From Actinomycetota bacterium (GTDB taxonomy: Bacteria; Actinomycetota; Actinomycetes; Propionibacteriales; Propionibacteriaceae), in assembly GCA_020161795.1 (NCBI GenBank), contig JAIUOR010000028.1, positions 62,001 through 126,000 on the forward strand: DNA of 64,000 nucleotides, given 5' to 3'. The notes below the pieces were generated by a model that was not told the origin of the DNA, did not search any database, and worked only from the letters and a program-made list of their open reading frames with translations. Of this stretch, positions 1 through 64,000 are shown in pieces. The position numbers were made by a program, and so were the translations under genes. Positions within the stretch are counted from its first letter, which is position 1, and each line of letters starts with the position of its first letter.

Positions 1-785
1 GCGGCTCGGGCGGCGGCGAGGATCTCCGGTCCGCCGCCGCGGATCAGGCCGCCGCTGAGCACGACCCGCTCGGGATCGATCACGCTGGCGATCAGCGCGG
101 CCGCCTCGCCGATGGCCGCGCCGGCCTCCGCCAGGATCGCGCGGGCGACCTCGTCGCCGTTCCGGGCGGCGGCGACGACATCGGTCGAGGAGAGCGGACG
201 CGTGGTGGCCCGGTCCGGCGTCCGTTCGGCGTAGCGGCGAGCCACGGATGTCCCGCTGGCGATGCTCTCCAGGCAGCCGCGGCGTCCGCAGGCGCACAAG
301 GACTCGCCGAGGCTGACCGGAAGATGGCCGATCTCCATCGCCGCTCCCGCCCCGGTCAGCAGAACGCCGTCCGACACCGCGCCGCCGCCGACCCCCGTTC
401 CGGCTGCGATGACGGCGACCGAGCGGCGGCGAGGATCGAGGAGATACTCGCCCCACGCGGCCACCGTGACGTCGTTCTGCACGAAGACCGGGACTCCCAG
501 TTCGGCTTCCAGCACCGCTCGGAGCGGGAACCCGTTCCAGGCGATGAACGAGCCGAAGTGCACGGCACCCTCGGGATCGGCGGCGCCGGCCGCGCCCACG
601 CCGACCGGAAGCGACCACTCCAGTTCGCGCGCGTAGCCGGTCACCGCCGCCACGACCCAGGCGGGGTCGCGGCGGGCGGTCTCGATCCGGGTCAGCCGGC
701 TGCAGCTGTGGTCGTCGTGGACGACACCGAGCACGATCTTGGTGCCGCCGACGTCGACGCCGATTCCGACGGGCGTGGCGGTCAT
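1..785 (-). CDS. ROK-family sugar kinase (3' end outside window)
   Basis: Predicted ATP-dependent kinase of a sugar or amino sugar in the cytoplasm. Visible: N-terminal phosphate-binding motif DVGGTK at residues 11-16, N104-D105 with the likely catalytic Asp, a GTGVGGG loop at about 129-135, and the ROK zinc site H154 plus C164-x-C166-x4-C171. There is no N-terminal helix-turn-helix, so a kinase fits better than a NagC-type repressor. The ATG overlaps the stop of the upstream gene as ATGA, so it is the last visible gene of a translationally coupled five-gene operon. The C-terminus lies beyond base 1. The substrate is not known; the operon suggests a hexose or hexulose derivative. Confidence 0.9.
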   Translation of the reverse strand, partial: MTATPVGIGVDVGGTKIVLGVVHDDHSCSRLTRIETARRDPAWVVAAVTGYARELEWSLPVGVGAAGAADPEGAVHFGSFIAWNGFPLRAVLEAELGVPVFVQNDVTVAAWGEYLLDPRRRSVAVIAAGTGVGGGAVSDGVLLTGAGAAMEIGHLPVSLGESLCACGRRGCLESIASGTSVARRYAERTPDRATTRPLSSTDVVAAARNGDEVARAILAEAGAAIGEAAALIASVIDPERVVLSGGLIRGGGPEILAAARA

Positions 786-1720
786 GTGCCGCGAACCCGT
801 GACGCCACCACGTCCATCTCCTCCAGTTCGGCGGCGGAGATCTCCCGGCCGATGATCCGGACCAGCGACTCTGCCCAGCCGTTGACGAAGAGGTGCCAGC
901 CGTCGTGCGCGGTCACGCCGAGCTCAGCCGGTGCCTGCCGGGCGGCGTCCAGCATCAGCAACTCGCCGCGGTAGTTCAGGTCCCAGGCGTGGGCGCGCTG
1001 CGGCCACGGCGCGGGGAGGGCGAAGGGGGCCCCGGGCCGGTCCTTGCCCAGGCCGGTCGCGTTGACGATGAGCGTCCCCGGCGGGAGCCGACCGACATCG
1101 GAGAGCGAGCCGTCGCCGGTGGTGTGGTGGGTCTGGACCACCAGCGGCCGCGCGGCCCGCGTCGCGATCTCGCGGGCGTGCTGGAGCCGCTCGGCGGAGA
1201 GATCGACCAGGTGCAGAACCCGGGGCTGGTGCTCCCAGGTGGGGCTGGTGAGGCAGGCGATCAGCGAGATCGCCGTTCCGCCGGCGCCGAACACCACGAT
1301 GTCGGCATCCGGCCGGACGATCGGCGTACCGCCGCCCATCCGCTCCAGCGTCGTCGCGATGCTGTCCTGCTCGATGACCGTCCCGGTGAGCCCGTCGGCG
1401 CCGTGGAACAGCACGCTGACCTCTTCGAAGTGCCGGGCGAGCGGCTCGATGCCGCCGAGCAGATCGCCGGCGTGGCGGAAGACTGCTGTCTTGTGCGCCG
1501 TGATGACCGCGCCGAGGCAGCGGTCGTCGCCCAGGAGCGTGGTCAGGAACTCGCGGTACGGCGGAGCCGGCGCTCCGCCCGGGATGTCGAGCGGCTCGAG
1601 GGTGGCGTCGACGCCGAGGAGCTCCATCCAGGCGGGGAACACCTTGCGTACCGCGGAACCGGCGGTGGTGATGCCCAGGAAGTAGATGCGTTGCTGCGAT
1701 GACGTCATCTGCCGCCTCAC
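782..1720 (-). CDS. Shikimate dehydrogenase-like oxidoreductase of a sugar operon
   Basis: NAD(P)-binding protein of the shikimate dehydrogenase superfamily, about 312 aa. ITAHK with K77 sits where the catalytic lysine of the family lies, and GAGGTA at 145-150 is the nucleotide-binding turn. The sugar-operon context and the divergent N-terminus argue against a role in aromatic amino acid synthesis; a sugar or sugar-acid dehydrogenase is an inference. The GTG at 1720 overlaps the preceding stop as GTGA, but ATG at 1708 has GAGG six bases upstream and is the likelier start. The stop overlaps the ROK gene. Confidence 0.8.
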   Translation of the reverse strand: MRRQMTSSQQRIYFLGITTAGSAVRKVFPAWMELLGVDATLEPLDIPGGAPAPPYREFLTTLLGDDRCLGAVITAHKTAVFRHAGDLLGGIEPLARHFEEVSVLFHGADGLTGTVIEQDSIATTLERMGGGTPIVRPDADIVVFGAGGTAISLIACLTSPTWEHQPRVLHLVDLSAERLQHAREIATRAARPLVVQTHHTTGDGSLSDVGRLPPGTLIVNATGLGKDRPGAPFALPAPWPQRAHAWDLNYRGELLMLDAARQAPAELGVTAHDGWHLFVNGWAESLVRIIGREISAAELEEMDVVASRVRGT

Positions 1721-2271
1721 TCGAAGTTCGTGTGCCGCTGATGCAGATCCTCGTCCCGCAGGCCGAGCTCCTGCTGGACGAGCCGACAGGTCGTGTCGAA
1801 GATCAGTTGCGCGGCCTGGCAGAAGGCCGTGGTGGCGTGCTGATCGCTCGCTTGGCGGGGCAGCAGTAGCGACCAGTCGGCCAGCCCGCCCAGCGGCGAA
1901 TCGCCGGGCAGCGCCACCGCGATGATCCGGGTACCGGCCGCCTTGGCCCGCTGGGCCTGGTGCACGGTGGTGGAGGTCGTGCCCGATGCCGTGATGCCGA
2001 TGAACAGGTCGCCGTCGCTCACCGCCGGCACGGCGATCTCGCCGACCACGTAGGTGGTCAGGCCGTTGTGCATCAGCCGCTGCGCCAGGCCCCGTCCGGC
2101 CAGGCCGGAGCGCCCCTGGCCGGCGATGTAGACCCGCTTGGCCGCCAGCAACTCCGCCACGAAGGTGGGCAGCTGGCCCACGTCGAAGGCGGCGAGCAGC
2201 GCGCTGACCTCGCCGTGGACCACCTGGAGCGCGTCGCGCGCGTCGTCGGCCGTCACCGCGCGGCCGGTCAC
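1717..2271 (-). CDS. SIS-domain sugar isomerase, 6-phospho-3-hexuloisomerase-like
   Basis: A 184-aa single SIS (sugar isomerase) domain protein of the size of 6-phospho-3-hexuloisomerase, which interconverts arabino-3-hexulose 6-phosphate and fructose 6-phosphate. Visible SIS features are the VYIAGQGRSG loop with the phosphate-binding Ser, the SGTT stretch after strand 3, and a C-terminal helical end. Start is GTG at 2271 in a GTGA overlap with the dehydrogenase stop. No hexulose-6-phosphate synthase is present in the window, so a formaldehyde role is unsupported; it probably isomerises another phosphorylated ketose. A longer open frame upstream in this phase is antisense noise. Confidence 0.8.
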   Translation of the reverse strand: MTGRAVTADDARDALQVVHGEVSALLAAFDVGQLPTFVAELLAAKRVYIAGQGRSGLAGRGLAQRLMHNGLTTYVVGEIAVPAVSDGDLFIGITASGTTSTTVHQAQRAKAAGTRIIAVALPGDSPLGGLADWSLLLPRQASDQHATTAFCQAAQLIFDTTCRLVQQELGLRDEDLHQRHTNFE

Positions 2272-3164
2272 TGGCCGGCCTTCGGCACGACGTGTCCGCC
2301 CACGACCCCGCGCATGGCGGCCAGGGCGCGGTGCGTCGGGGTGTTCTCCAGCCGGGATTCGAACCGCGCGTAGAGCGACGCGGTCAGCACCGGGGTGGGA
2401 ATGGCCTGCTCGACGCTCTCCATGACGGTCCAGCGGCCCGTGCCGGAGTCGTTCACCCGGCCGGCGGCGGTGGAGAAGCCGGGATCGAGGCGCCACGCCT
2501 GCAGGAGCTTGTCGAGCAGTTAGCCGCGCGCGACGCCGGTCTCGGCCCAGGTCTGCAGCGTGGGTTCGACGTCGATGTCCACCGACCCGTCCACCAGCAG
2601 GTGGTAGCCCTCCACGTAGGTCTGCATCAGGCCGTACACCACCGCGTTGTGCACCATCTTCGCGTAGTGCCCGGCACCGGAGGCCCCGGCGTGGGCCGCG
2701 CCGCCGGCCACCGCCATGCTCTCGACCGCGGGCCACACCTGCTGGACGTCGGCCGCAGCTCCGCCCAGCATCAGGCAATAGCCGGCCTCCGCGCCGTCCA
2801 GGCCGCCGCTGATCCCGGCGTCGACATAGCGGACGCCGATCTCGGCGAAGTCCTTGGCGCGGGCGACGGTGTCCTTGAAGTGAGCGGTTCCGCCGTCCAC
2901 CAGCAGGTCGCCGGCCCGCAGGTGCGGCCGAAGGCTGGCCAGCGCGGCCTCGGTCGGGGCTCCCTCCAGGAGTTCCAGCCACACGGTGCGCGGCTCTTTC
3001 AGCCGCCTCAGGAGGTCTTCTGGTGAATCCGCGACGATGGCGCCTTCGATGGCCAGCGCCGCCTCCGGACGGATGTCGTAGACGACCACCGAGTGGCCGG
3101 CGGCGATCAGCCGCCGGACCATGCCGGCGCCCATGCGGCCGAGGCCGATGAAACCGAGTTGCAT
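2268..3164 (-). pseudogene. gnd: 6-phosphogluconate dehydrogenase (decarboxylating), interrupted by an in-frame TAA
   Basis: Homolog of the short NAD-preferring 6-phosphogluconate dehydrogenases (about 300 aa). It starts MQLGFIGLGRMG, the Rossmann nucleotide-binding fingerprint, and keeps KMVHN with the catalytic Lys and Asn. After residue 214 the frame meets TAA at 2520-2522, then continues in the same phase for 83 codons (LLDKLLQAW to DSGTGRWTV and the family C-terminus) to the stop at 2268. Apart from that codon the 298-codon gene looks intact. In relatives this position is usually an aromatic residue followed by LL. Either a nonsense mutation or a sequencing error. An AGGA ribosome site precedes the ATG. 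Confidence 0.8.
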
Positions 3165-3190
3165 TGTTCCTGCTTTCCTAGCTGTTGCTG

Positions 3191-4015
3191 TCAGTCTTCG
3201 TGGCGTCCGCCGGGGTTCCGGTCGTAGGCGAAGGCTTGGACGGCGCGGCTCACCGCGGCCGTGATGGGGAGGCGTTCGATCGACGAGACGCCGAAGAACC
3301 CGTCGACGCGCGGGTGCTCGTCCTGGATCCGGGACACATCCTGCGGTGTGGAGATCGGGCCGCCATGAACCAGGTACACGATCTCCGGATGCGCGTCGAG
3401 GGCAGCGGTGAAGGCAACCAGTTCGGCCGTGGGAGCTGCATCCCGGCCCGGCCGGGTGATGCCCAGGTGAAGCACCAGGACGTCGACGCCGGCCCCGATC
3501 AGGTCGGCCGCCTGGGCGGCGTCGAAGGCGTACATGACGGTGAGGAGACCGCGCTCGCGGGCCCGGGAGGTCAGCTCGAGTTCCCGCTCGAACCCGAGAC
3601 CGGCGGAATCCAGGTCACAGCGGAGCGCTGGTTCGAGCAGGGTGATCGGCGGCGCGTTCATGACCCCCGCGGCGCCGAGTGACGCGAGCCGGGCGAGGTG
3701 GGCGTCGAACGCCAGCCGCGGGTCGGAGGCGAAGACGGTGGCGATCACCGGCCGGTCCGCGGCGCAGCGGACGACCTCCGGCAGGATCGCCAGCGTGTCG
3801 TGGTTGGCGTCGGCGACCGGGAGGGCACCGGAGACGCTCGGCAGGCCGCGCAGCCGCAGCGGCGCGGAGTGGTAGGCGACGATCAGGTCGGCACCGGCCT
3901 GGGCCGCCGCGCCCGCGCTCAGCCCCATCCCGACCCCGGCGGCGACGAGCGAGCGAGTGGCGCGTGCCCGCTGCAGCGTGGTCAGGATCTCGCTCCTCGT
4001 CGCGCGGTGTGCCAT
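3191..4015 (-). CDS. PEP-hydrolase-like TIM-barrel protein
   Basis: A 274-aa protein of the phosphoenolpyruvate hydrolase-like TIM-barrel family (Pfam PEP_hydrolase type). Supporting signs are the early GVGMGLSA stretch, GADLIVAYHSAP, a middle GAAGVMNAPPI segment and a late IVYLVHGGPIST strand-loop, with length close to the family norm. Members are scattered in sugar and opine catabolic operons and their reaction is poorly defined, so no activity is assigned. It is the first gene of the leftward operon, 26 bases before the dehydrogenase. Upstream DNA holds repeated operator-like motifs. Confidence 0.75.
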   Translation of the reverse strand: MAHRATRSEILTTLQRARATRSLVAAGVGMGLSAGAAAQAGADLIVAYHSAPLRLRGLPSVSGALPVADANHDTLAILPEVVRCAADRPVIATVFASDPRLAFDAHLARLASLGAAGVMNAPPITLLEPALRCDLDSAGLGFERELELTSRARERGLLTVMYAFDAAQAADLIGAGVDVLVLHLGITRPGRDAAPTAELVAFTAALDAHPEIVYLVHGGPISTPQDVSRIQDEHPRVDGFFGVSSIERLPITAAVSRAVQAFAYDRNPGGRHED

Positions 4016-4391
4016 GGCTGAACCGGTTCCTCTGCCTCGAAGCGGGTGCCTTGACCACGGGGTGGCCGGGCGATATCGACTCTAGCCACGGCGTGGCCGG
4101 TGTCGATGACCAATCTGCGGGTATTGGCCCCTCATCGTGGGCCGGAGCCGTGGCCAAGGGGAGGTGACGTGCGTGGGGAGGGACCAATCGTCCGTGATTG
4201 GTCATCGGAGCCCGGCTCCGTCCTGGTGTCGGGATGGACGCCGTGGTCCGGGGACGGACCTGGGAGCGGCAGGGGTTCGTCGGGTGGCACCGAGGGCTGG
4301 AAGGTCGGTGCATCCCGCCTGCCGCAGGTCGAGCCCCGCCGGAACGGCGGAATCGCTAGGCTCGCCTCGTTCTGATCGTCGGGAGGTGTCC
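4016..4391. promoter_or_regulatory. Divergent intergenic region with paired operator-like repeats
   Basis: No gene is seen in these 376 bases between the leftward sugar operon and the VIT-family gene. Two imperfect copies of a 22-bp dyad of the form GACCAAT(C)-N6-(G)ATTGG(T)C lie at 4108-4129 and 4182-4203, with centres 74 bp apart, close to seven helical turns. Two direct repeats beginning CCACGG(G/C)GTGGCCGG lie at 4055 and 4086, 31 bp apart. The layout fits a dimeric repressor that loops DNA. The regulator is not identified. Confidence 0.5.
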
Positions 4392-5093
4392 ATGGCCGCG
4401 GCCCCTGGCCGGTTCGCCTGGCTGCGCGAGCGGTTCACCGACCGCTCGTCGCTGTTGACCTGGTCGATCATCGCCAACGACGGCATCATCGCCACCGCCG
4501 GTCTGCTGGAGGGCTTCGCCGGGGCGGGGGCCGATGACCGCGTGCTGCTGCTGGCCGCCACCGCCGCCACCATCGCCGGGATGCTCGCCGTGGGCGGGGT
4601 GGAGTGGATGGAGGCCTCGGTCGAACGCGAGGCGCAGCTCAGCCTGGTGGCCGAGGAGCAGCGCGAGATCGATGCCGACCCGGAGCGGGAACTGGCCGAC
4701 CTGGCCGCCCACTACGAAGGACGCGGGGTCAGCCCGGAGCTGGCCATTCAGGTGGCCGAGCAGTTGATGGCCCACGATCCGCTGGCGGCGCAACTCGACA
4801 GCGAGCACGGCATCCGCGAGATCACCACCGTCGGCGACACGGTGCTGACCGGGATCGGCGGCGCCCTGGCCTTCGGTCTCGGGGCGCTCATCCCGCTGCT
4901 GATCACGTGGATGTTCCCGGTCGGCATCGAGGCGGTCGCCATCGTGGTGGCCGTGGTGATCTCGCTCAGCCTGACCTCGGTGGTGACGGCGCGACTGGGG
5001 GAGACCCCGCTGTGGCGGACCCTGCTGCGCTCGCTCGTGGTGGGTGTCGGAACCCTGCTGGTCAGCTACGTGGTCGGGTCGCTGGTGTTCTGA
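4392..5093 (+). CDS. VIT1/CCC1-family membrane transporter
   Basis: A 233-aa membrane protein of the VIT1/CCC1 iron/manganese transporter family. The N-terminal half has two hydrophobic segments with N29-D30-G31 near the membrane entry, then the acidic loop typical of the family (REAQLSLVAEEQREID, then an HYEGRGVSPELA helix), followed by three hydrophobic segments. The acidic loop is the metal-binding region in characterised members. ATG at 4392 is preceded by GGGAGG with good spacing; a longer upstream frame is rejected. Substrate (Fe or Mn) is inferred from the family. The last 28 bases overlap the convergent small gene on the other strand. Confidence 0.88.
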   Translation: MAAAPGRFAWLRERFTDRSSLLTWSIIANDGIIATAGLLEGFAGAGADDRVLLLAATAATIAGMLAVGGVEWMEASVEREAQLSLVAEEQREIDADPERELADLAAHYEGRGVSPELAIQVAEQLMAHDPLAAQLDSEHGIREITTVGDTVLTGIGGALAFGLGALIPLLITWMFPVGIEAVAIVVAVVISLSLTSVVTARLGETPLWRTLLRSLVVGVGTLLVSYVVGSLVF

Positions 5094-5275
5094 TCGGAGC
5101 CGTCCAGCCGCAGGCTCAGCCAGGCGGTCTGGCCGGAGTCGTCCGGGGATTCGACCGCGGCCGGACCCGCCGGTTCGCCGGGTGTGGCCGGACGGACCGG
5201 GTCGCCCATCGCGGCCCGCAGCGCCTGCGCGATGGCATTGCCCATCGCCGGATCGAACTTGCGGATCTCTGCCAT
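5066..5275 (-). CDS. Small hypothetical protein (69 aa)
   Basis: Short protein beginning MAEIRKFDPAMGNAIAQALR, with an N-terminal amphipathic helix and a Pro/Ser/Asp-rich tail. AGGA lies seven bases before the ATG. TAGGAT also ends six bases before it, so it could be leaderless. It overlaps the end of the convergent VIT-family gene by 28 bases. I do not recognise the family. Confidence 0.5.
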   Translation of the reverse strand: MAEIRKFDPAMGNAIAQALRAAMGDPVRPATPGEPAGPAAVESPDDSGQTAWLSLRLDGSDQNTSDPTT

Positions 5276-5460
5276 GCGACGATCCTAGGACCCCCGGCTG
5301 TGCTCGCGCTGTGGCCGGCCGGCAGAGCCTGCCATCCACCGGGCAGACACCGCTGTCGAGCGTTGCCGCCTGCCGCTAGAATCTCGGGGTCACTCGTGCG
5401 GTCTCGCCACGCAGATGCAGGGTCGAAGACAGACCGCAAGACCACTAGCAGAGGAAGATT

Positions 5461-6633
5461 ATGAAGCGAACAGCAATCCTGCTCGCCGCCGGGGCCCTGA
5501 GCCTGTCGGTGTTCGCAGGCTGCTCGGCCAAGCCCGTCGCCAACGCCCCCGAAGGCGGGGAGAGCGCGGACACCATCAAGATCGGCCTGAACTACGAGCT
5601 CTCCGGCGACGTGGCCACCTACGGCCAGGCCTCCGTCGCGGGCATCGAACTCGCCGCCAAGGAGATCAACGATGCCGGTGGCGTGAACGGCAAGCAGATC
5701 GAGTTGGTCAAGTACGACAACAAGTCCGACACCGCCGAGGCCACCACCCTGGCCACCAAGCTGATGGCCCAGGACAAGGTCGTCGCGGTGATCGGCCCCG
5801 CCACCTCGGGCGGCATGAAGGCGCAGATCCAGGTCGCGGAGAAGAACCAGGTGCCGATCGTCTCCGGTTCGTCGACCGCCGACGACCTGACGGTCACCAA
5901 CGGCAAGGTCAACGAGTACGTCTTCCGTACCTGCTTCAACGACTCCTTCCAGGGGACGTCGGCAGCGAACTACTCCTCGGAGAAGCTCGGCGCCAAGACC
6001 GCCGTGATCATCAAGGACAACTCCAACGACTACAGCAAGGGCCTGGCGGCGAGCTTCGACGCGCAGTTCAAGGCCAACGGCGGCACCATCGTCGGCGAAG
6101 AGGCGTACGCCAAGGGCGAGCGTAACTTCAACTCGATCCTGACCAAGATCAAGGGCCAGAGCTTCGACGTGATCTACCTGCCCGGCTACTACGAGGAGGC
6201 CGGTCCGGCGATCAAGCAGGCCCGTGAGCTGGGCATCACCGCGCCGATCCTGGGCGCCGACGGCTACGACAGCCCCAAGCTGGCCGAGGCGGCCGGCGCC
6301 GGTCTGACCGACGTCTACTTCACCAACCACTACAGCTCGGCCGACACCGACCCCAAGGTGGTTGAGTTCATCAAGACCTTCAAGGACGCCAACGGCGAGG
6401 AGCCGAGCGCCTTCAACGCGCTGGGCTACGACACCATGAAGTTCGTGGCGGACGCGGTGAGCCGCGCCAGCGAGTTGACCGGTCCGGCGGTGAAGGACGC
6501 GATGGCGGCCACCAAGGACTTCGCCGGCGTCACCGGCACCTTCTCGGTGGATCCGGAGACCCACAACCCGGTGAAGTCGATCGTCTTCATCGGCTACAAG
6601 GACGGCAAGATCGCCGTCACCGAGAAGGCCTGA
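5461..6633 (+). CDS. livJ: Branched-chain amino acid ABC transporter substrate-binding lipoprotein
   Basis: Extracytoplasmic binding protein of the Leu/Ile/Val ABC importer, 390 aa. The leader has a basic start, a hydrophobic core and a lipobox ending SVFAGC with C21 for lipid anchoring. The mature part matches the periplasmic-binding-protein-like I fold of LivJ (IKIGLNYELSGDVA, then a ligand-binding VIGPATSG loop and later IVSGSSTADD). AGAGGAAG precedes the ATG. A TAGAAT box at 5377-5382 is a possible -10. A strong stem-loop follows the gene and may allow more of this protein than of the permeases. Ligand specificity is inferred from the family and operon. Confidence 0.93.
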   Translation: MKRTAILLAAGALSLSVFAGCSAKPVANAPEGGESADTIKIGLNYELSGDVATYGQASVAGIELAAKEINDAGGVNGKQIELVKYDNKSDTAEATTLATKLMAQDKVVAVIGPATSGGMKAQIQVAEKNQVPIVSGSSTADDLTVTNGKVNEYVFRTCFNDSFQGTSAANYSSEKLGAKTAVIIKDNSNDYSKGLAASFDAQFKANGGTIVGEEAYAKGERNFNSILTKIKGQSFDVIYLPGYYEEAGPAIKQARELGITAPILGADGYDSPKLAEAAGAGLTDVYFTNHYSSADTDPKVVEFIKTFKDANGEEPSAFNALGYDTMKFVADAVSRASELTGPAVKDAMAATKDFAGVTGTFSVDPETHNPVKSIVFIGYKDGKIAVTEKA

Positions 6634-6646
6634 CCCTTTCGGCACT

Positions 6647-6676
6647 GGGTGGGAGGCGGCTGACCGCCTCCCACCC
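6647..6676 (+). terminator. livJ-livH intercistronic stem-loop
   Basis: A perfect 13-bp stem (GGGTGGGAGGCGG with its complement) around a CTGA loop, with no following T-run. It sits between the binding-protein gene and the permease genes, where such hairpins usually stabilise the upstream message or reduce read-through. Confidence 0.75.
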
Positions 6677-6697
6677 GGCTAGGGAGAGACCCCACCG

Positions 6698-7582
6698 GTG
6701 GAGCAACTCGCGCAACAGCTGATCAACGGCCTGAGCCTGGGCAGCATCTACGCCCTGATCGCCCTCGGCTACACGATGGTCTACGGCATCATCCAGCTGA
6801 TCAACTTCGCCCACGGCGAGATCTACATGGTCGGTGCCTACGTCGGCTACGCCTGCATGACCTTCCTCGGCCTGGGCTTCTTCGAATCGCTGCTGATCGC
6901 CATGGTGGCCTGCAGCGTGCTCGGCGTGGTGATCGAACGGGTCGCCTACAAACCCCTGCGCAACTCGACGCGGATCGCGGCGCTCATCACCGCGATCGGT
7001 GTGTCGCTGCTGATCCAGTACACGATGATGGCGCTGGTCGGGGCTGACGTGCGCACCTACCCGGCGCTGCCGGACTATCTCTCGGCCTCCTTCAACATCG
7101 GCGGGGTGATCATCTCGGCCCAGTCGATCCTGATCATCGGCACCTCGGTGCTGCTGATGGTGGCGCTTCAGTTCATCGTCCACCGCACCCGGCTGGGCAA
7201 GGCGATGCGCGCGGTCTCGATGGACGCCGACGCCGCCCGGTTGATGGGCGTCAACGTCGACACCACGATCTCGTTCACGTTCATGCTCGGCTCGGCACTG
7301 GCCGGCGCCGCCGGCGTCCTGGTGGGCGTCTACTACAACTCGATCAACCCGCTGATGGGCGTGCTGCCCGGCCTGAAGGCGTTCGTGGCGGCGGTCTTCG
7401 GCGGCATCGGGATCATCCCGGGCGCGCTGATCGGCGGCTTCTTCATCGGCACCGCGGAGACCCTGGTCAGCGGCTACCTCAGCTCGCTGTTCAAGGACGC
7501 GGTGGTCTTCGCCATCCTGATCCTGGTGCTGATCTTCCGGCCCGCCGGCCTGCTCGGCAAGAACGTCCGGGAGAAGGTGTGA
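6698..7582 (+). CDS. livH: Branched-chain amino acid ABC transporter permease LivH
   Basis: Inner-membrane permease subunit of the Leu/Ile/Val importer, 294 aa, mostly hydrophobic with about eight membrane segments. NGLSLGSIYALIALGYTMVY and INFAHGEIYMVGAY are the hallmark first helices of LivH. The coupling loop towards the ATPases lies near RAVSMDADAARLMGVN. GTG at 6698 follows AGGGAGAGAC. The stop overlaps the next permease, so the two are coupled. Works with LivM, LivG and LivF encoded directly downstream. Confidence 0.95.
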   Translation: MEQLAQQLINGLSLGSIYALIALGYTMVYGIIQLINFAHGEIYMVGAYVGYACMTFLGLGFFESLLIAMVACSVLGVVIERVAYKPLRNSTRIAALITAIGVSLLIQYTMMALVGADVRTYPALPDYLSASFNIGGVIISAQSILIIGTSVLLMVALQFIVHRTRLGKAMRAVSMDADAARLMGVNVDTTISFTFMLGSALAGAAGVLVGVYYNSINPLMGVLPGLKAFVAAVFGGIGIIPGALIGGFFIGTAETLVSGYLSSLFKDAVVFAILILVLIFRPAGLLGKNVREKV

Positions 7583-8556
7583 TGACCGGCAAACCGATGG
7601 TCCGCACCCTGCTGACCCAGGGCGTGCCGCTGCTCGCCCTCTACGTCGTCGTCCTGGCCGGGCTCAATCTGGGCCTCATCGACGACTACCTGATGGCGAC
7701 GATCGCCACCTTGTGCATCAACATCGTGCTGGCGGTCAGCCTCAACCTGATCACCGGCTTCACCGGCCAGTTCTCCCTGGGCCACGCCGGCTTCATGGCG
7801 ATCGGCGCCTACGCCACCGGCCTGATCACCATCGCGATGCCGACGGTCCTGGGCTTCATCGTCGGGCTGCTGGTCGGCGGTCTGCTCTCGGCCCTGGTCG
7901 GCTTCCTGATCGGCCTGCCGACGCTGCGGCTGCGCGGCGACTACCTGGCGATCGCCACCCTGGGCCTGGCCGAGATCATCCGGATCGTGCTGAACAACCT
8001 GGAGTTCACCAACGGCGCCGCCGGCCTGGCCGGCATCCCGCAGCTGATGGACTGGAACTGGTTCTTCATCCTTACCGTCGGCTCGGTGATCCTGATCCGC
8101 AACTTCCTGCGCTCCCGCCACGGCCGGGACGCGATCGCCGTGAGGGAGGACGAGATCGCCGCCGAGTCGATCGGCGTCGACACCACCCGGGCCAAGGTGC
8201 TGTCGTTCACCGTCGGCGCCTTCTTCGGCGGGCTGGCCGGCGGCATGTACGCCTCCTACTTCTACTTCATCAAGCCGGACACCTTCGGCTTCCTGAAGTC
8301 GATCGACATCCTGGTGATCGTGGTGCTGGGCGGGCTGGGCAGCCTCTCCGGCTCGGTGATCGCGGCCATCCTGCTGGCCATCATCTCCACCGTGCTGCAG
8401 CAGTTCACCGAACTCCGGATGATCCTCTACGCCCTGCTGCTGGTGATCATCATGGTGTTCCGGCCACAGGGCCTGATGGGCTCGCGGGAGATCTCGCTGA
8501 AGGTGTTCGGCTCCCTGTTCAAACGGAAGCCGGCCGAGCCGGGGGAGGCGCGATGA
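7582..8556 (+). CDS. livM: Branched-chain amino acid ABC transporter permease LivM
   Basis: Second permease of the same importer, 324 aa, with [20 protein letters not shown], the LivM signature, and [20 protein letters not shown]. The conserved cytoplasmic loop [19 protein letters not shown] is the ATPase-contacting region. ATG at 7582 overlaps the livH stop as TGATG; a GTG one codon earlier is also possible. The end overlaps livG as ATGA. The C-terminus after the last helix is basic. Confidence 0.95.
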
Positions 8557-9332
8557 GCGACATCCTGCGGATCGAGAAGCTGACCCGCAACTTCGGCGGC
8601 CTGGCCGCCGTCTCCAACGTCGACCTGCGGCTGGGCGAGGGCGAGCTGGTGGGGCTGATCGGCCCCAACGGAGCCGGCAAGACGACGGTCTTCAACCTGC
8701 TCACCGGCGTGTATCCGCCCTCGTCGGGAACGATCGCGTTCACCCGGGATGCGCAGGAGCTCTCGCTCGGCGGCCGGAAGCCCAACGTGGTCTGCCGGGC
8801 CGGGGTCGGCCGCACCTTCCAGAACATTCGGCTCTTCAAGGACCTGACGGTGCTGGAGAACGTCGAGATCGCGCTGCAGCAGAACCATCGCTACTCCCTG
8901 GCGGCCTCCTTCTTCCGGCTGCCGCCGTTCGCCCGCACCGAGGCCGCGGTGCGCGAGGAGAGCATGGAACTGCTGGCCCTGATGGGGCTGGCGGAGAAGG
9001 CGGAGGAACAGGCCCGCAACCTGCCCTACGGCGATCAGCGCCACCTGGAGATCGCCCGCGCGCTCGCGACCAGGCCGACCCTGCTGCTGCTGGACGAACC
9101 GGCGGCCGGCATGAACCCGGCCGAGACCGCCGAACTCACCGGGCTGATCTCGCGGCTGCGCACCGAATTCGGGTTGACCATCCTGCTGATCGAGCACGAC
9201 ATGAGCCTGGTGATGAAGATCTGCGAGCGGATCTATGTGCTCGACCACGGCGTGGTGATCGCCTCGGGCACGCCGGCCGAGGTCCGGGCGAATCCGCGGG
9301 TGATCGAGGCCTACCTGGGGGAGGAGGCGTAG
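8553..9332 (+). CDS. livG: Branched-chain amino acid ABC transporter ATP-binding protein LivG
   Basis: Cytoplasmic ATPase subunit, 259 aa. Walker [10 protein letters not shown] lies near residue 40, the Q-loop near [10 protein letters not shown], a LivG-type signature [16 protein letters not shown] replaces the canonical LSGGQ, Walker B is [12 protein letters not shown] and the H-loop is LIEHD. ATG at 8553 overlaps the livM stop as ATGA and follows GGGGGAGG. A longer open frame upstream is out of phase with livM and is rejected. Pairs with LivF. Confidence 0.95.
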
Positions 9333-10037
9333 ATGTTCGAGATCAAGGACCTCAACGTCCACTTCGGCGGCATCCACGCCATCAAGGGCATCTCGCTGCG
9401 GGTCGAGGCGGGGGAGATCGTCACCCTGATCGGTGCCAACGGCGCCGGCAAGACCACCACGCTGCGCACCGCGTCCGGGCTGAAGGCGCCGACCACCGGC
9501 TCGGTCTGGCTGGAGGGCAACGACATCACCAAGGTGTCGGCCCAGCAGCGGGTGAACCTGGGGATGTCGCACGTCCCCGAGGGACGCCGGGTATTCGCCC
9601 AGATGAGCGTGCTGGAGAACCTCGAGCTCGGTGCCTTCCTGCGCAAGGACCGTGGCAACCTGGCGGCCGACTTCGACACGGTCTACTCGAGGTTCCCGGT
9701 GCTGGCAGACCGCCGCAAGCAGTTGGCGGGCACCCTCTCCGGTGGCGAGCAGCAGATGCTGGCGATGGGCCGGGCGCTGATGGCCCGGCCGAAGCTGCTG
9801 CTGCTGGACGAGCCGTCGATGGGTCTGGCGCCGCTGCTGGTGCAGGAGATCTTCGACATCGTCCGCAACATCAACGCCGCCGGGACGACCATCCTGCTGG
9901 TCGAGCAGAACGCCAATATGGCGCTGCAGGTGGCCGACCGGGCCTACGTGATGGAGACCGGGGTGATCGTGACCTCAGGTCCGGCCGAGGAACTCTCGCA
10001 AACCGAGGACATCAAGCGCGCCTACCTGGGAGGCTAG
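9333..10037 (+). CDS. livF: Branched-chain amino acid ABC transporter ATP-binding protein LivF
   Basis: Second ATPase subunit, 234 aa, starting directly after the livG stop with GGAGGAGG inside the end of livG as ribosome site. Walker A GANGAGKTT, signature LSGGEQQMLAMGRAL, Walker B LLLLDEPSMGLAP and the LivF-type end LLVEQNANMALQVADRAYV are all present. The gene is followed after four bases by a CBS/ACT protein, which suggests one transcript. Confidence 0.95.
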   Translation: MFEIKDLNVHFGGIHAIKGISLRVEAGEIVTLIGANGAGKTTTLRTASGLKAPTTGSVWLEGNDITKVSAQQRVNLGMSHVPEGRRVFAQMSVLENLELGAFLRKDRGNLAADFDTVYSRFPVLADRRKQLAGTLSGGEQQMLAMGRALMARPKLLLLDEPSMGLAPLLVQEIFDIVRNINAAGTTILLVEQNANMALQVADRAYVMETGVIVTSGPAEELSQTEDIKRAYLGG

Positions 10038-10041
10038 TGCC

Positions 10042-10683
10042 ATGTTCGTGAAGCTGCGGATGACGGCGCACCCGTTCACCGTCACGCCGGAAACCACCCT
10101 GCCCGAGGCGATCGCGTTGATGGAGGCCAAGGGGGTTCGCCACCTGCCCGTGGTGAGGGAGGGCCGCGTGGTCGGCGTCCTGGCGCCCAGCGACATCGCC
10201 GCCGCCGGGCCGTCGAAGGCGACCACCTTCGCCGCCGGGGAGATCAACTACCTGCTGGCCAAGCTGAAGGTGGCCAAGGTGATGACCCGCGACCCCCTCA
10301 CCATCTCGCCGGACGCGCTGCTGGAGGAAGCGGCCGTGCTGATGCGCGACAACAAGGTCGAGATTCTGCCCGTGGTGGAAGAGGAGCGCCTGGTCGGGGT
10401 GATCACCGAGAGCGCGATCCTGGATGCCTTCATCGAGATCCTGGGCTTCCGCGATCCAGGCACCCGGCTGACGGTGGACGCCACCGACGCGCCGGGGGTG
10501 CTGTCGCAGCTGGCCACGGTGACCGCCACCCACGATGCGAACATCCAGCACCTGGCCGTCTACCGCGGCGAGGGGGACCGCAGCATCGTGGTGGTCGGGG
10601 TGAACTCGCTCAACACCGACGACATCGAAGCCGACCTGGCTCGGCTGGGCTTCAGCGTGCTCTACAAGCTGCAGAACGACTGA
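10042..10683 (+). CDS. CBS-pair and ACT-domain protein (AcuB-like)
   Basis: A 213-aa protein with a tandem CBS pair (LPEAIALMEAKGVRHLPVV and LLEEAAVLMRDNKVEILPVV, residues about 1-130) followed by an ACT-like domain (LTVDATDAPGVLSQLATVTA, about 145-213). CBS pairs bind adenylates and ACT domains bind amino acids, so an adenylate- and amino-acid-sensing role for the Liv importer is a reasonable inference. It begins four bases after livF and is followed by a stem-loop, so it is the last operon gene. Confidence 0.85.
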   Translation: MFVKLRMTAHPFTVTPETTLPEAIALMEAKGVRHLPVVREGRVVGVLAPSDIAAAGPSKATTFAAGEINYLLAKLKVAKVMTRDPLTISPDALLEEAAVLMRDNKVEILPVVEEERLVGVITESAILDAFIEILGFRDPGTRLTVDATDAPGVLSQLATVTATHDANIQHLAVYRGEGDRSIVVVGVNSLNTDDIEADLARLGFSVLYKLQND

Positions 10684-10684
10684 G

Positions 10685-10703
10685 CCGAGGCCGCTGGCCT
10701 CGG
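10685..10703 (+). terminator. Stem-loop after the liv operon
   Basis: Perfect 8-bp stem CCGAGGCC with its complement around GCT, two bases after the CBS/ACT stop. There is no T-run. Likely the operon terminator. Confidence 0.6.
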
Positions 10704-10733
10704 TACGGGCAACCGCCGCTACACTCCGGTCTC

Positions 10734-11345
10734 ATGTCGCCCATCACCATCGAAATCATCGGCTATGTCGCCTCGATCCTGATCATCGCCTCACTGGCGA
10801 TGACCTCGGTGGTACGGCTGCGCATCCTGTCCCTGCTGGGCTCGATCGCCTACATCGTCTACGGCGTGGCGCTGGGCGCCTGGCCGATCGTGATCGCCAA
10901 CATCATCATCGCCTGCCTCAACATCTGGAACATCTACCGGGTGCTCACCTCGACCCAGGGGCTGGGAGTGTCGCCGATCGCCATCGACGCGCCCTACCTG
11001 GCCGACTTCCTCGACGCACACCAGGCCGACATCGACAAGTTCCAGCCCGGTGTGCGGCCCGAGCCCGGCGACCAGGCCTGGCTCTTCCTACGGGACGGGC
11101 TGCCGGTGGGTGCGCTGATCGGCCGGGTCGAGGGTGGCGACTTCCACGTGAAGCTCGACTACGTCCGTCCGCCGTTCCGGGACGCCAAGCTGGGTGCCTG
11201 GCTGTTCTCCGAGGGCTTCGGCCAGCTGGGCCTGTCGGGCGTCACGTCGATCCGGACCAATGCCGGCACGGCCGAGCACCGGCGCTACCTGCGCGGGATC
11301 GGCTTCATCGGAGACGGCGAATCGGTGTCGCGGGCCGTCGGCTGA
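10734..11345 (+). CDS. YgjV-like membrane protein with C-terminal GNAT-like domain
   Basis: A 203-aa protein. Residues 1-70 form two or three membrane helices of the YgjV type (IEIIGYVASILIIASLAMTS and INIIIACLNIWNIYRV-like segments). Residues about 95-203 look like a small acyltransferase-type domain (AWLFLRDGLPVGALIGRVEG, then AEHRRYLRGIGFIG). The function is unknown. TACACT lies eight bases before the ATG, with no ribosome site, so a leaderless transcript is likely. Its stop is separated by one base from the convergent phosphohexomutase stop. Confidence 0.75.
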   Translation: MSPITIEIIGYVASILIIASLAMTSVVRLRILSLLGSIAYIVYGVALGAWPIVIANIIIACLNIWNIYRVLTSTQGLGVSPIAIDAPYLADFLDAHQADIDKFQPGVRPEPGDQAWLFLRDGLPVGALIGRVEGGDFHVKLDYVRPPFRDAKLGAWLFSEGFGQLGLSGVTSIRTNAGTAEHRRYLRGIGFIGDGESVSRAVG

Positions 11346-11346
11346 G

Positions 11347-13026
11347 CTACAGCCCGAGCACCTGCCGCAACTCGTCCTTGATCCCGTCGAGGCGGGCGGT
11401 GGCGGCCTCGACGGCCTGGGGGAGCTCGGCTGGCGAATCGACCGGAGCTACCACCTCGAGGTAGCACTTCAGCTTGGGCTCGGTCCCTGAGGGACGCACG
11501 ATCGCCCGGTCGCCGGCATCGGTGGCGATCCGGACGCCCTCGGTGGGCGGTAGCCCCTGATAGCCCTGGCCGAGGTCGTCATAGGCGACCACCGCGGCAC
11601 CGGCCAGGGTGGCCGGGGGATTGGCGCGCAGCCGCTCCAGCGCCTGACCGATCAGGGAGAGATCCTCCACCCGGAAGGTCAGCGGGCTGGTGGCGTGCAG
11701 ACCGTGCCGCACCGCCAGGTCGGCGAGCTGATCCTCCAGGGTGCGTCCGGCGGCCTTCAGCTTCGCGGCCAGCTCGCAGGCCTTGACCGCGGCGCTGATG
11801 CCGTCCTTGTCCCGCACCACGTTCGGGTTGACGCAGTAGCCGATCGCCTCCTCGTAGCCGAAGACCAGCCCGGGGGCTCGCGAGATCCACTTGAACCCGG
11901 TCAGCGTCTCGGAGCCGCGCAGGCCGTGGGCCTCGGCGATCCGTCCCAGCAGCGAGGACGAGACGATCGAGCGCGCCAGGGTCGCCTCCGCGTCGCCCTC
12001 GTGCTCGGCGGCGGCCTGCTCGCCGAGCAGGGCACCGATCTCGTCGCCGCTGAGCTGGCGCCAGCCGGCGCCGGAGGGGACGGCCAGCGAGCAGCGGTCG
12101 GCGTCCGGGTCGAGGGCCACGATGAGGTCGGCGCCGACCCGCGCGGCTGTCGCCATCGCCAGGTCGAGGGCGCCGGGTTCCTCCGGGTTCGGGAAGGCGA
12201 CGGTCGGGAAGTCGGGATCGGGTTCGATCTGTTCGGCTACCGGCGTGACGTCGTCGAAGCCGGCGGCGGCCAGGGTGCGTAGGGCGGTGGCCGCGCCCAC
12301 GCCGTGCATCGCGGTGAGCACGATCTTCAGCGGAGCGGTGCGGTCGCCGACCAGGGCGGCAGCCGCGGCGACGTAGTCGTCCATCACGTGGGTCTCGATC
12401 AGCTCCCAGCCGTCGTGGGCCACCGGAACGTCGACGGCCGGCCCGGCGGCCAGGATGGCGTCGAAGATGCGGGTGTCCATCGGCGGCACGATCTGGGCGC
12501 CGGCCGCGCCCGGCTCCGACATCCGCGCGCCGAGATAGACCTTGTAACCGTTGTCGGCCGGCGGGTTGTGGGAGGCGGTGACCATGACGCCGGCGTCGGC
12601 GTCCAGGGCGTTGAGCGCGTAGGCCAGCAGCGGCGTCGGGTAGGTGCCGGGCATCAGCGAGACGCGGCCGCCGGCCGCCACGGCGACCGCCGCCACGGTG
12701 CGGGCGAATTCTTCGGAGCGATGCCGGGCGTCATAGCCGACGACGAGATGGAAGCCCTCGCCCAGGTCCTCTCGCAGTACCTGGCAGAGACCGGCGGTGG
12801 CGGTGGTGACAACGGCGGTGTTCATCCGGTTCGGTCCGGCTCCGATCGCCCCGCGCAGGCCCGCCGTGCCGAAGGTCAGCTGGCCGTTCATCCGGTCCGC
12901 AAGCTCGGCGGCGGCCCGCGGCTCACCGGATTCAGCCGCACCGATCAGCACCGTCAGTTCGGCCCGGTCCCGGGTATCGGGGTCGGCCGCCACCCAGCTG
13001 CGGGCCTGCTTCACGGTCTCGGTCAT
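11347..13026 (-). CDS. Phosphoglucomutase/phosphomannomutase family enzyme
   Basis: Alpha-D-phosphohexomutase, 559 aa, which interconverts hexose 1- and 6-phosphates in the cytoplasm. The catalytic phosphoserine loop VMVTASHNPPADNGYKVY, the metal-binding loop DPDADR, the sugar-binding loop GYEEAIGYCVN and the phosphate-binding RPSGTEPKLKCY are all present in the right order. The length and the TAGLRG start fit the actinobacterial phosphoglucomutase/phosphomannomutase type (PgmB/ManB-like). The substrate preference cannot be read from sequence. It stands alone between convergent and divergent neighbours. Confidence 0.92.
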   Translation of the reverse strand: MTETVKQARSWVAADPDTRDRAELTVLIGAAESGEPRAAAELADRMNGQLTFGTAGLRGAIGAGPNRMNTAVVTTATAGLCQVLREDLGEGFHLVVGYDARHRSEEFARTVAAVAVAAGGRVSLMPGTYPTPLLAYALNALDADAGVMVTASHNPPADNGYKVYLGARMSEPGAAGAQIVPPMDTRIFDAILAAGPAVDVPVAHDGWELIETHVMDDYVAAAAALVGDRTAPLKIVLTAMHGVGAATALRTLAAAGFDDVTPVAEQIEPDPDFPTVAFPNPEEPGALDLAMATAARVGADLIVALDPDADRCSLAVPSGAGWRQLSGDEIGALLGEQAAAEHEGDAEATLARSIVSSSLLGRIAEAHGLRGSETLTGFKWISRAPGLVFGYEEAIGYCVNPNVVRDKDGISAAVKACELAAKLKAAGRTLEDQLADLAVRHGLHATSPLTFRVEDLSLIGQALERLRANPPATLAGAAVVAYDDLGQGYQGLPPTEGVRIATDAGDRAIVRPSGTEPKLKCYLEVVAPVDSPAELPQAVEAATARLDGIKDELRQVLGL

Positions 13027-13351
13027 CGTGCCTCCGTCTTCGTCGGTGGGTAGCGGTCACGTTACACGCCGCCCGTCGTGCTGATTCCCGATCGTGACTG
13101 ATTCCCCGATAGTGACTGATTCCCCGGAGAATCGAGCCGCTCCTCTGCCCGGCATGTCAGGCTGCCGACACCAGTGGGCCGAGGTAGACCGGCACCCCTC
13201 ACAGGTTCCGGTCTGCGGGTCGATGTCCTGGCTCAACCAGAACCCGCACCTCGTGGCTATTCTGGCGCTCGGCGGCTTCGTGAAATCCGCCATCGCGCCG
13301 GCCGGTGTCGGCAAGCCGTATCCGTGATTCACCAACCGAGAGGAGCCACTA
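13027..13351. other. Intergenic region with short tandem repeat
   Basis: No convincing gene. At 13081-13127 there are three tandem copies, the last partial, of an 18-base unit CTGATTCCCCGATAGTGA; the first has a one-base deletion. A 77-codon open frame across it lacks codon or family support. The deoD promoter probably lies in the right half. Confidence 0.5.
13081..13127. repeat. Short tandem repeat (about 2.7 copies of 18 bp)
   Basis: Copies start at 13081 (17 bases), 13098 (18 bases) and 13116 (12 bases). The unit is CTGATTCCCCGATAGTGA. It lies 55 bases upstream of the leftward phosphohexomutase gene and about 225 bases upstream of deoD. Confidence 0.8.
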
Positions 13352-14065
13352 GTGGCTACACCCCATATCAACGCTGAGATCGGGGAGATCGCACCGGCTG
13401 TGATCATGCCGGGCGACCCCAGGCGCGCCCAGCGGATCGCCGAGCTGCTGATGGACGATGCCCGGCAGGTGACCGACGTCCGCGGCATCCTCGGGTTCAC
13501 CGGCACCGTCGACGGCAAGCCGCTGACCGTGATGGCCTCGGGCATGGGCATGCCGTCGGCCGTGATCTACGCCACCGAGCTCTACCAGTTCTACGACGTG
13601 CAGCGCATCATCCGGGTGGGCACCGCCGGCGGCATCCCGGAGGACGTGAAGGTGGGCGACGTGGTCGTCGCCACCGGGGCGCACACCCAGTCGAACATGA
13701 ACCAGTTCCGGCTCCCGGGGCTGTTCTTCTCCGCCGTCTCCAGCCACAACCTGGTCGCGGCTGCGCTCGCCGCCGCCGGCGAGGCCGAGAGCCAGGTGCA
13801 CGCCGGCATGATCCTGTGCAACGACCACTTCTACCTGCAGGGCCCGCCCGGGCAGCTCGATCTGCTGGCGAAGTACCGCGTGCTCGCGGTCGAGATGGAG
13901 TCGGCCGGCATCTACGGTGCTGCCGCCGAGTTCGGCCGGGAGGCCCTGACCGTGCTCACCGTCAGCGATCACCTGCTCGACTACAACCAGAACATGAGCG
14001 CCGAGGATCGTGAGACCCGCTTCCAGGGTGCCCTGAGGTTGGCCGTCGCGGCGGCCTTGTCGTAG
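13352..14065 (+). CDS. deoD: Purine nucleoside phosphorylase, DeoD type
   Basis: Phosphorolysis of purine nucleosides to base and ribose 1-phosphate; 237 aa, the usual size of the hexameric DeoD class. Seen: MPGDPRRAQRIAE phosphate-binding loop near 23, MGMPSAVIYATELYQFY, RVGTAGGI around residue 86, AVEMESAGIYGAA with the ribose-binding Met-Glu, and the catalytic Asp in TVSDHLL. GTG at 13352 follows AGAGGAG. A hairpin follows the gene. Confidence 0.92.
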   Translation: MATPHINAEIGEIAPAVIMPGDPRRAQRIAELLMDDARQVTDVRGILGFTGTVDGKPLTVMASGMGMPSAVIYATELYQFYDVQRIIRVGTAGGIPEDVKVGDVVVATGAHTQSNMNQFRLPGLFFSAVSSHNLVAAALAAAGEAESQVHAGMILCNDHFYLQGPPGQLDLLAKYRVLAVEMESAGIYGAAAEFGREALTVLTVSDHLLDYNQNMSAEDRETRFQGALRLAVAAALS

Positions 14066-14077
14066 TCAACGCCGCTT

Positions 14078-14115
14078 GTTGGGGGCGTCCGGGGGCTATC
14101 CCGAACGCCCCCAAC
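14078..14115 (+). terminator. deoD terminator hairpin
   Basis: GTTGGGGGCGT pairs perfectly with ACGCCCCCAAC, extended after one mismatch by CGGG/CCCG, with a short loop. It lies 13 bases after the deoD stop and just before the next promoter. Confidence 0.75.
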
Positions 14116-14133
14116 GACGAGATAATCGTCGCT

Positions 14134-15618
14134 ATGGGCCGTGAACTGGAGTCAGCCACCTTCACCCGGGAGCAACGCCAGCTCTACCGGGACAAGGTGA
14201 AAGCCTGCCTCGACGTGTTCGAGCAGATGCTCGCCACCCGTTCCTTCGAGTTCGACGAGCCGATGATCGGCATGGAAATCGAACTGAACCTGGTGGATTC
14301 CGACTACCAGCCCAGGATGGACAACGCCGAGGTGCTGGCCGCGATCGCCGACCCGGAATACCAGACCGAACTGGCCCAATTCAACATCGAGTTCAACGTC
14401 TCTCCGCGTCCGATCGGCGACGAGAGCGTGGTGGAGCTGGAGAGCAGCCTGCGGGCCTCCCTGAACGAGGCGGAACGCCGGTGTGCCCAGGTCGGCTCCC
14501 ACATCGTGATGATCGGGATCCTGCCCACCGTGATGCCGGAGACCTTCGAGGGCGAGTGGATGAGCGCGAACGCGCGCTACCAGGCCCTGAACGACTCCTT
14601 CCTGGCGGCGCGCGGGGAGAACATCCACCTCGACATCACCGGACGGACGGGGGAGCGCCTGCTGCGGTACGCCGATTCGCTCGCGCCGGAGTCGGCCTGC
14701 ACCTCGATGCAACTGCACCTGCAGGTGCGTCCCTACGAGTTCGCCTCCTACTGGAACGCGGCCCAGGTGCTGGCCGGTTCCCAGCTGGCGCTGGGAGCCA
14801 ACAGCCCGTACTTCATGGGTCACGAACTGTGGTCGGAGACCAGGATCGAGCTCTTCACCCAGGCCGCGGACACCCGTCCCGAGGAACTGCGGAACCAGGG
14901 GGTGCGGCCGCGGGTGTTCTTCGGGGATCGCTGGATCACGTCGATCTTCGACCTGTTCGAGGAGAACGCGCTCTACTTCCCCGCTCTGCTGCCCGAGCTC
15001 GATGAGGAGGATCCGCAGGAGGCCTTCGCCGCCGGACGGGCCCCCAAGCTGGCCGAGATGAGGCTGCACAACGGCACCATCTACCGCTGGAACCGTCCGA
15101 TCTACGACATCGTGGCCGGCCGCCCCCACCTGCGCGTGGAGAACCGGGTGCTGCCCGCCGGCCCCACCATCGTCGACACCCTGGCCAACGCCGCCTTCTA
15201 CTACGGCGCGGTGCGTGCTCTGGTGGTCGACGACCGTCCGGTGTGGAGCCGGATGGCCTTCGCCACGGCGGAGGAGAACTTCCTGGCCGGGGCGCGGGAC
15301 GGAATCGATGCCGTCCAGTTCTGGCCCGGGCGAGGCGAGACGCCGGCCAGCGAACTCGTCCTACGCGAGTTGCTGCCGATGGCGCACGAGGGCCTGGCGG
15401 CGTGGGGAGTGGACTCGACCGTCGCCGATCGGCTGCTCGGCGTGATCGAGGCGCGCTGCCTGTCGGGGCAGAACGGTGCCGACTGGCAGGTGGCCACCGT
15501 CCGGGCATTCGAGGCGCGAGGGCTCGGCCGGAACGAGGCGTTGCGACAGATGGTCGCGCTGTATACCGAGAACATGCACAGCAACGAGCCGGTGCACACC
15601 TGGGAGGTACCGGCCTGA
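14134..15618 (+). CDS. Glutamate-cysteine ligase family protein (GCS2 type)
   Basis: A 494-aa carboxylate-amine ligase of the GCS2 family. The N-terminal GMEIELNLVD carries the family metal-binding acidic residues, and QLAQFNIEFNVSPR-like, ENIHLDITGRTG and SMQLHLQVRP strands follow. The family includes glutamate-cysteine ligases and other amide-bond formers, so the substrate is uncertain; in mycothiol-using Actinomycetota a classic glutathione role is not assured. GATAAT ends seven bases before the ATG and no ribosome site is visible, suggesting a leaderless message. Confidence 0.8.
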   Translation: MGRELESATFTREQRQLYRDKVKACLDVFEQMLATRSFEFDEPMIGMEIELNLVDSDYQPRMDNAEVLAAIADPEYQTELAQFNIEFNVSPRPIGDESVVELESSLRASLNEAERRCAQVGSHIVMIGILPTVMPETFEGEWMSANARYQALNDSFLAARGENIHLDITGRTGERLLRYADSLAPESACTSMQLHLQVRPYEFASYWNAAQVLAGSQLALGANSPYFMGHELWSETRIELFTQAADTRPEELRNQGVRPRVFFGDRWITSIFDLFEENALYFPALLPELDEEDPQEAFAAGRAPKLAEMRLHNGTIYRWNRPIYDIVAGRPHLRVENRVLPAGPTIVDTLANAAFYYGAVRALVVDDRPVWSRMAFATAEENFLAGARDGIDAVQFWPGRGETPASELVLRELLPMAHEGLAAWGVDSTVADRLLGVIEARCLSGQNGADWQVATVRAFEARGLGRNEALRQMVALYTENMHSNEPVHTWEVPA

Positions 15619-15642
15619 GGCCGCGGCTGGACGAGGAGCGCT

Positions 15643-15790
15643 CAGGCCACCCGCTCGCCGAGCCAGGTCAACTGTGTCTCGGGTTCCTCGATCAGCGCGC
15701 CGATCCTGGCGTTGAACCGCCGATTGTGATCGGACTCCAGCTGCCGGACACCGCCCACCTTCGTGCATCGCGAGTCCTGTGGTCACCACG
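15643..15790 (-). pseudogene. Possible gene remnant (C-terminal fragment)
   Basis: On the minus strand a short frame ends RRFNARIGALIEEPETQLTW followed by a few residues and TGA at 15643-15645. It reads like a real charged C-terminus but has no start or N-terminal domain. A protein-like stretch, ELRGARAVVTTGLAMHEGG, lies just upstream in another phase, and a run of nine G lies at 15822-15830. A frameshifted relic is the best reading. I do not recognise the family. Confidence 0.3.
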
Positions 15791-15854
15791 GCGCGGGCTC
15801 CGCGTAGCTCGAGGTCGCGTCGGGGGGGGGCCTGGCTGAACTGTGCCCCAGCGG

Positions 15855-16562
15855 TCAGGTGTCGAGGAGGCGGTAGCCGTACAGATCGTCCATCGTGCCG
15901 TTGACCCATAGCTGATCCCCATCGGGGGTGGCGACGAGCAGGGTGCGGTTGTAGGCCTCGTCGATCACGGACGCGCCGAAGCCCGCCGAATCCAGGTGCC
16001 TGGCGAGGGCGTCGAGATCGCCGGCGTACTCCAGGCTCAACTCGAAGCGGACCTCGTCGGCGAGGTGGAGACCGGCCCGGCCGCCGCCGTCGGCGGTGAA
16101 GGCAATCCAGGTGCCGGATTCGGAGGCGAGCTGCGGGCGCAGCCCGATGGCCTCCAGGATGCGACGCGGTTCGTCGAGATCGGCCTGGTACCAGATCGGC
16201 TGGACGGCGAGCTCTCCGGCATCGGCCGTCCGGGCGCCGCCGGAGACGGTGATTCTCGCGCCCGTCGCCGCGGTGACGGTGAGCATCGGGCCGATGTCGT
16301 CCAGCACGGTGCGCTCCACGCCGAAACCGGCGCTGACAAGGCGGGCCTCGACTCCGTCGAGGTCGTCGCTGAGTAGGTGCAGGTCGGTCCGGCCGGCGTG
16401 CTCGTCCTCCGCGGCCGCGTGATGGATCGCCAGGATGCCTCGTCCGTCGAACTCCGACCATTGCTGGTTCGGTGCGAAGGCGGGCCGGAACCCCAGTTCC
16501 TGGGCGAGGCGATGCCACTGGCTCTGGTGGGGGGTGTAGCGGATCGGCTGCGCGGTGATCAT
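15855..16562 (-). CDS. VOC-family (glyoxalase/bleomycin resistance-like) protein
   Basis: A 235-aa protein with two vicinal-oxygen-chelate halves, about 1-115 and 125-235. Each half shows the beta-alpha-beta pattern ([40 protein letters not shown]) and a late strand with [15 protein letters not shown]. The reaction is unknown. Its ATG overlaps the stop of a small ribbon-helix-helix gene as ATGA, so the two are translationally coupled. A candidate operator covers the start of the first gene. Confidence 0.8.
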
Positions 16563-16729
16563 CGGTCGGCCCCCTCGTTCTCCAGGTACTGCGTGAGCGC
16601 CTTCTCCACCAGCGCGGAGAGCGAGAGTGAGTCGTCGATCGCCCGGTGCTTCACCCGACGGATCAGGGGAGCGGGCAGATAGACGTTGAACTGCACCTTT
16701 GGCGCGGCGGTACCGTCATGTGACTGCAT
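16559..16729 (-). CDS. Small ribbon-helix-helix (CopG/Arc-like) protein
   Basis: A 56-aa protein. [20 protein letters not shown] fits the beta strand and helix A of an RHH DNA-binding domain, and [17 protein letters not shown] fits helix B. Such proteins are usually antitoxin or autorepressor subunits that bind palindromes as dimers of dimers. The partner here is a VOC protein, not a recognisable toxin. The ATG lies in the perfect palindrome ATGCTAGCAT at 16728-16737, a likely operator. No toxin-like ORF is adjacent. Confidence 0.8.
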
Positions 16730-16737
16730 GCTAGCAT
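16728..16737. promoter_or_regulatory. Candidate RHH operator palindrome
   Basis: Perfect palindrome ATGCTAGCAT covering the start codon of the ribbon-helix-helix gene. RHH repressors commonly bind such sites for autoregulation. The assignment is an inference from position. Confidence 0.45.
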
Positions 16738-16775
16738 CCTATCAATTGGTGGTGCTGAGGCTGGGGTACGGCGGA

Positions 16776-18167
16776 ATGGTGGGAACCGGGGAGCGGAAGC
16801 GGCGGGTGCTGCTCGCCGCTTCGCTGATCGCCATCGAACTCGTCTCGGGCATGCAGGTGTACCTCACGCAGACCATCCTGCCGATCATGGCGGCCGACCT
16901 CCAGGCGCAGTCGTACTACGGCGTGCTGACCGGGATGGCGCAGATCGCCACCTTCGCCGCGCTGCCGGTCGGCGCGCAGTTGGTGCGCCGATACCGGATT
17001 CGGCCGCTGCTCATGGTCTTCACGGTGGGATTGTGCGTGGGTGCCGCCGTCTGTGCCCTTGCCCCCTCGGTAGCGATCTACCTCGTGGGGCAGGTGTTGC
17101 GGGCGTTCGCGGGTGGCTGCCTGGCCACGATCTCGATCGGCGCGGTGGCGGTCGGCCTGGAGGGGCGAGCCCGTCAGCTCACCCTGGCTATGATCCAGGG
17201 CACCTGGATCATCTCGTCGATTCTCGGCCCGGTCTATGCCGCGACCGCCACCGAGTTGCTCTCCTGGCGTTGGGCGATGGTGCTCTATCTGCCGGTGCTG
17301 GTCGTGGGGCGTTGGGTGGTTGCCAGTCAGCTTCGCGACCATCGCCCGAGGGGTTCCGGAGCGCTACCGCTGGCCTCGGTGGTGCTGTTGGCGGCGGGGC
17401 TCGCCCTGACCATCGCGCCGGCCGCGGGTGGCGGCAAGATCGCCCTGGTGATAGCGGGGAGCGTTGTGCTGGCGGTAGGCGCTGGTCGCGTGCTTCCGAA
17501 GGGGACGTTCACGCTCCGCTCTCCCCGGCACCGGGCGCTCGCCCTGCTGTTCGGGCTGGCCGGAACCTACTTTGCCGGGGACGCGGTGATCGCGCTCACT
17601 GCTCATGACCGGCTCGGGCTGGGCGTGGGCCAGATCGGCGCCGTCGTCATGGCAGGAGGGCTCGGCTGGGCCCTAGTCGGCTTCGTGTGCGGGCTGCGGC
17701 CGGCCCGCGATCCGGACGCCTTCCGGCGTCGGGCCATCGCGGGGCTGGTGCTGATCGCGCTCGGTTCGGTGGTGACGGGAGGGTATCTGGCGGGTGGTCC
17801 GGATCTGCCGGCGCTGCCGGTGCTGGTCTCGGCCTGGGCGATGGCGGGCGCCGGCATGGGGCTGGTCTACCTCGACACCATCAACCGGCTCTTCGAGGAG
17901 CCTGCGCAGCCCGACGGCCTGGATCTCGAGACGGTCGCGGGGGCGTCCATCATGGCCGAGAGCGTCGCCGTCGCGATCACCACGACCCTGGCCACCACGT
18001 GGATAGGTACCGGGCTGGGGCTCGTCCCGCTGGAGGCTCGCCACGCGACCATCTGGATCGTCCTGGCCGTCGCTCCGCTGGCCTGCCTCGTGCCGGTGGT
18101 CTGGCGGGGGCCGTCGGGTCGGCAGCCCGTCCGGGAGCGATTTGAGCAGCAGCGCCAGCCGGGGTAG
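16776..18167 (+). CDS. MFS transporter (DHA2-like)
   Basis: A 463-aa membrane protein of the major facilitator superfamily with about 13-14 hydrophobic segments. Early LIAIELVSGMQVYLTQTILP and the QLVRRYRIRPLL loop (a degenerate form of the MFS loop 2-3 motif) support it. The size and DHA2-like pattern suggest drug or metabolite export by proton antiport; the substrate is unknown. The ATG at 16776 is preferred to an upstream in-frame ATG because the 30 extra residues are not hydrophobic and the frame there covers the RHH operator. Confidence 0.82.
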   Translation: MVGTGERKRRVLLAASLIAIELVSGMQVYLTQTILPIMAADLQAQSYYGVLTGMAQIATFAALPVGAQLVRRYRIRPLLMVFTVGLCVGAAVCALAPSVAIYLVGQVLRAFAGGCLATISIGAVAVGLEGRARQLTLAMIQGTWIISSILGPVYAATATELLSWRWAMVLYLPVLVVGRWVVASQLRDHRPRGSGALPLASVVLLAAGLALTIAPAAGGGKIALVIAGSVVLAVGAGRVLPKGTFTLRSPRHRALALLFGLAGTYFAGDAVIALTAHDRLGLGVGQIGAVVMAGGLGWALVGFVCGLRPARDPDAFRRRAIAGLVLIALGSVVTGGYLAGGPDLPALPVLVSAWAMAGAGMGLVYLDTINRLFEEPAQPDGLDLETVAGASIMAESVAVAITTTLATTWIGTGLGLVPLEARHATIWIVLAVAPLACLVPVVWRGPSGRQPVRERFEQQRQPG

Positions 18168-18239
18168 CGCCAGGAGCCGGGTCGTCGCTGGCCTTCGTCT
18201 GGCCCAGGGCGTCCGATCAGTGGCTCCGGCGAGGCGACT

Positions 18240-18267
18240 TTGGGAAAAATACCCCAGGGGGTATAGT
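18240..18267 (+). promoter_or_regulatory. Promoter with CsoR/CstR-type operator in its spacer
   Basis: TTGGGA at 18240-18245 and TATAGT at 18262-18267 form a -35/-10 pair with a 16-base spacer. Inside the spacer lies the perfect dyad ATACCCC-AG-GGGGTAT at 18249-18264. This is the known operator form for the CsoR/RcnR/CstR repressor family, which respond to copper, nickel/cobalt or persulfides. Bound repressor would block the promoter. The regulated genes are the Cys-rich protein and DUF4395 protein downstream. No family regulator is in the window. Confidence 0.75.
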
Positions 18268-18318
18268 GACGATCGAGATCGCCCCGACGGGGCGGGGATG
18301 TCATGAAGGGAATCCGGA

Positions 18319-18504
18319 ATGTGCCGAGCGGTGGAGTGTCGGGTCTGCGGGAAGACGACGTGGGCGGGCTGCGGGCAACATGTGGCGTCGGTCAAGGCCA
18401 GTGTTCCCGCGAGCCAGTGGTGCGGCGGCAAGCACACCCAGGCGCAGCTCGACGCTGCCCAGGCCGACCAGAAGAGCTTCCTCGCCCGCCTGCTCGGACG
18501 CTGA
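18319..18504 (+). CDS. Small Cys-rich protein under CsoR/CstR-type control
   Basis: A 61-aa soluble protein with C2, C7-x2-C10, C18-x2-H21 and C35, a likely zinc-knuckle-like or copper/persulfide-reactive site. AAGGGA precedes the ATG by seven bases. It lies 52 bases after the TATAGT box whose spacer holds a CsoR/CstR-type dyad and is followed 60 bases later by a DUF4395 gene. Metal binding or sulfur handling is an inference from the cysteines and operator. I recognise the sequence style as actinobacterial but know no characterised family. Confidence 0.75.
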   Translation: MCRAVECRVCGKTTWAGCGQHVASVKASVPASQWCGGKHTQAQLDAAQADQKSFLARLLGR

Positions 18505-18564
18505 CCGCCGCCTTCGGCATGGCGTTCGAGGCTGAGCAGCGCGCACCGGAGCTGAGGGTTCGCA

Positions 18565-19116
18565 ATGGATGCTGCCACTGAGGTACCCCGGATCGGTGGG
18601 TTCGTCCCGGGCTATCAGGTGCCGGTGATCAACGAGCGCGCGGTGCGAGTGGCGGCGGGCATCCTGTTCCTGGCGGGCGGAACCGCGCTGGTGCTGGCTG
18701 TCGTCGAACAGTCGGTTCGTCCGCTGCAGCCCTTCGGCATGTTCTTCGTGATCGACATGTTCGCGCGCGTCCTCGCTGGTGACCGCTGGTCACCGACGCT
18801 GGCGCTCGGCCGACTGATCGTCCGCCGCCAGCGACCCGAGTGGGTCGGCGCGGCCCAGAAGGAGTACGCGTGGTGGCTGGGCCTCGGCCTGGCGCTGACC
18901 TCCTGCCTGACGATGGGGCTGTTCGCGGTGCCGCTGTGGGTCACGCTGGTGCTCTGCGGCAGCTGCCTGACGCTGCTCTTTCTCGAAGCCGCGTTCGGCA
19001 TCTGCGTCGGGTGCGCGTTGCAGGCACGCTTCGGCAGGCGTCCGCCGATGTACTGTCCGGGCGGAAGCTGCGAGGTGGATCGCAGCGGGTCACCCGGCTC
19101 GTCAGCCCCGCTGTGA
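18565..19116 (+). CDS. DUF4395 membrane protein
   Basis: A 183-aa protein of the DUF4395 family with four hydrophobic segments. VPVINERAVRVAAGILFLAG is the usual start of the domain and FGICVGCALQARF with paired Cys is its usual end. A later tail has CPGGSCE, another Cys pair. DUF4395 genes are often found with rhodanese, thioredoxin or CsoR/CstR-family genes, so a role in sulfur or thiol stress is plausible. The stop overlaps the convergent VOC gene by 15 bases. Same operon as the Cys-rich gene upstream by position. Confidence 0.8.
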   Translation: MDAATEVPRIGGFVPGYQVPVINERAVRVAAGILFLAGGTALVLAVVEQSVRPLQPFGMFFVIDMFARVLAGDRWSPTLALGRLIVRRQRPEWVGAAQKEYAWWLGLGLALTSCLTMGLFAVPLWVTLVLCGSCLTLLFLEAAFGICVGCALQARFGRRPPMYCPGGSCEVDRSGSPGSSAPL

Positions 19117-19530
19117 CCAGCCTTCGGGGATCGATACGTTGAACATCCACTCGATGCCGTACCTGTCCTTGACCAGGCCGTAGATGTCGCCCCAGACCTG
19201 CTTCTCCAGCGGCGCTCCCACGCTGCCGTCGGCTGCCAGAGCGTCGAACCAGCCCTGCATCGTGGTGAGGTCGTCGCCGAAGAGCGAGCAGTAGACCCGG
19301 GTGCCGCCCCAGGTCTGCTCGGCGCCCGGCATCGCATCGGAGGCCATGATGGAGAGGTTGTCGCCGATCTCGAGCTGGCCGTGCATCAGTCCGTCGCCGG
19401 GCATGCCTTCGATGCCGAATTCGCCGAAACCCCACAGCTGGAGTTCCCCACCGAAGACCCCCTCGTAGTAGGTCATCGCCTCGCGGCCGTTTCCGGGGAA
19501 GTTGAGGTACGGGCTCAATGAGATGGCCAT
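19102..19530 (-). CDS. PhnB-like VOC protein
   Basis: A 142-aa single-domain VOC protein of the PhnB/3-demethylubiquinone methyltransferase-like group. SPYLNFPGNGREAMTYYEGV is the family start and YGIEWMFNVSIPEG is the usual end. No catalytic role is established for most members. AGGAGCTCACC precedes the ATG on its strand. It stands alone. Confidence 0.85.
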   Translation of the reverse strand: MAISLSPYLNFPGNGREAMTYYEGVFGGELQLWGFGEFGIEGMPGDGLMHGQLEIGDNLSIMASDAMPGAEQTWGGTRVYCSLFGDDLTTMQGWFDALAADGSVGAPLEKQVWGDIYGLVKDRYGIEWMFNVSIPEGWSQRG

Positions 19531-19657
19531 GGTGAGCTCCTATCGAATAGGTGTGGAGGCTGCGCCTCCCTCATCTGCCACGGTAGGCGGGCAGGTGCGA
19601 GAACGGGAGTGGCAACATTTGGGTGGGACGGATAGCCACCATGGACGCGGCGCGGAT

Positions 19658-20794
19658 CTAGCCTGACGTGAGCGTGAGGCTGAGGTGCCGGGCGCGGATG
19701 CGTCCGAGCCGTTCGGCCTCCCGCTCGAGGGCGGCAGGTGGTGGGGGACCGGCCTCGCCGAACCAGGTCACGACCACCTCGTCACGGTGGAGGCGCCAGG
19801 TTCCGGAGACGACGCCGCCCTTGATCGCGAGCTGCGCGCCCCTGGTCGCGAGCGTCCGGCGGGCGGGGGCGAGCAGGCGGGTGTCGGCGGTTCCCGGAGC
19901 GAACACCCACGGGTCGAACCCTGGCAGCAGACGCACGGCTTCGGAGGGCTCGGCAGCGTCCAGTTCTGCCAGGTCGGCCGTGAGCGCATACGACGCGACG
20001 CCGTCGACGCTCACGGAGGTCAGCGTCTCACCCAGGCCGTCGATCCACGACGCCAGGCGGCTACGAGGAACGCTGAGGCCCTCGGTGAGCCAGTATTCGA
20101 GGTTGGCCGGTGTCGCCGGCCCGTAGCTGCCGAGGTACAGCGCGACGGCGTGCGGACCGGCGTCATCGATCCCGGGCAGACCGGGCCAGCGGGGATCGCC
20201 GTTCAGGATCCGGAACGTGGCCTGCCCGTCGCGGGAAGGACCGAAGCAGATGTCGCCCCACCAGTGCAGGGGTTTGTACAGGCTGTCCGATCCCGTGCCC
20301 AGGGCCGCGGCGGAGAGATGGCGCAGCGCAGGAACGCGCGCGAGCCGGGCGCTGATCTCTTCCCGTGTCGCCGGGCCTGTTGCCAGGGCTTCGTGCACGG
20401 CCTCGCGCAGCGGCTGCCAGTCGGCGATGGCGAAGTGCCCCTGTTGCTGGTAGCGGGGCGTCTCCCAGACGCGGCTGGCGGTGCGGCAGGCGAGCAGAAC
20501 CGCGGCGATGCCGGGGGAGAGGACGTAGGACCCGCCTCGGAAGGCGTAGCTGCGGATGAGTTCTCCGTCATCCAGCGCCCGGCTCAGGGCACCTGGATCC
20601 GGCTGCTCCTGGCGGATGCAACTGGCCAGTTCCGCGACCTCGGCGGGCCAGCCGCGCAGGGCCAGGACGCGCTCCGCGACATCGCTGACGCTCGACCCGG
20701 CGACCGGATCCAGGGCATTCCGCCTCAACCGCCAGGAGAGCGCCTGGGCGCCGGTGAGCGTCCGCTCGGGACCGGCCGGACGGGTGCGGCTCAC
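19658..20794 (-). CDS. Winged-helix protein of the AlkZ/YcaQ-like glycosylase superfamily
   Basis: A 378-aa protein with repeated winged-helix domains (HTH_42 type). The N-terminal ALSWRLRRNAL and GWPAEVAEL stretch, the central LHWWGDICFGPSRDGQATF and the C-terminal LLPGFDPWVFAPGT fit this actinobacterial group related to the AlkZ DNA glycosylases. The diagnostic catalytic QxQ of AlkZ is not obvious, so glycosylase activity is uncertain. GTG at 20794 overlaps the TfoX-like gene stop as GTGA. Confidence 0.75.
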   Translation of the reverse strand: MSRTRPAGPERTLTGAQALSWRLRRNALDPVAGSSVSDVAERVLALRGWPAEVAELASCIRQEQPDPGALSRALDDGELIRSYAFRGGSYVLSPGIAAVLLACRTASRVWETPRYQQQGHFAIADWQPLREAVHEALATGPATREEISARLARVPALRHLSAAALGTGSDSLYKPLHWWGDICFGPSRDGQATFRILNGDPRWPGLPGIDDAGPHAVALYLGSYGPATPANLEYWLTEGLSVPRSRLASWIDGLGETLTSVSVDGVASYALTADLAELDAAEPSEAVRLLPGFDPWVFAPGTADTRLLAPARRTLATRGAQLAIKGGVVSGTWRLHRDEVVVTWFGEAGPPPPAALEREAERLGRIRARHLSLTLTSG

Positions 20795-21132
20795 TTCCCG
20801 TCCGAACTCCGGTTGTGGGCCAGGGCGACCTTCACCCAGAACGACAGGTGATCGAGGGAGTCGATGGCCGCGGCAGCCACGGAGATCCAGCCTGGCCCCA
20901 TGGTCCGTCCGGTGCCCATCTCGGCTTGGCTGGCTCCGGGGTGGGTGAGCAGTTCGTCGTGCCGGCCGGCCGGCACGCGGACCAGCAGATCGCCGTCCTT
21001 GCCGGCGCTGACGACGATCTTGTCGTTGACCATGAAGACCCGTCCGCCGAACATCGACACATCGCGGGTCGTGGGCTCGATCGCGAGTAGGGTGCGGAGC
21101 CGCTCGACCAGATCTGACTGCTGCGGTGTCAT
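20791..21132 (-). CDS. TfoX N-terminal domain protein
   Basis: A 113-aa protein matching the TfoX N-terminal domain (TRDVSMFGGRVFMVNDKIVV near residue 23, then LLVRVPAGRHDELL). Such stand-alone domains have unknown function outside competence regulation. ATG at 21132 is preceded by GGAGGAG; a longer frame upstream has poor composition and no support. First gene of a two-gene unit with the AlkZ-like gene. Confidence 0.82.
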   Translation of the reverse strand: MTPQQSDLVERLRTLLAIEPTTRDVSMFGGRVFMVNDKIVVSAGKDGDLLVRVPAGRHDELLTHPGASQAEMGTGRTMGPGWISVAAAAIDSLDHLSFWVKVALAHNRSSDGK

Positions 21133-21483
21133 CGGGAGTCTCCTCCGGGGGTGAGGTGGGATCTTCTGATATCCAATGTCGACCAGTAACGGCACACCTG
21201 GGCGGGCCGATGGACGGTCTGTCTGCTGGCGTCGCGGTTGAGAGGTGGACGGTGGCGACACTGCTCTGGCCGTCGATGATCCTCCAGGGTCGCCGACTCT
21301 TCGCGGCGAGCGGTATCCGCGCTACTCGGCTCCGTCATATCGGTCCCTTTTTGGCCAACGTCAGCGAGTCGGCAATCACGGGCGTCCTCACGCCGCCAAT
21401 GTAGGACATCTGGCAGAAAAGGGGCGCAGTTTCCATCGGACCCGCGCAGACACGCATGAGGTCTGGGTAGGTGGTTTGGAGCC
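21133..21483. other. Intergenic region, nothing recognised
   Basis: About 350 bases between the TfoX-like gene and the end of the NERD gene. Open frames here have no family-like stretches and no ribosome sites. It is the left edge of the accessory island. Confidence 0.4.
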
Positions 21484-22332
21484 TCAGCCAAGATCCCAGG
21501 CGGACCGCACGGCAATCGCGATTTGATGGACGCGATGGTCAGCGATCTCCAGCGGCTGTTCAGCGAGCCAGTGCACCAGTTGCTCGCCGGCCACAAAGCG
21601 GCATCGATCCCCAGCCGATCCCTGCGGGAAATCGCCCCAGATAACGACGACAGGATGAACCCGCTGTCTGATGCGGGTCTTGGAGAGAACCCGACTGTGT
21701 GTCTCGCGAGCGAGGGCCGCCACGTGCGACGCTCCAGTCCATGGGTTGGAAGGGCCGCCTTTCCAACGCACTATCCGAACCTCGTCTCCGCGCACCTCTA
21801 CCGTCCCGCTCCAGCGTTTGCTGTCGAAAACGAACACGCCCCCGGGGCCGATGGCCAGGTGATCGATGTTGCCTCCTCGGCCTGTCTTGACATCGTGCAG
21901 AACAACCCAAGAATCAGGAAGGTGGCTCAGCTCCTTCGCGGTCTTCTGCTCGCCCCATGCCCCGAGTTGCCAGTTCTCGATCCAACCGGGCGGACTGGCG
22001 CGAGCCAAGACCCAGAAGGTCAGGACGGCCCCGGAGAAAAAGCCGCCCATCCAGGGCTGGCCGAGAAGAAAGAAAGCGGCATTGGCGGCTGTCGCGATCA
22101 GGATGAGAATGCCTGCGAGAATCCCGAAGAGCCTACGGTTGCGTCGGAGCCAGTCCTTGCGAAGGCTCTTGTGTAGTTGTTGCGCGCTCGCTCCCGGCCT
22201 CCCATCACCAAGTGATGACACCCGAACGTTCGAGCGCGCCTCGACCGGTGGCTTCGATGCGCGGGCCCGGTCCTCGCTCAATGCCATCCTCTGTTCCTCT
22301 TCGCTGGGCCATGTTGACGCCGACCAAGTCAA
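21484..22332 (-). CDS. NERD-domain membrane protein
   Basis: A 282-aa protein. Residues about 65-110 hold two membrane helices (LFGILAGILILIATAANAAF and MGGFFSGAVLTFWVLA). The rest is a NERD (nuclease-related) domain: GEQKTAKELSHL, then NIDHLAIGPGGVFVFDSKRW, which carries the Asp and DxK pattern of this PD-(D/E)xK-like fold. A nuclease or DNA-associated role is inferred only. The start may be ATG at 22332 or ATG at 22287. It lies in a lower-GC accessory island. Confidence 0.8.
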   Translation of the reverse strand: MTWSASTWPSEEEQRMALSEDRARASKPPVEARSNVRVSSLGDGRPGASAQQLHKSLRKDWLRRNRRLFGILAGILILIATAANAAFFLLGQPWMGGFFSGAVLTFWVLARASPPGWIENWQLGAWGEQKTAKELSHLPDSWVVLHDVKTGRGGNIDHLAIGPGGVFVFDSKRWSGTVEVRGDEVRIVRWKGGPSNPWTGASHVAALARETHSRVLSKTRIRQRVHPVVVIWGDFPQGSAGDRCRFVAGEQLVHWLAEQPLEIADHRVHQIAIAVRSAWDLG

Positions 22333-22824
22333 TCTAGATGAGTCGCAGGAGCGCGTGACGATTGTTCACAGTAGTCGGGTGAGTCGTCCCTATACGGGAG
22401 CATTTCCTCGCCTATCGCGCCTAGTAGTAGACGCCTAGTTGTAGATCTGCGTGAGCAGCCGGGAAGTCGACGACTTTGAGGGCGGCCTTGGTGTTCATGA
22501 TCGCTAGCTCAGGTTTCTTCGGCGTCCCCTGATCCGTGCGCCCGTGTCCGGCAACGATCGGGAGGCTTGCGGAGACCGCTACAACTCGAAGCCACAACAC
22601 CCTGAGAAGCACACACCCGCTGCACACTTGGTTCGGCGGCCACGTCCACAGACAGGCCCGCGGTTGAGGGCGTGGTCTTCGGCGGGCGAACGCGCCAGAG
22701 TTCTGTGCATGACGGCCAGTTGTTGACCGAAGCCAGGGGCGAAGCTGTCGAAGCTTGTGCAGTCCGCCGTGACCAAGCACGAGTGGTTCTAGTTGACCGG
22801 TCACGGTGACCGCGTTGCTTGCTG
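22333..22824. other. Accessory-island spacer without recognisable genes
   Basis: About 490 bases with stop-rich frames and no recognisable domains. Several open frames on both strands read as low-complexity noise. It separates the NERD gene from a relic antitoxin. Confidence 0.4.
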
Positions 22825-22968
22825 CTCGGCACCGACGACTTCGACTCGCTGCTCGAGATCCTCAAGGTTCTCGGTGACCCCGAAGAGGTAGAAGCGATCC
22901 GGGCCGGCTTGGCCGACCTTGGGCACGGTGGAGTGAATTCTGCAAAACGAAGTCCGCCGCACTGGTAA
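22825..22968 (+). pseudogene. Relic of a Phd/YefM-type antitoxin C-terminus
   Basis: The frame reads TDDFDSLLEILKVLGDPEEV, EAIRAGLADLGHG and then stops at 22966-22968. This matches the second half of Phd/YefM antitoxins (a DD(L/F)ESL helix followed by L-DPE-AIREGLADLE). The DNA-binding N-terminal half is missing and a stop lies 18 bases upstream in frame. It sits next to the intact YefM-YoeB module on the opposite strand, so it is probably a decayed second module. Confidence 0.55.
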
Positions 22969-23001
22969 GCGGGCCGGGTGCGTGTTGGTCGAACTACTCG
23001 A

Positions 23002-23262
23002 TCAGCGGCCGTAGTGATAGCGGCAGGCGGCGATCCGGATCTCCTTGCCGACGATTTTGTAGACGAGTCGATGTTCGTCGGTGATGCGTCGTGACCAGTA
23101 GCCGGCGAAGTCGTGCTTGAGGGCCTCGGGCTTGCCGATACCTTCGTTGCCACTACGTGAGACGTCCTCAATGAGAGTGTTGATGCGCTTAAGTACACGG
23201 CGGTCCTGCGCCTGCCACCACAGATAGTCGGCCCAGGCGTTCTCGTCCCAGACGAGGAGCAT
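23002..23262 (-). CDS. yoeB: YoeB-type mRNA interferase toxin
   Basis: An 86-aa RelE-superfamily toxin that cleaves mRNA in the ribosomal A site. The whole protein aligns with E. coli YoeB by eye: WDENAWADYLWWQAQDRRVL, then GIGKPEALKHDFAGYWSRRI, then HRLVY and ACRYHYGR. The catalytic residues E46, R65 and H83 and the adjacent Y84 are at the same positions. The gene starts two bases after the antitoxin stop. An active toxin is expected. Confidence 0.95.
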   Translation of the reverse strand: MLLVWDENAWADYLWWQAQDRRVLKRINTLIEDVSRSGNEGIGKPEALKHDFAGYWSRRITDEHRLVYKIVGKEIRIAACRYHYGR

Positions 23263-23264
23263 GT

Positions 23265-23522
23265 TCAGTCGGCGTCGATCAGGTCGTGGGACTCGCCCCG
23301 GCCGGATTCCAGCCGCTCCATGGCGTCGAGAAGGCGGCGCGCGTTGGCGGGGGAGCGCATCAGATAGGCGGTCTCCTTGAGCGCCTCGTAGTCCTCGAGC
23401 GAGACGATCACGACGGGCTCGTGCCCGGCACGCGTGATCACGACCTCTTCGCGATCATCGACCACCGAGTCGAGAACCTCGGCGTAGCGAGCCCGAGAAT
23501 CTGTGTAGCTGAGCGTCTTCAC
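23265..23522 (-). CDS. yefM: YefM-type antitoxin
   Basis: An 85-aa Phd/YefM antitoxin. KTLSYTDSRARYAEVLDSVV and VVITRAGHEPVVIVSLEDYE are the DNA-binding half, and YLMRSPANARRLLDAMERLE is the YoeB-neutralising tail. GTG at 23522 follows AGGAGGG. Directly upstream are two TGTACA-type sites. The pair autorepresses in E. coli by conditional cooperativity; the same is expected here. Confidence 0.93.
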   Translation of the reverse strand: MKTLSYTDSRARYAEVLDSVVDDREEVVITRAGHEPVVIVSLEDYEALKETAYLMRSPANARRLLDAMERLESGRGESHDLIDAD

Positions 23523-23534
23523 GATGATCCCTCC

Positions 23535-23552
23535 TGTACAGAAAAGTGTACG
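23535..23552 (-). promoter_or_regulatory. YefM-YoeB operator (two TGTACA cores)
   Basis: TGTACA at 23535-23540 and TGTACG at 23547-23552, 12 bp centre to centre, directly upstream of the yefM ribosome site. The E. coli yefM-yoeB operator also has TGTACA cores 12 bp apart. Confidence 0.8.
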
Positions 23553-23675
23553 TTAGAACGCTCCCGGACTCAATACCACGCCGTCCGCGTGCTTGCAGCC
23601 GAGCTTCTTCGCGTTCGGAAAGCCCGGCTCCAGTTGTCCCGATCGCGGAGCTCCTGGGCCTAGGGGTGTGGGAGG

Positions 23676-23808
23676 TTCTGCGACTTCCTGGCCGATCTCG
23701 GCTACGCCATGACGATCCGCGGCGCCCAGGGGCTCACCGCTGGCACCGTGCACGGACTGGCGACCGGGGAGGAGTCGCGCGAGCGGCTTCACGCCGGGAG
23801 CGAGGCCA
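23676..23808 (+). pseudogene. Relic of a MobF-type relaxase/helicase C-terminus
   Basis: The frame reads FCDFLADLGYAMTIRGAQG, LTAGTVHGL and GEESRERLHAG. This matches helicase motif VI and its follow-up in TraA/TrwC relaxase-helicases (GYATTIHxAQGxTVDxxH, then EESRExLYVALTRGR). Everything upstream is missing and the frame runs directly into an integrase relic in another phase. A fragment of a conjugative element. Confidence 0.55.
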
Positions 23809-24742
23809 AGTCACCACCTGGTGGCAGAACCTTGACAAGGCCACACCCCGCGCCAGGTCGAAGGCATACGGGCTGCTCCGCTCCGCAGTGGACGAGGAAC
23901 TGATCGAGATGAACCCCGCCAGAGTGAAGAACCGCAAAGCCATCACCTCATCGACCCCGAGGAAGCTCACCCCCATTGAACCCGAGCACCTCGACCTGCT
24001 CGTCGCGGGGATCGAGATCGAGCGGTACCGGCTCCTGGTCCAACTCGCAGCCTGGGGAGGACTCCGCTACGGCGAACTGGTGGCCCTCCGCAGGCGAGAC
24101 ATCGACCTGAGAGGCGACTACCCCGTCGTCAGCGTCACCAGGATCCGTGACCTTCATCACAGGCCAGCCGCCGCACGCCGGGCCTCCGAAGACCGACGCG
24201 GGGGAGCGAGACGTGATGCTCCCCTCCGCACTCAAACCGATCATCGCCGCCCACCTGTTACGGCACACCCAACCCGGAGCGGACGGGCTGCTGTTCTCTT
24301 CGGCAAGAACGGCGGCTACCTGTGGGAGTCGGTGTTCCACAAGGCCTGGAACAAGACCCGCAAAGCCGCCGGGCTGCCCACCCTGCGAATCCACGACCTG
24401 CGGCACTCGGCAGCAGTCTGGGCGCTCCAAACCGAGGAGACCTTCTCCAGAGTCCAGGCCCGACTTGGCCACTCCACCCCAGCCGCCGCGCTCCGGTACC
24501 AGCACGCCGCCAGCGGGTCGGACGAGCGGATCGCCAAGGGCCTCGACCGGAAGCTCGGCGTCCAGGACCAAGAGCCGACCCCCGACCAGGCCACACCACC
24601 TGCCGAGCCGGAGGCGCAGTCGTCGTCGGCGTCCTGGCCTGCCGCACCCCAGGCCTGGTGCCTCTCATCGGGCGCCGGGCCTCGTGCTGTCTGCGGCCGG
24701 GTGGCCTCCCGGAGGTCACGGACGGTATCTCGGAGCGCCTGA
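23804..24742 (+). pseudogene. Tyrosine recombinase (integrase), N-truncated with two frameshifts
   Basis: Relic of a phage or ICE-type integrase. GQVTTWWQNLDKATPRARSK and LLRSAVDEELIEMNPA match the core-binding domain. The catalytic Arg sits in AAWGGLRYGEL, then HDLRHSAA gives H-x-x-R, LGHS the next His, and RYQHA the Tyr. The frame changes near 24145 (to VTFITGQPPHAGPPKTDAGE) and changes back near 24297, so two compensating indels break it. The N-terminal arm-binding domain is missing. It lies beside tRNA(CAU), a typical integration target. Confidence 0.8.
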
Positions 24743-24839
24743 GAACGCCGGGTCGCTACGTCGGCCGGGTCGTGGCCTCCGAGGCGCTCCGAGCGCAACG
24801 GGGAATCTCCCGCCAAGTGTCGGGCCGCGCCGATAGCGT

Positions 24840-25697
24840 GTGACCGTGACCGGTTGGTACCCCTTGAACGTTCGTGAATCAGGCGAGTATGACAACTACG
24901 ACGCGCTCTCCGAAGGCGTCCCAGCCTGGATGCTCGCCGACGTCGCCGAGCTGATAACCATCGCGTTCAACGACCCGGAACACAACTACGCCCGCACAAG
25001 GAAAGTCCGGCGGTGTTCAGCTGCCATCCGGACCGTCCTGCCGGACGAAATCAGTCGCAACGAGTCGATCGTCTGGTACAGCCGCCAAGCGCACGAGGAT
25101 CCCGACCTGATCTTGACCGTGCTGGACTATCTCGTCCGGACCGAGGATGAGGACGAGTTCCGGCGAGCTCTCAAGGTGGTTTTCGAACGAGGTAACTCCG
25201 CCTGGACAGTCGGCGGATGGGGCGACGGGCACGTCGGCCTCGTCCGACGAGTAGACGCCACGGTGACAGCGGCAGCCGCCCGAGCAATCTCCGCCAAGAC
25301 CACAGCGAGCCACCACCTCGCCGAGGCCTGGCAGGCCGCCTACGGACTCAACGGCGACCCCAACCAGGCGTACTCAGCGGCAGTGTTGGCCGTCGAGTTC
25401 GCCGCAATCCCGGTCGTCAGTCCCAACAACACCAAGGCGACGCTCGGTACCTTGATTGGACAGGTTCGAGCAGATGGTGACTGGATCATTCCGTTGACCC
25501 GAGAGAAGGACCCTAGCCACGTTGCGGGGATGCTGCTGTCGATGCTGGAGGCCCTGTGGCATGGCCAGTCGAAGCGCCACGGCTCGGCGGCTCCGCCCGT
25601 CCGGGTCACTCCGGAGGCCGCCCAGGCGGCGGTGCTGATGGCGACGACGCTTGTTCAGTGGTTCCAGTCGGGTGCTGTGCGGCGCGGCACGATCTGA
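24840..25697 (+). CDS. Hypothetical protein of accessory island, possible Abi-like
   Basis: A 285-aa soluble protein that I do not recognise. The N-terminal two thirds are helical and acidic (ALSEGVPAWMLADVAELITI; LTVLDYLVRTEDEDEFRRAL). The C-terminal 70 residues (VAGMLLSMLEALWHGQSKRHG, split around a KRHG, then AAQAAVLMATTLVQWFQS) resemble abortive-infection C-terminal or HEPN-like helices with their HG turn. The start is taken as GTG/ATG-type at 24840, 97 bases after the integrase relic stop. Cargo of a decayed mobile element is likely; a phage-defence role is a guess. Confidence 0.7.
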   Translation: MTVTGWYPLNVRESGEYDNYDALSEGVPAWMLADVAELITIAFNDPEHNYARTRKVRRCSAAIRTVLPDEISRNESIVWYSRQAHEDPDLILTVLDYLVRTEDEDEFRRALKVVFERGNSAWTVGGWGDGHVGLVRRVDATVTAAAARAISAKTTASHHLAEAWQAAYGLNGDPNQAYSAAVLAVEFAAIPVVSPNNTKATLGTLIGQVRADGDWIIPLTREKDPSHVAGMLLSMLEALWHGQSKRHGSAAPPVRVTPEAAQAAVLMATTLVQWFQSGAVRRGTI

Positions 25698-25863
25698 TCC
25701 CTCAGGGCGGGCCACCACGCGGCAGCCGGGCCTGGTCATCCTCCTTCGGCGCTGTTCGTGTGCCTGAGATCTCATCGCTGGCCAGCGACGGATCGGCGAC
25801 GAAGGAGTCCATCGGAGGGTATCGGAGTCCATAGCTCCCGGCGCTGACTACGCCGTACAACGG

Positions 25864-25937
25864 TGGGGCGGGCGGGGCTCGAACCCGCGACCCAGGGATT
25901 ATGAGTCCCCTGCTCTGACCGGCTGAGCTACCGCCCC
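25864..25937 (-). tRNA. tRNA-Met (CAU anticodon)
   Basis: Cloverleaf with acceptor GGGGCGG/CCGCCCC, anticodon loop CTCATAA and T-loop TTCGAGC. The anticodon CAU means elongator Met, or Ile2 if the C is lysidinylated. CCA is not encoded in full. The 3' end faces the accessory island at 21-25.8 kb. Confidence 0.9.
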
Positions 25938-26082
25938 GAACGCGTTTCGCGAGTCACGGTAGCGGGTGGGAGCGCGGGGTGTCCAAAGGCGCAACGGAGC
26001 GGCGCACGGCCGCCTCGGCCGGGGGTGGTGTGGCGGCTTCAAGATCCGCATCCGGCCCCGATGAGGGAACAAAGGCGTCACA

Positions 26083-26622
26083 ATGTCCTGCATGACCCAC
26101 CCGCCGGCCACCGCGAATCCGATGCGGGCCATCGCTTCGATGATCCTCTCCGAATCAGCGGTCTACGGGGTCGTGCTGGTCTCGGGTCTGCTGGTGATCG
26201 TTGCCAACAAGTCCGACGCCGAACCGGGCTACGTGCTGCTCAAGGTGCTCGGCACCGCCGTCGTCTTCTGGCTGGCTCACGTCTATGCGGGCGCGGTTGC
26301 CCACCTCGGCGACGACGTCGACGAAGGGCACTCCGGCGGGGTGCGGCTGGGCATCGCGATCCGGCACTCACTGGGGCACCTGTGGGGGATGCTGGCCTCC
26401 GTCGTGGTGCCCCTGATCGCCCTCGGCGCCAGCGCGCTCGGGCTCATGACGCAGGAGCAGGCGATCTGGGGCACGCTCTGGGTGAATGTCGCGTTGCTGG
26501 CCGTCCTCGGGTTCTGGGGCATCTCGCGCTGGTCGGATCGGCTCTGGATCCGCCTGGCCGGAGCCCTCACCACGGCCGCGCTGGGCCTTGCCCTGGTGGT
26601 GCTCAAGGCCCTCATCCACTGA
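26083..26622 (+). CDS. Membrane protein of unknown function
   Basis: A 179-aa protein with about five hydrophobic helices (MILSESAVYGVVLVSGLLVI; YVLLKVLGTAVVFWLAHVYA; MLASVVVPLIALGASALGL; VALLAVLGFWGIS; a final LTTAALGLALVVLKALIH). A short acidic loop GDDVDEGHSGG follows helix 2. The N-terminal Met-Ser-Cys is not a lipobox. No family recognised. Start ATG at 26083; an ATG at 26122 is also possible. Confidence 0.7.
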   Translation: MSCMTHPPATANPMRAIASMILSESAVYGVVLVSGLLVIVANKSDAEPGYVLLKVLGTAVVFWLAHVYAGAVAHLGDDVDEGHSGGVRLGIAIRHSLGHLWGMLASVVVPLIALGASALGLMTQEQAIWGTLWVNVALLAVLGFWGISRWSDRLWIRLAGALTTAALGLALVVLKALIH

Positions 26623-26699
26623 CCGGCGCACAACGGCGTCCCGGGTGCCTCGATGCGGCATACTTCGAACCGCCACGCCGCCGAGGAAGGACCCCCACC

Positions 26700-27521
26700 G
26701 TGACCCCCAAGATCCTGTTGCTGGACGTCGACGGCACCCTGGTCAACTACGAGACGAAGATCCCCGCGAGCGCGGCACGCGCCGTGGGGCAGGCACGCGC
26801 CAACGGCCACCGGGTCTACTTCTGCACCGGACGCGCTCGTCCTGAGGTGTACCCCGAGCTGTGGGAACTCGGCGTCGACGGGATGATCGGTGGCAACGGC
26901 AGCTACGTTGAGCACGACGGCCAGGTGGTGCACCACCAGGTGCTGGCGCCGGAGGTGGTCGATCGCGCGCTCGCCTGGTTGGACGCGAATCGGCTGGCCT
27001 ACTTCGTGGAATGCAACTCCGGGCTGTTCGCCAGCGACAACCTGCCCGTCAAGGCGGCCACGATCTACGGCGAGCCGGACGCCACCAGCATCACCAAGAT
27101 CGTCACCATCATTCCGGTGCTGATCTACCTGCGACCGGCCCCGCGCGACGACGTGAACAAGATCAGCTTCGTCCTGGAGCCGGGCGTCGACCTGGAACAG
27201 CTGGCTCGGGACTTCGACGGCGAGGCCACGGTCAGCACCTGGAGCGGCAGCGGGAAGCGACAGGAGTTCGGCGAGTTCGGGCAGTTGGGCGTTCACAAGG
27301 GGGTCGCCGTCCAGCGGTTGGCGGAGCACCTGGGGGTCAGCACCGACGACATGATCGGGTTCGGCGACGCGCTGCCCGACCTGGAGCTCCTCCAGGCCTG
27401 TGGCACCGCGGTGGCCATGGGCAACGCCCCGGACGAACTCAAGGCCGCTGCCGATCTGGTGACCGACCACGTCGACGAGGACGGGCTGGCGAACGCCTTC
27501 AGCCGGCTGGGGCTGATCTAG
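26700..27521 (+). CDS. HAD-superfamily Cof-type phosphatase
   Basis: A 273-aa haloacid-dehalogenase-superfamily phosphatase with a type IIB cap. Motif I is LLDVDGTLVN near residue 7-16, motif II lies near the CTGRAR sequence, the cap is central, and motif IV is GFGDALPDLELL. The GD-x3-D spacing fits the family. These enzymes dephosphorylate sugar phosphates and related metabolites. GTG at 26700 is preceded by AGGAAGG. Confidence 0.88.
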   Translation: MTPKILLLDVDGTLVNYETKIPASAARAVGQARANGHRVYFCTGRARPEVYPELWELGVDGMIGGNGSYVEHDGQVVHHQVLAPEVVDRALAWLDANRLAYFVECNSGLFASDNLPVKAATIYGEPDATSITKIVTIIPVLIYLRPAPRDDVNKISFVLEPGVDLEQLARDFDGEATVSTWSGSGKRQEFGEFGQLGVHKGVAVQRLAEHLGVSTDDMIGFGDALPDLELLQACGTAVAMGNAPDELKAAADLVTDHVDEDGLANAFSRLGLI

Positions 27522-27527
27522 CGGACG

Positions 27528-27797
27528 TCACTCGGAGCTGCCTTCGGCGCTCTGCGGGACGTCCTGCTGGCCGGAACTGCTCGTCTCGGGGCCGGTCATG
27601 CGCTCCGCGACGGACTCCGGCGCCGGTGGCTCGGCGTGCGGTGACGGACCCTCCTGCCACTCCTCGGTGTCGACTCGAAGGCCGAGGTCCTCATCGTCGG
27701 ATTGCTCCTCCGTCTCCGGAGCCTGGCGCCCGGAGTCGCGCTGTGACGTTCGGGTCGACTCCTCGGGCCGGCCGTCACCGGGCTCGTTCTGCGTCAT
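27528..27797 (-). CDS. Small acidic disordered protein with SigF-type promoter
   Basis: An 89-aa protein rich in Glu, Asp, Ser and Pro (SDDEDLGLRVDTEEWQEG near the centre), with no hydrophobic core; probably disordered. ATG at 27797 follows GAAGGGACC. Upstream on its strand, GTTT at 27848-27851 and GGGTAC at 27826-27831 with a 16-base spacer form a SigF/SigB-type promoter. It is divergent from another such promoter. General stress protein by inference. Confidence 0.65.
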   Translation of the reverse strand: MTQNEPGDGRPEESTRTSQRDSGRQAPETEEQSDDEDLGLRVDTEEWQEGPSPHAEPPAPESVAERMTGPETSSSGQQDVPQSAEGSSE

Positions 27798-27825
27798 GCT
27801 GGTCCCTTCCTGGCCGCCCTCTGGT

Positions 27826-27851
27826 GTACCCGGAGGCACGGCGGTGGAAAC
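27826..27851 (-). promoter_or_regulatory. SigF/SigB-type promoter, leftward
   Basis: GTTT -35 (complement of 27848-27851), 16-base spacer, GGGTAC -10 (complement of 27826-27831). This fits the alternative stress sigma consensus GTTT-N15-17-GGGTA(T/C). The predicted start lies about 22 bases upstream of the small acidic gene ATG. Confidence 0.65.
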
Positions 27852-27905
27852 GCACGCGGCCCAGGCGCCGCTCGCTGCTTCACGGTGACCGTTCCTGAGG
27901 ATCGC

Positions 27906-27931
27906 GTTCGGAGCGCCGATCAAGTGGGTAC
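27906..27931 (+). promoter_or_regulatory. SigF/SigB-type promoter, rightward
   Basis: GTTC at 27906-27909, 16-base spacer, GGGTAC at 27926-27931. It drives the 35-aa gene and the SDR gene downstream. It is divergent from the promoter at 27826-27851. Confidence 0.6.
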
Positions 27932-27969
27932 GGGATATCCAAGCGAGCACCCACCGAAAGGGGCCGACC

Positions 27970-28077
27970 ATGGCCGAGAACCTGGAGACCCACGAGGAGG
28001 AGTCGCGCAACGACGGACTGCCGACGAAGATCGCCGCGGCCAAGGCGAATGCCACGGCTGCCCAGGGCAGCCGGTGA
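27970..28077 (+). CDS. 35-aa charged small protein
   Basis: Reads MAENLETHEEESRNDG followed by a lysine- and alanine-rich helix and stops at 28075-28077. AAAGGGG precedes the ATG by six bases. It sits 39 bases after a SigF-type -10 and 31 bases before an SDR gene, so it is probably the first gene of a stress operon. Too short for most gene callers. Family not recognised. Confidence 0.6.
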   Translation: MAENLETHEEESRNDGLPTKIAAAKANATAAQGSR

Positions 28078-28108
28078 ACGCTCCGGCAGTGAACGAGGAG
28101 GAACAGGT

Positions 28109-28963
28109 ATGGACGAGCTCAGCAGGATCCCCGCCCAGCAGCAGCAGTGGCCTGGCACCGAGGCTGAGTTGGAGCCCAAGCCCGACCACGGTGAGCGCAG
28201 CTGGACGCCGCGCGGCCGGCTGACCGGGAAGAGGGCGCTGATCACCGGTGGCGACTCGGGTATCGGCAGGGCAGTGGCGATCGTCTTCGCGCGCGAGGGC
28301 GCCGATGTCGCCATTGGCTCCCTGCCCGAAGAGGAAGAGGACGCGAGACACACTGCCGAGATCGTCACCGACCTGGGCCAGCGCTGCGTCGCGCTCGCCG
28401 GAGACCTGCGCGAGGAGGCCGCTTGCGCGCGGTTGGCCGACGCCGCCGTCGACGCGCTGGGCGGCCTCGACGTCCTGGTCTGCAATGCCGGCTTCCAAAT
28501 GGCCTACGACGAGATCGAGGAATTCCCCGCCCAGCAGTTGCAGCGCACCTTCGCGACCAACGTGTTCTCGACGTTCTGGCTCGTCCAGCGGCTGGCCCGG
28601 GAACTGGAGCACGGCGGCAGCATCATCGTGACGACCTCGATCCAGGCCTACGCGCCGTCCACCCATCTGCTGGACTATGCCGCGACCAAGGCGGCGCTGA
28701 ACAACCTGACGGTGAATCTCGCCGCCGACCTGGGCGAACGCGGCATCCGGGTGAACGCGGTCGCGCCCGGCCCGATCTGGACGCCGCTGATCCCTTCCAC
28801 CATGAGCGCGGAGAAGGTCGAGTCGTTTGGCGCGGACACGCCGCTGGGACGCGCCGGGCATCCGGTCGAAGTGGCAGCAGCCTTCGTCTTCCTCGCCTCC
28901 GACGAGGCGAGCTACGTGAGCGGCACCGTCCTGGGCGTCACCGGAGGCAAGCCCGTCTTCTGA
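28109..28963 (+). CDS. SDR-family oxidoreductase (general stress YghA/GSP39-like)
   Basis: A 284-aa short-chain dehydrogenase. After a 45-residue Pro/Gln-rich N-terminal extension, the core has ALITGGDSGIGRAVAIVFAR (nucleotide binding), CNAGF, the catalytic Ser in TTSIQAY, and Y-x3-K in LDYAATKAALN. The extension and the GGDSGIGRA variant are typical of the YghA/YdaD general stress group. ATG at 28109 follows GAGGAGGAACAG. A SigF-type promoter upstream fits stress control. Confidence 0.88.
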   Translation: MDELSRIPAQQQQWPGTEAELEPKPDHGERSWTPRGRLTGKRALITGGDSGIGRAVAIVFAREGADVAIGSLPEEEEDARHTAEIVTDLGQRCVALAGDLREEAACARLADAAVDALGGLDVLVCNAGFQMAYDEIEEFPAQQLQRTFATNVFSTFWLVQRLARELEHGGSIIVTTSIQAYAPSTHLLDYAATKAALNNLTVNLAADLGERGIRVNAVAPGPIWTPLIPSTMSAEKVESFGADTPLGRAGHPVEVAAAFVFLASDEASYVSGTVLGVTGGKPVF

Positions 28964-29000
28964 GGGTGCCGGGAACCCGTCACAGCGCGCCGCCGCAGAA

Positions 29001-29043
29001 CGGACGGTAGCCCGCGGGGGTAGTCCCTGCGGGCCACCGTCCG
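29001..29043. terminator. Bidirectional terminator hairpin
   Basis: CGGACGGT pairs with ACCGTCCG, then after one mismatch GCCCGC pairs with GCGGGC, with GGG/CCC at the top and a short loop. It lies between the convergent SDR and DUF6328 genes. Confidence 0.75.
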
Positions 29044-29069
29044 CGGCGCGAGCCAGCGGGCCGGGGGAG

Positions 29070-29570
29070 TCAGCGGGCGGTGCCGAGCAGTTGTGTTCGG
29101 AGCAGGCGGGGAAGCAGCACCCACACCACGACGAACCCGACGCCCGACACGGCGATCGCGATGATTCCTGCCTGCTCACCGAGGGCGGCTCCGAAGACCA
29201 GCCCTGTGACCAGGATGATGGTGACCGCCAGGCTCGCCAGGCCCGCCGTGGTGAGCGCGTGGGAGGCCTCCACCAACTGCCTCTTGACGTGCCGTCGGAA
29301 GAGGTGTCGGTGAAGCGCGACCGGCGCCACCATCAGCAGGGTGGTCAGCGTGCCGGAGGCGACCGCCACCAGGAAGACGACGAACAGCAGGGTTCCCAGT
29401 TCCGCGAAGCGTGCCTGGAAGGGAAGCGTGAGCAGGAAACCGGAGAGTATCTGGTTCCCGATCTGGGTCACCCGCAGTTCCTGGAGCAGTTCGTTCCAAT
29501 TCCGGTCGCTGCGCTCGGCAGGGGTTTCCCCGCGCTCTGACGGGTGTTCAGCAAACCGCTCCTGGCTCAT
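29070..29570 (-). CDS. DUF6328-family membrane protein
   Basis: A 166-aa protein: a 25-residue hydrophilic N-terminus, then WNELLQELRVTQIGNQILSG, which is the family start, then four hydrophobic helices. Function unknown; often near stress sigma factors in Actinomycetota. ATG at 29570 follows GAGGCCAGAG, 11 bases downstream of the sigma factor stop. Likely co-transcribed with it. Confidence 0.8.
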   Translation of the reverse strand: MSQERFAEHPSERGETPAERSDRNWNELLQELRVTQIGNQILSGFLLTLPFQARFAELGTLLFVVFLVAVASGTLTTLLMVAPVALHRHLFRRHVKRQLVEASHALTTAGLASLAVTIILVTGLVFGAALGEQAGIIAIAVSGVGFVVVWVLLPRLLRTQLLGTAR

Positions 29571-29581
29571 CTCTGGCCTCC

Positions 29582-30379
29582 TCAGGCCGCCGATTCCTCC
29601 GGCGGCTGCAGCTGGGTGCGGATGCGTGCCAGCAGCGAGCGCAGGATGCGCGATACCTGCATCTGGGAGACGCCCAGTCGCCGCGCTATCTGGCTCTGGC
29701 TGCACTCGTCGGCGAATCGCCACTTCAGCACCAGCCGGTCTCGCCGGGTGAGCGTCGTGAGCGCTCGCTTGAGGTCGAGATGTTCGATCAGGTTCTCGAT
29801 GGCGTCGGTGCCGCTGCTCAGGGTGTCGCCCAGGCTGGCGGTGGTGTCGTCCCGCGCGGGAGACTCCAGCGACGGTGGGTGGTAGCCGTTGCCGGCCACG
29901 ATCGACTCCTGCAGGCGCTGGGGTTCGACTCCCAGGTGGCGGCTGAGTTCGTCGACGCCCACGGACCTGCCGAGGAGCTGCTCCAGCGTGGCCCGGCCGG
30001 TGGCGGTGCGGGCGCGCAGTTCCTGCAGTTGGCGCGGGGGTCGGATCATCCAGCCGTGGTCACGGAAGTGCCGCTTGAGTTCGCCGGTGATGGTGGGGAC
30101 GGCGAACGACGCGAACGACCTTCCCGGGCTGGGTTCGTACCGGCGAATGGCCAGGAGTAGCGCGGTGCGGGCGACCTGCAGCAGGTCGTCGTGTTCGACT
30201 CCGCGGCCGACGTAGCGTCCGGCGAGGGAGTCGCAGAGCGGCAGGTTGATCCGTACGAGTTCTTCGATCAGCTGCTCGCTGTGCTCCGCATCCGAGGCGC
30301 GCTGGAGGCGGGCTAAGAGTTCGGTGGTGCGCTGCTCGCGCTGGTTGGGGACGGCTACCAGTGCAACTACACGTGCCAT
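29582..30379 (-). CDS. SigB/SigF-type RNA polymerase sigma factor
   Basis: A 265-aa alternative sigma factor. LVRINLPLCDSLAGRYVGRG and EHDDLLQVARTALLLAIRRY are region 2, SFASFAVPTITGELKRHFRD is the SigB/F/G hallmark before region 3, and SQSQIARRLGVSQMQVSRIL is the region 4 helix-turn-helix. ATG at 30379 follows GGAGCGAGCC; 61 extra upstream codons are rejected. No anti-sigma gene is adjacent. GTTT/GGGTAC promoters at 27.8-27.9 kb are good candidate targets. Confidence 0.88.
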   Translation of the reverse strand: MARVVALVAVPNQREQRTTELLARLQRASDAEHSEQLIEELVRINLPLCDSLAGRYVGRGVEHDDLLQVARTALLLAIRRYEPSPGRSFASFAVPTITGELKRHFRDHGWMIRPPRQLQELRARTATGRATLEQLLGRSVGVDELSRHLGVEPQRLQESIVAGNGYHPPSLESPARDDTTASLGDTLSSGTDAIENLIEHLDLKRALTTLTRRDRLVLKWRFADECSQSQIARRLGVSQMQVSRILRSLLARIRTQLQPPEESAA

Positions 30380-30685
30380 GGCTCGCTCCGTTCTGGAAGC
30401 GTCCGAGTCGGCACGTGGTTTGACCGCTCTGACCAATCCACCTTTACACGCGACAGGGTGAAAGACAAGGTCCGAGGGGGGTCTCCGTATCGCACTGCTG
30501 GGTGTTTCCCCTTGCCAGGCGGCAGGCGAGTGGACCGTCGATACTTCTGGACGCAGGGTCACGTTCGCCGCGAGGTGGGGCTTGAGGTCGCGCGAGCCCG
30601 TCTGCCGGGCACCGGCGTGATCAGCGACGAAATGGGGAAAGCGCCCCGACCTGGTGATTCACCTTGTCGAGACGCCTTTTCTGAG
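30380..30685. other. Intergenic region before tRNA-Asn
   Basis: About 300 bases with no recognisable gene. An open frame through the tRNA is spurious. Confidence 0.4.
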
Positions 30686-30761
30686 TGGCTCCCCCGCCTG
30701 GACTCGAACCAGGAACCTGCGGATTAACAGTCCGACGCTCTGCCAATTGAGCTACAGGGGA
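30686..30761 (-). tRNA. tRNA-Asn (GUU)
   Basis: Acceptor TCCCCTG pairs with CGGGGGA including a G-U pair, the anticodon loop is CTGTTAA giving GUU, and the T-loop is TTCGAGT. Discriminator G and CCA are encoded (30686-30688 are CCA). Confidence 0.93.
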
Positions 30762-30788
30762 TCGCGCGGCGCTACGTTACCAGCAACC

Positions 30789-31295
30789 TCAGGCCAACCC
30801 GAAATCGCCCTGGACGGCCGCCAGCTCCTGGTCGATCCGGGCCTGAACGGCCGGATCGGCGAGGTCTGCCCTGGCGGAGGGAACCACCTGCCACGCGGTC
30901 TCGTCGGTGCCCGGCTCGAGGTTGCGGCGGAGCACCAGCAGCACGTGGCCACGGGCCAGGTCGACCCTTCGGGTGACCACCACGGCGGCGCTCACGCGCT
31001 CGTTGAACAGGTCGGCGAACCGGGCCCCTGCTTCCAGCATCGCGGTGTGCTTCTCGCCACCGGCCTCCACCCAGGTGAGCCGGCCGGTGGGGTCGTCCCA
31101 CTGGCCGGTGTTCACCTGGTGCCACGGGACACTCCGCCATTGCTGGCCGTCACCGATCACCATGGCTCCGGGCAGGCCGATCACCCAGCCGTCCGTGGTG
31201 GCGGCCCACGCCAGGACGTGGGGCCGCCGGCCCAGGAACGTGGTCAGCGATCCGACGACCGCGCGGTCGAGACGAACCGGAGAGAACAGCGCCAT
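30789..31295 (-). CDS. Conserved hypothetical protein (168 aa)
   Basis: A soluble actinobacterial protein beginning MALFSPVRLDRAVVGSLTTF and containing VLAWAATTDGWVIGLPGAMV and WRSVPWHQVNTGQWDDPTGR. The beta-rich pattern recalls PH-like domains (YokE/bPH type), but that is only an impression. It ends just upstream of tRNA-Asn on the same strand and follows the kinase-like gene by nine bases, suggesting co-transcription. Confidence 0.75.
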   Translation of the reverse strand: MALFSPVRLDRAVVGSLTTFLGRRPHVLAWAATTDGWVIGLPGAMVIGDGQQWRSVPWHQVNTGQWDDPTGRLTWVEAGGEKHTAMLEAGARFADLFNERVSAAVVVTRRVDLARGHVLLVLRRNLEPGTDETAWQVVPSARADLADPAVQARIDQELAAVQGDFGLA

Positions 31296-31304
31296 CGGGA
31301 TCGG

Positions 31305-31946
31305 CTACGCCTTGGCGCCCATCACCTCGTCGATGGTCTGCGCCAGGACGGGGTGCACCGCCAGCTCGGCCGCACCGGCGACGTCGGCGCGGGCCGGCAG
31401 CGCCTCGAGCGCCGTGCGGATCTGCTCGATCGCCTCGGCGTCGGAGATCGAACCGGTGTCCACCACCAGGTCGTAGTTCTCGTGCTTGGCCCAGTTGGCG
31501 CCGTAGTAGCGGCGGGTGAACCGGCGGCGCAACTTGTCGTCGGCCTTCACCGTCGCCGCGGCGGTCTCCAGATCCACGTTGTCGCGCTTGGCGATCCGCG
31601 CCACCCGGGTCTCCAGCGGAGCCTCGATGAAGACGTTGAGGACGTCCGGCACATCCTGGAGCACGACGAAGGCGCCGCGTCCGAGGAAGACGACATTGCC
31701 GCGAGCGGCGATGGCGGCGATCGTCTCGTTCATCATCTCGATGGTCACGGCCGCGTTCTCGCTGAACAGATCGCCCAGGGTCGGCAGCTCGCTGTAGATC
31801 TCGTTGAGGCGCAGCAGGCCGTACTGGCGGATGACGCGGTTGACGGTCGACTTGTCGGCGAGCTCCCAGCCCAGTTCCTTGGCCAGACCGCGAGCGATGC
31901 GCGCACCCCGGCTGCCGGCCTGGCGAGAGATGGTGATGACGGCCAT
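31305..31946 (-). CDS. Cytidylate kinase-like P-loop protein
   Basis: A 213-aa protein of the cytidylate-kinase-like family (AAA/P-loop NMP kinase fold). ITISRQAGSRGARIARGLAK carries a Walker A-like loop in which the usual GSGG-K-T pattern is degenerate, and VFLGRGAFVVLQD, RVARIAKRDNVD and NWAKHENYDLVVDTG follow as in the family. True CMP kinase activity is doubtful. Lies directly before the 168-aa gene. Confidence 0.82.
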   Translation of the reverse strand: MAVITISRQAGSRGARIARGLAKELGWELADKSTVNRVIRQYGLLRLNEIYSELPTLGDLFSENAAVTIEMMNETIAAIAARGNVVFLGRGAFVVLQDVPDVLNVFIEAPLETRVARIAKRDNVDLETAAATVKADDKLRRRFTRRYYGANWAKHENYDLVVDTGSISDAEAIEQIRTALEALPARADVAGAAELAVHPVLAQTIDEVMGAKA

Positions 31947-32038
31947 GAAGACTCCTATCTGGGCCTGACTTCTCGGTTCCCGACCCTAACCGGTGATGCT
32001 GGGGTGACGCAGGTGGCAGTAGTCGGGATGCCGCGCGC

Positions 32039-33031
32039 TCAGAGGCGCGAATTCGGCGTAGGCGATCCTACCGAACCGGAGGGGCTTTCCTCACCGGGTG
32101 ACGGTTCCCCGGACGGGCTCTGGCTGGGCGATGCCGAGGGCGAACCCGAACCGGACGGTGACTCCGACGGCTGGTCGGGGGAGGGCGACCCCGACGAGGG
32201 GGACGGGGAGCCCGGCGACGGCGATGCCGAACCCGACGAGGGGGAGGCCGAATCGGGCGACGGTGACCCCGACGGGGGTGGCGAACCACTGCTCGGCGGA
32301 GGCGATCCGGTCGGTGGAACGGGCGGCGGCGGTGAGGTCTGGGGCGCCTGCTGGAAGATCAGGATCGCGATCAGGACGGCGAGCGCGGCCAGCAGCATCA
32401 TCAGCAGCCAGGAGGCCAGAATGCTCAGCCAGCCGGCCCGGTCGTGCCGGCCCGGCCACGGCAGCGGCCACAGCCGCGAGACTCCGGGCGCTGTCTGCTC
32501 GATCCAGTGCAGCCGGTACTCCGGCCCCTGGGGGGTGCCCTGAAGCGGCAGCCGGGAGAGCTCCACTTCGGCCAGCACCCGGTCCGCCTCGGCCAGCGCC
32601 GCCGGCGTCCCGTCGTAGGCCAGCGCGACCCATGGGGCCAGCGGGGCGTCGCCGGGGCTCACCGGATCGTCGGCCTCGTCCTGGCTACGGTGGCCCAGCC
32701 GGCCTTCCGCCTGGCCGCGACCACCCCGGGCGATCACGGTGTCGATGTGCAGTTTGTTCACCACGCCGGCCAGACGATCGCGCGCCGCAGGGTCGGCGGC
32801 CGCTCCCTGGGAGAGCAGGATCAGCATCACCGACGTGGACTGGTCGTCGTGGGCGACATAGGCCACCCCGGACGGTGCTGCCGTGAGACGCGCGTCCAAC
32901 CAGTAGTCACCGACCTTGGGCGGATCGTCCCGCCACAGCGGCGAGAGCCGCGGCGGGTTGCCGTCGGCTCCGGCTGGTGGCGGTGGCGTGGTCATCGGGT
33001 CCGATCGGTCGAGGCGGGATACCTCGCCCAT
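32039..33031 (-). CDS. Single-pass membrane protein with Ser/Pro/Gly-rich tail
   Basis: A 330-aa protein. Residues about 25-195 form a soluble domain (VGDYWLDARLTAAPSGVAYV, then VMLILLSQGAA), a membrane helix lies near 210-230 (SILASWLLMMLLAALAVLIA), and the last 95 residues are a low-complexity Ser-Pro-Gly repeat. This suggests a cytoplasmic N-terminus and an exported disordered tail. ATG at 32995 is an alternative start. Next to the MoxR gene but divergent. Confidence 0.72.
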   Translation of the reverse strand: MGEVSRLDRSDPMTTPPPPAGADGNPPRLSPLWRDDPPKVGDYWLDARLTAAPSGVAYVAHDDQSTSVMLILLSQGAAADPAARDRLAGVVNKLHIDTVIARGGRGQAEGRLGHRSQDEADDPVSPGDAPLAPWVALAYDGTPAALAEADRVLAEVELSRLPLQGTPQGPEYRLHWIEQTAPGVSRLWPLPWPGRHDRAGWLSILASWLLMMLLAALAVLIAILIFQQAPQTSPPPPVPPTGSPPPSSGSPPPSGSPSPDSASPSSGSASPSPGSPSPSSGSPSPDQPSESPSGSGSPSASPSQSPSGEPSPGEESPSGSVGSPTPNSRL

Positions 33032-33157
33032 TGTGCCAGCCGATCGGTGACGCCCCCGTGACCGCCCGCCAGTTCACAGGGCGCGCACAGCCACTGTGGA
33101 ACCCGGACGGTATCGTGGGCGGCACACGTCAAGCCACCTCAGAGCAGGAGAACCCGC

Positions 33158-34282
33158 GTGACCAACCCGATGCAGCCACCGCCGGCCTACCCGCCGCCAC
33201 AGGGCGCGCCGATGCCGGCCGCTCCGCCGTCGGCTGCCGCGCCGCCGCCTGCGCGGGCATCGGATCCGGCGATCGTCCAGGCGTCCGGCCTGCTGGGCGA
33301 GGCGATCGCCCAGGTGCAGCGGGTGATCGTGGGCCAGGAGCACATGGTTGAGCAGTTGATGGTCGGCCTGCTGGCCAAGGGTCACGTGCTACTGGAAGGC
33401 GTTCCCGGCGTGGCCAAGACGCTGGCGGTGCGCTCCTTCGCGACGGTGGTCGGCGGCGACTTCGCGCGCATCCAGTTCACCCCCGACCTGGTTCCCTCCG
33501 ACATCGTCGGCACCCGGATCTACTCCGCCAGCCAGGAGAAGTTCGACACCGCGCTGGGCCCGGTCTTCGTCAACTTCGTACTGGCGGACGAGATCAACCG
33601 CGCGCCGGCCAAGGTGCAGTCGGCGATGCTGGAGTTGATGGCCGAACGCCAGGTGTCGATCGGTGGCACGACCCACCCGGTGCCTGAGCCGTTCATCGTG
33701 ATCGCCACCCAGAACCCCATCGAATCCGAAGGCGTCTACCCGCTGCCCGAGGCCCAGCGCGACCGCTTCCTGCTCAAGGTGGACGTGCCCTACCCGCGTG
33801 GCAACGAGGAGTTCGAGATCCTGCGCCGGATGAGCGGCCTCACCCCGCCCAAGCCCAGCCCCGTCCTCGACCCGGTCAAGGTCAAGGCGCTGCAGGATCA
33901 GGCCTCCGGCATCTTCGTCCACAACCTGGTCGCCGAGTACATCGTCCGGCTGGTGCTCGCCACCCGCACCCCGACCGAGTTCGGGATGCCCGATCTCGTG
34001 CCGGTGATCCAGGTCGGCTGCTCCCCGCGCGCCACCCTCGGCCTGGTCGCCGCCGCCCGCGCCCTGGCCCTGATCCATGGCCGCGACTATGTGCTGCCCA
34101 CCGACGTCCAGGCGATCGCCAAGGACGTGATGGCGCACCGGTTGGTGCTCGGCTTCGACGCCGTGGCCGACAACATCACCCCAGCCCAGGTGATCGAGCG
34201 CATCGTCGCCATGGTGCCGCCGCCCACCCCGGTGTGGAACCAGCAGCAACGACAGCCGCAGCGGTACGCCGCTCAACCCTGA
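33158..34282 (+). CDS. MoxR-family AAA+ ATPase
   Basis: A 374-aa chaperone-like ATPase. A 35-residue Pro/Ala-rich N-terminus precedes the AAA+ core with Walker A GVPGVAKT at 81-88, a FVLADEINRAPAKVQSAM Walker B, sensor 1 ATQNPIE and a VIQVGCSPRATLGLV sensor 2 area. MoxR proteins act with DUF58 and VWA proteins, as here, probably in protein maturation or metal insertion at the membrane. GTG at 33158 follows AGGAG. Confidence 0.92.
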   Translation: MTNPMQPPPAYPPPQGAPMPAAPPSAAAPPPARASDPAIVQASGLLGEAIAQVQRVIVGQEHMVEQLMVGLLAKGHVLLEGVPGVAKTLAVRSFATVVGGDFARIQFTPDLVPSDIVGTRIYSASQEKFDTALGPVFVNFVLADEINRAPAKVQSAMLELMAERQVSIGGTTHPVPEPFIVIATQNPIESEGVYPLPEAQRDRFLLKVDVPYPRGNEEFEILRRMSGLTPPKPSPVLDPVKVKALQDQASGIFVHNLVAEYIVRLVLATRTPTEFGMPDLVPVIQVGCSPRATLGLVAAARALALIHGRDYVLPTDVQAIAKDVMAHRLVLGFDAVADNITPAQVIERIVAMVPPPTPVWNQQQRQPQRYAAQP

Positions 34283-34290
34283 GGCGGAGC

Positions 34291-35337
34291 GTGTCGACTC
34301 CAGCATTCGCCCCACCGCCCGACGACCTCGGCGCGGTGCGATCGGTGCTGGCCGAACCCACCGCTCCCACGCTGCCACTGAACAAGCTCGCCCCCGAGGC
34401 GGCCCTGCGCCGGCTCGAACTGGCGGTCGTCCGCCGGCTCGAGGGCTTCCTGCACGGCGACCACCAGGGGCTGCTGCCAGGGCCGGGCTCGGAATCCAGT
34501 GACGCCCGCGAGTACGTCCCGGGCCAGGACGACGTCCGCAAGATCGACTGGGCGGTGACGGCGCGTACCACCGTCCCCCACGTGCGCGACACCATCGCCG
34601 ACCGGGAGTTGGAGGTCTGGGCGCTGCTGGACGTCACCCCCTCGATGAACTGGGGCACCGAGGGCGTCACCAAACGCGACCTGGGAATCGCGGCTATCGC
34701 CACGATCGGCTTCCTCTCCCAGAAGATGGGCGACCGGTTCGGCGGGCTGATCATGCGCCCGGATTCGCTGAAGCGGTTGCCCGCCCGCTCCGGGCGGACC
34801 GCGCTGTACGGGCTGCTGCGCCGGATGCTCACCGAACCGATCGTCTCCGACCGGACGGGTGGCCCGTACTCGCTGGCGTACGGCATCGAACGGATGGCCC
34901 GCACCGAGCGCCGCCGCGGCATGCGGCTGGTGGTCTCCGACTTCCTCACCGCCGGTGACTACGAGCTCGACCCGAACGTCCCCCCGGAATGGGAGCGGGC
35001 GATGCGGCACCTGGCGATCCGCAACCAGGTGCTGGCCGTCGAGGTGGTGGACTCCCACGAGGCGTCCTTCCCGGACATCGGCGACCTGCTGATCCGCGAC
35101 CCCGAGACGGACTTCGAGCGCTACGTCAACACCAGCGACGATGCCGCTCGCGCCCGCATGGACGCGGCGGCCGCCGCCCAGCGGGAACGCATCCGGGTGG
35201 CGCTGCGCCGGGCCGGCGTCGCGCACATCCAGTTGCGTACCGATAGAGACTGGGTGCATGACATCGCTCGCTTCGTGCTCTCCTACCGGCGGACGGCGGC
35301 CATGCTCCACCAGCCGCCTCAGGGTGTGACGAAGTGA
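34291..35337 (+). CDS. DUF58 domain protein
   Basis: A 348-aa protein of the MoxR-linked DUF58 family. The domain hallmark HQGLLPGPGSESSDAREYVP, then DDVRKIDWAVTART, is followed by a VWA-like ALLDVTPSMNWG with DxTxS. GTG at 34291 follows GAGGCGGAGC. The stop overlaps the next gene as TGATG. Probably couples MoxR to the VWA proteins. Confidence 0.9.
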   Translation: MSTPAFAPPPDDLGAVRSVLAEPTAPTLPLNKLAPEAALRRLELAVVRRLEGFLHGDHQGLLPGPGSESSDAREYVPGQDDVRKIDWAVTARTTVPHVRDTIADRELEVWALLDVTPSMNWGTEGVTKRDLGIAAIATIGFLSQKMGDRFGGLIMRPDSLKRLPARSGRTALYGLLRRMLTEPIVSDRTGGPYSLAYGIERMARTERRRGMRLVVSDFLTAGDYELDPNVPPEWERAMRHLAIRNQVLAVEVVDSHEASFPDIGDLLIRDPETDFERYVNTSDDAARARMDAAAAAQRERIRVALRRAGVAHIQLRTDRDWVHDIARFVLSYRRTAAMLHQPPQGVTK

Positions 35338-36293
35338 TGTTCGAGCTGACCTTCCTGAACCCGGAACGGCTGTGGGCGCTGGCGCTGGTGCCGCTGCTGG
35401 TGGTGGCCTACGTCATCGTGGTGCGCCGGAAGAAGAAGAGCGGCATGCGCTACACCAACACCACCATCCTCTCCCGCGTGGTGCACAAGCAGTCGCAGTG
35501 GCGGCGGCACCTGGCGGTCGCGCTGTCGCTGGCCTCGCTGGTGACGCTGACCGCGGCATGGGCCCGTCCCAACGGCGTCGACATGATGCCCAGGGAGCGG
35601 GCGACCGTCGTGCTGGTGATCGACATCTCGCAGTCGATGCAGGCCACCGACATCCAGCCCAACCGGTTGGACGCCGCCAAGCAGGCCGCGATCGCCTTCA
35701 TCGAGGCGTTGCCGGCCCAGTACAACCTGGCACTGGTCAGCCTCTCGGGGGCGCCGGCCGTCCGGCTGCCACCGACGCTGGATCGGGTGATGGCGCGGCA
35801 GGCGATCAGCACCCTGCGGGTGCAGGATTCGACCGCCATCGGCGAGGGGATCTATACCGCGCTGTCGGCGCTCCAGATGGCGCCCCTGGGGGAGGACGGA
35901 AGCCTGGCCCCCGGCGCCATCGTGCTGCTCAGCGACGGCCAGAACACGGCCGGCCGGGCTCCGACCCAGGCCGCGAACGAGGCGGCGAAGGCCAAGGTTC
36001 CGGTGTACACCATCGCCTACGGCACCGAGAACGGCTACGTCGATCTCGACGGCAAGCGTGAGCCGGTGCCGCCGGACAAGCTGCTGCTGAACACCATCTC
36101 CACGATGACCGGCGGCGATACCTACTCCGCCGAGAGCCTGCCGGAGCTGGAACGGGTCTATTCCAACATCCGCAGCGAGGTCGGCATGGTGCCCGTGAAG
36201 AAGGAGACCACGGCGCTGTGGGCCGGCTACGGCCTGGCCTTCGCCGTGGTGGCGGCGCTGGCTGCGGTGTCGCTGGGAGCGAGGTGGCCGTGA
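35337..36293 (+). CDS. VWA-domain membrane protein (BatA-like), copy 1
   Basis: A 318-aa protein with N-terminal and C-terminal membrane helices (about 12-29, 56-74 and 297-316) and a central von Willebrand A domain. The MIDAS metal site has D96-x-S98-x-S100 and a later LLSDGQNT Asp. It opens FELTFLNPERLWALALVPLL, the BatA/aerotolerance N-terminal region. ATG overlaps the DUF58 stop as TGATG and the stop overlaps the second copy. Confidence 0.92.
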   Translation: MFELTFLNPERLWALALVPLLVVAYVIVVRRKKKSGMRYTNTTILSRVVHKQSQWRRHLAVALSLASLVTLTAAWARPNGVDMMPRERATVVLVIDISQSMQATDIQPNRLDAAKQAAIAFIEALPAQYNLALVSLSGAPAVRLPPTLDRVMARQAISTLRVQDSTAIGEGIYTALSALQMAPLGEDGSLAPGAIVLLSDGQNTAGRAPTQAANEAAKAKVPVYTIAYGTENGYVDLDGKREPVPPDKLLLNTISTMTGGDTYSAESLPELERVYSNIRSEVGMVPVKKETTALWAGYGLAFAVVAALAAVSLGARWP

Positions 36294-37255
36294 TGGATCC
36301 GTGGCTGCAGTTCATGCGACCGGAGCGGCTGTGGTGGCTGCTCCTCATCCCGGTGCTGCTGGCGCTCTACTTCGGCCTGCTCTACCGGCGGCGTTCGCGT
36401 GCGCGGCACCGCTCGATCGGCAGGCTGGAGCGGGTGCTTCCCCAGCAGCAGGCCTGGAAGCGGCACCTGGCGGTCGGTGCGGCCGTGCTCAGCCTGGCAG
36501 CTCTGAACGTCGCCTACGCCCAGCCGAAAGGCCAGGTGGAGGTGCCGCGGGATCGCGCGACCGTGGTGCTGACCATCGACATCTCGCGGTCGATGCTGGC
36601 CGAGGACGTCACTCCGAACCGGCTGCAGGCCGCCAAGGCCGCCGCCCAGGACTTCCTGGGCATGCTGCCGTCGGGCTTCAACGTCGCCCTGGTGAGCTTC
36701 GCGGCGACGCCCGCGGTGGTGGTGCCTCCCACCACCGACCGGGGCATGGTGGCCGCTGCCATCGAGAACCTGGAGGTGGCCCCCTCCACCGCGATCGGCG
36801 ACGGCATCTTCGCCGCCCTCGACGCGATGGCGCAGGCGCCGCCCGACCCTGAGCATCCCGACGATCCGGCGCCGGGCGCGATCGTCCTGCTGAGCGACGG
36901 CTACACCAACGTCGGACGTCCCTCTGCCGACGCGGCGCGCGAGGCCAAGTCCCTGGGCATCCCGATCTACACGATCGCCTACGGCACGCGCGACGGGTGC
37001 GTGGTCAGCGGCGGGCAGTGCGAGCCGGTGCCGGTGGATCACTACGAGATGGAGGAGATCGCCCGGATCTCCGGTGGCAAGAAGTTCTCCGCCGACACCA
37101 GCGCCGAACTCAAGCAGGTCTACGAGTCGATCGCGAACACGGTCGGCTTCGTCAAGGAGGATCGCGAGGTGACCGAGCAGTACGCCGGCTTCGCGCTCGG
37201 CTTCGCACTGCTGGCCTCGCTGGCCCTGATGTCCCTGGCCGCCCGCTGGCCCTGA
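36293..37255 (+). CDS. VWA-domain membrane protein (BatA-like), copy 2
   Basis: A 320-aa paralog of the preceding gene with the same layout: LQFMRPERLWWLLLIPVLLA, D96-x-S98-x-S100 MIDAS, VLLSDGYTN and a final membrane helix. It differs in an acidic DPEHPDDPAP insert and two extra Cys (RDGCVVSGGQC). The tandem pair probably arose by duplication and may form a heterodimer at the membrane. Confidence 0.92.
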   Translation: MDPWLQFMRPERLWWLLLIPVLLALYFGLLYRRRSRARHRSIGRLERVLPQQQAWKRHLAVGAAVLSLAALNVAYAQPKGQVEVPRDRATVVLTIDISRSMLAEDVTPNRLQAAKAAAQDFLGMLPSGFNVALVSFAATPAVVVPPTTDRGMVAAAIENLEVAPSTAIGDGIFAALDAMAQAPPDPEHPDDPAPGAIVLLSDGYTNVGRPSADAAREAKSLGIPIYTIAYGTRDGCVVSGGQCEPVPVDHYEMEEIARISGGKKFSADTSAELKQVYESIANTVGFVKEDREVTEQYAGFALGFALLASLALMSLAARWP

Positions 37256-37354
37256 CCGCCGGGGCTGGTGCTGCTGTGACGGGTGGGGCACAATAAGACA
37301 ACCCTTCGGGTCCGAGATCGCTGGGGAAGGCTCATCTCGGCGAAGGGGAGACAC

Positions 37355-37852
37355 ATGGAGAGCACGCGCGGGTTCGTCTGGATCCATTCCGCGCCAGCAG
37401 CGCTATGCCCGCACATCGAGTGGGCGGCCAGCGCCGCGGTCGGTTCCCCGGTGCGGTTCGACTGGAATCCTCAGACCGCTGAGCCGCGCGCGATGCGCGC
37501 GGAGTTCGCCTGGTCCGGTGCCGTGGGCGCCGGCGCGACACTCGCCAGCGCACTGGTGCGCTGCGAGCGGCTGCGCTTCGAGGTGACGGAGGAGGCGACC
37601 CGTACCAGTGAGGGCACGCGCTGGGCGTACACCCCGTCGCTGGGTGTGTTCTCCGGCACGATCGGCCTGAACGGCGACATCCTCGTCCACGAGAACCGGA
37701 TCAAGCGCGCGCTGGTCTCCGAGGCGCTCGGCGGGAAGCCGATCCGCGAGGCTCTGGACGATCTGCTCGGCACCCGGTGGGACGCCGAACTGGAGGTCTT
37801 CCGTCACGCCAGCGAGGACACCGGGGTTCGCTGGCTGCATCGCGTGAGCTAG
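37355..37852 (+). CDS. DUF3145 protein
   Basis: A 165-aa actinobacterial protein of the DUF3145 family: GFVWIHSAPAALCPHIEWAA at the start, CERLRFEVTEEAT, and a C-terminal DAELEVFRHASEDTGVRWLH. ATG at 37355 follows AAGGGGAGACAC. Function unknown. Its position beside the fatty acid synthase operon is common in Actinomycetota as far as I know. Confidence 0.85.
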   Translation: MESTRGFVWIHSAPAALCPHIEWAASAAVGSPVRFDWNPQTAEPRAMRAEFAWSGAVGAGATLASALVRCERLRFEVTEEATRTSEGTRWAYTPSLGVFSGTIGLNGDILVHENRIKRALVSEALGGKPIREALDDLLGTRWDAELEVFRHASEDTGVRWLHRVS

Positions 37853-37928
37853 TCGCTCCCGTCACAGCCGCGACCCCGGCTCTGGCAGCGACCTGCGGGA
37901 GCCGGCGAGGGCGTGCGCCCTGCCGCCG

Positions 37929-39191
37929 CTATTCGGTGATATTGGCGTTGGTCACCACGACCGCGACGTTCGCGCCGCCGAAGCCGAAGGAGTTGTTCAC
38001 CGCCGCCAGGTCGCCGGAGGGCAGGGGCCGCGCGACATTAGCCGCGATGTCGATCCCCAGGTCGGGCTCCTGGTTCTCCAGGTTGATCGTCGGCGGCACC
38101 ATGCGATCCCGCAGGGCCAGGACGGAGGCGACGGTCTCCAGGGCGCCGGCGCCACCCAGCAGGTGGCCGGTCATCGACTTGGTCGAGGTGACCACGCAGC
38201 CGTCCACGGCCTTACCGAGGCCGTAGCGGATGGAACCCGCCTCGGTGACGTCACCCTGCGGCGTCGACGTGCCGTGCGCGTTCACGTGCTTGATGTCGGA
38301 GGCCTGCAGGCCAGAGTCGGCGATCGCCTTCTTCATGGCGCCGAACTGGCCTTCGCCGCTCGGGTCCGGCTGGACGATGTCGTGGCTGTCCGCGGTGATG
38401 CCCGCGCCGGCCAGGGTGCCGTAGATCTTCGCGCCGCGGGCCTTGGCGTGCTCCAGCGTCTCGATGATCAGGATGGCCGAGCCCTCGCCCATCACGAATC
38501 CGTCGCGGTCGACATCCCAGGGACGGGACGCGCGCTCCGGCTCGTCGTTACGGCGGCTCAATGCCTGCATCTGCCCGAAGGCGGCCAGCGGCAGCGGGTG
38601 GATGGTCGCCTCGGTACCGCCCACGACAGCCATCTCGGCGCGGCCCAGCCGGAGCTGGTCGAGCGCCAGCGCGATCGCCTCATTCGACGACGCGCAGGCC
38701 GAGACCGGGGTGTGGACGCCGGCCTTGGCATGGACCTGCAGGCCGACGTTCGCTGCTGGCGCGTTGGCCATCAGCATCGGGATGGTGAACGGGCTCACCC
38801 GGCGATATCCCTTGTCACGCTGCACGTCCCAGTTATTCAGCAGGGAGTGCAGGCCGCCGATGCCGCTGGCCAGGGAGACGATCAACCGCTGCGAATCGAC
38901 ACCGTCCTGCTCCTCGGCGTCCCAGTCGAAGCCGGCGTCCGTCCAGGCTTCCTGGGCGGCGATCAGGGCGAGCTGCGTGGAGCGATCGAGTCGCCGGGCT
39001 TTCACCCGCTCGATCACCTCGGAGGGATCGACGGCCACGGAGGCGGCGATCTTCACCGGCAGCTCTTCGGCCCATTCCTCGGTGATCCGGCTCACGCCGG
39101 ACTTGCCGGCCAGCATGCCGGCCCAGGTGGAGGCCAGGTCGCCCCCCAGCGGGGTGGTGGCGCCGATGCCGGTGATCACAATCTCAGTCAT
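37929..39191 (-). CDS. fabF: Beta-ketoacyl-ACP synthase II
   Basis: Condensing enzyme of fatty acid elongation, 420 aa. The catalytic C166 lies in SACASSNEA, the two His lie in NAHGTSTPQGD and MTGHLLGGAG. Length and motifs fit FabF. ATG at 39191 is chosen over an upstream start because relatives begin MTEIVITGIG. It ends the operon fabD-fabH-acpP-fabF after a 176-base gap from acpP that holds hairpins. Confidence 0.95.
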   Translation of the reverse strand: MTEIVITGIGATTPLGGDLASTWAGMLAGKSGVSRITEEWAEELPVKIAASVAVDPSEVIERVKARRLDRSTQLALIAAQEAWTDAGFDWDAEEQDGVDSQRLIVSLASGIGGLHSLLNNWDVQRDKGYRRVSPFTIPMLMANAPAANVGLQVHAKAGVHTPVSACASSNEAIALALDQLRLGRAEMAVVGGTEATIHPLPLAAFGQMQALSRRNDEPERASRPWDVDRDGFVMGEGSAILIIETLEHAKARGAKIYGTLAGAGITADSHDIVQPDPSGEGQFGAMKKAIADSGLQASDIKHVNAHGTSTPQGDVTEAGSIRYGLGKAVDGCVVTSTKSMTGHLLGGAGALETVASVLALRDRMVPPTINLENQEPDLGIDIAANVARPLPSGDLAAVNNSFGFGGANVAVVVTNANITE

Positions 39192-39296
39192 GGGACTCCG
39201 CAAGGTGAGGAGGAACGTGGTGGGGTGGGTACGTCTGTGAAGGGGAGTGGCCGGGCCTGCCGATCGAGGTCGGCAAGCCCGAGCCGCCTACCGGTC

Positions 39297-39332
39297 GATC
39301 ACCGGGTTCCAGGACGATCCTGGACGGTGATC
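39297..39332 (-). terminator. acpP-fabF intercistronic hairpin
   Basis: Outer stem GATCACCG/CGGTGATC and inner stem CCAGGA/TCCTGG with a small bulge. It lies between acpP and fabF and may attenuate or stabilise transcripts, giving more ACP than FabF. Confidence 0.6.
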
Positions 39333-39367
39333 GGGGTGATCCGCCCCCTGGCGAGGGCGGAGCTTTG

Positions 39368-39610
39368 TCAGCTGTGCGCCTCGATGTAGGCCACGGCGTC
39401 GCCCACGGTCTTGAGGTTCTTGGATTCCTCGTCGGGAATGGTGACGCCGAACTTCTCCTCGCACCCGACGATGATCTCGACCATCGCCAGCGAGTCGACG
39501 TCGAGATCCTCGACGAAGGACTTGTCCAGCTGAACCTCGTCGACCGGAACGCCGGCGACGTCGTTGACGAGCTCGGCGAGCTGGGAACGGATCTCTTCAG
39601 TGGTGGCCAC
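39368..39610 (-). CDS. acpP: Acyl carrier protein
   Basis: An 80-aa acidic carrier. The phosphopantetheine Ser is S40 in the DVDSLAMVEIIV helix start. FVEDLDVDS and FGVTIPDEESKNL match AcpP. AGGAG precedes the ATG. It carries acyl intermediates for FabD, FabH and FabF of the same operon. Confidence 0.96.
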   Translation of the reverse strand: MATTEEIRSQLAELVNDVAGVPVDEVQLDKSFVEDLDVDSLAMVEIIVGCEEKFGVTIPDEESKNLKTVGDAVAYIEAHS

Positions 39611-39659
39611 GGGATTTCTCCTTTTTGGGTTGGTGGCGGGTTCCGGCGGTGCCGGGGAA

Positions 39660-40655
39660 CTAGGGGAGGGTGACGACCTGACCGGCGTAGACCAGCCCGG
39701 CTCCGAAGCCGATCAGCAGGGCGGTCTGGCCGCTCTTGGCCTGGCCGGAGGTCAGCAGGGAGTCCATCGCGATCGGGACGGAGGCCGCGGAGTTGTTGCC
39801 GAGGCCCTGGATGGTGCGGGCGACGACCACCTTCTCCGGCAGTTTCAGGTAACGCAGCAGGGTGTCGGTGATGCGGTTGTTGGCCTGGTGCGGAACGAAG
39901 ACGTCGAGGTCGTCGGGGGTGAGGCCGGCCTCTTCCAGGCAGCGGGCGGTCGCGGTGGCGATGAAGCTGGTCGCCCACTTGAAGACCGCGCGGCCGTCCA
40001 TGCCGAGAGCGGGCCAGCTGCCGTCCGCCACGGCCGACTGCCAGTCGGCGGTCTGCCAGATCGCTCCGGCCTGGGAGCCGTCCGAACCCCACACGACGGG
40101 GCCGATGCCGTTGGTCTCGCTGGGCCCGACGATCGCCGCGCCAGCGCCGTCGGCGAAGATGAACGCCGTCCCACGGTCGTGGAGGTCGGTCAGCTGGCTC
40201 AGCGTCTCGGCTCCGATCACCAGGACGTGGCGGGCCGAACCTGCGCGTACCAGCGCCTCGGCCTGGGCCAGGGCGTAGCAGAAGCCCGCGCAGGCAGCCG
40301 AGATGTCGTAGGCCGCGGCGTCCACCATGCCCAGCTCGTCGGCCAGCTTGGGAGCCAGCGCCGGGGTCTGGTGGAAGTGCGAGACGGTCGAGAGCAGGAG
40401 GGCGTCCACGTCGGAGGCCTGGAGGCCGGCCCGCTCGATGGCCTGCCGGGCGGCGGCCAGGGCGAGGCTCTCCAACGTCTCGCCCTCGGCGAGCCAGCGA
40501 CGCTCGCGGATGCCGGTGCGCTGCTGGATCCACTCGTCGGAGGAATCGATGAACTGCACCATGTACTCGTTGTCGAGCACTCGGCTCGGCAGGGCCGAGC
40601 CGATGGAGAGGATGCGGGCGTAGGGCGAACCGACGCTGGCCTTCAGGGTGGTCAC
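39660..40655 (-). CDS. fabH: Beta-ketoacyl-ACP synthase III
   Basis: Initiates fatty acid synthesis by condensing an acyl-CoA with malonyl-ACP; 331 aa. The triad is C122 in SAACAGFCYAL, His in FVPHQANNRI and Asn in GLGNNSAAS. In Actinomycetota it often prefers branched or propionyl primers, which would fit import of branched-chain amino acids at 5-10 kb, but specificity is not readable. The stop overlaps the fabD end by four bases. Confidence 0.95.
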   Translation of the reverse strand: MTTLKASVGSPYARILSIGSALPSRVLDNEYMVQFIDSSDEWIQQRTGIRERRWLAEGETLESLALAAARQAIERAGLQASDVDALLLSTVSHFHQTPALAPKLADELGMVDAAAYDISAACAGFCYALAQAEALVRAGSARHVLVIGAETLSQLTDLHDRGTAFIFADGAGAAIVGPSETNGIGPVVWGSDGSQAGAIWQTADWQSAVADGSWPALGMDGRAVFKWATSFIATATARCLEEAGLTPDDLDVFVPHQANNRITDTLLRYLKLPEKVVVARTIQGLGNNSAASVPIAMDSLLTSGQAKSGQTALLIGFGAGLVYAGQVVTLP

Positions 40656-41617
40656 GCGTTACCTCCGTGGGTCGCGACGAATTCCCGCGCGGCGGGCAGT
40701 TGATCGGGTGTGTTGAGCGAGAACAGTTCGACTCCCTTGAGATTGCGCTTGGCGATTCCGGTGAGGGTGCCGGAAGGCGGCAGTTCGAGCAGGCCGGTGA
40801 TGCCGAGGTCGGCCATGGCCTGCAGGCACAGATCCCACCGCACCGGGTTGGCGACCTGCCTGACCAGCCGGCCGAGGTATTCCGCGCCGTTGTCGACGAT
40901 GGCGCCGTCGGCGTTGGAGAGCAGTCGGGTGCGGGGCTCGCCGGTCTCGATGGCCCGGGCCAATCGCGTCAGGTGCGCGACGGCGGGCTCCATGTGGACG
41001 GTGTGGAACGCTCCGGCGACGCTGAGCTGGATCAGCCGGGCCCGCGCGGGCGGATTCGCGCTGAGCTCGGCGAGCTGCTCGACGGTGCCGGCGGCGACGA
41101 TCTGACCCGAGCCGTTGTTGTTGGCGGCGGTCAGGCCGGCGGCGGCGATCGCGGCGAGCACCTCGTCGGCGTTGCCGCCCACCACGGCCATCATCGAGGT
41201 CGGACGTACCGCGCTCGCGGCAGCCATCTGGGCGCCCCGCTCCCGGACCAGGACGAGGGCCTGTTCGACGCTGAGCGCTCCGGCCAGGGCCGCGGCGGTG
41301 AGCTCGCCCACCGAGTGTCCGGCCAGCACGTCGGCCTGAGCCGCGGTGTCCGCGCTCAACTCGGCGGCGGTGGCCAGCCCGGCGGCGACCAGCAGCGGCT
41401 GGGCGATCGCGGTATCGCGGATCGTGTCGGCGTCCGCCTCGGTGCCGTAGTGGGCCAGGTCGAGACCGGTGACGGCGGAGAACCAGCTCAGCCGATCGGC
41501 GAAACGAGGTTCTTCGAGCCAGGGTGCGAGGAATCCGGGGGTTTGGGCGCCCTGACCGGGCGCGACGATTGCGAGCACCTTTCTACTCTGGCCTGGTCGG
41601 GCCTCGTCCGTCGCCAT
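40652..41617 (-). CDS. fabD: Malonyl-CoA:ACP transacylase
   Basis: Loads malonyl units onto ACP; about 321 aa. The nucleophile Ser102 is in the motif GHSVGE and the His lies in GAFHTVHMEPA. VLAIVAPGQGAQTPGFL is the family start. ATG at 41617 is chosen; GTG at 41578 is an equally good fit to relatives. The frame is open 49 codons further upstream, but that DNA holds an operator-like dyad. Confidence 0.93.
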   Translation of the reverse strand: MATDEARPGQSRKVLAIVAPGQGAQTPGFLAPWLEEPRFADRLSWFSAVTGLDLAHYGTEADADTIRDTAIAQPLLVAAGLATAAELSADTAAQADVLAGHSVGELTAAALAGALSVEQALVLVRERGAQMAAASAVRPTSMMAVVGGNADEVLAAIAAAGLTAANNNGSGQIVAAGTVEQLAELSANPPARARLIQLSVAGAFHTVHMEPAVAHLTRLARAIETGEPRTRLLSNADGAIVDNGAEYLGRLVRQVANPVRWDLCLQAMADLGITGLLELPPSGTLTGIAKRNLKGVELFSLNTPDQLPAAREFVATHGGNA

Positions 41618-41643
41618 TGCCGCCACGAAACTGAACGTCAGCC

Positions 41644-41662
41644 TTTGTAGGAACCCTACAAA
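41644..41662 (-). promoter_or_regulatory. Candidate FasR operator dyad
   Basis: TTTGTAGG-AAC-CCTACAAA, a perfect 8-bp dyad with a 3-base centre, 27 bases before the fabD ATG and directly downstream of the fasR-like gene. It would be the binding site of that regulator. Confidence 0.5.
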
Positions 41663-41790
41663 CGATCCCGGGTCCGTACGCGGGAATCCGGGAGGTTGAT
41701 TGTGGAGGTCATGTGTTTCTGAGAAGGGGCTAAGCGGATTCCGGAAGCCGGGCGACCACGCCATCCCAGCGTTTCACGGTGTTGCGCTGC

Positions 41791-42975
41791 TCAGCCCAGC
41801 AGGCGGCCGAGGGTGAGGGCCAGGCGCAGGACGTAGGCGTCGCGGGGGTCGGTGGCGCTGTAGCCGGTGACCTCCTGGATGCGGCGCAGCCGGTACCGCA
41901 CCGTGTTCGGATGGATGTACCGCGCCCGGGCGGTCGCCTCGATCGATCCCCCCTGGGCCAGGAACTCGGTCAGGGTCGCCACCAGATCCCCGCCGGCGTC
42001 CACCAGCGGGGCGTAGATCTGCCCGGCCAGCAGTCGCCGAGCGTGGCCGTCGCCCGCGAGCACTCGTTCGGGCAGGAGATCGGCCGAGGCGACCGGACGG
42101 GGGGCCTCCGGCCAGGCATGCGCCGAACGCAGGCCGGACAGCGCCGAGCGGGCGGACCGCGCGGCCTCGGCGAGGTTGTCGACGATCGGCCCCACCACGA
42201 TGTGCCCAGGCCCGAATCCCGCCTGGAACCCGGCCACCAGCTTGACCAGCGCGTCGGCGTCGGCCAGGTCGCCGCCGAGGATCAGCACCAACCGCTCGCC
42301 CTGCGGCGCGGCCAGCAGGTCGCAGGCGGCGGCGCTGGCGGCCAGCCGGATCCCCTCGATCGCAGCCCCGGGATCCTCGGGGGCATCGCCGATCACCACC
42401 GCCACCTGGGAGGGATCCGACCAGCCCAGCGCCGAGGCGCGGGAGGTGACCGACTCGTCGGCGTCGCCCCGGATCACCGCGTCCACCACGAGGGCCTCGA
42501 GCCGGGCGTCCCAGCGTCCGCGCAGTTCGGCCGCGCGGGCGTACACCTCGGCCGCGCCGAAGGCGACCTCGCGGGAGTAGTGGACGATCGCCATCTGCAG
42601 CGGAGCCTGGGCGTCCGGCGCGAGCTTGGCGATCTCGGCCTCCACGGTGTCGATCGTGGTGCGCACCAGATCGACGGTCTGGTGCAGGGTGATCTGACGG
42701 GTCAGCGCGCGGGGCGCGGCGTCGAAGATATTGCGCGGGGCGCTTCCTGCGCCGCCGTCGGCGAACCAGTTGATGAAGCTGTCGATACCCGAGCGCGCCA
42801 CCACCGTGATCCACGAGCGGTGCTCGGCGTCTAGTTCGGCGAACCAGGGGTGCTGTTCGGCGATGCGGGCCATGGCCGCGGTGGTCAGCGAGGCGGCGGA
42901 GGCCCGCAGCCCGCGCGCCAGCAGCTCGCGGTCGGCCTCGGACGGCCACCAGGCGGCCCGGGGGGCTGCGGTCAT
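41791..42975 (-). CDS. fasR: PucR-type regulator, likely FasR (fatty acid synthesis activator)
   Basis: A 394-aa regulator of the PucR/CdaR type. The C-terminal helix-turn-helix reads ARYIHPNTVRYRLRRIQEVT. The central part is a GGDEF-like/PucR sensor (GPGHIVVGPIVDNLAEAARS), and the N-terminus (SGIDSFINWFADGG) matches the acyl-sensing half known in Streptomyces FasR, which activates fabD-fabH-acpP-fabF. Same gene order here. ATG at 42975 follows GAGAGGAGAGG; a longer frame crosses the aceE promoter and is rejected. Confidence 0.85.
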   Translation of the reverse strand: MTAAPRAAWWPSEADRELLARGLRASAASLTTAAMARIAEQHPWFAELDAEHRSWITVVARSGIDSFINWFADGGAGSAPRNIFDAAPRALTRQITLHQTVDLVRTTIDTVEAEIAKLAPDAQAPLQMAIVHYSREVAFGAAEVYARAAELRGRWDARLEALVVDAVIRGDADESVTSRASALGWSDPSQVAVVIGDAPEDPGAAIEGIRLAASAAACDLLAAPQGERLVLILGGDLADADALVKLVAGFQAGFGPGHIVVGPIVDNLAEAARSARSALSGLRSAHAWPEAPRPVASADLLPERVLAGDGHARRLLAGQIYAPLVDAGGDLVATLTEFLAQGGSIEATARARYIHPNTVRYRLRRIQEVTGYSATDPRDAYVLRLALTLGRLLG

Positions 42976-43159
42976 GGGGCCTCTCCTCTCACCGGTCGCC
43001 AGCCTAGGGCGTGTCGGTGAGCCTGGCGACCGACTACCGGAACCCCCTCTCGCCAGTGGCCGCGCAGGGTGCGACGATGGAACCGGAACATTCGGCCCGG
43101 CTGATAGGTTGCATGGCTGACCGGGCTGCGCACTGGGAGTGCCAAGGGAAAGGAACGCT

Positions 43160-45922
43160 GTGGCTGATCGCGATACGAGGGGACCGATCCTGAACGGACT
43201 TCCCACGAACCTGCCGGACATCGATTCCGACGAGACGGCGGAGTGGCTCGATTCGCTGGACGCCATGATCGACCAGGTCGGGCGCAACCGCGCCCGGTAC
43301 GTGATGCTGAAGCTGCTGGAGCGCTCGCGGCAGCGCCAGGTCGGGCTGCCGTCCCTGGTCGCCACCGATCACATCAACACCATCCCGCCGGAGCAGGAGC
43401 CGTGGTACCCCGGCGATGTCGAGTTGGAGCGCAAGTTCCGCCGACTGGTGCGGTGGAACGCCGCCATCATGGTGCACCGGGCGCAGCGCCCGGGCGTCGG
43501 CGTCGGCGGCCACATCTCGACCTACGCCTCCTCCGCGACCCTGTACGAGGTCGGCTTCAACCACTTCTTCCGGGGCAAGGAGCACCCCGGCGGCGGTGAC
43601 CAGGTCTTCTTCCAGGGCCACGCCAGCCCCGGCATGTACGCCCGCGCCTTCCTGGAGGGACGGCTCGACGAAGACGACATGAACGGCTTCCGGCAGGAGA
43701 AGAGCCACATCGTCGACGGCCGGATCCGCGCGCTGCCGTCCTACCCGCACCCGCGCCAGATGCCCTCCTTCTGGGAGTTCCCGACCGTCTCGATGGGCCT
43801 GGGCCCGATCGGCGCGATCTACCAGGCGAGCTTCAACAAGTACCTGCACAACCGCGGCCTGAAGGACACCTCCGACCAGCGGGTGTGGGCCTTCCTCGGC
43901 GACGGCGAGATGGACGAGGTGGAGAGCCGCGGCGCGCTGCAGCTCGCCGCCTACGAGCAGCTCGACAACCTGACCTTCGTGATCAACTGCAACCTGCAGC
44001 GCCTGGACGGCCCGGTGCGCGGCAACGGCAAGATCATGCAGGAGCTGGAGAGCTTCTTCCGCGGCGCCGGCTGGAACGTCATCAAGGTGGTCTGGGGACG
44101 TGGCTGGGATCCGCTGCTGGCGGCCGACCGCGATGGCGCGCTGCTGAACGTGATGAACACCACGGCCGACGGCGACTACCAGACCTTCCGGGCCAACGAC
44201 GGCGCCTATGTGCGCGAGCAGTTCTTCGGCCGGGATCCGCGCACGGCCAAGATGGTCGAGGAATGGTCGGACGAGCGGATCTGGGCGCTCACCCGCGGCG
44301 GTCACGACTACCACAAGGTCTACGCCGCCTACGACTCGGCCACCAAGTTCACCGGCGCTCCGACGGTCGTGCTGGCGCACACCATCAAGGGCTACTTCCT
44401 GGGCTCGCACTTCGCCGGACGCAATGCCACCCACCAGATGAAGAAGCTGGCGCTGGACGACCTCAAGCAGTTCCGCGACCGGCTCGACATGCCGATCACC
44501 GACGCGGTGCTGGAGGAGAACCCCTACCAGCCGCCCTACGTCAATCCCGGCCCTGCCGACGAGCGGATCCAGTACGTCCTGGACCGCCGCCGGGGGCTCG
44601 GCGGCTCGGTGCCCGAGCGCCGCACCACCGGTCAGAAGCTCGCGCTGCCCGGGCCGGACGCCTACTCCGGCGTCAAGCGTGGCTCCGGCAACCAGCCGGT
44701 CGCGACCACCATGGCGTTCGTGCGGCTGCTCAAGGATCTGATGCGCGACAAGGGCTTCGCCCCGCACGTCGTGCCGATCATCCCCGACGAGGCCCGTACC
44801 TTCGGCATGGACTCGTTCTTCCCGACGATCAAGATCTACTCCCCGCACGGCCAGGACTACACCCCGGTCGACCATGACCTGATGCTGGCCTACCGCGAAT
44901 CCAAGCAGGGCCAGATCATCCACACCGGTATCAACGAGGCCGGCTCGGTGGCGTCCTTCCAGGCGGTCGGGTCGTCGTACGCGACCCATGGCGTCCCGAT
45001 GGTGCCGATCTACATCTTCTACTCGATGTTCGGCTTCCAGCGGACCGGTGACGCGATGTGGGCGGCCGCCGACCAGCTGGCGCGCGGCTTCTTCATCGGA
45101 GCCACCGCCGGCCGCACCACGCTGACCGGCGAAGGCACCCAGCACATGGACGGCCACAGCCCGATCCTGGCGGCGACCAACCCGGCAGTGGTGATCTACG
45201 ACCCGGCCTACGGCTACGAGATCGCCCACATCGTGGCCGATGGCCTACAGCGCATGTACGGGGAGACGCCCGAGGACATCATCTACTACCTGACGGTCTA
45301 CAACGAGCCGATGCCGCAGCCGGCTGAGCCGGAGAACGTGGACGTCGAAGGCATCCTGCGTGGCATGCACCTGATCAAGGAGGGCTCGTTCGAGGGCGTG
45401 GGCGAGGACGCGCGCCGAGCCCAGCTGCTCGCCTCTGGCGTGGGCGTGGCCTGGGCGCTGGAGGCCCAGGAGATGCTGAAGAACGACTACGGGGTGGTCG
45501 CCGACGTCTGGAGCGTGACCTCGTGGACGGAGCTGCGCCGGGACGGGCTGGAGGCCGACGAGCAGGCCTTCCTGCATCCGGAGGAGCCGGCCCGGGTGCC
45601 GTGGGTGACCCAGAAGCTGCAGGGCCGTCCCGGCCCGGTGGTCGCGGTCTCCGACTACATGCGCCAGGTGCAGGACCAGATCGTCAACTGGGTGCCGGGC
45701 GACTTCGTCTCCCTGGGCGCGGACGGCTTCGGCTTCTCCGACACCCGCGCGGCGGCGCGGCGGTTCTTCCACATCGACGGACCGTCGATCGTGGTGCGGA
45801 CGCTGCAGCAGTTGGCCAAGCGGGGCGAGATCGACCCGAGCCTGCCGGCCCAGGCCGCCGAGCGCTACCGGCTGCTCGACATCAACGCGGGCAGTTCCGG
45901 ATCGGTCGGCGGGGACGCCTGA
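43160..45922 (+). CDS. aceE: Pyruvate dehydrogenase E1 component (homodimeric type)
   Basis: Thiamine-diphosphate enzyme that decarboxylates pyruvate and acetylates E2; 920 aa, the normal length of AceE. The TPP motif [14 protein letters not shown] runs to [11 protein letters not shown], and the C-terminal half ([20 protein letters not shown]) is the transketolase-like domain. GTG at 43160 follows GGAAAGGAA. Divergent from fasR, so acetyl-CoA supply lies next to fatty acid synthesis. A stem-loop follows. Confidence 0.96.
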
Positions 45923-45935
45923 GGGTCTCGGTGGA

Positions 45936-45965
45936 GCCGCCGGCACGGCGAAATGCGCCGGCGGC
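45936..45965 (+). terminator. aceE terminator hairpin
   Basis: GCCGCCGGC pairs perfectly with GCCGGCGGC around a 12-base loop, 13 bases after the aceE stop. Confidence 0.7.
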
Positions 45966-46043
45966 CACCCCGCCCGTCCTTGGAGGAGACCCCTCTTTCT
46001 GGCTAGGCTGCATTCACCAAGCCGCAACAGAAAGGGGCCACGC

Positions 46044-46460
46044 GTGAGCACCGCGCCCGGCGCAGGCAGTAGAGCCGCCGTCATGGGCTTCGAGCCAGGC
46101 GTGGCCGTCCAGGAACTCGGCTGGGATGCCGACGTCGACGAAGAGCTGCGCGAGGAGATCATGGATCTTCTCGGCGAGGAGTTCGTCTACGAGGCGCTGG
46201 AGGCCGTCGATGTCGTGATGCTGTGGTGGCGTGCCGAGGATGGCGACCTGGCAGACGGCCTGGTGGATGCCCTGACCGACCTGACCGGTCACGGCCGGAT
46301 CTGGCTGCTCACCCCGAAGGTCGGCCGCGACGGCTACATCGAACCCACCGACCTGGCCGAGGCGGCGCTGACCGCCGGCCTGGCGCTGGCCAATCCCGCC
46401 ACGGTGTCTCCCGATTGGCAGGCCCACAAGCTGGTTCGCCCCAAGGGCATCCGGCGCTAG
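46044..46460 (+). CDS. DUF3052 protein
   Basis: A 138-aa actinobacterial protein (DUF3052) with GFEPGVAVQELGWDADVDEE, LWWRAEDGDLADGLVDALTD and WLLTPKVGRDGYIEPTDL. Function unknown; the location next to aceE is conserved in mycobacteria. GTG at 46044. TAGGCT at 46004-46009 is a likely -10 and lies inside an imperfect dyad. Confidence 0.88.
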   Translation: MSTAPGAGSRAAVMGFEPGVAVQELGWDADVDEELREEIMDLLGEEFVYEALEAVDVVMLWWRAEDGDLADGLVDALTDLTGHGRIWLLTPKVGRDGYIEPTDLAEAALTAGLALANPATVSPDWQAHKLVRPKGIRR

Positions 46461-46552
46461 TCGACCTCGAAGCGCTCCTCGGTGGTCGAGGAGGTCGTGC
46501 CCGGTCAGCAAGAAGCTTCGTCCGTCGGTCGGGTGCGCCTAGGCTGGCGAGC

Positions 46553-47095
46553 ATGGGCGTGGAGAAACCGGAACGGCCGGACGATGGCCGCCGCGCGCTG
46601 CTGACGGCGATGATCACCGACGAGCCCGCCCGGCTGCGCCGGCGGAGCATCTCGCTGGGCGTTCCGCCCGACGAGGCCGACGACGTGGCGCAGACCGCGT
46701 TGCTGCGCGCGTGGCGTTCGATCGAGCACCTGCATGCGCCGGAACCCGGGCGGATGTGCTCGTGGCTGGACACCATTGCCCGTAACGCCGCGACCGATCT
46801 CGCCCGCCAGCGCTCCCGGCGCCCGGTGAAGGGCCTCAGCGAGGACGTGGCCTCAGCGGGGAGCGTCGCGGGGGAGGTCGAGATGCGGGTCATCCTCGAC
46901 GGGGCGCTGCGCGCGCTGCACGGGTTGCCTGAGAAGCTGCGCGAACCGCTGCTGCTGAGCGCCGTCGACAACCTCTCTGCGTCGCAGATCGCCGAACGGC
47001 TCGCCATCACCCCGGCGGCCGCGCGGCAGCGGATCGCCCGCGCCCGCAAGGCGCTCGCCACCTGCCGCGCATCGGGGATGTCGGATTTGCCGTGA
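46553..47095 (+). CDS. ECF-type sigma factor
   Basis: A 180-aa RNA polymerase sigma factor with regions 2 and 4. PPDEADDVAQTALLRAWRSI is region 2.2-like, CSWLDTIARNAATDLARQRS region 2.4, and LSASQIAERLAITPAAARQR the region 4 helix-turn-helix. TAGGCT lies seven bases before the ATG with no ribosome site, a leaderless start. No anti-sigma gene is adjacent. Target genes unknown. Confidence 0.88.
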   Translation: MGVEKPERPDDGRRALLTAMITDEPARLRRRSISLGVPPDEADDVAQTALLRAWRSIEHLHAPEPGRMCSWLDTIARNAATDLARQRSRRPVKGLSEDVASAGSVAGEVEMRVILDGALRALHGLPEKLREPLLLSAVDNLSASQIAERLAITPAAARQRIARARKALATCRASGMSDLP

Positions 47096-47134
47096 GGGCC
47101 GGCCACGCCGGGTGACCGGCCCCACTTCGCGATG

Positions 47135-47515
47135 TCAGGTGGTGCCGAAGGGGTTGTCGATGACGTAGCGCCAGCCGTGCTCGTCGTCGTGGACGGCCAC
47201 GTCGGCGGTGGTGCCCGCGAGGGCCAGTTCGGAGCCGTCCGGCGCGGTGCCGGTGATCGTCCACTCGGCGATCGCGAGGCCGGTGTTCCCGCTCTGGAAG
47301 ACGTGGCGGACGTTCATCGAGATCGGCAGGTTCAGGCCGAGGAACTGCTCGAGTGCGCCGCGGACGACCGCTTCGCCCTGCACCGGCTGACCGGGGGCCG
47401 GCACGAACACGACGTCATCGGTGTTCAGAGCCATGAGCCCATCCAGATCGCGAGCATTGAAGCGCTCGGCGAAGGCGAGGTTGAGCCGATCGAGAGAGGT
47501 GACGGGGGTCGCCAT
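47135..47515 (-). CDS. SnoaL-like (NTF2-fold) protein
   Basis: A 126-aa protein of the NTF2-like/SnoaL superfamily: LNLAFAERFNARDLDGLMAL, VFVPAPGQPVQG and a final WRYVIDNPFG. These folds serve as isomerases or small-ligand binders; no function can be assigned. AAAGGACGC precedes the ATG. Convergent with the sigma factor. Confidence 0.82.
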   Translation of the reverse strand: MATPVTSLDRLNLAFAERFNARDLDGLMALNTDDVVFVPAPGQPVQGEAVVRGALEQFLGLNLPISMNVRHVFQSGNTGLAIAEWTITGTAPDGSELALAGTTADVAVHDDEHGWRYVIDNPFGTT

Positions 47516-47827
47516 GGGTGCGTCCTTTCGATGTCGGGCCGGCTTCGTGCCGGCCTCTGCAGAGAAAGACGCTGCGGCTCCCGGAGCGTGACAGGTGAGA
47601 GATCGGATCGGTGCCGGCGGAATGCAACGGGCCGCAAGTGCGGCACGTCTGCTACCCGGTGTTCCCGCCGCGCATGCCCGGCAGAGCCTTGCTCGGCTCC
47701 CCGAGCATCCTGAGGCGCTCAGGTACCCTGGTGCGAGCGTCGCGTGTCGGTGGCAGGCAGTGTCAGGTATGGAGGCGCGGAACCCGAAGGAGCACGACGA
47801 TGATCACGTCGTTCCCTTCGCCCTCTC
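47516..47827. other. Intergenic region with a short leader ORF
   Basis: No full gene. At 47800-47835 an 11-codon frame (MITSFPSPSRD) with a strong AAGGAG site overlaps the start of the hemerythrin gene by eight bases. Confidence 0.45.
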
Positions 47828-48298
47828 GTGACTGAGGGCGAGACCACCAGGCTGATCGCCTGGGGCAACGAACTGCGGGCCGTCCACGGCCGGCTACGCG
47901 AAGCGCTACGAGGGACCAGGGCGGCGCTGGTCGTCGGCGAATCGGCCCGCCCGCTTTCCCGCGACCTGCTGTTGTTCTGCCACGGGTTCTGCGTGGCCTT
48001 GACCGGACACCATCAGGGCGAGGATCGAGAGCTGTTCCCGGCTATCGCCGCGGCCCGTCCCGAGCTGCGCGAGCCCTTGCGGAAGCTGCAGCAGGATCAC
48101 GCCATGATCGCCCACCTCGTCGGGGGCCTGCAGGCTGCGATCGACCGATCCGCCTCGCCCGCAGAGCTCGACCAGCACCTCGAGGGAATCGCCGCGATCA
48201 TGGAGTCGCATTTCCGCTACGAAGAGCGTCAGTTGCTCACCATCCTCGATGCCCTGGAGTTCGACGCCGACCCCGGCGACGTCCTCGGGCCGCTGTGA
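47828..48298 (+). CDS. Hemerythrin-like (HHE) protein
   Basis: A 156-aa four-helix protein with the diiron His/Glu pattern: H20 in the first helix, CHGF, then GHHQGEDRELFP, then QQDHAMIAHLV and ESHFRYEERQL. HHE proteins bind oxygen, nitric oxide or iron. GTG at 47828 lies inside the end of a short leader frame with a strong ribosome site, which suggests translational coupling. Confidence 0.88.
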   Translation: MTEGETTRLIAWGNELRAVHGRLREALRGTRAALVVGESARPLSRDLLLFCHGFCVALTGHHQGEDRELFPAIAAARPELREPLRKLQQDHAMIAHLVGGLQAAIDRSASPAELDQHLEGIAAIMESHFRYEERQLLTILDALEFDADPGDVLGPL

Positions 48299-48359
48299 GC
48301 CACCGCGTGGGCCGTCCGTGGGCATGGACGCCCTTGGCCAGGGTTGACACCATGGGTCG

Positions 48360-48899
48360 ATGGTCACGCACTATTTCACCGCGTCCAGTCTCGACGGTTT
48401 CATCGCTACGACCGGGCACTCGCTCGACTGGCTGCTGAAGCAGAAGTTCGATGAGCACGGCCCGATGGCGTATCCGGAGTTCGAGCGTTCGATCGGAGCG
48501 CTCGCGATGGGGGCTTCGACCTACGAGTGGGTGCTCCGCAACGATCCGGGCGGATGGCCGTATGCGCAGCCGACCTGGGTGTTCACCCATCGGGAGTTGC
48601 CGATCGTCGCGGGTGCGGACATACGCCTCACCAGCGCGGACATCCACCACGTGCACGCCGAGATGACGGCAGCCGCGGCCGGACGCGATCTGTGGGTGGT
48701 CGGCGGCGGGGGCCTTGCCGGGCAGTTCGCCGACGCCGGCCTGCTGGACGAGGTGTGGGTGCAGTACGCGCCGGTGACGCTGGGTGCCGGCGCGCCCCTG
48801 CTGCCCCGGGCACTCGATCTCGAATTGATCGACGTGGCGCGCAACGAGGCCTTCCTCTGCGGCCGCTACCGCGTCGCCGGTAGCCTCCCTGTTTCCTGA
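48360..48899 (+). CDS. Dihydrofolate reductase-like (RibD C-terminal domain) protein
   Basis: A 179-aa reductase of the RibD-C/DHFR-like group: HYFTASSLDGFIATTGHSLD, GALAMGASTYEWVL, LWVVGGGGLAGQFADAGLLD (NADPH-binding glycine stretch) and a late LGAGAPLLPRAL. The folate role is unproven for this group. ATG at 48360; an upstream out-of-frame ATG at 48352 is not used. Confidence 0.85.
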   Translation: MVTHYFTASSLDGFIATTGHSLDWLLKQKFDEHGPMAYPEFERSIGALAMGASTYEWVLRNDPGGWPYAQPTWVFTHRELPIVAGADIRLTSADIHHVHAEMTAAAAGRDLWVVGGGGLAGQFADAGLLDEVWVQYAPVTLGAGAPLLPRALDLELIDVARNEAFLCGRYRVAGSLPVS

Positions 48900-49159
48900 C
48901 CCGGTGTGCGGCGGACGCCGGCGAGGAGAGCCGATGAGCGACACGGAGCTCAGGGGTCTGCCCTGAACCGGCTGCGCCGGGCCGCGGCGATCGCCGCCGG
49001 AACCACTGGGGTTGTGGACGCAACTGGTCGTCGGAGCCGTTCTGATTCCGTAGTGGCTGATCGCGACGACCATGCCGACATCCGCAGCGGGCCGGCGGCA
49101 GGTGGCTTCCACAAGCTCCGTCGGCGTTCCTTGACCCGGGTACGGGTGGGGGATCGTTG

Positions 49160-49389
49160 CCAGAGCTTCTCGGCATAGGTGGAGAGACTGGACGCGCGCT
49201 GCTTCGCGGCGAAGTCGGGGAATCACGTGGCGAACTTGGAGGAGTCGAAGATGTTGTCCTGTCGGTAGCGCGGGAGCAGTTCCTCGGCTTCCCGGACGGC
49301 GAGGTTGAGCATTCCGCCGATGTGGAACACCCACCTGGGCACCGTGGTGTACCCGATCCTTCGGCAGTTGAGTTGGGACTGCTGCACCT
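49160..49389 (-). pseudogene. Relic of an NAD-epimerase C-terminus
   Basis: Minus-strand frame reads TTVPRWVFHIGGMLNLAVRE, AEELLPRYRQDNIFDSSKF and after one in-frame TGA (49223-49225) FPDFAAKQRASSLSTYAEKL. This matches the C-terminal part of SDR epimerases (PRW, REL-EM, DSSKF, FPDF-TTY-E). The N-terminal two thirds are missing and the fragment ends at the IS element. A relic of a gene truncated by the insertion. Confidence 0.5.
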
Positions 49390-49406
49390 GTAGGTGACAG
49401 GTTGGG

Positions 49407-50281
49407 TTAGGCGGCCTGGGTGGCCGGTGTGGTCATGATGGTCTCGAACTCGATGGGGGTCAATCGGCCGAGGCGTTCTTGTTGGCGTCGGCGGTGGTAG
49501 GTCCGCTCGGTCCAGGTGACGATCGCGACCCGGAGGTCGTGGCGGGTGTGCCAGCGGCGGCGGTTCAGGACGTTCTTTTGGAGCAGGGCGAAGAAGGATT
49601 CCATGGCGGCGTTGTCGCCGGCGGAGCCCACTTGGCCCATCGACCCTTTCAGGTGGTGGCGGCGCAGCGCGGCGAGGAACTTCCTGGACCGCCCTGACTG
49701 CCTCTGTCCGAGTGCACGATGCAGCCGGTGACGTTGCCGCGGCGGGCCACGGCCATGTTGAGCGCGTCGACGGCGATCCGGGCTTTCATCCGGTCACTGA
49801 TCGAGTAGCCCACGATCCGGTTCGACCACACGTCCTTGATCGCGCACTCGTACAGCTTGCCCTCATCGGTCCAGTGCTCGGTGATGTCGGTCAGCCACAG
49901 CTGGTTCGGCCCGGTCGCGGTGAAGTCCCGCTTGACCAGGTCGTCGTGGGCCGGCGGGCCGGGCTTCTTCCCGTTCTTGCCGCGCTTCTTCCCGAACACC
50001 GACCACCAGCCGTTGGCGGTACAGATCCGCCACACGGTCCGGTCACAGCCTGTGTGACCGGCCTCACGGGCCTCATCAGCCAGCAACCGGTAGCCGAACT
50101 CGGGATCATCGGCATGGGCGTCGAAGACCGCGTTGGCCAGATAGGCCTGATCGAGGTCCCGGTCGGTGACCGGGCAGGCGAGCCAGCGGTAGTACGGCTG
50201 GCGGGCGAGCTTCAAGACCCGGCACGCGACCGTGACGGGGATCCCGTCGCCGGCCAGCTCACGAACGAGCGGGTACATCAT
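49407..50281 (-). pseudogene. IS3-family transposase OrfB, frameshifted
   Basis: DDE integrase-type transposase. The first part starts MMYPLVRELAGDGIPVTVAC and reaches NQLWLTDITEHWTDEGKLYE (first D) and CIVHSDRGSQ (second D). One base is missing near 49705, after which the frame changes; the rest reads RSRKFLAALRRHHLKGSMGQ, DNAAMESFFALLQKNV (E) and the C-terminus to 49407. The ATG overlaps the orfA stop as ATGA, a coupling or frameshift site. All DDE residues are present but the shift should abolish activity. Confidence 0.88.
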
Positions 50282-50565
50282 TTTCCCGGCAGGTTCGCCT
50301 GCGACAAGTAGGCCGCCGCCCTGCGCAGGACTTCGTTCTCCTGCTCCAACAGCCGGTTACGGCGCTTCAGCTCCCGCAACTCGACCGATTCGGCCGCCGG
50401 CGTCCCGGGCCGCAGCCCGTCGGCGACGTCGGCGGCCTGCAACCAGTTCCGCAGGCACGACTCAGAGATCCCAAAGTCCTTCGCCAGCTGAGCGATCGAC
50501 GCCTCGCCCTTACGGGCGACCGCCACGACATCGTCGCGGAACTCTCTCGGATGGGGTTTCGGCAT
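50278..50565 (-). CDS. IS3-family transposase OrfA
   Basis: A 95-aa DNA-binding subunit: MPKPHPREFRDDVVAVARKG, then AQLAKDFGISESCLRNWLQA (helix-turn-helix) and a leucine-zipper-like ELKRRNRLLEQENEVLRRAA. Coiled-coil region near the end mediates fusion to OrfB. It overlaps OrfB at the stop. Confidence 0.92.
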   Translation of the reverse strand: MPKPHPREFRDDVVAVARKGEASIAQLAKDFGISESCLRNWLQAADVADGLRPGTPAAESVELRELKRRNRLLEQENEVLRRAAAYLSQANLPGK

Positions 50566-50620
50566 GGTGCACATCCTTCCAGCGGAACCCCTCAGGGCCC
50601 CACAGATCGGTTGTCACCTA

Positions 50621-50758
50621 TTCATGCACCAGTCCCACCTGGCGAGCCGTTCAACTGGCTGTTCGATCCTGAGTTGCAGCGGATGGCCGTGGAACGCAGG
50701 CAGGCATTGGAATCTGGGCGTCAAACCGCCGATGTCGTTGGTTTGAACAACGAGCTAC
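50621..50758 (+). other. Possible gene fragment
   Basis: The plus frame reads FNWLFDPELQRMAVERRQAL and then GLNNELL before running into the tRNA. It lacks a start and has no partner left of the IS element. Possibly a short relic; no family recognised. Confidence 0.25.
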
Positions 50759-50834
50759 TGGTGGACGCGGCCGGACTCGAACCGACGACCAACGGCTTGT
50801 AAGGCCGACGCTCTACCAACTGAGCTACGCGTCC
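50759..50834 (-). tRNA. tRNA-Val (UAC)
   Basis: Acceptor GGACGCG/CGCGTCC, anticodon loop CTTACAA giving UAC, T-loop TTCGAGT, discriminator A and encoded CCA at 50759-50761. The anticodon stem has one weak end pair. The 3' end faces the IS and relic region. Confidence 0.88.
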
Positions 50835-50960
50835 CGGCGACCATGGGTCGCGGCGACCATTGTGGCAGCAGGGGGCGGAAATCCTCGCATCGCCATCTCA
50901 GCGCGGCAGCCCGTCGTTCCTGGATAGCCTGGTGGCTCGGGAGGCGAGGTGAGGTCATCG

Positions 50961-51794
50961 ATGAGCCGGGCGCAGCGGATCGTGCCTGCCGTGCTGGGGG
51001 TGCGCGTCGACGGCGGCCTGCCGGCGCAGGTCAGGCCGATGGTCGTGGGCAGGCTGGTCGTGGTGACCGGCGCCTCCCGCGGTATCGGACGGTGCATGGC
51101 AGAGCGGCTGACGCAGGCCGGAGCCAGGGTGGTGGCGGTGGCCCGCGACGAGGCCGCCCTGCGGAGCCTGCCGGACGCCGTTGAGCCACGCGTCCTCGAT
51201 CTGCGGGATACGGCTGCCGCCGGCGCCGCCGCTGAGCGCCTGGTCGCCGAGTCGGGGATTCCGGGCCTGGTGATCTCCAACGCCGGCCACTCGATCCACC
51301 GCTATCTGGAGGAGTACACGGAGCGGTTCCACGACGTCGCGCGGCTCAGCGGCGTCAATCTGCTGGGGCCGATCGCCTTCCTGCTGCCGCTGCTGCGCGA
51401 GATGATGCGTGCCGGCTCGGGCCAGCTGATCAGTGTCTCGACGGTGAACGTCGACGTGCCGTTGCCGGGCTGGTCGGCCTACACCGCCACGAAGTCGGGG
51501 TTCGATGCCTGGCTCGACGCTGTCTCACCCGAACTGCGGCGGGCCGGCGTCCGGGCGACCTCGCTGCATCTGCCCCGGGTGCGGACGGCGATGAGCGCGC
51601 CCACCGCGGGCCGCTACCCGGTGCCGGAATTGACGGTCGACCAGGCAGCGGACGTCATCTGTCGTGCGATCGTGCGCCGTCCCCGGCTGGTGCGACCCTG
51701 GTGGGCGGCGGCCGGCGGCTCGTTGGTCCGGCTCGCCCCGGGTGCCATGGACGCGCTGCTCGCCCGCGGTCTGTCGGCCGGCTGGAGGTTCTGA
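50961..51794 (+). CDS. Short-chain dehydrogenase (acyl chain/retinol-type SDR)
   Basis: A 277-aa SDR. LVVVTGASRGIGRCMAERLT is the nucleotide fold, ISNAGHSIH follows, and the catalytic triad has Ser in SVSTVNVD and Y-x3-K in WSAYTATKSGFDAW. The tail resembles SDRs near acyl-CoA ligases. It precedes an AMP-ligase by six bases. ATG at 50961 follows GAGGTGAGG; GTG at 50949 is an alternative. Confidence 0.85.
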   Translation: MSRAQRIVPAVLGVRVDGGLPAQVRPMVVGRLVVVTGASRGIGRCMAERLTQAGARVVAVARDEAALRSLPDAVEPRVLDLRDTAAAGAAAERLVAESGIPGLVISNAGHSIHRYLEEYTERFHDVARLSGVNLLGPIAFLLPLLREMMRAGSGQLISVSTVNVDVPLPGWSAYTATKSGFDAWLDAVSPELRRAGVRATSLHLPRVRTAMSAPTAGRYPVPELTVDQAADVICRAIVRRPRLVRPWWAAAGGSLVRLAPGAMDALLARGLSAGWRF

Positions 51795-51800
51795 CCAGCC

Positions 51801-53372
51801 ATGTTCTCCGATGCCCGCGCGACCCTGCCCGAGGTCGTCCGTCAACTCTGGGGCGGCCTACGGGTATTCGGGATCGGCTCGCAGCCGGTCACCCTGGCCC
51901 GGATCGCGCTCGGCGGGCTGCCGCGGCACGGCATGACGGTGGCGGGTGCGATCGCGGTCACCGCGAAGGTCAGGGGCGATCGGGTCGCGCTGCTGGACGA
52001 TCGGGGCGCGGTGACCTACGCCGAACTGGGACGAGCGGCCGACCGGCTGGCCTCGGCGCTCGACCACCATCGGCTGGCCGGCCCGGGCACCCGCGTCGCG
52101 GTGATCTGCCACGACGACCGGGATCTCTTCATCGCCGCCGCCGCTGCCGGACTGGTGGGCGCCCAGGTCGCCCAGCTGTCGCCCCGGATGGGCCAGGCCG
52201 CCTTCGACGCCTGGCTGGCCGGCAGCGAGGTCGAGTTGATCCTGCATGCTCCCGGGTCGGCGTTCTCGCTCGACGTGGGCCCGGACGGCAGCGAGAATCC
52301 GCGAAGCGGTTATCGGGGGCGGACGGTGGCCACCTCGGAGTTCCCGGCGCTGATCGCGACGACTCCGGCCGGGCATCGGGTCCCGGCCCGGGCGAGGGAG
52401 TCGGCGTCGGTGATGGTCACCTCCGGCACCACCGGCGTCCCCAAGGGGGTCGCCATCGGACGGCGGGCCAGCCAGCCGCTGGCCGCCTTCGCGCTCGCCG
52501 GCGCGACCCGGATCCGCCCCGGGGCGCCCACCCTGGTCTGGCCACCGCTCCACCACGGCTACGGGCTGGCGGCCGCGATGCTCTGCCTGGTCGTCGGGTC
52601 ACCGGTGGTGACGGCGAGCGCCCTGCCCAGGCTCAGCCTCGCCGACGGTGCGGGCGATGCCGCGCTGGCGGCCGTCCGGCGATATGGGGTCGAGGTCGTC
52701 TTCGGCGTCCCGGCGCAGCTGCGTGCCCTGGCTGGCGCGCTCGCCCGCGACCCCGCTCCCGCGCCGCGGCTTCGCGCCGTCCTGAGCGGCTCCGACCTGC
52801 TCGACCAGGCAACGGTCACCACTCTGCAGGAGGCTGTCGGGCCGGTGCTGGCCGACTTCTACGGCTCCACCGAGGCCGGCACCTTCACGATGGCGACCGG
52901 CTCGCTGGTCGCCGACCAGGGCTGCGTCGGGCGTCCGATCGTCGGCGCCCGCGTGCAGATCGTGGGGGAGGACGGCATCCCGGTTCCAGTCGGGGTGCCC
53001 GGGACGGTGCGGGTGCGGTCGCTGATGGCGTCGGTGGCCGACGAACCGGGGTCGTCCTGGCTGAGCATGGGCGATCGCGGCTACCTGGACGAACGGGGGA
53101 GGCTGCACATCCTGGGCCGCTCGGGACCGGTTGCCAGGCTGGGCGGCGAGTTCGTCGACCCCACGCTGGTCGAGAAGCTGCTGGAGCGCCACCCGGGCGT
53201 GGCGGAAGCCGTCGTCGAGGTGGTGCCGGACGAGCTCCACGGTCAGCGGTTGGTCGCCACGGTGACTCCGGCCACCGGCCATGGGGTGGATCCGCAGCAC
53301 TGCCGCCGGGTCATCGGGGAGAAGCTCGGGCCGGCAGCGGTACCCCGCGAGATCATCGTCCGCGGCATCTGA
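51801..53372 (+). CDS. AMP-binding acyl-CoA/acyl-AMP ligase
   Basis: A 523-aa adenylate-forming enzyme. The P-loop is VMVTSGTTGVPKGVAIGRRA, A5 is FYGSTEAGTF, A7 is SSWLSMGDRGYLDERG and A8 is GRLHILGRSGPVARLGGEFV, where the usual Arg-Lys pair is degenerate. The A10 lysine region near the C-terminus is short. Activates a carboxylic acid, substrate unknown. Operon with the SDR six bases upstream, so the pair may modify a lipid or acyl group. Confidence 0.88.
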   Translation: MFSDARATLPEVVRQLWGGLRVFGIGSQPVTLARIALGGLPRHGMTVAGAIAVTAKVRGDRVALLDDRGAVTYAELGRAADRLASALDHHRLAGPGTRVAVICHDDRDLFIAAAAAGLVGAQVAQLSPRMGQAAFDAWLAGSEVELILHAPGSAFSLDVGPDGSENPRSGYRGRTVATSEFPALIATTPAGHRVPARARESASVMVTSGTTGVPKGVAIGRRASQPLAAFALAGATRIRPGAPTLVWPPLHHGYGLAAAMLCLVVGSPVVTASALPRLSLADGAGDAALAAVRRYGVEVVFGVPAQLRALAGALARDPAPAPRLRAVLSGSDLLDQATVTTLQEAVGPVLADFYGSTEAGTFTMATGSLVADQGCVGRPIVGARVQIVGEDGIPVPVGVPGTVRVRSLMASVADEPGSSWLSMGDRGYLDERGRLHILGRSGPVARLGGEFVDPTLVEKLLERHPGVAEAVVEVVPDELHGQRLVATVTPATGHGVDPQHCRRVIGEKLGPAAVPREIIVRGI

Positions 53373-53397
53373 CCCGCCTCGATCGCGCGCCCGGGGT

Positions 53398-54309
53398 TCA
53401 GGTCAGGAAGTCGTCGAACTCCTCGAGGAACCGGTCGATCATGGCCAGCTCGTGCTCGTCGAGGAGGTGAGCGGGTGCCCGGCAGTGGGCGGAGGCGATC
53501 AGCCCGCGGCGTTGGGAGACGAGCTTCTCGGCGGCGATGATCAGTTCGATGCTCTGCATCCAGTAGGCGATGTACGGCAGGAGCCGACGGTGGAGTTGCT
53601 CCGCAGCTGCCTGCTCCCTGCCGTGCCACAGGCTCCAGATGCGCTGGTACAGCTCGACGGCCGAGCACCCCGGCTGCACTCCCACGGCTCCCCGACGCAG
53701 GGCGTCGATCAGCTGCACGCCGGCGTAACCCACCACGGAGTCGAGCGGCGGCTCCTGGTTCTGCAGCGAGGAGATGAGTCGTCCCGGGGGGGTGGATTCC
53801 ACCTTGACCTGCACCAGGTTGCCGGTCTCCCGCGCCATCTCCACGATCGCCGCGGTGGTCAGAACGCTGCCGGTCTGGGCTGGTGCGTACTGGAGGATGG
53901 CGGTCGCGGGCGCGATCGCGCTCAGGATCGCCCGGACGTGCGCGACGATGTGCGCCGGGCTCGGCCCGTGCAGGTGGGGCGGCAGGATGTTGATCATCTG
54001 CGCCCCCCGTTCGACGGCCGACCGGGCCCGCTCCACGGCGACCCGGGTGGAGTGATCCGAGACCGACGCGACGACGACCGCCTCCGGGACGTCGCGGAAC
54101 CTGTCGATGACCAGATCGCGGAGCGAGGTGCGTTCGTCCTCGGTGAGCTTGTAGAACTCCGAGGCGAACCCCGGGTACATCACCGAGCGGACGCCGGTGC
54201 CGACGAGATGGTCGAGAAGCCGTCCGAAGCTGTCGAAGTCGACGTCGCCGTCGTCGGTGAAGGGGGTCTCGACAACGGGGCAGACGCCCAGCACTCTGCT
54301 GCCGGTCAT
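53398..54309 (-). CDS. DapA-family aldolase/dehydratase (2-keto-3-deoxy sugar acid type)
   Basis: A 303-aa TIM-barrel lyase of the DHDPS/NAL superfamily. VCPVVETPFTDDGDVDFDSF is the family start, ILQYAP holds the Tyr and LVQVKVES the Schiff-base Lys. The neighbours (IlvD/EDD-type dehydratase, AraC regulator) suggest cleavage of a 2-keto-3-deoxy sugar acid rather than lysine synthesis. It starts 15 bases after the dehydratase stop and is the last gene of the cluster. Confidence 0.85.
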   Translation of the reverse strand: MTGSRVLGVCPVVETPFTDDGDVDFDSFGRLLDHLVGTGVRSVMYPGFASEFYKLTEDERTSLRDLVIDRFRDVPEAVVVASVSDHSTRVAVERARSAVERGAQMINILPPHLHGPSPAHIVAHVRAILSAIAPATAILQYAPAQTGSVLTTAAIVEMARETGNLVQVKVESTPPGRLISSLQNQEPPLDSVVGYAGVQLIDALRRGAVGVQPGCSAVELYQRIWSLWHGREQAAAEQLHRRLLPYIAYWMQSIELIIAAEKLVSQRRGLIASAHCRAPAHLLDEHELAMIDRFLEEFDDFLT

Positions 54310-54324
54310 GGTTCGGCTCCTCTC

Positions 54325-55926
54325 CTAGAAGGCTGCGCGGGGTGGACGATCGCCACTTCGTCCGACGAGGAAGTCCAGATCCGCCCCTTGATCCGCCTGC
54401 GTCACGTGGTCGATGTAGAGCCTGGTCCAGCCGCGGTCCGCGGATGGGGTCGGGGGCCGCCAGGACTGCCGACGGCGCTGGAGTTCGTCGTCGGGCACCA
54501 GCATCTCCAGCCGGCGCGCCGGGACGTCGAGGACGATGGCATCGCCGGTGCGGACGAGCGCCAGCGGCCCGCCGATCGCCGACTCCGGGGCGACGTGGAG
54601 GACGCAGGCGCCGAAGGCGGTGCCGCTCATCCGCGCATCGGAGACCCGGACCAGGTCGCGCACGCCCTGGTCGAGGAGTCGCTTGGGAATCGGCAGATTG
54701 CCGACCTCCGGCATCCCCGGGTACCCCTTGGGCCCGCACCCGCGCACGATCAGCACCGTGTCGGGCGTGACGGCCAGGTCGTCGTCCTCGATCACCTCGT
54801 AGTAGGCCTCGAGCGAGTCGAACACCAGGGCCGGCCCGGTGTGCTTCAGCAGCGTGGGATCCGCGGCGCTGATCTTGATGATCGCGCCGTCGGGCGCGAG
54901 GTTGCCGCGCAACACCGCCGTTCCGGAGCCGGCGGCCATCACCGGATCGTCCAGCGGCCGGATGACGCCGGGGTCGTCGTTGCGGGCGGCCTGGATCTCG
55001 TCGGCCAGGGTCAGCCCCGAGATCCGCAGGACGTCGTGGTGCAACAGCTCACGCAGCTCGCCCAGCAGTGCCGGGACACCGCCGGCGTAGGCGAACTCCT
55101 CCATCAGGAAGCGGCCGCTGGGCATCAGATCCACGAGCAGTGGGATCCGGCGCCCGATCTCGTCGATGTCGTGGAGAGTGAGCGGAACGCCCAGGCGTCC
55201 CGCGAGAGCGAGGAGGTGGACGATCGCGTTCGTCGAGCCGCCTATCGCGGCGTTGACCATCAGTGCGTTCTCCAGCGACCCGCGGGTCATGACGTCGGAG
55301 GGCCGCACCCCGCCGGCCGCGAGTTCCACGGCGCGGGCGCCGGTTCGCTCGGCCAGCGCCAGCCGTCGCGAGTCCGGCGCGGGCAGCGCCGCCGCGCCGG
55401 GCAGTTGCATGCCGAGCGCTTCGGTGAGGCAGGCCATCGTCGATGCCGTCCCCATGGTCATGCAGTGACCGGCGGAGCGGTTCAGGCAGCTCTCGAACTC
55501 CGCGAACTCGCTCTGGGTGACCTCGCCGGCGCGCAGACCCTCGGTCATCTTCCAGATGTCGGTACCCGAGCCGACCACCCGGCCGCGGAACCGGCCGTTG
55601 AGCATCGGGCCGCCGGTCAGCATGATGGACGGGATGTCGACGCTCGCCAGGCCCATCAGGGCGGCCGGTGTGGTCTTGTCGCAGCCGGTCAACGCCACCA
55701 CCGCGTCCAGCGGATTCGCGCGGCACAGCTCCTCCAGCTCCATCGCCATCAGGTTGCGGTAGAGCATGGATGTCGGGCGGAGGAGAGGTTCGCCCAGGGA
55801 CATCACCGGGAACTCCAGCGCGAATCCGCCCGCCTGCTGGATACCGCGTCGAACGGCCTCGGCGAGCTGTCGCAGGTGGCCGTTGCACGGGTTCAGCTCC
55901 GACCAGGTGTTCGCGATGCCGACCAC
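54325..55926 (-). CDS. IlvD/EDD-family sugar-acid dehydratase, start apparently lost
   Basis: A 533-aa Fe-S dehydratase of the IlvD/EDD family, probably acting on a sugar acid. Cys ligands are visible in NPCNGHLR, TGCDKTTP and RSAGHCMTMGTA. The family N-terminus is still encoded upstream as WFGDGGKNGFIARHHLRQAG and DQFDGRPV, in the same frame up to about 56060, but no ATG, GTG or TTG occurs there after the in-frame TGA. GTG at 55926 is thus the first possible start and would drop about 45 residues. A deletion that joined this gene to the DUF5107 gene explains this. Confidence 0.8.
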   Translation of the reverse strand: MVGIANTWSELNPCNGHLRQLAEAVRRGIQQAGGFALEFPVMSLGEPLLRPTSMLYRNLMAMELEELCRANPLDAVVALTGCDKTTPAALMGLASVDIPSIMLTGGPMLNGRFRGRVVGSGTDIWKMTEGLRAGEVTQSEFAEFESCLNRSAGHCMTMGTASTMACLTEALGMQLPGAAALPAPDSRRLALAERTGARAVELAAGGVRPSDVMTRGSLENALMVNAAIGGSTNAIVHLLALAGRLGVPLTLHDIDEIGRRIPLLVDLMPSGRFLMEEFAYAGGVPALLGELRELLHHDVLRISGLTLADEIQAARNDDPGVIRPLDDPVMAAGSGTAVLRGNLAPDGAIIKISAADPTLLKHTGPALVFDSLEAYYEVIEDDDLAVTPDTVLIVRGCGPKGYPGMPEVGNLPIPKRLLDQGVRDLVRVSDARMSGTAFGACVLHVAPESAIGGPLALVRTGDAIVLDVPARRLEMLVPDDELQRRRQSWRPPTPSADRGWTRLYIDHVTQADQGADLDFLVGRSGDRPPRAAF

Positions 55927-56045
55927 GGGCCGTCCGTCGAACTGGTCTGCGGAGAACCCCGCCTGACGGAGGTGATGGCGCGCGATGAAGCCGTTCTTGC
56001 CCCCATCGCCGAACCAGCAGAATTCGATGCGCTCGATCGGCCTGG

Positions 56046-58726
56046 CCGGTGGCGAGCAGCAGGCCCAGGTACTCGACCGTCAGGTCATCGCGCCGCAGCA
56101 CGATCGGCTCGATCGGCTCCAGCCTGGCGAGGCGTTCGCCGGCGGATTGGCCGAGCCTGGCCGCCAGCTGATCCTGTTCGTACCGGAGGCGGGCGTCAGA
56201 GGGCGCCTGCTCGACAGCGTCGCGGTAGTGCTGCCAGGCGAGCGCCTCGTCGCCGGCCACGTTGTACGCGGCCAGGGCGGCATTGCGCAGCAGGACGGGG
56301 TACCTCATCCCGAGCTCGATCGCCCGCTCCCAGTGCCGGTGCGCCTCGTCCCGCCTGCCATGGGAATACAGCAGCGTGCCGAGCAGATAGTGGGCCACCG
56401 GGTCGTCCGGATCGGCCTGGAGCGCGGCGGTGAGGGCGTCGTGATGATCCAGGCCACGGGGAAATGCCAGGGCAAGATCGGTCTCCCGGGCATGGGCTCG
56501 CTGGGCCGCGGCCTCCTGGTGGCGGCCCAGCCGGTCGAGCAGAGCGGCCGAGAGATAGCGAGCCATCGGGGCGACGTTGCCGGCGATCGTGGGAGTGACC
56601 GTCGCCGCGCCCTGGAGTATGCCGAGGGCCACCCCGGTGGCTCCCGCCTTCGTCAGATCGGCGGCGATGTCCAGCAGGAGTCCGCCATCGGTCGACAACG
56701 GGGCGCCGGCCAGTAGGCGCAGGGTCGCGTCGAGCGGGTCGGCCGCCAGGCCGGCTCGCAGCACCGTCTCGGCGCCGGCTGCATCGCCCATCCGGCGCAA
56801 CAGGATGGCGTGGAGCGCCGTCCGCCGGCTGTCGTGGCCCACGACGCTCAGCGAGTCGAGCACGCGGAGGGCCGCGCGATTGCGATGCTGGCCGGCCAGC
56901 AGCTGGGCCAGTTCGAAGCCGGCGGCAGCCGCCCAGGTGGCATCCCAGCCGGCCTTGCCGAAGGCCTGCTCGGCCTCCTGGAGTCGTCCGAGACGACGCA
57001 GGCAGAGACCGAGCAGGTAGAACGCCTCGGTGTCCGTCGGGTTGGCATTGCGCCGGGTCAGCCGGACGAGCGCTCGCTCGACCCGCTCCAGTGCGCCGGT
57101 GTAGTCGCCGGCGCGGTAGACGTGGTCGGCCAGCGCGAGATTGGTGCGGACATCGCCCGGATCCCGGGCCAGCGCCTCGTCCCAGTAGGCCAGCGGGGAA
57201 CGCGTGGGGTGCCGGTACTGGGCGAGATGGAGGCCCGTCAGGTACAGCTCCTCGACCGACTCGACCTCCTCCGGGGCAGGCGGCTCCTCGGCCACCCAGG
57301 GCTCGGCATCCTCCGGGCTGGTCGGAGCCCAGCCGACCAGCAGGCGTCCCTCGGCGTCGCGAAGTTCGACTCGCAGCCCGGCCGGGTCGGCGGCCGCCGC
57401 AGCCAGCACGGCCGGGATACCCGGGGCCAGATCCTGGGTGGCCTCGGCGAGGACGCCCGAATCGGCGAGGATGCGCAGCTGTGCGCCGGGCTGGGGCGAG
57501 GTCACCGCGAAACGCGCCTGGATCACGCCGTCGTGGTCGACGTGGACGGCGGCGTCCGGTGTCGCCTGGTGTACCGGGCCGATGCCCGGGATCGGGTACC
57601 AATACTGGCTGAAGGTCTTGGTCTCGCCCGGCAGCAGCCAGGCGAAGTCGGGTTGGTTGTCGGTGTAGACGCCGGCCATCAGCTCGACGTAGGGACCGTC
57701 CGAATCCGTGAGCTGCGCGTCCCAGGCATGGCCGAACGGCGCGTTCCCCCAGGTCCACAGCTTCTTCCCCGGCGACAGCCGGCGTTCGGCCCAATGAACC
57801 ATGCCGGCTCCGGCAGCGTGGTCGTAGCCACCGAAGAAGTCCTGCTGGGAGTCGACGATCATGTAGGAGGTCGGGACGGGCACGTTGCGGTACCAGTCGA
57901 TCCGGTTCGCGCCGGGGTTCTCCGCTGCCAGCGCGGGGTAGTCGACGCCGTAGTAGCAGCGATCCGCGGCAGGGTAGGCCGTCAGCGCGCGGCGGGCGTG
58001 GTCGGCGACGTATCGGACGTCCTCGGGGAAGAAGGCCTGGTAGTCGTCGTGGACTCGTGCCGCGACATTCGCCCACCACAGGAAGGTCTGCCGTTCGGCG
58101 GTGCGATTGTGCAGCCGGGCGACCAGTTCGACGACCGCCGACTCGGGCCGGAGCCGGATTCCGTGCTGGGCCGACATCCGGGTGAAGGGGTCATGGTCGG
58201 CGCACCAGACCGTCACCGACCCGTCGGCGCCGTGGTCGATCGTGGTCTCGACCGGCAGCCAGGTGGCAGGCCGGTGGTGCTGGGGCCAGTTGAACTCCAC
58301 CCCGCCGCTGATCCACGGACCAGCCAGGCCGACCAGGGCCGGTTTGATGACGTTGTTGCGGTAGAAGAAGTCGTAGCCGGTGACCTTGTCGTAGCCCACG
58401 TGGATCCGCCCGCCCAGCTCGGGCAGGATCATCAGCCGGAGGTAGCGGTTCTCCAGATGGACCGCCTGCCACTCCCGGGTGGTCGGTGTATCGGAGACGC
58501 TGTCGATGAAGGGGATCGGGTAGACCTTGCCGCTGGATCCCTGGTACACCCGGTGATCCAGGAACATCGGGTACGGGCTGGGGTCGCCGGCCGGGTAGGT
58601 GCGGATCGCCACCGGCTCCTTCCACGCCACGGCCCGGCCGTCGGCCAGACGATCCTCCAGCCGGGCGGGAGCAGCGGGTAGCTGCAGGGTCTCCGGCCCG
58701 GGAACGGCGCTGTCAGTGACCGTCAT
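56046..58726 (-). CDS. DUF5107 and TPR protein, C-terminus apparently truncated by a deletion
   Basis: A large protein with an N-terminal DUF5107 carbohydrate-associated domain (RTYPAGDPSPYPMFLDHRVY; GYDFFYRNNVIKPALVGLAG) and a C-terminal TPR array from about residue 560 (LADHVYRAGDYTGALERVER; HYLLGTLLYSHGRRDEAHRH). ATG at 58726 follows AAGGAGG. Recognisable sequence stops near residue 893 (ATGQADRAHRIL); the usual end of the family (a (R)FHPWEGGEG stretch) is missing and the frame then runs through the dehydratase gene out of phase to 55049. Function unknown; possible beta-glycan handling. Confidence 0.78.
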
Positions 58727-59032
58727 GGCGGTCCTCCTTGGATCGGAGTCGGCTGGAGCCGATTGCATCGGTGACGCTACCCACGCTACGACTGTCGGCG
58801 GTCGGCCCGGATGGCTCCTTCTGTGAGTTACTTGGATAAAACTCTGAATCGAAGGGGATGGATTGCGGTCGCTGGAGCGGCTCGCCGACGCAGTGTTCCC
58901 GGAACGGGAGCTCATGGATATTCCTGCGGGAAGCGGTGACGGTGAGCCCGGAACTCCACGACCTGGGATCGAGCGCGGACGCGCGGCCGGCGGACGGTGG
59001 ACTCCAGTAGGGAGTTGGACCATACTCTGACG
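58727..59032. promoter_or_regulatory. Divergent promoter region of the sugar-acid cluster
   Basis: About 306 bases between the DUF5107 and AraC genes. An AT-rich dyad GAGTT-N10-AACTC at 58825-58844 is a candidate AraC-type site. No gene is seen. Confidence 0.45.
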
Positions 59033-59914
59033 ATGGAGCGGAGCGGGAAGGGTTATCGCCGGGAAGGCTTCGCCGGGCAGCGGCTGCGGGTGGTGCCCAG
59101 GTCGATCGTGGCCGGGGCCTTGGCGGCACCGGTGACCTCACAACTGCTGGTCACCGATTGCGGCCACTTCCCGCACGCCGAGGGACATCGCAGGACGCGT
59201 CCGCACGGCGCCGGCCAGGCGGTGGTGATCGTCTGCTCCCAGGGCGTCGGCTGGGCTGAGATCGACGGGGTGCGCCATGTCGTCGGCCAGCGGCGGGCGC
59301 TGGTGGTACCCAAGCGGGTGGCGCACGCCTATGGCGCGGCAGCGGACGATCCCTGGACGATCTGGTGGCTCCACCTGGACGGTGCGGCGGTGGCGGAACT
59401 GCTGGCGGCCACCGGGGCGACCCGGCAGAACCCGGTGATCCCGGTGACCAGCCTCGCTCGATGCACCGCCCTGATCTCGGAGGCCGTCGACTACCTGGAG
59501 CGGGACGAGACGCCGTCGAGCCTGCGCGCCGCCTCGGGTGCCGCGTGGCACCTGCTCGCGACCCTGGGCGACCAGCGTGAGGGGTGGGCGGCCGACGATC
59601 CGATCGAGCGGGTTCTCGAAAGCCTGGCGACCGACCTCGGCCGCCCGCTGGCGATCGCCGACCTCGCGGCGGAGGTGAGCCTCTCCACCTCGCACCTGAC
59701 CGCCCTGTTCAAGGCGCGGACGGGCTACCCGCCCATGCAGTACCGCACGCTGCTGCGGATGCAGCGGGCGCGCGAGCTGCTCGACACCTCGGACCGGCCG
59801 ATCGCCTCGATCGCCCGGGAGGTCGGCTACGACGATCTGGGTCATTTCTCGCGGCGTTTCACGAGCGTCCATCAGGTGAGCCCGCGGGCCTATCGCAACA
59901 CCGGCAAGGGCTGA
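59033..59914 (+). CDS. AraC-family transcriptional regulator
   Basis: A 293-aa regulator. Residues about 15-150 form a cupin-like sensor (VGQRRALVVPKRVAHAYGAA), and the C-terminus has two helix-turn-helix motifs: LAIADLAAEVSLSTSHLTAL and IASIAREVGYDDLGHFSRRF. It is divergent from the DUF5107-dehydratase-aldolase genes and probably controls them. ATG at 59033 is chosen over a Met 12 codons upstream. Confidence 0.88.
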   Translation: MERSGKGYRREGFAGQRLRVVPRSIVAGALAAPVTSQLLVTDCGHFPHAEGHRRTRPHGAGQAVVIVCSQGVGWAEIDGVRHVVGQRRALVVPKRVAHAYGAAADDPWTIWWLHLDGAAVAELLAATGATRQNPVIPVTSLARCTALISEAVDYLERDETPSSLRAASGAAWHLLATLGDQREGWAADDPIERVLESLATDLGRPLAIADLAAEVSLSTSHLTALFKARTGYPPMQYRTLLRMQRARELLDTSDRPIASIAREVGYDDLGHFSRRFTSVHQVSPRAYRNTGKG

Positions 59915-59950
59915 ATCCTCGTCGAGCCCTGAGCGGTAGACTCACCCCTC

Positions 59951-61060
59951 GTGACCGCTGCTGACCTGCTCTTGGAACTCGCCGAACTCGATCGTGCCCT
60001 GACGTCGATCGAATCGGTGCTGGATCCGGACGCCAAACGGGCCGAGATCGCCCAACTCTCCGAGCAGGTTTCCGCCCCCGACCTGTGGGACGACCAGGAG
60101 AACGCCCAACGCGTGACCTCCCGGCTCTCCCGGCTGCAGGCCGAGGTCGACCGGCTGGCGAAGCTCCGCGGCCGGATCGAGGATCTGGGCGTGCTGGTCG
60201 AACTGGCCGAGGAGGAGAACGACGCGGCGACCCTCGCCGAGGCGCAGAAGGATCTGAAAGGCCTCACCGGGGATATCGACGCGCTGGAGATCCGCACCCT
60301 GCTGTCGGGGGAGTACGACCAGCGCGACGCGCTGGTCACCATCCGCTCCGAGGCCGGGGGAGTGGACGCGGCGGACTTCGCCGCCATGCTCCTGCGGATG
60401 TACCTGCGGTGGGCGGAGCGCCACGGCTACGCCGCCGAGGTCTACGACACCTCCTACGCCGAGGAGGCGGGCATCAAGTCGGCCACCTTCACGGTTCGCG
60501 AGCCGTTCGCCTACGGCATGCTGTCGGTCGAGCAGGGCACCCACCGGCTGGTGCGGATCTCGCCCTTCGACAACCAGGGCCGCCGCCAGACCTCCTTCGC
60601 CGGAGTGGACGTGCTACCGGTGACCGAGGAGGCCGATCACATCGACATCCCCGAGGCCGACATCCGGGTGGACGTCTTCCGTTCCTCCGGGCCGGGCGGG
60701 CAGAGCGTGAACACCACCGACTCCGCCGTCCGGATCACCCACCTTCCCACCGGCCTGGTGGTGTCCTGTCAGAACGAGAAGTCGCAGCTGCAGAACAAGG
60801 TGGCGGCGATGAAGGTGCTGCAGTCGCGGCTGCTGGAGCGTGCCCGGGCCGAGAAAGAGGCCGAGATGCGCGAGCTGAAGGGTGACGGCGGCAACTCCTG
60901 GGGGGCCCAGATGCGCTCCTACGTCCTGCACCCCTACCAGATGGTGAAGGATCTGCGCACCGAGCACGAGGTCGGCAACCCGGAGGCCGTCTTCGACGGC
61001 GACATCGACGGCTTCATCGACGCCGGCATCCGCTGGCGCCGGCAGCAGGGCGAGCGCTGA
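59951..61060 (+). CDS. prfB: Peptide chain release factor 2
   Basis: Terminates translation at UGA and UAA; 369 aa. GGQ at 249-251 in [14 protein letters not shown] and the SPF tripeptide in [10 protein letters not shown] define RF2. No programmed frameshift near codon 25, usual for this group. TAGACT at 59937-59942 lies eight bases before GTG 59951 and no ribosome site is seen, so a leaderless message is likely. Confidence 0.96.
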
Positions 61061-61189
61061 CACCGGGCGCGACGCGCCGGTAGGCGCGGTGATTGGCCCG
61101 TTTCGCGCCGTCAGCATACACTCCAGTGAGGCCGGCCTGAGAGATCCTCAGGAAACTTCCCCATCGTCCACCCCGGCCCCAGTTCCACC

Positions 61190-61876
61190 GTGATCAGATT
61201 CGAAGGCGTCTCCAAGACCTATCCGGGACAGACCCGTCCCGCGCTGGTCAACGTCAACGTCGAGATCGGCAAGGGAGAGTTCACCTTCCTGGTCGGGGCC
61301 TCCGGCTCGGGCAAGTCCACCTTCCTGCGGCTGATCCTGCGCGAGTACCTGCCCTCCTCCGGCCATCTCTACGTCGCCGGCAAGGACCTCAGCCGGATGC
61401 GGGGCTGGAAGGTGCCCGCCCTGCGGCGCCAGATCGGAACCGTCTTCCAGGACTTCCGGCTGCTGCCGGGCAAGACCGTCGCCGAGAACGTCGCCTTCGC
61501 GCTTCAGGTGATCGGGAAGCCGACCTCCGTCATCCGCAGGATCGTTCCCGAGACCCTCGAGTTGGTGGGGCTGGAGGGCAAGGGCGACCGGCTGCCCGAG
61601 GAACTCTCCGGCGGCGAACAGCAGCGGGTGGCGATCGCCCGCGCCTTCGTCAACCGGCCGGCGATCCTGATCGCCGACGAGCCGACCGGCAACCTCGATC
61701 CGGCCACCAGCGTCGGCATCATGAAACTTCTCGACCGGATCAACAAGGCCGAGACAACGGTGATCATGGCCACCCATGACGCCACCATCGTCGATCAGAT
61801 GCGGAAGCGCGTGATCGAACTCGTAGGCGGCGAAGTGGTCCGCGACCAGACCAAGGGTGTCTATGGCTACCAGTGA
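61190..61876 (+). CDS. ftsE: Cell division ATP-binding protein FtsE
   Basis: ATPase of the FtsEX complex, 228 aa. Walker [10 protein letters not shown] at 36-44, signature [15 protein letters not shown] and Walker [13 protein letters not shown]. Works with FtsX to activate cell-wall hydrolases at division. GTG at 61190. The downstream M23 gene may encode the regulated hydrolase. Confidence 0.96.
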
Positions 61877-61903
61877 GCGCTCGCTGCGAGGAGGTACAGC
61901 CTG

Positions 61904-62809
61904 ATGCGGCATATCCTGCGCGAGATGTGGTCCGGCCTGCGCCGGAACGCCTCGATGACCCTGGCCGTGATCGTGACGATGTGGGTGTCGCTCACGCTGT
62001 TCGGCGCCGGCCTGCTGGTGACGCAGCAGGTGGACCTGCTGAAGGGCAACTGGTACGACCGCATCGAGATCAGCGTCTTCCTGTGCGTGGAGAGCTCCCG
62101 CGGAGACAACTGCGAGCCCGGGGTGGGCGCCACCGATGCCGAGCGCTCGGCGATCGAGACCGCGCTGCGGGACAACCCGGAAGTGCGCGACGTCTATTAC
62201 GAGAGCAAAGCCGATGCCTGGGTCGCATTTCGCGAGGCTTACGCGAACGACCCCATTCTGGAGACAATGACCGAGGATATGATGCAGGATTCCTTCCGCA
62301 TCAAATTGGTCAATCCCGAGGAATATCAGGGCGTTGTCTCGATGGTGCGCGGAATGCCCGGCGTCCAGGCGGTACGCGATCTGCGCGACATCCTCGACCC
62401 GCTGTTCGCCTGGCTGAACATGGCGCGCTGGGCGACGGTGGTGGCCAGTGGGCTGTTGCTGCTGGCGGCGGCCCTGCAGATCGGCAACACCATCCGGATG
62501 GCGGCCTTCTCCCGTCGTCGCGAGATCGGCATCATGCGCCTGGTCGGCGCGTCCAACTGGTACATCATGCTGCCGTTCCTGCTCGAATCGCTGCTCGCCT
62601 CACTGATCGGTGCGGCCCTTGCCAGCGGCTCGCTGGCAGCGATTCAGGAGTTCGTCATCGTACGAAAGGCTAAAGTCGAGATAAAGACTGTTACCGCTTG
62701 GATCGGGTGGGAACATGTCGGAATCGCGGTCGTGAGTCTTGTGCTGCTCGGGGTGGTGCTCTCTATCATTCCGACATTGATAGCAACTCGAAGATTCCTT
62801 CGAGTATGA
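61904..62809 (+). CDS. ftsX: Cell division protein FtsX
   Basis: Membrane partner of FtsE, 301 aa. Four helices: one near residue 22-45, then a large extracellular loop (about 50-165) and three at the C-terminus (VVASGLLLLAAALQIGNTIR; MLPFLLESLLASLIGAALAS; VGIAVVSLVLLGVVLSIIPT). The extracellular loop contacts cell-wall hydrolase regulators. AGGAGG precedes the ATG, 27 bases after ftsE. Confidence 0.95.
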   Translation: MRHILREMWSGLRRNASMTLAVIVTMWVSLTLFGAGLLVTQQVDLLKGNWYDRIEISVFLCVESSRGDNCEPGVGATDAERSAIETALRDNPEVRDVYYESKADAWVAFREAYANDPILETMTEDMMQDSFRIKLVNPEEYQGVVSMVRGMPGVQAVRDLRDILDPLFAWLNMARWATVVASGLLLLAAALQIGNTIRMAAFSRRREIGIMRLVGASNWYIMLPFLLESLLASLIGAALASGSLAAIQEFVIVRKAKVEIKTVTAWIGWEHVGIAVVSLVLLGVVLSIIPTLIATRRFLRV

Positions 62810-62832
62810 GTCGATTCGAATTGGAGTAGCTC

Positions 62833-64000
62833 GTGCGCCAGGTGACTTCCCCCACCGCCGCGCGTTCCGGACGAGGGCCTGCCCGTACCGGATTGCGATT
62901 GCTGATCACCGGTATCGCCGTGGCCGGACTGCTGGTCGGCAGCGTGACCCCGGCCGCGGCGGACGACCTGAAGGATCAGCGCGCCAAGGTGCGCAAAGCG
63001 CTGGCGCAGACCAAGTCGCAGATCTCCGAGGCGAAGGACGATGTCGAGCAGGCCTCGGCGTCGCTGGAGGAATCCGAGCAGAAACTAGCAACCGCGCGAA
63101 AAGAACTCGCCTACGTTCAGGGAAAACTCAAGAAAGCCCGTAAGGCGGACGCCGAGGTCGCGCAGAAAGTGAAGCAGGCCGAAGCCGAATTGAAAGCGGC
63201 CGAACAGGCGGTCGTCCAGGGCGAGGCGGATCTCGTCGCCCAGAAGAGACTGATCGCCTCGGTGGTGACCACGACCTACCAGCAGCAGAACAACCTGGTC
63301 GAGCTGGGCGTCCTGTTCGATGCCGGCAGCGTCGAGCAGATCGCCGAGCGTGCCCAGTTCACCGAACTGGTCTTCGGCAGCACGTCGACGGAAATGCAGC
63401 GCCTCGAGGAGCTGCAGATTCAGCTCGAGGCGGCCAAGGTGGCGCGGGAGCAGGCTCGGGAGAAGGTGGCCGAGCAGCGCCGGCAGAGCAAGGCGCTGGT
63501 CGTCGAGGTCAAGCACCTGGCGGCCGACGCGGCGGCCCGCGAGGCCCGCATCGAGCGCCTGGTCAAGGAGAACACCCGGCTGCGCGACACCGCTTTGGGT
63601 GAGCTGGAGGCCACCAAGGAGCAGTACGAGAAGCTGGAGAAGCAGGAAGCCGCGATCACCAAGAAGATCCTCGCTGCGATCGCGAAGCAGAAGCACCTGA
63701 AGGTGAACTCGAAGGGGTTCATGCGCCCGGTCAACGCCGAGCCCGGCTCGCCGTTCGGGATGCGGTATCACCCGATCCTGCACTACAAGCGGATGCACTG
63801 GGGGCTCGACTTCGGCGCCAAGTGCGGTGCCCCGCTGTACGCCATGGCGGATGGGAAGGTCGCCCAGGTGCTGCGGACGTCGCAGTCGAACGGCCTGGGG
63901 AACTGGACCGTGATCAACTACGGCAAGTACAAGGGCGACAACATCGCCAGCGGCTACGCGCACCAGTCGAAGATCCTGGTCAGGTCCGGCCAGTCCGTGA
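62833..64000 (+). CDS. Secreted coiled-coil M23 peptidase, FtsEX-associated (3' end outside window)
   Basis: Starts GTG at 62833, 23 bases after ftsX. A signal peptide ends near PAAADD, then about 260 residues of coiled coil rich in Lys, Glu and Ala (ALAQTKSQISEAKDDVEQAS), then an M23 domain beginning PVNAEPGSPFGMRYHPILHY. HWGLDFGA provides the H-x3-D zinc pair; GYAHQS may hold the next His. This layout is EnvC-like: coiled coil held by FtsX and a peptidase domain. The end lies beyond 64000. Confidence 0.88.
   Translation, partial: MRQVTSPTAARSGRGPARTGLRLLITGIAVAGLLVGSVTPAAADDLKDQRAKVRKALAQTKSQISEAKDDVEQASASLEESEQKLATARKELAYVQGKLKKARKADAEVAQKVKQAEAELKAAEQAVVQGEADLVAQKRLIASVVTTTYQQQNNLVELGVLFDAGSVEQIAERAQFTELVFGSTSTEMQRLEELQIQLEAAKVAREQAREKVAEQRRQSKALVVEVKHLAADAAAREARIERLVKENTRLRDTALGELEATKEQYEKLEKQEAAITKKILAAIAKQKHLKVNSKGFMRPVNAEPGSPFGMRYHPILHYKRMHWGLDFGAKCGAPLYAMADGKVAQVLRTSQSNGLGNWTVINYGKYKGDNIASGYAHQSKILVRSGQSV

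Follow-up and report, generated by a model that had tools for sequence, protein, structure and literature searches.

In the window, the stretch of 64 kb of DNA analysed here, a perfect 16-bp dyad, ATACCCC-AG-GGGGTAT, stands in a promoter-like sequence and is followed by the gene of a 61-residue protein, for whose family we coined the label Q, and by the gene of a DUF4395 membrane protein (Table 1). Behind these lies a convergent glyoxalase-like gene; no copper efflux or chaperone gene was found 3′ of the dyad, and the regulator gene does not adjoin the operon. An earlier note on this DNA had described correctly the dyad, the spacing C7-x2-C10 and C18-x2-H21 in the first product and the cysteine pair at the end of the second. 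It had also let the dyad fill the 16-bp spacer between TTGGGA and TATAGT. The dyad does lie between the two boxes; its right arm covers the first three bases of the −10-like box, however, so strictly speaking the dyad overlaps the spacer and does not fill it. Elsewhere in the window two adjacent small open reading frames look like a toxin-antitoxin pair of the YefM/YoeB type.

Table 1. Features of the window and N4 sites (half-sites four bases apart) on other contigs (C) of the same genome
Feature	Position	Strand	Remark or genes that follow	Basis
−35-like TTGGGA	18240..18245	+		consensus resemblance only
CstR-type operator (predicted) ATACCC-N4-GGGTAT, ATACCCCAGGGGGTAT	18249..18264	.	exact	sequence and conservation 5′ of homologs
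−10-like TATAGT	18262..18267	+	first 3 bases under dyad right arm	consensus resemblance only
Shine-Dalgarno-like AAGGGA	18306..18311	+	7 bases 5′ of ATG	sequence
Gene for 61-residue protein Q (MCR..C7xxC10GKTTWAGC18GxH21...C35)	18319..18504	+		ORF, homologs
DUF4395 membrane protein gene, CPGxSC-tailed form	18565..19116	+	presumed second operon gene, 60-bp gap	PF14340
Two adjacent small ORFs	23002-23522	-		
N4 site	C58:10061		oxidoreductase fused to rhodanese	Pfam Pyr_redox_2 + Rhodanese
N4 site	C58:10516		CstR-type regulator	
N4 site	C58:15233		Q paralog, rhodanese, thioredoxin, YgaP-like membrane gene	
N4 site	C50:210245		thioredoxin, then second CstR-type regulator	
N4 site	C15:57983		another oxidoreductase-rhodanese and third Q	
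N4 site	C62:145596		rhodanese	
N4 site	C52:56497		SQR-like flavoprotein	Pfam Pyr_redox_2 without Rhodanese

A scan of the window with up to three mismatches allowed returned the dyad as the sole match, and as an exact one; the shuffled window gave 1.12 matches, and a first-order model predicts 2.3e-5 exact dyads per 64 kb. Throughout the genome (3.47 Mb) the shorter pattern TACCC-N4-GGGTA occurs exactly eight times versus two for the reversed control, with 0.36 (first-order model) or 3.4 (base composition) expected, a count that by itself is poor evidence of a regulon. The longer ATACCC-N4-GGGTAT occurs seven times, its reversed control not at all, and 0.014 are expected (first-order model). 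Each of the seven N4 sites outside the window has sulfane-sulfur or CstR-type genes behind it. The flavoproteins on C58, C15 and C52, to which Pfam assigns Pyr_redox_2 with or without Rhodanese, are presumably those that go by the names CoA-disulfide reductase and SQR.

The CstR-type regulators encoded on C58 and C50 have two cysteines and lack the copper histidine (Ser in the former, Gly in the latter). In the PDB, the C58 protein matches best the entries 7mq1/7mq2; their label there is csoR, and we take them to be the pneumococcal CstR. Two copper-type CsoR genes (C20 and C32), with the motif C..H..C, lie in CopA loci, and the dyads there have a spacer of five bases (N5), ATACCCCTAGGGGGTAT before CopA and ATACCCTAGGGGGGTAT before CsoR; the window site thus differs from the copper form TAC-X9-GTA. 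The genome has five exact TACCC-N5-GGGTA sites. Four lie at copper genes, and among these four is a tandem pair at a single CopA. The fifth site (C18:1302, G000) stands before a GDSL-type lipase gene, not a copper gene.

Among 98 sampled genomes of the class Actinomycetes, exact ATACCC-N4-GGGTAT is present in 31 and the N5 form in 53. Loci were picked by operator from among the matches listed, own genome included and the N4 place G085:C62:53713 left out, and their neighbours were sorted with a sulfur marker set that includes Q and thioredoxin. The 65 N4 loci comprised 55 with sulfur markers, one with both kinds, nine with neither and none with copper markers alone; the 72 N5 loci comprised 49 with copper markers, one with a sulfur marker (rhodanese), two with other CsoR-family genes and 20 with neither. 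When the 56 sulfur-marked N4 loci were split strictly, 36 had a sulfur enzyme or transporter, seven a CstR-type regulator only (with or without thioredoxin or Q), seven Q only (the window being one of them) and six thioredoxin only; among the N4 loci L190 is a duplicate of L005, and L007/L016 and L137/L138 overlap. Taking one locus per genome left 15 sulfur and six marker-less loci for N4 (n = 21), and 19 copper, nine marker-less and two other CsoR loci for N5 (n = 30). CsoR-family neighbours lacked the copper histidine at N4 sites (20 of 20, one gene counted twice) and had it at N5 sites (20 of 22).

Because all these loci had been picked by their operator, loci picked by protein were tested in the same 98 genomes. 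The best 30 for the C50 CstR held 23 N4 sites and the best 30 for the C20 CsoR 23 N5 sites; the remaining seven of each set had none, and other spacers did not occur. Absent from the operator-picked loci were 11 of the 23 sites in the CstR set and 17 of the 23 in the CsoR set. The histidine was found in none of the 27 readable regulators of the 30 picked with CstR and in all 25 readable ones of the 30 picked with CsoR. By genome, CstR-type genes (42 genomes) and N4 sites (31 genomes) share 29 (p 1.3e-12). Outside the class, the cstR operons on plasmids of S. saprophyticus and S. pasteuri have N4 spacing with one to two mismatches, and the CstR-like loci of Leuconostoc and Levilactobacillus also have N4 spacing; in this small, hand-picked set of four the site is exact in one and has one or two mismatches in three.

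Several further genes adjoin such sites. Genes at L142 and L264 (DUF4396) and at L155 and L250 (ArsP-like, ArsP_1 permease) lie 3′ of N5 sites and are candidate members of the copper regulon. In each of two genomes an N4 site adjoins the gene of an Rv2466c-like mycothiol-dependent protein (L226:3061-3669 and L186:806-1429), which suggests a link between the persulfide regulon and mycothiol, and a DUF302 gene (L219:1820-2212) begins 62 bp 3′ of an N4 site. These two and one genes at marker-less N4 loci could widen the regulon. The other neighbours of marker-less N4 sites (a response regulator, an ArsR-type regulator, a Mycobact_memb protein, alanine dehydrogenase and MMPL) have no evident tie to it.

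Q loci numbered 110 with the window and 106 after four duplicates had been dropped, some near-identical loci being kept. An exact N4 dyad stands within 150 bp of Q in 61 of the 106, 33-98 bp before the start; seven have a dyad with one mismatch, 15 have an exact dyad 150-5200 bp further up, in most cases immediately ahead of a sulfur gene or regulator lying upstream of Q; the other 23 lack a recognisable dyad. Spacers of 1-3 and 5-9 bases were absent from the 150-bp stretches 5′ of Q. The whole loci contain 101 N4, three N5 and one N9 sites, and outside the 150-bp stretches there are just 21 N4 sites in 751 kb. The earlier note had assigned the dyad to the CsoR/CstR family, an assignment that is supported, and had named a lack of the dyad upstream of homologs as a refutation; these counts show that this did not come true.

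Named contigs supplied 76 distinct Q loci; within up to 5 kb on each side of Q, 57 of them contain a gene for a sulfur enzyme, a transporter or a CsoR-family regulator, and five contain CopA. Not one of the 53 CsoR-family genes that the Q loci contain (duplicates counted; 14 read by eye) codes for the copper histidine. Labels of PDO and CDR that an iterated profile gave to near relatives turned into rhodaneses in a stricter pass, whose counts are used here, and automatic neighbour clusters were discarded (one giant artefact cluster, opposite-strand shadow ORFs). Of the 34 class genomes with Q, 23 carry a CstR-type gene (p 5e-4) and 11 do not at a cut of 70 bits. Q and the exact dyad meet in 17 genomes, out of 34 and 31 respectively (p 0.006), a modest tie at the level of genomes. 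DUF4395, which the earlier note had also named as a partner to look for, is present in only five of the 76 loci.

Q was found in 34 of the 98 class genomes, one of them by a weak match, and in 35 of 60 near genomes, own genome counted; the latter has three copies, in the window, on C58 and on C15. GTDB contigs yielded at least 363 relatives, of which the best 80 were kept. Plasmid records matching Q number 53, and among the 25 matches listed three are annotated as hypothetical protein and 22 have no listed gene. A homolog with 52.5% identity is present in MT835623.1 (19139-19300), an unannotated record from human faecal samples deposited as phage.

The window Q has five cysteines in 61 residues, in the arrangement C2, C7-x2-C10, C18-x2-H21 and C35. 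C2, C7, C10, W15, G17, C18, G19, H21 and C35 are unchanged in all 125 distinct sequences collected from the loci (second copies within one locus counted), and these positions plus M1 are invariant in an alignment of 97 rows. A conserved GFFxRLFGR-like tail closes the long forms and is missing from the short ones, which are common and have about 38 residues. A search of Pfam and NCBIfam gave no family above its cut-off (DUF702, at 15.3 bits and E 0.03, fell below its cut-off of 20.6), the PDB sequence search gave no match up to E 10, and a fold search against the PDB with the predicted model (pLDDT 85.2, pTM 0.58) nothing better than E 2.8.

The second product scores 86.9 bits with PF14340 (E 1.9e-24; cut-off 24.5) and therefore belongs to the DUF4395 family, which is present in 77 of the 98 class genomes (76 above the cut-off). 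It has C147-x2-C150, found in all three aligned sequences and in the others compared, and C164-x4-C169 in its tail. Beside DUF4395, the 30 class loci with the best scores contain what we take to be a sulfurtransferase-like gene in 25 cases, a thioredoxin-like one in 24 and a DUF1416-like one in 23, which for this usual locus bears out the link with sulfur genes asserted earlier. No exact N4 site occurs in these 30 loci; unlike this usual arrangement, the window copy combines an N4 site with a CPGxSC tail. It resembles the copies in PDO-TauE-DUF4395-rhodanese operons, two of which (L053 and L056) share the tail. Since DUF4395 adjoins just one of the 65 N4 loci, the window itself, it appears to be an occasional member of the regulon and not part of its core. 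On a Microbacterium plasmid an annotated operon has Q, thioredoxin, MBL hydrolase, TauE, DUF4395 and rhodanese in a row, with an exact N4 dyad before Q; at this operon (L338:4931 and 4965) an exact dyad with a spacer of three bases was seen 34 bp upstream of the exact N4 dyad. Mentions of DUF4395 in the literature were found only in works that, judged by title, treat other subjects.

We consider it highly probable that the window operon is of the CstR type and responds to persulfide, the dyad serving as operator for a CstR-type repressor whose gene lies at another place in the genome, and this is by far the best reading. The letters of the DNA themselves establish the predicted operator, its conservation, the genes behind the same operator and the type of the regulator. 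Persulfide has strong support from three sides: the spacing of the operator, the genes that follow the genome's seven other sites, and the kind of CsoR-family regulator encoded in the loci of Q. The repressor would come from the CstR-type gene on C58, that on C50 or both. Resting cells would have CstR covering the spacer and the −10-like box and blocking transcription. When persulfide or polysulfide rises, two cysteines of CstR would be modified and CstR would leave the DNA, a step assumed by analogy with staphylococcal CstR and S. coelicolor ScCsoR. Q and DUF4395, probably co-transcribed, would then be made along with the oxidoreductase-rhodaneses, rhodanese, thioredoxin, the SQR-like enzyme and CstR itself.

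Q may be a small carrier or buffer of sulfane sulfur, probably stabilised by zinc bound to C7, C10, C18 and H21; C2 and C35, which never vary, are its putative reactive thiols. It could pass sulfur between rhodanese, persulfide dioxygenase and thioredoxin, and DUF4395, with its CxxC and CPGxSC motifs, might be its membrane partner in this genome. With the regulation unchanged, Q could instead be a zinc-binding adaptor or regulator, for example an anti-repressor of CstR or a docking partner of an enzyme via the GFFxRLFGR-like tail, a reading to which we give somewhat less than an even chance: the C-x2-C-x7-C-x2-H spacing, the tail conserved in the long forms and the very small size speak for it, whereas the four putative ligands are no more invariant than C2 and C35, and forms without the tail are common.

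Returning to the operator, we find it very improbable that the site serves CsoR as well as CstR and mediates cross-talk between copper and persulfide. The two operator types are one base pair apart, one N4 locus (L227) holds both kinds of marker and one N5 locus (L251) a rhodanese; yet the regulons are separate in both directions, in operator-picked as in protein-picked loci, and in the Thermus CstR-like protein TTHA1953 the addition or removal of one spacer base changed the Kd about 10- or 15-fold, according to passages of PMC10318464. Control by copper via CsoR, with Q as a small copper-binding protein of the metallothionein kind, is unlikely to the point of deserving hardly any credence and was dropped on operator spacing and regulator type: the dyads are of the same family, the genome has two copper-type CsoR genes and Q is rich in cysteine, but the genome's two CsoR(His)/CopA loci have N5 instead of N4 dyads, N4 was found in none of the 30 CsoR-selected loci, no CsoR-family gene of Q loci has the copper histidine, the window Q has only five cysteines in 61 residues and CopA adjoins just five of the 76 Q loci from named contigs. 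The earlier suggestion of induction by persulfide or copper is thereby narrowed to persulfide, copper being unsupported because the copper-type loci of the genome and of the class carry the five-base spacer.

A broader proposal, which we advance tentatively and would not yet call probable, joins these observations: paralogous CsoR-family repressors would have the half-sites ATACCC and GGGTAT in common and be kept distinct by the spacer, four bases for persulfide (CstR) and five for copper (CsoR), in the class and probably in Bacillota too; and Q would be the first representative of a class of zinc/persulfide relay proteins, widespread, unnamed and about 38-65 residues long, in the actinobacterial persulfide response. 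With such a spacing rule the DNA sequence would suffice to predict whether copper or reactive sulfur is the signal at a CsoR-family site. A hypothetical protein of about one third of the sampled class genomes (34 of 98) becomes a candidate component of persulfide handling, and a family of no known function points to an overlooked part of actinobacterial sulfur detoxification.

The module was called undescribed in the earlier note, which is too wide a claim. The CstR-type regulon is already known, also in Streptomyces, from the staphylococcal cst operon and the ScCsoR circuit (partial text of PMC7533328). New, as far as the literature was searched, are the family Q, the form of DUF4395 and the explicit spacing rule. 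The search included passages of PMC7533328, PMC3902906, PMC10318464, PMC9918477, PMC5480029, PMC9405070 and PMC4938975; nothing recognisable as Q and no statement of the rule was found in the material covered, and the rule may have been described earlier for S. aureus CsoR/CstR or in the 2021 description of CstR.

The staphylococcal cst operon (CstR, CstA, CstB, SQR, TauE) has a CstR regulator and a four-base operator spacing like the window, and unlike the window its plasmid-borne versions have neither Q nor DUF4395 among the annotated genes. The S. coelicolor circuit (SCO0618-0620) has the same operator spacing, ATACC-n6-GGTAT, a CsoR-like repressor, ScCsoR, that polysulfide detaches from this site, and PDO, rhodanese and TauE as targets; it consists of four genes, and the available passages contain neither Q nor DUF4395 and, while stressing the similarity to CsoR and RicR sites, no distinction by spacing (PMC7533328). 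The copper CsoR regulon of S. lividans shares with the window system the TAC/GTA inverted repeat, the G tracts and the protein family; its site is TAC-X9-GTA (N5) and its targets are copZA, whereas the window has TAC-X8-GTA (N4) (PMC3902906, in part). The site of TTHA1953 has four bases between the repeats and no G tracts, and NaHS caused no loss of binding (passages of PMC10318464). Set side by side, the sites published for ScCsoR, S. lividans CsoR and TTHA1953 agree, within the parts of these papers drawn on here, with the spacing rule.
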